From IMG/VR virus record IMGVR_UViG_3300032676_000214, positions 1-21,785 of that record: a stretch of 21,785 bases of DNA; one strand, given 5' to 3'. A program made the translations under genes and the position numbers. The notes below the pieces were generated by a model that was not told the DNA's origin, ran no database searches, and saw only the letters and a list, made by a program, of their open reading frames with translations. Source of the stretch: a virus. Each line of letters opens with the position of its first letter. Position 1 is the stretch's first letter. Below, piece by piece: positions 1 through 21,785 of the stretch.

Positions 1-329
1 CTTCGGTAACCAACGCAATTGCCTATGTTGTTGACGATCCTATGGCTGCATTCAAAGTAGCAGTTGCCTATGCTAACGGCACAGTTACAACTGTTCAAGA
101 GAACGCAGTTGGTACAAACATGTCCTACTATGTAGGTACAGGTTCTACAACTACTGGTGACAGTGGTGCTTGGGTTACTGCTGCTAGCGGTAACAGTACA
201 TCAACCTTACCTTGGCGTGTTATCGCTGTGGTGCCTGATACTAACGTTACTTCCACAACTTTCTGTGAAGTTATCGTTAAGATCAACACACAACAGTATA
301 ACAACCCAACTGGTATTACTTTAGCTTAA
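1..329 (+). CDS. Probable capsid decoration/structural protein (5' partial)
   Basis: The reading frame is open from the window edge (first full codon at base 3), so the true start lies upstream; 108 residues are visible before TAA. An in-frame ATG at base 42 exists, but the upstream residues read smoothly into it (ending AYVVDDPM), so it is not the start. The pattern of a VVDDP..AFKV segment, a middle part rich in small residues and an ending close to INTQQYNNPTG matches a conserved virion protein that I recall directly upstream of the capsid gene in many uncultured aquatic phages. Its place 13 bases before the major capsid gene fits a decoration or minor capsid role. That role is inferred from position and resemblance; no catalytic motif is visible. 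Confidence 0.6.
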   Translation, partial: SVTNAIAYVVDDPMAAFKVAVAYANGTVTTVQENAVGTNMSYYVGTGSTTTGDSGAWVTAASGNSTSTLPWRVIAVVPDTNVTSTTFCEVIVKINTQQYNNPTGITLA

Positions 330-342
330 TAGGAGCGTTTAA

Positions 343-1251
343 ATGGCTATTTCTCGTGCACAACTACTAAAAGAGTTGCTCCCAGGCCTGAACGCTTTGT
401 TCGGACTTGAGTATGCAAAATATGGTGAAGAACATAAAGAGATCTATGAAACAGAGACCTCTGAGCGTTCCTTCGAAGAAGAAACTAAACTGTCTGGCTT
501 TAGCGCCGCTCCAGTCAAAAACGAAGGCTCTGCCATCGCTTATGACAACGGTCAAGAAGCATGGACTGCTCGTTACAACCATGAAACAATCGCAATGGGC
601 TTCAGCTTAACTGAAGAAGCTATCGAAGATAACTTGTATGACTCTTTGTCAGCTCGTTATACTAAGGCATTGGCTCGTTCTATGGCTTATACCAAGCAAG
701 TTAAGGCTGCTGCAGTATTGAACAACGGCTTCACATCCGGTTATAACGGTGGTGACGGTCAACCTTTGTTCTCTAGTGCTCACCCATTAGTTTCTGGCGG
801 TACAAACAGCAACATCCCATCCACTCCAGCTGACTTAAACGAGACTTCTTTGGAAGCCGCCGTTATTCAAATCAGCTTGTGGACAGATGAGCGTTCACTC
901 TTGATCGCTGCTAAGCCACGTAAATTGGTTGTTCCACCTGCATTACAGTTCGTTGCAACTCGCTTGCTAGAGACTGAATTGCGTGTTGGTACAAACGACA
1001 ATGACATCAACGCATTGAAGAACAATGGTTCGATTCCAGAAGGTTACGCAATTAACCACTTCTTGACCGACACAAACGCATGGTTCTTGACAACTGATGT
1101 TCCAAACGGCATGAAGCACTTCGAGCGTGTTCCTCTCCAGAACTCTATGGACGGCGATTTCGATACTGGTAACGTTCGTTACAAGTCTCGTGAGCGTTAT
1201 TCATTCGGCTGGTCTGATCCACTCGGAATGTACGGTTCTGCAGGCGCTTAA
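343..1251 (+). CDS. Major capsid protein (Mu gpT-like)
   Basis: This 302-residue protein should form the icosahedral head shell. Its length and composition suit an HK97-fold capsid protein: an N-terminal helical region (residues 1-50, with GLEYAKYGEEHKEIYETE), a region around 100-130 rich in R/K and alanine (YTKALARSMAYTKQVKAAAV), then GGDGQPLFSSAHPL near residue 150, a motif I associate with Mu gpT-like head subunits in metagenomic phages. The start has AGGAG (331-335) at good spacing. A strong terminator follows the stop, fitting a very highly expressed gene. No protease or scaffold gene is visible; those would lie upstream of the window. The capsid identity is well supported; assignment to the gpT-like subfamily rests on remembered resemblance. 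Confidence 0.87.
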   Translation: MAISRAQLLKELLPGLNALFGLEYAKYGEEHKEIYETETSERSFEEETKLSGFSAAPVKNEGSAIAYDNGQEAWTARYNHETIAMGFSLTEEAIEDNLYDSLSARYTKALARSMAYTKQVKAAAVLNNGFTSGYNGGDGQPLFSSAHPLVSGGTNSNIPSTPADLNETSLEAAVIQISLWTDERSLLIAAKPRKLVVPPALQFVATRLLETELRVGTNDNDINALKNNGSIPEGYAINHFLTDTNAWFLTTDVPNGMKHFERVPLQNSMDGDFDTGNVRYKSRERYSFGWSDPLGMYGSAGA

Positions 1252-1270
1252 TAAGCACCTCTAGTACAGG

Positions 1271-1300
1271 AAGCCCCGCTCAAAAAGCGGGGTTTTTCTT
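1271..1300 (+). terminator. Rho-independent terminator after the capsid gene
   Basis: A GC-rich stem pairs CCCCGCT (1274-1280) with AGCGGGG (1286-1292) around the loop CAAAA. G1273, A1272 and A1271 can extend the stem with the following T residues. A TTTTTCTT tract starts at 1293. It begins 20 bases after the capsid stop codon and has the textbook intrinsic-terminator layout. It would separate capsid transcription from the genes downstream, which then need read-through or the candidate promoter just after it. Confidence 0.9.
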
Positions 1301-1312
1301 TGGGGTTTTCCC

Positions 1313-1340
1313 TTGCAAATATATTTATTTGTAGTAATAT
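1313..1340 (+). promoter_or_regulatory. Candidate sigma70-like promoter
   Basis: TTGCAA (1313-1318) resembles a -35 box and TAATAT (1335-1340) a -10 box, with a 16-base AT-rich spacer. A start about 7 bases downstream would fall near 1347, at the edge of the CCGGG hairpin of the leader. The position directly after a strong terminator makes a promoter functionally sensible, but both boxes are imperfect, so the call is tentative. Confidence 0.4.
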
Positions 1341-1347
1341 CCTAATA

Positions 1348-1422
1348 GACCGGGTAAACCGGCTTTCCAGACTGTCCCGGCAGATGCGTACACAACTGGC
1401 TAGCTGATCTTTGTACGAAGGA
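1348..1422 (+). promoter_or_regulatory. Potentially structured 5' leader RNA of gene 1432
   Basis: This stretch between the terminator/promoter and the next gene has two possible helices. CCGGG (1350-1354) pairs with CCCGG (1376-1380). CGTACA (1387-1392) pairs with TGTACG (1412-1417), which ends where the Shine-Dalgarno GAAGGA (1417-1422) begins. A second CCGG at 1359-1362 can compete with the first helix by pairing with 1350-1353. CCAG (1367-1370) in the first loop and CTGG (1396-1399) in the second could form a short loop-loop contact. The helices are short and no covariation data are available here; a regulatory or processing role is inferred. Confidence 0.4.
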
Positions 1423-1431
1423 CAATTTATT

Positions 1432-1926
1432 ATGACAACAGCAACAACCTCAGCCGTATGGCGTTCAACAGGTGGCGATCAAACTCGCACCGCAGCAGCT
1501 GGCTCAATGAGAATGGCAGTGCCTTTCTATGTAGCTAATGCAGCAGCATCAGCAAACGTAGTGGTATCTTCAAGCCTACAAAACAACACAGTTATTCTAC
1601 CAGCAAACGCAGTAGTAACTAGCATTATTATTAATACAACTGGCACAGGAACAATCGACATGGGCTTTACCCCATTATCTGGCGTAGGTCCTGGTCAAAA
1701 TACCATAACTGGCACACCAGTTCCAACAGGATTGTTTGTAGCTAAATCTATTGCTGCTCGCTCTTCTACTGGTACTGCTGGTACAGGCGCAGGCAATAGC
1801 GTAGGCGCTGTAGCTAACACAACAAACTTGGTTGTGATTACTTCTGCTGCCAACGGTTCCGCATCTGGTAGTTGCTCTGGTTGGATTGAGTACTTTGTTG
1901 CTGACTCTAGCGTACAGGCAGTGTAA
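1432..1926 (+). CDS. Small virion protein, unknown function
   Basis: This 164-residue protein starts at ATG 1432, preceded by GAAGGA (1417-1422) with a 9-base gap. A longer reading from TTG 1411 is unlikely because that codon lies inside the leader helix and upstream of the Shine-Dalgarno. The sequence is rich in A, G, S, T, N and V, with short alternating hydrophobic stretches, as in beta-sheet virion proteins. It has no transmembrane segment, signal peptide or catalytic motif. Lying between the capsid and neck genes, and probably having its own promoter, it may be an abundant head decoration or structural protein. I recall similar hypothetical proteins in aquatic phages but no characterised function. 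Confidence 0.6.
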   Translation: MTTATTSAVWRSTGGDQTRTAAAGSMRMAVPFYVANAAASANVVVSSSLQNNTVILPANAVVTSIIINTTGTGTIDMGFTPLSGVGPGQNTITGTPVPTGLFVAKSIAARSSTGTAGTGAGNSVGAVANTTNLVVITSAANGSASGSCSGWIEYFVADSSVQAV

Positions 1927-1936
1927 TTAATCTTAC

Positions 1937-1958
1937 GGGTTAGGGTTTTCCCTAGCCC
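1937..1958 (+). promoter_or_regulatory. Intercistronic hairpin
   Basis: GGGTTAGGG (1937-1945) pairs with CCCTAGCCC (1950-1958) over nine positions with one G-T wobble and the loop TTTT. No run of T follows (the next bases are ACTTAAATCTTT), so it is a weak terminator at best; it may instead protect or define an mRNA end between genes 1432 and 1983. The AGGAG for the next gene follows at 1971. Confidence 0.55.
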
Positions 1959-1982
1959 ACTTAAATCTTTAGGAGATTAATT

Positions 1983-2522
1983 ATGACAATGCAATATGAC
2001 GTAAGAGGCTCGCACCTTAGCGGTTCTGGCTTTATGTTTGTTGGGCGTACTCGTTTAAAAAACATAGTTTACCAAGGCAATGGTACTGCCGGTGGTATTG
2101 ATGTATTTGATACTGCTATAGCGCCAGTTACTACTGGAACTTATGGTCGTTCTGGAACTACCGTTACTGTAACGCAAACTGCCCACGGTTTAACATCAGG
2201 TCAAGAAGTTGGAATTACTTTTGCCGCTGTTTCCGCTGTTTCTGCTACTGCTGGTAATTATATTATTACTGTTACAGGCCCTAATACCTTTACAATTACC
2301 GATATTAACTCCGGAACAATTGCTACTGGAACGGCTTGCAATTATGTTTCAAATACCAACCCTAATCCAAATGCTAGCACCAATAGATGGATGACTAGTT
2401 ATAATACTGGTACTGCAGTTCAACCATTCCAAGTATTATTTCAAGGTGAGGGTATGCTAGCAACTAATGGTATTTATGTAGTGGTATCAAACATTACGTA
2501 TCAAACAGTTCAGTATGGCTAA
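1983..2522 (+). CDS. Virion/neck-region protein with inserted FCCH-like module
   Basis: This 179-residue protein has an outer scaffold (residues 1-50 and about 123-179, ending NITYQTVQYG) resembling a short conserved phage protein family that ends in V-x-Y-G and is common in aquatic phages. Between the halves, residues 51-122 form a module with TVTVTQTAHGLTSGQEV, GNYIITVTGPNTFTITD and SGTIATGTA. That is the pattern of phage modules annotated as resembling the ubiquitin-activating enzyme E1 FCCH domain, a small beta-barrel here presumably serving as a surface domain. AGGAG precedes the start. The stop overlaps the next gene by 8 bases. A structural role is likely; its exact place in the virion is unknown. 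Confidence 0.6.
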   Translation: MTMQYDVRGSHLSGSGFMFVGRTRLKNIVYQGNGTAGGIDVFDTAIAPVTTGTYGRSGTTVTVTQTAHGLTSGQEVGITFAAVSAVSATAGNYIITVTGPNTFTITDINSGTIATGTACNYVSNTNPNPNASTNRWMTSYNTGTAVQPFQVLFQGEGMLATNGIYVVVSNITYQTVQYG

Positions 2523-2775
2523 GAAAAAAAGTGTCTCGCTTGCAGTTGGGCGTGGTGAAAAGTTGCCTGTATCTAAGGGCGCTGGGCTTACCGCCAAGGG
2601 TCGTGCTAAGTATAATGCGGCTACTGGCTCTCATTTAAAAGCACCACAGCCTCAAGGCGGAGCAAGAAAGAAGTCGTTCTGTGCAAGGATGTCTGGAATG
2701 CCCGGTCCGATGAAAGATGAAAAAGGTCGTCCTACTCGTAAGGCGGCTAGCTTGAAAAGATGGAATTGCAAATGA
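2515..2775 (+). CDS. Small basic protein, DUF6321-like
   Basis: This 86-residue, very basic protein contains KGAGLTAKGRAKYNAATGSH followed by SFCARMSGMPGPMKDEKGRP and a final KRWNCK. I recognise this layout as DUF6321, a family of unknown function carried mainly by phages. The invariant-looking Cys in SFCAR and the C-terminal Cys could bind metal or DNA, but nothing in the sequence proves it. Its start overlaps the end of gene 1983 (ATGGCTAA) and its stop overlaps the next start (ATGA at 2772-2775), so translation is probably coupled. It begins a run of seven small genes. Confidence 0.75.
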   Translation: MAKKKSVSLAVGRGEKLPVSKGAGLTAKGRAKYNAATGSHLKAPQPQGGARKKSFCARMSGMPGPMKDEKGRPTRKAASLKRWNCK

Positions 2776-3020
2776 ATGATATTGACCCAATTTCAACAGC
2801 TAGGGAGCTAGCTACGCACGCTAACGATATTGAGCATTTACAGGCAGATATGGATAAGATGGTTAATGAGATGAAGGAGATCAAAGAAGCCATCCAAGCT
2901 ATCCAAAAAACTCTTGCTGAAGCTCATGGCGGTTGGCGATTATTGCTCGGTGTAGGCGGAGCAGCAGCTTTAATTGGCGCTATTATGGCTAATTTGTTTC
3001 AAGGATTTTGGAGTAAATAA
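2772..3020 (+). CDS. Small coiled-coil protein with C-terminal membrane segment
   Basis: This 82-residue protein has an N-terminal heptad-like region (residues 10-50, repeated hydrophobics between D/E/K residues, including DMDKMVNEMKEIKEAIQAIQ) and a C-terminal hydrophobic segment around 60-78 (LLLGVGGAAALIGAIMANLF). The architecture resembles XhlA-type haemolysin/holin-associated proteins, and in some phages such proteins assist lysis. Here it lies among head genes, far from the lysis cassette at 17818-19069, so that role is uncertain. I chose ATG 2772 because it forms an ATGA overlap with the previous stop; ATG 2760 would add four residues. No strong ribosome binding site is visible for either. 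Confidence 0.55.
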   Translation: MNDIDPISTARELATHANDIEHLQADMDKMVNEMKEIKEAIQAIQKTLAEAHGGWRLLLGVGGAAALIGAIMANLFQGFWSK

Positions 3021-3571
3021 TGCCTAGCAAAAGTAAAGCTCAGCATAATTTAATGGAAGCTGTAGCTCATAGCAAAAAGTTTGCTAAGAAAGTTGGTATA
3101 CCGCAAAGTGTAGGAAAAGATTTTGCGGAAGCTGATAAGGGTAGGAAGTTTGGTTTAGGCGGTAATGTTAATATAACCCGTGGCGGTCAGGGAATGATTA
3201 ACAAGCAGGAAACTCGGCGTGGAAGTACTTTGGGATATCAAAAAAGTGCCCCAAATACTAATTTAAACAAATTTGTAGGTAAAAAGGAAGGTGGCATTAT
3301 GAAATACGATAAGACTCCTAAAGCAGGATCAATGTCTAAAGAAGTAGAAGCTGGTTCAAACAAGCTTTTAAAATTTGGTGAAAGCGCTGTACAAAAGCGT
3401 GGTCATACTAAAGGCAAGAACCTTGGCGATACAGGCCCAATCAAAGGCATTATGAGTGGCGCTAAGAAAATGGCTAAAGGTGGTACGGCATCTGCACGTG
3501 CTGACGGTTGTGCTGAGCGTGGCAAAACCAAAGGCACACAAGTAATGATGAAAAAAGGCGGTAAGTGCTAA
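3020..3571 (+). CDS. Small basic protein, DUF3008-like N terminus; KKGG tail
   Basis: This 183-residue lysine/glycine-rich protein opens with MPSKSKAQHNLMEAVAHSKK, like the start of DUF3008-type proteins (MPxKSxAQ..FM). Residues 94-183 read like a second unit (MKYDKTPKAGSMSKEV ... MAKGGTASARADGCAERGKT) and end MMKKGGKC. In my recollection this second unit resembles proteins that stand alone in related phages, so the gene may be a fusion or may use an internal start (see 3284-3301). No membrane segment or catalytic motif is seen. The start overlaps the previous stop by one base (TAATG). The function is unknown; its charge suggests contact with nucleic acid or a capsid surface. Confidence 0.55.
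   Translation: MPSKSKAQHNLMEAVAHSKKFAKKVGIPQSVGKDFAEADKGRKFGLGGNVNITRGGQGMINKQETRRGSTLGYQKSAPNTNLNKFVGKKEGGIMKYDKTPKAGSMSKEVEAGSNKLLKFGESAVQKRGHTKGKNLGDTGPIKGIMSGAKKMAKGGTASARADGCAERGKTKGTQVMMKKGGKC
3284..3301 (+). promoter_or_regulatory. Candidate internal ribosome binding site and start in gene 3020
   Basis: AAGGAAGG (3284-3291) lies 7 bases before an in-frame ATG (3299-3301), codon 94 of gene 3020. This Shine-Dalgarno is better than any visible before the gene's own start. It would yield a 90-residue protein ending at 3571 that matches the natural division of the long protein into two parts. Internal initiation is inferred from sequence alone. Confidence 0.4.
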
Positions 3572-3573
3572 TC

Positions 3574-3918
3574 ATGCCTTATACAGAAACCGGTAAGGAA
3601 AAGCAAAAGCGAGAAGCCTATGAGAAAGCCAATAAAGAACGTGGCATTCGTCAAGAAGCAGAACGTGATTACAAAATGTTTGGTACAACTGAGCAGAATA
3701 TCCCCAATGTCAATCCAATGGGCGACGTTGTTACTCCAAACGCAACTGGCATGAAAAAAGGCGGAAAAGTTATGGAACACAAACATCATATGGAGCACGT
3801 TAAGAAACACTCTGCTGGTCATAAGCACGAGCAAGAGAAGGTTTCTACACACTCTGCTGGTCACAAAATGCATCACGAGCATGTCAAAAAGATGTGTTAC
3901 GGTGGTAAGACAAAATGA
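3574..3918 (+). CDS. Small protein with histidine-rich tail, unknown function
   Basis: This 114-residue protein has a charged helical N terminus (residues 7-35, rich in K/E/R), then a linker with MKKGGKVM (60-67), then a tail (67-107) holding twelve histidines. The tail is an imperfect repeat: HVKKHSAGHKHE, then THSAGHKMHHEHVKKM. A single Cys (108) precedes the final GGKTK. Such His density can bind Zn, Ni or Cu, or act as a flexible charged tail; I know no defined function. ATG 3574 is preferred over the in-frame GTG 3565, which lies inside the previous gene. Its stop overlaps the next start (ATGA at 3915-3918). Confidence 0.55.
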   Translation: MPYTETGKEKQKREAYEKANKERGIRQEAERDYKMFGTTEQNIPNVNPMGDVVTPNATGMKKGGKVMEHKHHMEHVKKHSAGHKHEQEKVSTHSAGHKMHHEHVKKMCYGGKTK

Positions 3919-4172
3919 GACCGTCTCGTGGCATGGGGGATATTAACCCCTCTAAAATGGGAAAGCCAAAGATTAAAGCTCGCCGTGATGATACAGACTT
4001 CACAGAATACGCTAAAGGCGGCGAGGTTTGGAATAAGCCACGCCCTAAAGGTTTAGGTAAACCTAAGGCGCTGACACCAGAAAAGAAAGCTAAAGCCAAA
4101 GCAATGGCTAAAGCAGCTGGCAGGCCTTACCCAAATTTAGTCGATAACATCAGAGCAGCGAGGAAAAAATAA
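3915..4172 (+). CDS. Small basic protein, unknown function
   Basis: This 85-residue protein begins MRPSRGMGDINPSKMGKPK and contains RRDDTDFTEYAKGGEVWNKP, then a K/A-rich helix (TPEKKAKAKAMAKAAGRPYP) and NLVDNIRAARKK. This arrangement recurs in many uncultured aquatic phages as far as I remember, always as a small hypothetical near the neck genes. It has no membrane segment and no recognisable enzyme motif. The AKGGEV segment is one instance of a motif repeated among the neighbours. ATGA and TAATG overlaps on both sides suggest coupled translation. A role in DNA packaging or head maturation is only a guess from location and charge. Confidence 0.6.
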   Translation: MRPSRGMGDINPSKMGKPKIKARRDDTDFTEYAKGGEVWNKPRPKGLGKPKALTPEKKAKAKAMAKAAGRPYPNLVDNIRAARKK

Positions 4173-4354
4173 TGGCAACTAAAAACTGGATTGCTGGAGC
4201 TATTAAGAAGCCAGGAGCATTACGCAAAGAACTGGGCGTTAAAGAAGGAAAGACTATTCCTGCTAAGAAGCTAGCTGCGGCGGCTAAAAAGCCAGGAAAG
4301 ATTGGTCAACGTGCTCGTTTGGCTGAGACTTTAAAAGGAATGAAAAAGAAATGA
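4172..4354 (+). CDS. Small basic protein, unknown function
   Basis: This 60-residue protein (MATKNWIAGAIKKPGALRKE..., then AKKLAAAAKKPGKIGQRARL) is lysine- and alanine-rich and strongly positively charged. Two copies of a KKPG element (residues 12-15 and 39-42) flank a short helix-prone core. I recall closely similar short proteins from other aquatic phage contigs, always uncharacterised. The start shares one base with the previous stop (TAATG) and the stop overlaps the next start (ATGA). The charge suits nucleic-acid binding or packing with DNA inside the capsid, but nothing in the sequence is specific. Confidence 0.6.
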   Translation: MATKNWIAGAIKKPGALRKELGVKEGKTIPAKKLAAAAKKPGKIGQRARLAETLKGMKKK

Positions 4355-4575
4355 AATTCTCATTTAGCGCATTATTCTCTTTATTTAAAAAGCCTGAGCT
4401 AGAGATTTCTTTTGACCCAAAGGAAACAGCTCCTTGGCCTTTCCCTGTTCCTGCAGAAAAGCGTCCACAGGTAAAAAAGGCTACTACTCGTACAGCTAAA
4501 AAGCCTGCAGTTAAGAAAGCTGTTGCTAAAAAAGCTACAACTGTTGCTAAAAAGAAAACAAAAAAGGCTGACTAA
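4351..4575 (+). CDS. Small protein with H1-histone-like Lys/Ala tail
   Basis: This 74-residue protein has a short hydrophobic/acidic N-terminal part (MKFSFSALFSLFKKPELEIS), a proline-rich hinge (ETAPWPFPVPAEKRP) and a C-terminal half (about 41-74) made of AKK/VKKA repeats such as KKPAVKKAVAKKATTVAKKK. The tail is like linker-histone or bacterial HU-type tails and should bind DNA or other polyanions non-specifically. The N terminus is too short for a clear signal peptide or membrane anchor, though residues 3-12 are hydrophobic. ATGA overlap with the previous gene; TAATG overlap with the nuclease gene that follows. Function unknown. Confidence 0.55.
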   Translation: MKFSFSALFSLFKKPELEISFDPKETAPWPFPVPAEKRPQVKKATTRTAKKPAVKKAVAKKATTVAKKKTKKAD

Positions 4576-5114
4576 TGTCTACTTTTGCTTATATACATTG
4601 CAAACCAGATGGAACTCCCTTTTATGTAGGTAAAGGAGTATTGCGTCGTGCAAAGTATTTAGGCGAGCGTAATCCATATCATAAAGCAGTAGTTACTAAA
4701 TATGGAAAAGAAAACATTCTTATTGGAAAGCTAGAATGCTCTTCAGACGATATTGCATTTGAGCTGGAAAAAGGACTAATTAAGTGTCTAAAAGATTCTG
4801 GACTAAAGCTGACTAATTTTACTGATGGTGGAGAAGGTGGAGTTAATCCAATTCCTGAAACACGTCAACGATTATCTGAGGCTGCCAAAAAACGTGGTGT
4901 TTCTAAAGCATGTCAAGAAGCTAAAGTTAAAGCTTTAAAAGGAAAAAGTTTATCTAATGAACATAAAGAAAAACTTAAAAAAGCTCAAACTGGTAAAATA
5001 TTTACTGAAGAACACCGCAAGAATATAAGTATTTCAGCAAAAAAACGGGGCATGGAAGCAGCTCGCATAGGATTAGCATTAAAACGTTTAAATTTAAAGG
5101 AAAATAAAGCATGA
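4575..5114 (+). CDS. Free-standing GIY-YIG homing endonuclease, NUMOD3-type tail
   Basis: This 179-residue protein has a variant GIY-YIG nuclease domain: AYI (5-7) and YVGKG (17-21) replace the GIY and YIG elements, followed by R24/R25, a Glu in FELEKGLIK (E63 or E65) and N81 in LTNFTDGGEGG, at the usual places of the catalytic Arg, Glu and Asn. The C-terminal part (about 94-160) carries NUMOD3-like DNA-binding motifs (RQRLSEAAKKRG; SNEHKEKLKKAQTG; TEEHRKNISISAKKRG). Such enzymes cut a target in uninvaded genomes so that their own gene is copied in. It shares TAATG and ATGA overlaps with both neighbours, so it is stitched into the operon. Catalytic competence cannot be proven from sequence. 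Confidence 0.82.
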   Translation: MSTFAYIHCKPDGTPFYVGKGVLRRAKYLGERNPYHKAVVTKYGKENILIGKLECSSDDIAFELEKGLIKCLKDSGLKLTNFTDGGEGGVNPIPETRQRLSEAAKKRGVSKACQEAKVKALKGKSLSNEHKEKLKKAQTGKIFTEEHRKNISISAKKRGMEAARIGLALKRLNLKENKA

Positions 5115-6058
5115 GTACTAGTGGCACTAATTCCTTTAATTTGGATGTAAACGATATAATTGAAGAAAGTTTTGAGAGGTGTGGTAAAGAGCTTCGCACA
5201 GGATATGATCTACGCACCGCTGCTAGATCTTTAAACCTATTGACCATTGAATGGGCAAATAAAGGTATTAATCTTTGGACAGTAGAGCAAAAGCAGTTTG
5301 TAATGAATTCTGGTCAGGCTATCTACGCACTTCCTGTAGATACAATTGACATTTTGGATGCCGTAACACGCCAATATAACGGCTACACAACCAATCAAAT
5401 TGATATTAATTTAAGCAGAATTTCTGAGTCTACATACATAACCATTCCAAACAAGAATGCTACTGGTCGCCCAATTCAAATGTATGTAAACCGTCAGTCT
5501 GGGAATATTGCTTCCATTCCGCAAACTACATTAGCCACAACAGGAACCACACCTGTGGTATCTGCTACGGATACAACGATTACTTTAGTTGATGCCTCCG
5601 GTCTTCCAACTCAAGGCTTTATTAATATTGATGATGAAACTATTGCATACCAAAATATTGTTGGAAATCAAATTGTTAATGCTTGGCGTGGTCAAAATGG
5701 CACAACTGCTGCAGCTCACAATGCTGGCGCCCAAGTATTTGTAAACCAACTGCCTTGTGTAAACGTTTGGCCTACACCAAATACACCTGGAAATCAGTAC
5801 ACTTTTGTTTACTACCGCTTACGCCGCATTCAAGATGCTGGATCTGGAATTAATACTCAAGATATTCCATTCCGCTTTATACCGGCTATGGTAGCTGGAT
5901 TAGCCTATCACCTTAGCGTTAAGCTAGAGGGTGTAGATCCAAACAGAATTATTGGTTTAAAGCAGGCATATGACGAGACATTCCAATTGGCAGCAGATGA
6001 GGATAGAGAAAAGGCATCTTTAAGATTTGTACCGAGAAACCTTTATTACTATAACTAA
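5111..6058 (+). CDS. Head-tail connector/tail accessory protein (P22 gp4-like) with inserted module
   Basis: This 315-residue neck protein should bind below the portal and help close the head. Its N-terminal helical part (DVNDIIEESFERCGKELRTG, residues 12-31, then AARSLNLLTIEWANKGINLW) and C-terminal part (RLRRIQDAGSGINTQDIPFR, then GLAYHLSVKLEG) are typical of the gp4-like tail-accessory proteins I recall from aquatic podoviruses. Residues about 151-211 (5561-5743) interrupt the scaffold between MYVNRQSG and CVNVWPTP with a beta module (TTITLVDASGLPTQGFINID ... RGQNGTTAAAHNAGAQVF), also present twice in gene 19832. AAAGG (5096-5100) precedes the start, and the ATGA overlaps the nuclease stop. 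Confidence 0.75.
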   Translation: MSTSGTNSFNLDVNDIIEESFERCGKELRTGYDLRTAARSLNLLTIEWANKGINLWTVEQKQFVMNSGQAIYALPVDTIDILDAVTRQYNGYTTNQIDINLSRISESTYITIPNKNATGRPIQMYVNRQSGNIASIPQTTLATTGTTPVVSATDTTITLVDASGLPTQGFINIDDETIAYQNIVGNQIVNAWRGQNGTTAAAHNAGAQVFVNQLPCVNVWPTPNTPGNQYTFVYYRLRRIQDAGSGINTQDIPFRFIPAMVAGLAYHLSVKLEGVDPNRIIGLKQAYDETFQLAADEDREKASLRFVPRNLYYYN

Positions 6059-6060
6059 TC

Positions 6061-6495
6061 ATGCCAAGTAAGTACTCGTCAGGTAAGTATGCAATCGCCG
6101 AATGTGATCGGTGTGCGCAGCGTTATAAGTTAAAGGAATTACGGATACAGACCTTAAAAACTAAGCCGTATCGGGTAAAGGTATGTAAAACTTGTTGGGA
6201 TCCAGATCAGCCACAATTACAATTGGGCATGTATCCAGTAAACGATCCACAAGCAGTTTACGAGCCTCGTCCTGATGTTAGCTATTATCAGTCTGGAAAT
6301 ACAGGTTTATTGACTAATTTATATGATCCAAATGTCAATAATGCCGATGAGTATGGATATCCTTTGGATGGTAGTAGGCAGTTTCAATGGGGTTGGAACC
6401 CCGTAGGTGGAGCAAGTTACTTTGACCGTGCGCTTACTCCAAATAGCTTGATTCCAGTGATAACAGTAGGTACAGTTACGATACAAACAACATAG
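6061..6495 (+). CDS. Neck-region protein with four-cysteine zinc motif
   Basis: In this 144-residue protein C15 and C18 (ECDRCAQRYK) and C42 and C45 (VCKTCWDPD) form a zinc-ribbon-like set, followed by QPQLQLGMYPVNDPQA, a stretch I recall as highly conserved in this family of aquatic phage proteins, always beside the connector gene. The rest is rich in Y, N, P and G and likely extended (GYPLDGSRQFQWGWNPVGG). It follows the connector by 2 bases and so probably belongs to head completion or the neck. Zinc binding is inferred from the cysteine spacing. There is no sign of an enzyme. Confidence 0.65.
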   Translation: MPSKYSSGKYAIAECDRCAQRYKLKELRIQTLKTKPYRVKVCKTCWDPDQPQLQLGMYPVNDPQAVYEPRPDVSYYQSGNTGLLTNLYDPNVNNADEYGYPLDGSRQFQWGWNPVGGASYFDRALTPNSLIPVITVGTVTIQTT

Positions 6496-6506
6496 GGAGT
6501 GGTAAA

Positions 6507-6749
6507 ATGGCAAAGAAGGAAATGAAAGAATCAAAGTCTGAAATGAAAAAAGAGATGGCTGCTGATAAAAAGCAAGACGTCGCTATGATTAAAAAGGCTT
6601 TTAAAGAGCACGACAAACAAGAGCATAAAGGTGGCCCAGGCACCAAAATTACCCTTAAAAAGGGTGGTGTAACAGGCAAAGAAATGAAGGCCGTTGGTCG
6701 CAACATGGCTCGTGTAATGAACCAAAAATCTTCAGGAAGAGGTCGTTAA
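6507..6749 (+). CDS. Small K/E-rich basic protein, unknown function
   Basis: This 80-residue protein has a highly charged, helix-prone N-terminal half (MAKKEMKESKSEMKKEMAAD, then MIKKAFKEHDKQEHK) and a basic C-terminal half containing TLKKGGVTGKEMKAVGRNMA and ending SGRGR. GGGAG upstream of ATG 6507 gives a reasonable ribosome binding site. The LKKGGV element matches the KKGG motif in the 3020-4172 gene block, so it probably belongs with that set although the neck genes lie between. No membrane segment or known fold is visible. Function unknown. Confidence 0.55.
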   Translation: MAKKEMKESKSEMKKEMAADKKQDVAMIKKAFKEHDKQEHKGGPGTKITLKKGGVTGKEMKAVGRNMARVMNQKSSGRGR

Positions 6750-6750
6750 T

Positions 6751-7086
6751 ATGGCTAAGAATGATTTTCCCAAAACTGAAACTAAGAATGAGTTTAAAGC
6801 ATTAGGTCATGCACAAGATAATGGCCCTGCTAGCGAATACACTGGTTTCAAATATCCAGTAGGTGGCGGTAATGATATTGGCATTTACAAACAGCCAATG
6901 CCAAACCCGCATGCTGCAGCTAAAGATGTAACCGATATTTCTGGTAACCCAATGGATACTTTTAATATTGCAGTTGCTGGCACCAATAAAGGCAATTACA
7001 AAGGTACAAATCCAGCTGGCGTTGGAGTAATGCGTGGCTATGGCGCTGCTACTAAAGGTCGCAAAATTAGCGGAAAAATGGGCTAA
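6751..7086 (+). CDS. Conserved small phage protein, unknown function
   Basis: This 111-residue protein is rich in G, N, K and P, with little predicted order (YPVGGGNDIGIYKQPMPNPH, then GNYKGTNPAGVGVMRGYGAA and ending KISGKMG). The low hydrophobicity and repeated Gly/Asn suggest an extended or disordered polypeptide. It starts 1 base after the preceding stop and ends 2 bases before the adaptor gene, so it is probably co-translated with the neck genes. I recall similar short proteins in aquatic phages beside the adaptor gene, with no assigned role. Confidence 0.55.
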   Translation: MAKNDFPKTETKNEFKALGHAQDNGPASEYTGFKYPVGGGNDIGIYKQPMPNPHAAAKDVTDISGNPMDTFNIAVAGTNKGNYKGTNPAGVGVMRGYGAATKGRKISGKMG

Positions 7087-7088
7087 TA

Positions 7089-8030
7089 ATGAATTATTAC
7101 CAGCTGTTATCTGCAGTACAGGACTATACAGAAAACCAATTTCCAATAACTTACTTGGAGGATGGAACAACTGTATCTTCTGTACAACAGATTAACAGAA
7201 TGATTGAACAAGCTGAGTTGCGTATTTATAACTCAGTTTTAATTCCATCATTAAGAAAGAATGTGACGGGTGTGCTTACTGCAGCCAATCCCTATTTGTC
7301 CTCCCCAAATGACTACCTGTCAACATTTTCTCTTGCTGTAATTGATTCAAGTGGCAACTATACTTACCTCTTAGATAAAGACGTTAACTTTATTCGTCAG
7401 TCTTACCCAAACCCAACATACCAAGGTACCCCCCGGTATTACGCTATTTTTGGCCCTCAATACTCTTATCCAAACGAGCTATCGTTTATTATTGGTCCAA
7501 CACCAGACCAAAACTATAATGTAGAACTGCATTACTATTATTATCCAGTGTCTATTATCCAAAGCGTTGCAGCAACATTGGGAGCAATTACTAATCCAGG
7601 GTCTGGATATATTACTGGAATATACAACAATATTCCTGCGACTGGCGGTAGTGGAGATGGCCTTTTATTAAATATAACTACATCTGGCGGAATTGTAACA
7701 AGCGCATCTATTTCTTATGGCGGATCTGGATACAATCCAGGAGATGTTATTACAGCCACAATTGGAACCGCTGGAACAGGGTTTTCAACTACCGTTGCAA
7801 CAGTTAATAATCCAACTGGAACTTCATGGATTGGAGACAATTTTGATACCGTTTTATTGTACGGAACGCTTGTTGAAGCGGCTACCTATATGAAGCAAGA
7901 GGCTGATTTGGTCGCCCTTTACACCAATAAATATCAAGAAGCAATGCAGCAGCTTAACCGTCTTGGAACAGGTCTTGAGCGTAGTGATGCTTACAGAAGT
8001 GGTCAAGCTAGAATTAAGGTTACTCAATAA
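7089..8030 (+). CDS. Phage adaptor/neck protein with inserted GSGY-type module
   Basis: This 313-residue protein has a helical N terminus (LLSAVQDYTENQFP; INRMIEQAELRIYNSVLIPS), a central LLDKDVNFIRQSYPNPTYQG, PRYYAIFGP and FIIGPTPD, and a C terminus GDNFDTVLLYGTLVEAATYM ... QQLNRLGTGLERSDAYRSG. This order matches a widespread adaptor-type neck protein of aquatic phages that connects portal and tail. Between ELHYYYYPVSI and TSWIGDNF, residues about 158-243 (7560-7817) hold an extra Gly-rich module with two GSGY elements (NPGSGYITGIYNNIPATGGS; GGSGYNPGDVITATIGTAGT). The inserted module is probably a surface domain. No clear ribosome binding site precedes ATG 7089; translation may depend on coupling. 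Confidence 0.65.
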   Translation: MNYYQLLSAVQDYTENQFPITYLEDGTTVSSVQQINRMIEQAELRIYNSVLIPSLRKNVTGVLTAANPYLSSPNDYLSTFSLAVIDSSGNYTYLLDKDVNFIRQSYPNPTYQGTPRYYAIFGPQYSYPNELSFIIGPTPDQNYNVELHYYYYPVSIIQSVAATLGAITNPGSGYITGIYNNIPATGGSGDGLLLNITTSGGIVTSASISYGGSGYNPGDVITATIGTAGTGFSTTVATVNNPTGTSWIGDNFDTVLLYGTLVEAATYMKQEADLVALYTNKYQEAMQQLNRLGTGLERSDAYRSGQARIKVTQ

Positions 8031-8488
8031 TGCCTATAGCACAAGGATCTTGCAATATATTTGGTCAAAACTTGCTCAATGGTAACGAGAACTTTACCAC
8101 TGGCACTTACTATATTGCTCTATACAATGGAAACGCCAATTTGGGCGCTACAACTACGGCCTATACGACGGCAAATGAAGTGGTTGGAACAGGATATACG
8201 GCTGGCGGAAAGCCTCTAACTATTACCGTTACCCCTACCGTAAATAACCAGTACAACACGGCTTATATATCGTTTGCTAATGCTGTTTGGAACCCAGCTA
8301 GCTTTACGGCTAGGGGTGCCTTAGTATACAATTACAACACAAAAGCGGCTTGTTTTGTGATAAATTTTGGTTCAGACAAGACCTGTAGTAATAGTTTTAC
8401 AGTGCAGTTCCCAGCAGCGACCAGTACGTCTGCTATTTTATCAATTAGTAGTTATACAAGCGCTAATATTATTAGTTCTGGTGATTAA
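8030..8488 (+). CDS. Conserved virion protein, unknown function
   Basis: This 152-residue protein contains FTTGTYYIALYNGNANLGAT, EVVGTGYTAGGKPLTI, a FTARGALVYNYNTKAACFVI segment and FGSDKTCSNSFTVQFPAA. I recognise this order from a very common phage hypothetical family in which a short stretch describing strands alternates with small residues, typical of beta-rich tail or neck-whisker proteins. It lies between the adaptor gene and the tail fibre genes and starts with a TAATG overlap, so a baseplate or fibre-attachment role is plausible but unproven. Two Cys (in AACFV and KTCSN) lie in the C-terminal half. Confidence 0.6.
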   Translation: MPIAQGSCNIFGQNLLNGNENFTTGTYYIALYNGNANLGATTTAYTTANEVVGTGYTAGGKPLTITVTPTVNNQYNTAYISFANAVWNPASFTARGALVYNYNTKAACFVINFGSDKTCSNSFTVQFPAATSTSAILSISSYTSANIISSGD

Positions 8489-8497
8489 GGAGTTTTT

Positions 8498-9076
8498 ATG
8501 AGCAATGAAAAAGCAATATTTGGAGACAGCGTAGAAGCGACTGTTATCCGTGGCGCTGGTGCAACCGAATTGGTTGGCTTAGAAGGCGTTTACACAGCTG
8601 AGTGCTACGATGCACAAGGTAATTTAAAGTGGACAGATGTTATTGAGAACTTGACCACTAACGTAGGCCGTCAAAGCCTTTTGAATTCATACTTTGGTAA
8701 CACCGGTGGTGGCGCTATTGTTATGGGTTTAATGGGTACAGGCTCTCCAGCTTATACAGATACACAAGCATCACATAGTGGTTGGTTAGAAGTTGGTGGC
8801 GCTAATGCTCCTACATACTCTGGTACACGTAAGACTCCAACATTTAGTGCTGCTACTTCAGCAAACCCATCCGTATTAACTACAAGTGCGGCTGTTGTGT
8901 TTAGTATGACTAGTTCTGGTACTGTTGCTGGTGCATTTATTAACGTGGGTGGTTCTGCTACTCAAGATAATACAACTGGCGTACTGTTCAGTGCTGGTGA
9001 CTTTACTGGCGGCTCTAAAACAGTTTCTTCTGGCGATACTATTAACGTTACTTACACACTATCTGCTGCTGGTTAA
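8498..9076 (+). CDS. Conserved virion protein, unknown function
   Basis: This 192-residue protein has an N-terminal part with VYTAECYDAQGNLKWTDVIE and NLTTNVGRQSLLNSYF, then a middle with MGLMGTGSPAYTDTQASHSG and GTRKTPTFSA, and a C-terminal region about AFINVGGSATQDNTTGVLFS and SGDTINVTYTLSAAG. This pattern (a sentence-like beta domain ending in a VTYTLS strand) is one I recall in many aquatic phages next to the fibre genes, presumably part of the tail or fibre base. AAGGAG (8487-8492) gives a strong ribosome binding site for ATG 8498. There is no catalytic motif. Confidence 0.6.
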   Translation: MSNEKAIFGDSVEATVIRGAGATELVGLEGVYTAECYDAQGNLKWTDVIENLTTNVGRQSLLNSYFGNTGGGAIVMGLMGTGSPAYTDTQASHSGWLEVGGANAPTYSGTRKTPTFSAATSANPSVLTTSAAVVFSMTSSGTVAGAFINVGGSATQDNTTGVLFSAGDFTGGSKTVSSGDTINVTYTLSAAG

Positions 9077-9089
9077 TAGGGAGCTTTAA

Positions 9090-10970
9090 ATGGCTCTCGT
9101 TCTTAAAGATAGGGTTCTAGAAACCGCAACATCCCCCGGTACCGGTACAGTATCGTTGCAGGGGGCTGCCACTGGATATCAATCGTTTAGTTCTGCGATT
9201 GGTAATGGAAACACTTGCTACTACACTATTGCTGACCAGAGCGGTTCAAACTGGGAAGTGGGTATTGGCACGTATTCAACTTCAGGAAACACGCTTACTA
9301 GAACCACAGTACTATCTTCATCTAATGCTGGGTCTACAGTTAATTTCTCAATTGGTGTACAAAACGTATGGGTAGATTATCCATCTGAGAAGTCGGTTAA
9401 TTTAGATGCTTCTGGAAACGTATCACCATTAGGCACGATTGCATCAGGCGTTTGGAACGGTACAGCAATTACTACTGCGTATGGCGGTACAGGTCTTACA
9501 TCATTTACTTCTGGCGGTGCGGTATATGCAACTAGCACATCTGCTCTAACTACAGGAACTTTACCTGTTGCTTCTGGTGGTACAGGAACAACTACTTCTA
9601 CTGGTTCTGGTTCAGTTGTTTTAAGCACAAGCCCAACACTTGTTACTCCCAATTTAGGAACACCGTCTTCATTAACGCTTACTAATGCTACTGGTCTTTC
9701 TTTAACCACTGGCGTAACTGGGACACTGCCTATTGCTAACGGTGGTACAAATACTACTGCTACGCCTACAGCTGGCGGTGTTGCTTATGGCACAGGCACT
9801 GCTTATGCAGTTACCACTGCAGGTACATCTGGTTATATTTTAACTTCTGGTGGCGCAAGCGCTCCTACATGGACATCTACTACTGGCTCTGGTTCTGTAG
9901 TATTAAACACATCACCAACTTTAGTTACACCAGCATTAGGCGTGGCAACAGCTACTAGCTTAAGCTCTGGTACTTTAACAGCAACAAATAGTACCTCTGC
10001 TACATCTACAACGGGCGCAATCTCTTACGGTACAAATAACTTTAGTGACGTTAACGTATTAGCTAACTTTACTACCAATCAGAATCAATACGCCCAAGTA
10101 ACAGTACAAAACACTAACAGTGGAAGTCAAGCGTCAGCTGAGTTTATTGCCTATAACAATAACGGAACAGCTTCAACTAACTTTGCTACGATGGGTATTA
10201 ACTCATCTGGATACACAGGTACTGGCGCTATTAATGCTCCAAACTACGCTTACTTTATTTCTGGTAGCTCAGATATTGTTGTTGGAACCATTAGTGGAAA
10301 TAGTATTCACTTTGTAACCAATAGTGCCGCTACAGACGCTATAACGATTAACTCAAACAATGCTGTAGCATTTAATGGTTCTTACGGCTCTTCGGGGCAA
10401 GTATTAACTTCTGGCGGCTCTTCAGGAACTCCCGCTTGGATTAACCAATCATCAATTGCGGCTGGCTCTGCAACTACAGCAGGTAGCGTCACTAATAGCG
10501 TAACTTTTAATAATGGCGGTGCTGGTTCTGTATCTGGCGCAACATTTAATGGTAGCTCTGCCCTTACTGTTTCTTATAATACTGTTGGCGCACCATCTAC
10601 ATCCGGTACTGGCGCTTCTGGGACTTGGAGCATTAACGTCACAGGTAGTGCTGGCTCTGCAACAACAGCAACCACAGCAACAAACTTAGCTGGCGGTGCA
10701 GCTAGTCAGATTCCATATCAAACAGGCTCAGGTGCTACAGCATTTATTGCTAATGGTACAAGCGGACAAGTATTAACTTCTAATGGTGCATCTGCACCAA
10801 CATGGCAGCCCGTATCAGTTTCTGTGGGGCCAATTAACCAAAACTTAACCACGGTATCATCTAACCAAACTATTCCAAGCGGTCAAAATGGATTCTCTGT
10901 TGGCCCAATGACAATCAATAGCGGTATAACTGTAACTGTAACAAGCGGTCAACGATGGGTGGTAATTTAA
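9090..10970 (+). CDS. Tail fibre protein with repeated Gly/Ser/Thr hinge motifs
   Basis: This is a 626-residue fibre. Residues 1-103 (MALVLKDRVLETATSPGTGT, through VWVDYPSEKSVNL) form a conserved N-terminal domain that I associate with virion attachment in aquatic phages. Then comes a long low-complexity shaft with repeated turns: GGTG/GGTN (131-135, 163-167, 218-221), SGSVVLSTSPTLVTPNLG (173-190) and its second copy SGSVVLNTSPTLVTPALG (267-284), and several GQVLTS.G.SAP.W elements. Residues about 300-440 are a more complex globular part with Asn/Tyr-rich strands. It ends TSGQRWVVI. It should be a trimeric receptor-contact fibre. GGGAG precedes the start. Length varies greatly in such fibres, so truncation cannot be judged. 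Confidence 0.8.
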   Translation: MALVLKDRVLETATSPGTGTVSLQGAATGYQSFSSAIGNGNTCYYTIADQSGSNWEVGIGTYSTSGNTLTRTTVLSSSNAGSTVNFSIGVQNVWVDYPSEKSVNLDASGNVSPLGTIASGVWNGTAITTAYGGTGLTSFTSGGAVYATSTSALTTGTLPVASGGTGTTTSTGSGSVVLSTSPTLVTPNLGTPSSLTLTNATGLSLTTGVTGTLPIANGGTNTTATPTAGGVAYGTGTAYAVTTAGTSGYILTSGGASAPTWTSTTGSGSVVLNTSPTLVTPALGVATATSLSSGTLTATNSTSATSTTGAISYGTNNFSDVNVLANFTTNQNQYAQVTVQNTNSGSQASAEFIAYNNNGTASTNFATMGINSSGYTGTGAINAPNYAYFISGSSDIVVGTISGNSIHFVTNSAATDAITINSNNAVAFNGSYGSSGQVLTSGGSSGTPAWINQSSIAAGSATTAGSVTNSVTFNNGGAGSVSGATFNGSSALTVSYNTVGAPSTSGTGASGTWSINVTGSAGSATTATTATNLAGGAASQIPYQTGSGATAFIANGTSGQVLTSNGASAPTWQPVSVSVGPINQNLTTVSSNQTIPSGQNGFSVGPMTINSGITVTVTSGQRWVVI

Positions 10971-10971
10971 T

Positions 10972-11628
10972 ATGACAATTATTGTTAATGGCTCTAACAC
11001 CCCTACGGCTGGTGCAGTAGGTTATGGTGATGGTACAAATTTAGCTTTTACATCTGCTGGCACTACAGGACAGTTTTTATCGTCTAATGGTTCATCTGCC
11101 CCATCTTGGGTAGGTGCACCAGCAAGTGCTATGACTTTAATAAGCACATTGACTGCTAGTAACTCGGCATCTTTAGTATGGACAGGACTTAGTGGGTACG
11201 ATAAATATTTAGTAATTGCAGAAAATCTTTTGCCTGTTTCTCCAAGTGGTAAAAATTTAATTACTTTAGGTTATGGAGCAACACCTACATATATTACAAG
11301 TGGCTATTATTTTAATATTATTGGGGTGAATTCTGGTACTAGTATTGCTACAAGCAGTTCCGAAACCGCTATTTATTTTCAATATAGCGGAATGGGTTCT
11401 AATACAACTCAATACCAAGCAACTTGTTTAATAAGTGGATGTTCTTCTGGAATAAATAAAGGATACTTTGTTAATTCTTCTTGGAATGATTTAATTACCC
11501 CATCTTATGAACTTATTACAAAAATAGGTACATTAGTAAATACTAATGCTATTACAGCAATCAAAGTAACAAATAATATCGGAAATTTAGGTACTGGTTC
11601 AATATCTCTCTACGGCATCTCATCTTAA
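10972..11628 (+). CDS. Fibre/adhesin protein, paralogue of gene 12049
   Basis: This 218-residue protein starts 1 base after the previous stop. Residues 1-50 are shaft-like (GYGDGTNLAFTSAGTTGQFL, SSNGSSAPSW). From about residue 54 a globular domain begins with MTLISTLTASNSASLVWTGL, SGYDKY and GATPTYITSGYY and ends GTGSISLYGISS. Gene 12049 carries the same domain with the same start and end, so the two are duplicated, diverged adhesin units. Such short fibre genes beside a long fibre probably supply alternative or additional receptor-contact tips. No ribosome binding site is evident, so translation may be coupled. The exact assembly is inferred. Confidence 0.65.
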   Translation: MTIIVNGSNTPTAGAVGYGDGTNLAFTSAGTTGQFLSSNGSSAPSWVGAPASAMTLISTLTASNSASLVWTGLSGYDKYLVIAENLLPVSPSGKNLITLGYGATPTYITSGYYFNIIGVNSGTSIATSSSETAIYFQYSGMGSNTTQYQATCLISGCSSGINKGYFVNSSWNDLITPSYELITKIGTLVNTNAITAIKVTNNIGNLGTGSISLYGISS

Positions 11629-11641
11629 TTAAGGAAACATC

Positions 11642-12049
11642 ATGGCAGACTTAAACTCAGAAATCATTGCTTATTTAAGCGTAAACAATATCCCTTATAC
11701 GGCTGGTGACTATCAAACTGGTCAGCCTGAAGGCGAACCAAATCAAATCCTATCTTGGAATACAGAAAAGCTAGGCGCAGAGCCTACTCAAGCTCAACTT
11801 GATGCCGCTTATCCTGTATGGGAAGGTCAGCAAATTCAAGCGCAAAACTCAGCTACAGCTAAACAGCTATTAACAGAAACAGATTGGACTGCGGTTGCTT
11901 CTGTTGCAGACCCAGCAGTATCTAATCCTTATTTAACTAATCAAGCTGATTTCTTATCTTACAGAAGTGCAGTAAGAGCTATTGGTGTAAATGCGCCAAC
12001 AACACCAGCAACATTTCCTACTCAGCCAACTGCAACTTGGAGTAACTAA
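11642..12049 (+). CDS. Tail fibre assembly chaperone-like protein
   Basis: This 135-residue protein resembles tail-fibre assembly/XkdW-type proteins: an acidic N-terminal part (EIIAYLSVNNIPYTAGDYQT), then a helix-rich C-terminal part with AKQLLTETDWTAVASVADPA, LTNQADFLSYRSAVRAIG and a proline-rich end. The K-x-L-L-x-x-T-D-W and Y-R-x-x-[VL]-R elements recur in chaperones that help fibres fold and trimerise. It sits between two paralogous adhesin genes, so it may act on one or both. AAGGAAA precedes ATG 11642 and the stop overlaps the next start (TAATG). The chaperone role is inferred by family resemblance. Confidence 0.6.
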   Translation: MADLNSEIIAYLSVNNIPYTAGDYQTGQPEGEPNQILSWNTEKLGAEPTQAQLDAAYPVWEGQQIQAQNSATAKQLLTETDWTAVASVADPAVSNPYLTNQADFLSYRSAVRAIGVNAPTTPATFPTQPTATWSN

Positions 12050-12768
12050 TGTCCACCATAGCCGCTGGCACAACTACCACTACGGCTCTTGTCCAGACAG
12101 GAGATACGACTGGTAGTTTAGTTTTACAAACTGGAGCAACACCTACTACGGCTATGACTATTAGTTCTAGTCAAATAGTAAACTTTGCTAATGCTCCTAC
12201 TATTGGTGGTTCTGCTTTTCCTAGTGGCGCAATGACTTTGATTAGTACGCAGACTGCGGCCGGAACAGCTTATTTACAATGGACAGGATTATCAGGGTAT
12301 GATAAATATCAAATTGTTTTAAATAATATTTCTCATACAGCTTTTCATGTTTCTGCTGGTTTAATTTTACAAATTGGTACAGGAGCAACACCTACTTGGA
12401 TTACATCAGGCTATCAATGGGTAGCCGTTTGTCATTTAACCAATGCTTCTACAAGCGTAAGTATATATAATAGTAATAGCGATACATCTTGGAGTATTGG
12501 AGCACAAGCATCTGGACAGCCTAGTGGTGGTACAGGGGCTGGTGTAATTGGGTCTTTACAAATTGCTGGGTGTAGCGGCTCTACATCATTAAGAAGTTTT
12601 AGTGGAATAGCGCAATCATATAATTCAAGCACACCTGTTTATGAACAAGATGTATCTACTGGTACATCTGCTAGTGCTACACCAATTACAGCTATTAGAA
12701 TATCTTTTGCAGATACTTCTGTTGCTATTGGAACAGGCTCTGCTACTCTCTATGGCATCTCATCTTAA
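12049..12768 (+). CDS. Fibre/adhesin protein, paralogue of gene 10972
   Basis: This 239-residue protein has an N-terminal shaft (about 1-65, with TTALVQTGDTTGSLVLQTGA) similar to the N terminus of gene 12779, then a globular domain from about residue 61 (GAMTLISTQTAAGTAYLQWT, GLSGYDKYQIVL, GATPTWITSGYQW) ending GTGSATLYGISS. The domain matches gene 10972 at both ends but differs widely in the middle, the usual sign of receptor-facing diversification. It probably forms a short fibre or tip. The TAATG overlap with the chaperone-like gene suggests coupled expression. Confidence 0.65.
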   Translation: MSTIAAGTTTTTALVQTGDTTGSLVLQTGATPTTAMTISSSQIVNFANAPTIGGSAFPSGAMTLISTQTAAGTAYLQWTGLSGYDKYQIVLNNISHTAFHVSAGLILQIGTGATPTWITSGYQWVAVCHLTNASTSVSIYNSNSDTSWSIGAQASGQPSGGTGAGVIGSLQIAGCSGSTSLRSFSGIAQSYNSSTPVYEQDVSTGTSASATPITAIRISFADTSVAIGTGSATLYGISS

Positions 12769-12778
12769 TAGGTAAATC

Positions 12779-13309
12779 ATGGCTACTACAATTAATGCCA
12801 GTAATGGCTCAACTAGCGGATTAATCCAAACTGGAGATGCTTCAGGAGTATTGGCTTTACAAACTAATAATGGTGTAACTGCTTTAACTTTAGGCTTATA
12901 TCAAACAATTACTCCTACTAATGCTATTTTAGAAGCCGCCACAATTACTGCAGCAGCCCCAGCTTCAACACAAAACTTTGATTTGCTTACACAGCCAGTT
13001 CAATACTTCACAACAAGTGCGGCTAATAACTGGACAATTAATTTGCGTGGTAACTCTACTGTAGCTATGAATACTTTGTTATCAACAGGACAGTCTGTAA
13101 CGATGGCAATACTGACTACTCAAGGTGCTACTGCTTATTACAATTCTACTGTTCAAGTTGACGGCACAACTACTGGTGTAACTACAAAATGGCAGGGTGG
13201 AGCACCTAGCGCAGGTAATGCTAGCGGTATTGATGTATATACATATACTATTATTAAAACGGCTTCTGCTACATTTACTGTATTAGCTTCTTTAACTCAG
13301 TTTAAATAA
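12779..13309 (+). CDS. Tail fibre-associated virion protein
   Basis: This 176-residue protein opens with NASNGSTSGLIQTGDASGVL, close to the shaft start of gene 12049 (ALVQTGDTTGSLVLQT), then has VQYFTTSAANNWTINLRGNS and LLSTGQSVTMAILTTQGATA, ending VYTYTIIKTASATFTVLASL-TQFK. The beta-rich, aromatic-poor composition fits a fibre domain. I recall this family in many aquatic phages beside other fibre genes. AGGT before ATG 12779 is a weak ribosome binding site. A role in attaching or extending a fibre is inferred. Confidence 0.6.
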   Translation: MATTINASNGSTSGLIQTGDASGVLALQTNNGVTALTLGLYQTITPTNAILEAATITAAAPASTQNFDLLTQPVQYFTTSAANNWTINLRGNSTVAMNTLLSTGQSVTMAILTTQGATAYYNSTVQVDGTTTGVTTKWQGGAPSAGNASGIDVYTYTIIKTASATFTVLASLTQFK

Positions 13310-13310
13310 T

Positions 13311-14102
13311 ATGCCAACAATTATTACCAGAGGAGCTGCTTCTGCTAAAGCTTATGGCTTTGGTGGTGGCGCAGCTAAAGTTATTGGCTCTCAGTCCTAT
13401 ACAACTCCTGGAACTTATTCTTGGGTAGCTCCTGCTGGAGTTACTAAAGTTTCTGTAGTGGCTGTCGGAGGTGGCAGTCGTGGCGGCGGAGGTTTAGGTT
13501 ATATTAATAATCGTGCAGTAACACCCGGAAATTCCTACGCCGTAGTTGTTGGTGGAACTAGCGGTTGCAGTTATTTTTGTTCTACCTCAGTAGTTAAAGG
13601 TGGCGGTGGCACTAACAGTAGTGGTGGAACATATACAGGTACAGGTGGTGGTAATGGAGGAGCTGGCGGTAATGGTGGTGGCGGTGCGGGTGGATATAGT
13701 GGCAATGGCGGAAACGGAGCAAATAGAGTTTGTTGTGCTGTAATCCCCGGATGTGCTGGTAGTGGTGGTAGTGGCGGCGGCGGTGCTTATTATTCTAACT
13801 GCATTGCTACTCGTTACAATGGTGGTGGTGGTGGTGGTGTTGGATTATTTGGGCAAGGTACCTCTGGTACTGGCGGCACAAATTTAGGAAGCAATAATGC
13901 TGGTGGCGGAGGTGGTGGTTCTGGTGGAACTGCTGGTACCGCAGGTTCTAATTCTAGTGGAAATGGTGGAAATGGGGGGTCTTATGGTGGTGGATATGGT
14001 GTTGGATGGGGCCCAAATGGTGTAGCATCCACAGGAGCTGTTCGTATAGTATGGCCTGGATGCGCTAGATTATTCCCATCTACTTGTGTAGGCACTCCAT
14101 GA
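13311..14102 (+). CDS. Polyglycine-rich adhesin, cysteine-containing
   Basis: This 263-residue protein opens with MPTIITRGAASAKAYGFGGG, then a beta domain (QSYTTPGTYSWVAPAGVTKV, residues 28-47) leading into runs of Gly (97-100, 112-126, 171-176, 198-206, 219-232) separated by Ser, Asn, Thr and Tyr. It ends GAVRIVWPGCARLFPST, a C-terminal pattern I recall from phage fibres. Gly-rich segments of this sort resemble the polyglycine-II helix packing of tail adhesins such as gp38 of Salmonella phage S16. Eight cysteines (86, 90, 141, 142, 148, 164, 251, 259) are unusual for a virion fibre. It probably forms a receptor-recognition tip and directly follows the other fibre genes. Confidence 0.7.
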   Translation: MPTIITRGAASAKAYGFGGGAAKVIGSQSYTTPGTYSWVAPAGVTKVSVVAVGGGSRGGGGLGYINNRAVTPGNSYAVVVGGTSGCSYFCSTSVVKGGGGTNSSGGTYTGTGGGNGGAGGNGGGGAGGYSGNGGNGANRVCCAVIPGCAGSGGSGGGGAYYSNCIATRYNGGGGGGVGLFGQGTSGTGGTNLGSNNAGGGGGGSGGTAGTAGSNSSGNGGNGGSYGGGYGVGWGPNGVASTGAVRIVWPGCARLFPSTCVGTP

Positions 14103-14305
14103 ACCTATATATTCAAGTTGAAAATGGTAAACCCATAAATCACCCTGCTTTTGAGGATAATCTTATACAAGCGTTTGGTTCTATTCCTGCTAATTGGAAA
14201 CCATTTAAACGTATTCCACAGCCTAGCCCAAATGCAGTTTGCACTTATACTCTTAGCCTAGATGGAAAAACTTGGCAAGATACTTGGACAATAACAGAAA
14301 GTTAA
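14099..14305 (+). CDS. Small protein after the adhesin, unknown function
   Basis: This 68-residue protein starts at ATG 14099, which overlaps the adhesin stop (ATGA at 14099-14102). It reads MNLYIQVENGKPINHPAFED and ends YTLSLDGKTWQDTWTITES. It has no membrane segment or signal peptide. The overall shape (a strand-rich start with ENGxPxxHP and a C-terminal W..TWT) resembles small phage proteins I recall near fibre genes, and a helper role for the adhesin is possible. I cannot assign a family with confidence. Confidence 0.5.
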   Translation: MNLYIQVENGKPINHPAFEDNLIQAFGSIPANWKPFKRIPQPSPNAVCTYTLSLDGKTWQDTWTITES

Positions 14306-14314
14306 GGATAAATT

Positions 14315-14965
14315 GTGAGTGATGTAAATAAAGAATTACAAGCATTTTATTATTTTCCTTCTGCTGTTTATGCTATTGATAAACCTGAATTTTTAAAAGA
14401 TGCAAAATTAGCTTGCGAATTAGCCATTGAAAAACAAAAAAAAGACCAGCCATTAGATGAAATTTATCCTGCTTATATGACAGGAAATTTATTTGATTAC
14501 GATGGCATGGATAAATTTGCCGAGTTTGTAGGTCAAACTGCTTGGAATATTTTGTTTGAGCAAGGCTACAAAATGAACGAATTGAATACCCATTTTACAG
14601 AAATGTGGGCGCAAGAACACCACAAACATTCTTCAATGGAACAACACGTTCACAATTATGGCTCACAAATTGTAGGTTTTTATTTTGTTGATGTTCCAGA
14701 AAATAGTTCGAGGGCTATATTCCATGACCCTAGGGCAGGAAAAGTTCAAATTAATTTGCCCGAAGAAAATGTAGAAAATGCAACACCTGCAAGCAATATG
14801 ATTAATTTTGAGCCAAAAGAAGGTTTATTGTTGTTTTCCAATGCTTGGTTGCCTCATTCATTTACTCGTCATTCTTCTGAAAAACCTATTCGTTTTATTC
14901 ATTTTAATTTAGGGGTTCAACCTGCCCCAGCGCAAACAACTTGTAAGCCTGCGGAAGTAATATGA
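14315..14965 (+). CDS. 2OG-Fe(II) oxygenase-like protein
   Basis: This 216-residue protein starts at GTG 14315 with AAGGA (14304-14308) six bases upstream. The core reads EQHVHNYGSQIVGFYFVDVP (109-128), RAIFHDPRAG, then LLLFSNAWLPHSFTRHSSEK (171-190) and RFIHFNLG, the order found in the small 2OG-Fe(II) oxygenase family (2OG-FeII_Oxy_5) carried by phages. H111/H113 and H181 are likely iron ligands and R193 may bind 2-oxoglutarate; the carboxylate ligand I cannot place, so activity is uncertain. The substrate is unknown: host metabolite, protein, nucleic acid and virion protein are all possible. It lies among virion and fibre genes. Confidence 0.78.
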   Translation: MSDVNKELQAFYYFPSAVYAIDKPEFLKDAKLACELAIEKQKKDQPLDEIYPAYMTGNLFDYDGMDKFAEFVGQTAWNILFEQGYKMNELNTHFTEMWAQEHHKHSSMEQHVHNYGSQIVGFYFVDVPENSSRAIFHDPRAGKVQINLPEENVENATPASNMINFEPKEGLLLFSNAWLPHSFTRHSSEKPIRFIHFNLGVQPAPAQTTCKPAEVI

Positions 14966-15195
14966 ATAAATACCGCATCCGTTTTAACAAAAGCAGGGGT
15001 ATGGATGGGCGTGGCTCAAAAGAACATGTATGGCGTGTTTTTGAAGGCGACAAAGAATATCTTTTTAAACACTTTAAAATTAACACCGTTTCTCAAAGCG
15101 AAAAAGAAGAAAGCTCTGAGGATTGGAACGTTGTGTGCTATGGTGTTATGACGATTGATAAAAAGACGTCTACTGCAACTATTAACGAGGCTTAA
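14962..15195 (+). CDS. Small protein paired with the oxygenase, unknown function
   Basis: This 77-residue, charged protein (KSRGMDGRGSKEHVWRVFEG, then KEYLFKHFKINTVSQSEKEE, DWNVVCYGVMTIDKKTS) starts in an ATGA overlap with the oxygenase stop. I recall closely similar short proteins in T4-like cyanophages, where they are also found near oxygenase-like genes. The pairing suggests a shared pathway or partner role, but the function is unknown. The single Cys (VVCYG) is the only potential metal ligand that stands out. Confidence 0.6.
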   Translation: MNKYRIRFNKSRGMDGRGSKEHVWRVFEGDKEYLFKHFKINTVSQSEKEESSEDWNVVCYGVMTIDKKTSTATINEA

Positions 15196-16395
15196 ATGTT
15201 TGGATTAACCGCATTCGCTCAAGCGCCATTTAATGCTTTAGGTCAAACAACCTATGCGGTTAGCCTTTCTGAGTCTTTTACTGTAACGGATGCTACTAGC
15301 GTATCGGCAACCTTTAGAAGTGCAGTAACTGATTCATTTTCTATTGTTGATGGCGATAGCCCAGCATATAGCTTCTTTACTTTTGTTACAGACTCCTTTA
15401 GTTTGGCTGATGATGAACGGGGCGCTTGGTATGCCTACGATACAGTCAGCGAAACAACTACTTTAACCGATACTATTACATCTGCTTTTGCTGTAGGGCT
15501 ATCTGTAAGTGAATCATTTTCATTAAGTGACACAGAATCAGCGCAGGCAAACTTTGCTGGTACAGCCGCAGAAAGCTTTACAACCACAGACTCACTATCT
15601 GCCCAAGCCAATTACGTACCATCAATATCTGAATCTTTTACGTTAACCGAGAGTGAAAGCGGCGCTTTAAATGCCTTTAACAGCGTTTCAGAAAGCACAA
15701 CATTAACGGATACCCCAAATTTTAGTAGTAGCTATGCAGTATCTACAGCCGAAACAGCTACCATTTCTGATGCCGTTAGCTCTTTTGCTGGATTTGCTGG
15801 CACAACTGCCGAGACATTTACCATTTCTGATGCAGAGTCTGTGTACGCCCAGTTCTTGTCTAGCCTGCAAGAAAGCTTTAATATCTACGATGGTGGAGCG
15901 CAGAACTTTAATTACAATGTTGCACTTGCTGAATTGGCAGCATTTAACGATGCTACAAACTCTACCGCAAACTTTATTAGTACGACCGCTGAAGTCTTTA
16001 CCCTAACAGATACCCCTACAGGGGCATGGAGTACCTACGCTACAACCGCAGAAACCATTACATTTACAGACGTAGAAACAGGGTTTAGGGGTTATATGGT
16101 GTCTATTTTAGAGACGGCTAACCTTACAGACGCTGAAGCGGGAATAATTGGGTTTAACCCAAGCGTATCTGAATCCCTTACATTAACTGATTTAGTTTCA
16201 AATACTACCAATTTTAGGCCTTCAGTAAGCGAATCCATGGTATTTTCAGATTTGCTAGCGGCCACTGGATGGTTTAAAATTAACGACAATCAGACCGCCT
16301 TATGGAATTCAATTAGCAATCCCCAAAACCCTGGATGGGGTGCCATTAATGACGGTCAAGATCCAGGATGGAAACAAATAGATGACGATCAATAA
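15196..16395 (+). CDS. Tandem-repeat virion protein (seventeen 20-residue repeats)
   Basis: This 399-residue protein is almost wholly repetitive. After a 23-residue start (MFGLTAFAQAPFNALGQTTY-AVS), residues 24-363 divide exactly into 17 units of 20, each close to V-S-E-S-F-T-L-T-D plus 11 variable residues ending in an aromatic patch. The final 36 residues, together with the end of the last repeat, form a different short repeat of about 12 residues (W..I.D.Q). There is no signal peptide or membrane segment. The fixed period and alternating polar/hydrophobic pattern suggest a stacked beta fibre or solenoid. It lies between the oxygenase pair and an S74 fibre gene, so a fibre shaft or surface protein is likely. 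GAGG upstream is a fair ribosome binding site. Confidence 0.7.
   Translation: MFGLTAFAQAPFNALGQTTYAVSLSESFTVTDATSVSATFRSAVTDSFSIVDGDSPAYSFFTFVTDSFSLADDERGAWYAYDTVSETTTLTDTITSAFAVGLSVSESFSLSDTESAQANFAGTAAESFTTTDSLSAQANYVPSISESFTLTESESGALNAFNSVSESTTLTDTPNFSSSYAVSTAETATISDAVSSFAGFAGTTAETFTISDAESVYAQFLSSLQESFNIYDGGAQNFNYNVALAELAAFNDATNSTANFISTTAEVFTLTDTPTGAWSTYATTAETITFTDVETGFRGYMVSILETANLTDAEAGIIGFNPSVSESLTLTDLVSNTTNFRPSVSESMVFSDLLAATGWFKINDNQTALWNSISNPQNPGWGAINDGQDPGWKQIDDDQ
15265..16284 (+). repeat. Seventeen tandem 60-bp coding repeats
   Basis: In-frame array encoding residues 24-363 of gene 15196. Each unit is 60 bases (20 codons) with no length change. Units are conserved around the S/A-E-S/T-F/T-T-L/I-T/S-D core and diverged elsewhere. 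The DNA sequences of the units differ widely, so this is an old repeat under protein-level constraint, not a recent slippage expansion. Confidence 0.85.
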
Positions 16396-16405
16396 GGAGT
16401 ATTAA

Positions 16406-17818
16406 ATGTCTAATTACACAAGTTCGCTAGGTTTTGAACAGATTAATCCGGGAGACCAAGCGGGTTTGTGGGGTAATACTACCAATACTAACCTTTCTTT
16501 GATCGACCAAGCCATCTCTGGCGTAACCCCAATTAGTTTTGCGGGTCTTTCTGGATCCACTTATACCTTAACATTTTATAACGGTGCAGTGGATGAAGCC
16601 CGTTCTGCAGTGTTAAATATTACTGGTTCTGCTACAGGTGCAAATACCGTAGTAGTTCCTAACGTTCAAAAAACATATTTGGTTAGAAACAATACTGGAC
16701 AAACAATTGTTTTCCAAACTGCTTCTCCAAGCGCAACTTATTCAGTTTTGTCTGGAAATAGCATTCTTATCTTCTGTGACGGTAACAATAATGTATACAC
16801 AGGTATTCAATCTCCAAGCTCTGGCACTTTAACTGTATCTGGTGGCGGTACTGGTGTTACTACATTTACTGCAGGATTTGTTACCTCTCCTGGTGGCGCT
16901 TCAAATTTAACTACAACTTCTACCGTATCATTGTCTAGCCAAGTATCTGGCACATTACCAACATCAAATGGCGGTACTGGATCTTCATCTTTGACTTCTA
17001 ATGCGCTTCTTATTGGCAATGGCACTGGAGCAATTGGAACATTGCTTGGAGGAACATCTGGTCAGGTTGCTACATGGAATGGTTCTCAGTGGACTGCGGC
17101 ATCTCCATCTTCTGGAGTTTCTAGCGTTAGCGGATCTGGCAATATTAGCGTTAGTCCAACCACTGGAAGTCCTGTTGTTAGCATAAGTAGCTCACCATCG
17201 TTTACTAGTGTTTCAGCATCTTCTGGAATGACTATTGGGGGCGCTTCTGTATTAACTACAACTACTGGCGCCCAATTAAGTGGAGCAGCATTTACGGGTA
17301 ATATAAGCGCTAGTTCTGGCAGTAATATTTATACAGGAACTTCTGGCAGTACTTCATATGGCGGTATATTTGGTAGCTCAGTACAGCTATACAACAGTTC
17401 AACGTCTATGTATAACAATGGCTCTGTATTTGGATTCCAAACATCTTCTGGAACTATTGTTAATATTAATAACACTAATGGTAGTTTTACAAACGTTTCA
17501 GGTTCGTATACTGCTTTTTCTGATTCACGTATTAAAGAAAATATTACTCCTGCCCGTTCATATTTAGCAGACCTACAAAAATTAAATGTTGTTAATTACA
17601 ATTTAGTTGGTAGAACAGATAAATATCTTGGTTTAATTGCACAGGAAGTTCAAGCTGTTATGCCAGGTTTGGTCGAAACACAAGCTACAAATGAAGCTTT
17701 TCCAGATGTAGAAAATTTGCTAAGCGTTAAATATTCAATTTTGGTCCCAATGCTTTTGCAAGCAGTGCAAGAACTTAACAAAAAAGTAACAGATTTAGAA
17801 GCTAAAGTTGGCGCTTAA
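16406..17818 (+). CDS. Tail fibre with C-terminal self-cleaving S74 chaperone domain
   Basis: This 470-residue protein has an N-terminal attachment region (LGFEQINPGDQAGLWGNTTN, residues 8-27), a Gly/Ser/Thr-rich shaft with SGGGTG and SNGGTG hinges and GGTSGQVATWNG, then from residue 372 SDSRIKENI and a helical C terminus (YLGLIAQEVQAVMPGLVE, SILVPMLLQAVQELNKKVTD). The last part is the intramolecular chaperone of endosialidase type (Peptidase_S74): it trimerises the fibre and normally cuts itself off just before the Ser of the SD..RIKENI motif. The motif looks intact, so the mature fibre would be about 371 residues. AAGGAG (16394-16399) gives a strong start. The receptor is unknown. Confidence 0.85.
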   Translation: MSNYTSSLGFEQINPGDQAGLWGNTTNTNLSLIDQAISGVTPISFAGLSGSTYTLTFYNGAVDEARSAVLNITGSATGANTVVVPNVQKTYLVRNNTGQTIVFQTASPSATYSVLSGNSILIFCDGNNNVYTGIQSPSSGTLTVSGGGTGVTTFTAGFVTSPGGASNLTTTSTVSLSSQVSGTLPTSNGGTGSSSLTSNALLIGNGTGAIGTLLGGTSGQVATWNGSQWTAASPSSGVSSVSGSGNISVSPTTGSPVVSISSSPSFTSVSASSGMTIGGASVLTTTTGAQLSGAAFTGNISASSGSNIYTGTSGSTSYGGIFGSSVQLYNSSTSMYNNGSVFGFQTSSGTIVNINNTNGSFTNVSGSYTAFSDSRIKENITPARSYLADLQKLNVVNYNLVGRTDKYLGLIAQEVQAVMPGLVETQATNEAFPDVENLLSVKYSILVPMLLQAVQELNKKVTDLEAKVGA

Positions 17819-18063
17819 TGAACAAAGTATTAAACGATCTTCTTACTGGTAAAGATGGTAAGACGCATGACATTGGGCGTTGGTCATTGCTTGTCTCGAT
17901 ATTTGGTTTTTTTGGGGCAGTAATTTATAACGCTCTTCACGCAGGGGCGGTTGACTTAGAAAGAATGTATATGGGCGTAGCCGCTATTGTTGGAGCACAT
18001 GGTATGGCTATTTGGGCTAAACAAAATACAGAACCTGAAGATAACTCAGGACCGGGGGCTTAA
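17818..18063 (+). CDS. Holin-like small membrane protein
   Basis: This 81-residue protein has two hydrophobic segments, about residues 22-42 (WSLLVSIFGFFGAVIYNALH) and 50-67 (MYMGVAAIVGAHGMAIWA), with a charged, hydrophilic N-terminal part (GKDGKTHDIGR) and an acidic tail. Two transmembrane segments are the class II holin topology. It begins with a TAATG overlap on the fibre stop and precedes Rz and the endolysin, so it probably forms the timed lesion that lets the endolysin reach the cell wall. Holins share little sequence, so the call rests on size, topology and position. Confidence 0.78.
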   Translation: MNKVLNDLLTGKDGKTHDIGRWSLLVSIFGFFGAVIYNALHAGAVDLERMYMGVAAIVGAHGMAIWAKQNTEPEDNSGPGA

Positions 18064-18482
18064 TGTTTCCTTTACCTATTACCACCTATGTCAAAATTGG
18101 AATTCTTGTTGTGGCTGTACTCGGGGCTTTTGCTTATGGCTGGCATACTCGGGATGTCGATTTCTCTAATTACAAAACTGAAGTTAAAGTCGCAGCAGAA
18201 AAACAACAAGCGGAAGTCGAATCAATCAAGAAGCAACACGAACTAGCAACTAAAGGAATACAAGATGAATATGATGCGAAACTTAGTCTTTTGCGCCAGT
18301 ATTATGCTAACGGGGTGCGCAACACAGGTGCCAGTACAGTGCCCGGCATTTCCTCAACCTCCAAGCTCTCTGACGCAATCGCCGCCTACAACGTTCTTGC
18401 TGGACAATGCGCTCAAACAACCCTCCAAGTAGTTGAGTGGCAAAAGTGGTACAACGAGGTTAAAAAGGCTAGCGTTGAATGA
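18063..18482 (+). CDS. Rz: Inner-membrane spanin (Rz-like)
   Basis: This 139-residue protein has one N-terminal transmembrane segment (about 9-26, VKIGILVVAVLGAFAYGW) and a long charged, coiled-coil-like periplasmic stretch (30-80, KTEVKVAAEKQQAEVESIKK). This is the i-spanin layout. It lies directly after the holin gene (TAATG overlap) and before the endolysin (ATGA overlap). A separate Rz1 lipoprotein reading frame is nested inside it at 18265-18432. The pair would fuse inner and outer membranes in the last step of lysis, which implies a Gram-negative host. Confidence 0.85.
   Translation: MFPLPITTYVKIGILVVAVLGAFAYGWHTRDVDFSNYKTEVKVAAEKQQAEVESIKKQHELATKGIQDEYDAKLSLLRQYYANGVRNTGASTVPGISSTSKLSDAIAAYNVLAGQCAQTTLQVVEWQKWYNEVKKASVE
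18265..18432 (+). CDS. Rz1: Nested outer-membrane spanin lipoprotein (Rz1-like)
   Basis: A 55-codon frame lies wholly inside Rz, in the +1 frame. It starts at ATG 18265, 7 bases after AAAGGA (18252-18257), and ends at TAG 18430-18432. The product begins MNMMRNLVFCASIMLTGC, a short positively charged start, a hydrophobic stretch and the lipobox LTGC with Cys18. The mature part is short and proline-rich (CPAFPQPPSSLTQSPP), as in Rz1 proteins. Signal peptidase II would cut before Cys18, leaving a lipid-anchored outer-membrane subunit of about 38 residues that pairs with Rz. Nesting of Rz1 inside Rz is well known in lambda-type and other phages. Confidence 0.88.
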   Translation: MNMMRNLVFCASIMLTGCATQVPVQCPAFPQPPSSLTQSPPTTFLLDNALKQPSK

Positions 18483-19069
18483 CGGCAGATCAGCTTAATA
18501 AGCTAGGGGTAAACCCTAATACTTGGTATCAGCCATTAACAGATATGTTTAAGCGATACAGCATTAACACAACAAATCGGCAGGCGCAATTTTTAGGACA
18601 GGCAATGCATGAGTCGGAAGATTTTAAAGTGCTTGAAGAAGATCTCGATTATTCGCTTATGGGACTTATGCGTATTTGGCCCAGTCGATTCCCTACTGCA
18701 GAAGTGGCAGAGCAATACGCAAGACAGCCAGAAAAGATAGCTAATAAAGTTTACGCTGGGAAACTAGGAAATACGGAAGAAGGTGATGGCTGGAAGTATC
18801 GTGGTAGGGGCATATTCCAACTTACAGGAAAAGAGAACTATGAGCGTTTTGGCAAGGCTATAGGCATTCCTGTTGTTGATAATCCTGATATGTTATTAAA
18901 TCCTCACTATGCTGCCCTATCTGCAGGCTGGTTTTGGAATCGGGCTGGCTTAAACGACTTGGCAGATGCTCAAGATATTGAGACAATAACCAAAAGAATT
19001 AATGGGGGCTTTAACGGTCTAGAGGCACGTAAAGCTAAAGTTGCACACGCCAAATTGATATTAGGGTAA
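18479..19069 (+). CDS. Endolysin, glycoside hydrolase family 19 (chitinase-like)
   Basis: This 196-residue enzyme should cut peptidoglycan glycan strands. The GH19 signature is present: QAQFLGQAMHESEDFKVLEE (residues 35-54) holds the catalytic Glu E45 of the HES motif, and EEGDGWKYRGRGIFQLTGKE (100-119) is the typical substrate-binding stretch beginning with the second candidate Glu. ITKRINGGFNGLEARKA near the C terminus matches the family's final helix. It has no signal peptide and so depends on the holin. The start overlaps the Rz stop (ATGA at 18479-18482). No extra binding domain is seen. The stop is 4 bases from the convergent nuclease gene. Confidence 0.9.
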   Translation: MTADQLNKLGVNPNTWYQPLTDMFKRYSINTTNRQAQFLGQAMHESEDFKVLEEDLDYSLMGLMRIWPSRFPTAEVAEQYARQPEKIANKVYAGKLGNTEEGDGWKYRGRGIFQLTGKENYERFGKAIGIPVVDNPDMLLNPHYAALSAGWFWNRAGLNDLADAQDIETITKRINGGFNGLEARKAKVAHAKLILG

Positions 19070-19073
19070 ACCC

Positions 19074-19790
19074 TTATATGAGTCCTTTACGTTTAGCCCA
19101 TGCCAACTTCATTGATGCAGATATTTTTGCTTGGACTTCTGGTGACCGCAAAGCCGCAACTCGTTTGGCTTTAATTTCTGGATCAGAGTTAAGGGTTTTA
19201 TTAAAAGCATGTATTGGATGGTTAGGATCTAAAAGTGCTTGTTTACGAGCCTCTTTGCTTTCATTGGAGTGTATTTGTTTCCCCTTTTTATTAGCAATCA
19301 TAGTTGCTTTATATTCTGGATCTGCCCATTTAGCTTTAATTTTTGCACGAACTTCAGGACGTTTAGCTGGATTATTTTCTCCAGTAAATTTAGCCTTTAC
19401 ATCTGGATCGTTCATACGTGCATTTAGTTTAGCCCGAACTTCAGATCTAGACATGGGATTGTTTTCTTTCATCCGTTTGCTGGTAGCCAATTTCCCAGCA
19501 TCAGTCATTCCTGGAGATCCATCGCCTCCCGGCTTTAAATTAGTTAAAGTGCCTGTTTCAAGCTGTATTCTTCCGTGCTTTTCTATTAAACTACGCTCTA
19601 ATATTTTGGCCTCTTCTATGGTGTCTACTGTATGAAGCTCAGTTACTACATTTTTTGGTCCAATTTTTTTAAGTGTTTGTTTACAAAGCCAACCACGCCC
19701 ACCAGCATTAAGCGGGTTAGCTCTGCCAGCAGATTTTGTCATGCCAACATAAAAAGGGATGTCGTTGTGTTTCCAAACGTATACAAACAT
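19074..19790 (-). CDS. Free-standing GIY-YIG homing endonuclease, minus strand
   Basis: This 238-residue protein is the only gene on the minus strand. Its N-terminal domain shows VYVW (3-6) and FYVGMT (13-18) in place of GIY and YIG, with R23, E66 or E70 and N84 at plausible catalytic positions. The C-terminal half has repeated basic NUMOD3-like elements: NNPMSRSEVRAKLNARMNDP, NNPAKRPEVRAKIKAKWADP and DPEIKAKRVAALRSPEVQAK. AAGGAG lies 7 bases before the start on the minus strand. It converges on the endolysin with a 4-base gap and sits immediately upstream of the tail gene at 19832, so it is probably a mobile insert. It is distinct from the nuclease at 4575. Confidence 0.82.
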   Translation of the reverse strand: MFVYVWKHNDIPFYVGMTKSAGRANPLNAGGRGWLCKQTLKKIGPKNVVTELHTVDTIEEAKILERSLIEKHGRIQLETGTLTNLKPGGDGSPGMTDAGKLATSKRMKENNPMSRSEVRAKLNARMNDPDVKAKFTGENNPAKRPEVRAKIKAKWADPEYKATMIANKKGKQIHSNESKEARKQALLDPNHPIHAFNKTLNSDPEIKAKRVAALRSPEVQAKISASMKLAWAKRKGLI

Positions 19791-19831
19791 AATAGTCTCC
19801 TTGTTAATGACTTAACAGGAATATAACATAT

Positions 19832-21785
19832 ATGTTACAAAAGATACAGTTCCGTCCAGGTATCAATAGAGAAGGCACCAACTATTCAAACGAAGGTGGC
19901 TGGTACGATTGCGATAAGATTCGTTTTCGCTCTGGCTATCCCGAAAAGATTGGCGGATGGAATCAAGCTACCCCTGGATATAATTATCAGGGCGTATGCC
20001 GTGCAATGGTTAACTGGATTGACCTCAATAACAATAACCTGATTGGTGTTGGAACTCACCTTAAGTATTACATTAATCGTGGTCTATATTATGATATTAC
20101 CCCGTTAATTCATACTTCTACAGGTCTATCTGACCCGTTTACCACAACCACTGGATCTCAGTTGGTTACAGTTTATGACCCAGGATTTTCTGGCACAACA
20201 GGGCAATATGTAAGCTTTACTGGAGCTACAGGGTTTAATGGCATTTCTGCAGCTAGCCTAAATACAGAGTTTACTATTACTAATGTTATTGACTCTACGC
20301 ACTATCAAATTACTCTTCCAGCAGGTGTTACTCCAACAGGTAATGGATCAGGTGGTGGCACAGTAAATGCCTACTATCAGATTGCTGTTGGTTTGCCAGC
20401 CTATACTACTGGTAATGGATTTGGCGCTGGCCCATGGAACGGAACCAATGTTTCCTCTACTGTTTATACCACGCTAACTTATACATCTGGATTGCAGACT
20501 CACGGAGACTTGTTAAACAGTACTTCCACAACAATTAATGTAACTAGCACAATTGGATTTCCAACTTCTGGAACAATTATTATTGATGCTGAACTTATTA
20601 CCTATAGCGGTACGACTTCAACAAGTTTTACAGGATGCGTTCGTGGTGCCCCCTATCAAGATCCCAACGCAACATATAAAACAAGCACCACAGCCACCGC
20701 TGTTGGTACTGGAGATACCTCGATCCAATTAGCAAACACTTCTGGATTTATTGTGCCGCTATCTGGTGGTTATGCTACCATTAAAATTGATAGCGAATTT
20801 ATTACCTATACAGGCATTACAAGCTCATCAAATACTTTAACTGGCTGTACCCGTGGCGCATATGGCACAACAGCAGCAACCCATTTATCAGGCGCAACAG
20901 TTAATCAATACAATGAATCTTATGCGGTTTATCATGGCACTAGACCAACGAATGGCACTCCAGTAGCCCCCACCGTTTATTCTGTTACTGGATACTTAGG
21001 AAGCACAGGATGGGGTCAAGCCACTAACGGCGCAGGAAATACAGTTGGCGAGCAAATGCGGGTGTGGACTAATGATAACTATGGTCAAAACTTGCTTATT
21101 GCCCCTCGTGGTGGTCCTATTTATTATTGGATAAATGACACTTCTAACTTCCCAAGGGCTGTTCAATTGTCCGTTTCATCCCCAGCTCCATATACTACAG
21201 ACGTTCCTATTGTAGGAACTAATCAGGTATTGGTCTCAGACGTATCTCGTTTTGTAATTGCTATGGGATGCAACTCTTATGGATCAACTACATTTGATCC
21301 TATGCTGGTTCGTTGGTCAGATCAAGAAAACCCACTAGTATGGACTCCACAAATTACAAACCAAGCTGGTGAATTAAGGCTTACAAACGGCTCATACATT
21401 ATGCAAGCCAAGCGTAACCGTCAAGAGATTCTTATCTGGACAGATTCCGCTCTATATTCTATGCAGTATGTTGGCCCTCCCTATGTTTGGGGATTCAACC
21501 TTATGATGGATAATATCTCAATCACAGGTCCAAACTCTGCGATTGTGGTAAATAACGTTGCTTACTGGATGGGTAACGATAAGTTCTACAGCTATTCTGG
21601 CGTAGTACAAACCCTTCCTTGTGCAGTGCGTCAATATATTTTTGATGATCTTAATTATGACCAGCGTTTCCAAGTAGTTGCTGGATCTAATGAGCGCTAT
21701 AACGAAGTTTGGTGGTTCTATGTGTCTAACGCCGCAGTTGCTGCAGCCGCACAAACAAACACTGTACCTCTAGTAGATAAGTATG
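19832..21785 (+). CDS. Tail protein, gp10-like (3' partial)
   Basis: The frame is open from ATG 19832 to the window edge (651 codons, no stop), so the C terminus is missing. AGGA (19817-19820) is an acceptable ribosome binding site. The start LQKIQFRPGINREGTNYSNE followed by GGWYDCDKIRFRSGYPEKIG is a highly conserved opening that I recall from large tail proteins of aquatic podoviruses. DQRFQVVAGSNERYNEVWWF near the C-terminal end resembles gp10-like packaged-DNA stabilisation proteins. Residues 106-183 form an FCCH-like beta module. Residues 230-284 and 294-361 are two copies of a small module (ITYSG/ITYTG ... GC.RGA) also inserted in the connector at 5111. It probably seals the head-tail channel; that role is inferred. 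Confidence 0.72.
   Translation, partial: MLQKIQFRPGINREGTNYSNEGGWYDCDKIRFRSGYPEKIGGWNQATPGYNYQGVCRAMVNWIDLNNNNLIGVGTHLKYYINRGLYYDITPLIHTSTGLSDPFTTTTGSQLVTVYDPGFSGTTGQYVSFTGATGFNGISAASLNTEFTITNVIDSTHYQITLPAGVTPTGNGSGGGTVNAYYQIAVGLPAYTTGNGFGAGPWNGTNVSSTVYTTLTYTSGLQTHGDLLNSTSTTINVTSTIGFPTSGTIIIDAELITYSGTTSTSFTGCVRGAPYQDPNATYKTSTTATAVGTGDTSIQLANTSGFIVPLSGGYATIKIDSEFITYTGITSSSNTLTGCTRGAYGTTAATHLSGATVNQYNESYAVYHGTRPTNGTPVAPTVYSVTGYLGSTGWGQATNGAGNTVGEQMRVWTNDNYGQNLLIAPRGGPIYYWINDTSNFPRAVQLSVSSPAPYTTDVPIVGTNQVLVSDVSRFVIAMGCNSYGSTTFDPMLVRWSDQENPLVWTPQITNQAGELRLTNGSYIMQAKRNRQEILIWTDSALYSMQYVGPPYVWGFNLMMDNISITGPNSAIVVNNVAYWMGNDKFYSYSGVVQTLPCAVRQYIFDDLNYDQRFQVVAGSNERYNEVWWFYVSNAAVAAAAQTNTVPLVDKY

Follow-up and report, generated by a model that had tools for sequence, protein, structure and literature searches.

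The question raised by this locus is why the neck protein of a phage should carry, within its scaffold, a small module that recurs twice in a tail protein of the same genome, a pattern for which an initial annotation of the DNA had proposed the lateral shuffling of a surface domain within virions. The DNA in question, hereafter the window, is the whole analyzed stretch of 21,785 nucleotides (IMG/VR record IMGVR_UViG_3300032676_000214) and comes from a freshwater short-tailed phage. That phage proteins exchange small domains is established, and neck passage proteins are among the recent cases (Smug et al. 2023, PMC10684548). Here, the answer that we favor, with a probability of about 0.82, is that the module belongs to a small beta-domain type used promiscuously by tailed phages, which was inserted independently in loops of the portal adaptor and of the nozzle, and then inherited with these genes.

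A Domain Inserted in the Portal Adaptor

The features of the window around the neck protein are as follows:

5111–6058, plus strand: portal adaptor of 315 aa, the ring protein that connects head and tail; Pfam SU10_adaptor and AlphaFold2 (AF2) fold match
~5498–5755, plus strand: adaptor insert of ~85 residues (~130–215) including the module; missing in the adaptors of several isolates
~5525–5752, plus strand: folded part of the adaptor insert, from the AF2 model
6061–6495, plus strand: protein of the phrog_28581 family, module-free in the window; gene after the adaptor
7089–8030, plus strand: second adaptor-family protein, without the module and with a GGSGY-type insert; Pfam SU10_adaptor, E 1.4e-16

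The assignment of the neck protein to the portal adaptors lies first on its match to Pfam SU10_adaptor (PF24175), with an E value of 1.3e-8 and 36 bits, above the curated cut-off of 27, and its relatives bear annotations such as "Pam1 adaptor protein," "tail adaptor," and "portal-adaptor protein." Its AF2 model (mean pLDDT 80.7) presents the SU10-type helix bundle and beta dock, with helices 13–23, 32–50, 254–271, and 277–300 surrounding a beta-domain, and Foldseek matched it with a probability of 1.00 to eight chains from solved phage tails or portal–tail complexes, headed by portal–tail chains of cyanophage A4, Vibrio phage VP1, GP4, KHP30, and SU10. It is this fold search that placed the protein among solved structures, as PDB searches with the adaptor sequence or profile returned noise only. 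Judged by the adaptor, DSL-LC04 and HTVC023P-type phages are the nearest named relatives of the window phage.

In the model, the insert is placed between strands 123–127 and 216–220 of the beta-domain; the module spans residues ~139–214, and the blocks covering residues 151–220 have mean pLDDT values of 93–96. The matching solved adaptor chains are ~190–236 aa long, close in size to adaptors that lack the module. The stretch that had first drawn attention, at 5561–5743, falls within this insert.

Other genes of the window deserve mention in their own right. The GGSGY-type insert of the second adaptor-family protein (residues ~160–243) matches many PHROG structural families and represents a parallel case of domain insertion. 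Relatives of the phrog_28581 protein in HTVC027P and in contig L351 have a module-like C-terminal part (L087 3439–4311; L351 5509–6360, minus strand). Finally, a structural protein at 1983–2522 weakly resembles E1_FCCH (PF16190, E 7.5e-4, below cut-off), and the tail genes include, at 14315–14965, one for a putative 2OG-Fe(II) oxygenase (PF13759).

One Domain Family in Two Virion Proteins

The tail protein and its small domains are laid out as follows:

19832–21784, plus strand: nozzle/tail hub, P22 gp10-like; phrog_3287, E 1.4e-54; 3' end open at the window edge
20132–20392, plus strand: nozzle domain H, a small domain of another type than the module; HMM built from nozzle core domains
20507–20656, plus strand: nozzle module copy 1, site B, shortened after RG; homology, beta-strands in the AF2 model
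20687–20926, plus strand: nozzle module copy 2, site B, complete; homology, AF2 block with pLDDT 80–97

The phrog_3287 match pairs residues 1–638 of this protein, whose gene is incomplete in the window, with positions 4–326 of the 524 in the profile, and its residues 435–636 gave PDB sequence matches, at E 2e-13 to the Pa223 tail chain 9nwi_Y and at E 6e-4 to the VP1 nozzle gp16. The H domain is recognized at E 5.7e-32 by an HMM of which the window sequence is itself part, and second H copies in relatives at E 3e-8 to 9e-21. Module copy 1 preserves the part that ends in "RG" but has lost or never had the GTTAAxH tail.

The initial annotation had taken the module of the neck protein and the two in tandem in the tail protein for copies of one another, and three lines of sequence evidence bear this out. 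Searched against the window's own record, the 64-aa module found three places, namely itself, 20702–20902 (E 1e-6), and 20513–20647 (E 4.5e-5). Local alignments of the copies scored 75, 93, and 104, where 1,000 shuffles reached at most 48, 52, and 69. The profile–profile comparison that had been suggested as a check was highly significant, hhalign aligning the adaptor-module profile (33 sequences) with the nozzle-module profile (18 sequences) over 70 columns (99.7%, E 9.2e-26) and also recovering the profile of the first nozzle copy (five sequences; 97.9%, E 6.3e-13). Structure prediction, the second suggested check, gave AF2 models of the adaptor and the nozzle in which the module displays a similar order of short beta-strands. 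The adaptor and nozzle copies are thus confirmed by sequence comparison as one domain family of ~70 residues, whose most conserved residues are E, Y, R, G, T, and H and whose predicted fold is barrel-like, with six to seven short strands.

An Optional Insert in Both Families

The connector scaffold had been described as continuous in relatives, and it is indeed so in many of them: in the isolates DSL-LC04, HTVC023P, CRP-901, CRP-902, Pag-Yong1, and ct7L0027, adaptors of ~215–231 aa have a short turn in place of the ~85 residues of the window. Among the collected viral contigs, 164 adaptors have the module and 92 lack it, in sets partly shaped by the queries, so that this ratio is not to be read as a frequency. 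Adaptor lengths fall mostly in two groups, at ~220 aa (most module-free adaptors) and at ~300–320 aa (module-bearing ones). A tree built from only the scaffold places the carriers in approximately one clade, with four exceptions and four Fitch changes. Three of these contigs' adaptors (L277, L325, and L165) lack the module yet fall within the carrier clade, with low support for their exact position, so that losses and early branches are both possible. Outside this clade, the adaptor of the pelagiphage HTVC027P bears the same module in a different loop nearer the N-terminus, and the adaptor family phrog_7578 also has it near the N-terminus.

The HTVC027P-type loop receives a different domain in the adaptors of Caulobacter phage GB2A and of ctpbd312 (L091 2372–3358 and L092 1736–2794), which is located in the first beta-domain loop and appears discoidin-like by eye. 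The adaptor of phage 023Pt_psg01 (L088 2129–3226) has yet another, extra N-terminal domain, with a YYCTAHSGMGN motif and cupredoxin-like by eye.

Given its near-universal retention in the carrier clade, the module may have become needed there; across the adaptor family as a whole, it would be dispensable for ring assembly, since the scaffold also occurs without it.

The nozzles are more variable. The stretch between their N- and C-terminal parts counts ~80 residues without inserts, ~150–160 with a module at site A, and 271 in the window, which has two modules at site B. The ~80 residues correspond to the small domain H, of which many relatives have a second copy at site B. Denoting the module as M, we distinguished nine arrangements among 180 distinct nozzles (H, HH, HM, MH, HMM, M, MHH, HHMH, and MHM), in a sample biased by the fact that part of the loci were fetched via the module motif, and in which truncated contigs may explain some arrangements, such as M alone. 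That search used a DNA pattern for the motif RGxxGTTAAxHxxGA, and the loci that it yields are preselected for the module and do not give unbiased frequencies. The module occupies three positions in nozzles (site A, site B, and a C-terminal site), and the nozzle scaffold tree implies approximately seven changes at site A and three at site B. The survey of relatives therefore identifies the module as an insert, and not a core part, in both families. The gene following the nozzle (289–297 aa where complete) was also seen to contain a module copy in L323, L326, L267, L272, L286, L287, and L304.

An apparently recent change of this kind is seen in two contigs from two different metagenomes, L263 and L265, whose nozzles are 99.5% identical over 640 aligned amino acids and differ by the module. 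At the DNA level, the two genes agree at every base up to the site, where L263 has ~225 nt and L265 15 nt, in frame, and they are 99.94% identical over the 1,712 bases that follow. A third contig, L277, has an empty site that starts with nearly the same bases as that of L265, which makes a gain in L263 the simpler reading. Barring an assembly error in this one pair of metagenome contigs, the step would thus be recent and probably a gain, a loss being the alternative. A recombination breakpoint at the module, considered in view of the lower upstream identity of the two contigs, was rejected, as upstream of the module they differ only up to position 436, which precedes the gene. A search for a homing endonuclease gene in L263, L265, and L277 found none.

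Other Carriers and Possible Functions

The module extends well beyond adaptors and nozzles. Further carriers include the baseplate wedge and other structural proteins of cyanophages, a tail tube protein of Pelagibacter phages, a T4 gp15-type sheath stabilizer, a phrog_442 head–tail adaptor, tail fibers, and collar fibers, one fiber combining three modules with CBM_5_12 domains (four matched stretches). In BFVD, 72 viral models were matched at E ≤ 0.001, tail fibers and tail sheath among them. A BFVD model from outside the phages, A0A2H4UVI4_2 of the giant Bodo saltans virus, aligned over 82 columns of the module model with 41% identity.

In Pfam, the module gives sub-threshold matches only. 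The single family touched by both module sequences is Rcc01698_C (PF23666), from a gene transfer agent tail protein, whose match covers the RG...GT...H...G part of the module at E 0.08 and 0.13, with 13–14 bits against a cut-off of 27. No Ig family was found in Pfam at E 10, nor any hit described as Ig among the listed PDB fold hits, and NCBIfam returned nothing for the carrier proteins. The best PDB fold matches, although all weak by E-value (0.012 at best), are to virion proteins, namely a component of the VP1 capsid map, the JBD30 baseplate, tailspikes, and a tail tube. The JBD30 baseplate chain ranks second (Foldseek probability 1.00, E 0.027), and residues 495–555 of the JBD30 tip attachment protein give a weak sequence match (E 0.52) that agrees with it, both scores being below usual significance. 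Both chains would be the same protein and, going by residue numbers, the matched part would be hub domain VI, which, much as predicted for the module, is a small barrel, here of six strands, and which provides stabilizing contacts inside the baseplate (8rk3; PMC11445458).

The adaptors of SU10 and T7 have a beta "fiber dock" domain, and T7 fibers sit between the docks of adaptor and nozzle (PMC9509320, PMC6702177); since the insert of the window is in a loop of this type of domain, the initial description of the module as a surface domain is plausible. It would decorate the exterior of neck and nozzle as an accessory domain, with 12 adaptor copies in a ring of the usual dodecameric type, and there it may pack against or dock fibers, stiffen the tail, or add weak contact with the host surface. 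We lean toward a general decoration that would make weak contacts, of which two narrower forms can be envisaged.

According to the first, which we hold as a tentative possibility, the module would be a sugar- or surface-binding domain mediating weak host attachment, in the manner of the Ig-like and carbohydrate-binding domains of other virions. This would fit its scattering across exposed virion proteins, its position beside CBM_5_12 domains in one fiber, and the fact that it is optional and shuffled like receptor-related domains (PMC10684548). However, the conserved E, Y, R, G, T, and H may be structural, and our searches revealed neither a binding-site signature nor a known binding homolog.

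The second form, about as tentative and slightly less likely, would make the module a dedicated tail-fiber dock, matching sites on the adaptor ring and the nozzle holding fibers or other tail proteins. The numbers would agree, with 12 adaptor copies in a dodecamer and 12 in a nozzle of six subunits with two modules each; the adaptor insert lies in the domain type that docks long fibers in SU10 and T7, and the JBD30 hub domain VI stabilizes a baseplate through its contacts (PMC11445458), a JBD30 baseplate chain being the second-best fold match. Against such a pairing, the nozzle copies vary from zero to two and shift in site while the adaptor module stays, and the same module occurs within fibers and sheath-related proteins.

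Routes of Spread

The several copies per genome, those of the nozzle being in tandem, could suggest that duplication spread the module inside the genome, in either direction between adaptor and nozzle. Copies of the same genome are only 31–53% identical, however, when those at the same site in other phages are 50–98% identical, and the similarity of the window copies at the DNA level is confined to short fragments. Together, these comparisons argue against a recent duplication; with sequences this short, an ancient one is conceivable, and we judge duplication within the genome improbable overall. Most copies group with those at the same position in other phages, although site grouping is imperfect, a few second nozzle copies having their nearest neighbors at another nozzle site. 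Since same-genome copies are so divergent and mostly group by site, the insertions of the window are old and inherited with their genes.

It is about equally improbable that homing endonucleases adjoining both genes drove the spread through co-conversion of flanking DNA: GIY-YIG/NUMOD-like genes are found directly upstream of the adaptor (4575–5114) and beside the nozzle (19074–19790), with weak NUMOD3/GIY-YIG Pfam matches below cut-off, and homing-endonuclease genes are slightly commoner near module-bearing nozzles (6/31 vs. 1/43, uncorrected for relatedness), but one lies near only 2 of the 140 module-bearing adaptors with an upstream flank, and the link is not general.

The idea of lateral shuffling thus holds for the domain family overall, which is found at several sites and in several virion proteins and for which one apparently recent event was seen, and is not supported for recent copying within one genome. 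With regard to independent insertion, the reading that we prefer, recombination would bring in the module, which would fold on its own and have ends suited to the tips of loops. The gene pair with and without the module suggests that its gain or loss in phages is still going on, and we would put at even odds the broader proposition that this widespread, unnamed beta-domain is an actively mobile in-frame cassette that enters core neck and nozzle proteins, and not only fibers, and whose presence segregates today.

Comparison with Known Systems

As far as the libraries used here show, the module family itself, its use in adaptor and nozzle, and the near-identical gene pair are new, and a limited search of the open-licence literature found no description of the family. 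Adaptor and nozzle are usually viewed as conserved parts of the DNA channel, yet several of their loops have taken up a shared cassette, and the near-identical nozzles with and without the module constitute a clean natural test of the role of such domains. A practical consequence is that annotation through shared domains can mislead, as the same ~70 residues match tail fiber, baseplate wedge, and head protein families in PHROG.

The scaffolds that carry the module are known ones, namely SU10-type portal adaptors and P22 gp10-type nozzles. The SU10 nozzle also holds small inserted domains, four Ig-like domains being inserted in its propeller (PMC9509320), which differ in type and number from the module of the window. 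More generally, the module resembles the Ig-like and other add-on domains of phages (PMC10684548) in being common to unrelated virion proteins, optional, and probably moved by recombination, and it differs from them in belonging to another family and in being hosted, in a short-tailed phage, by the nozzle and by the ring of portal adaptors.
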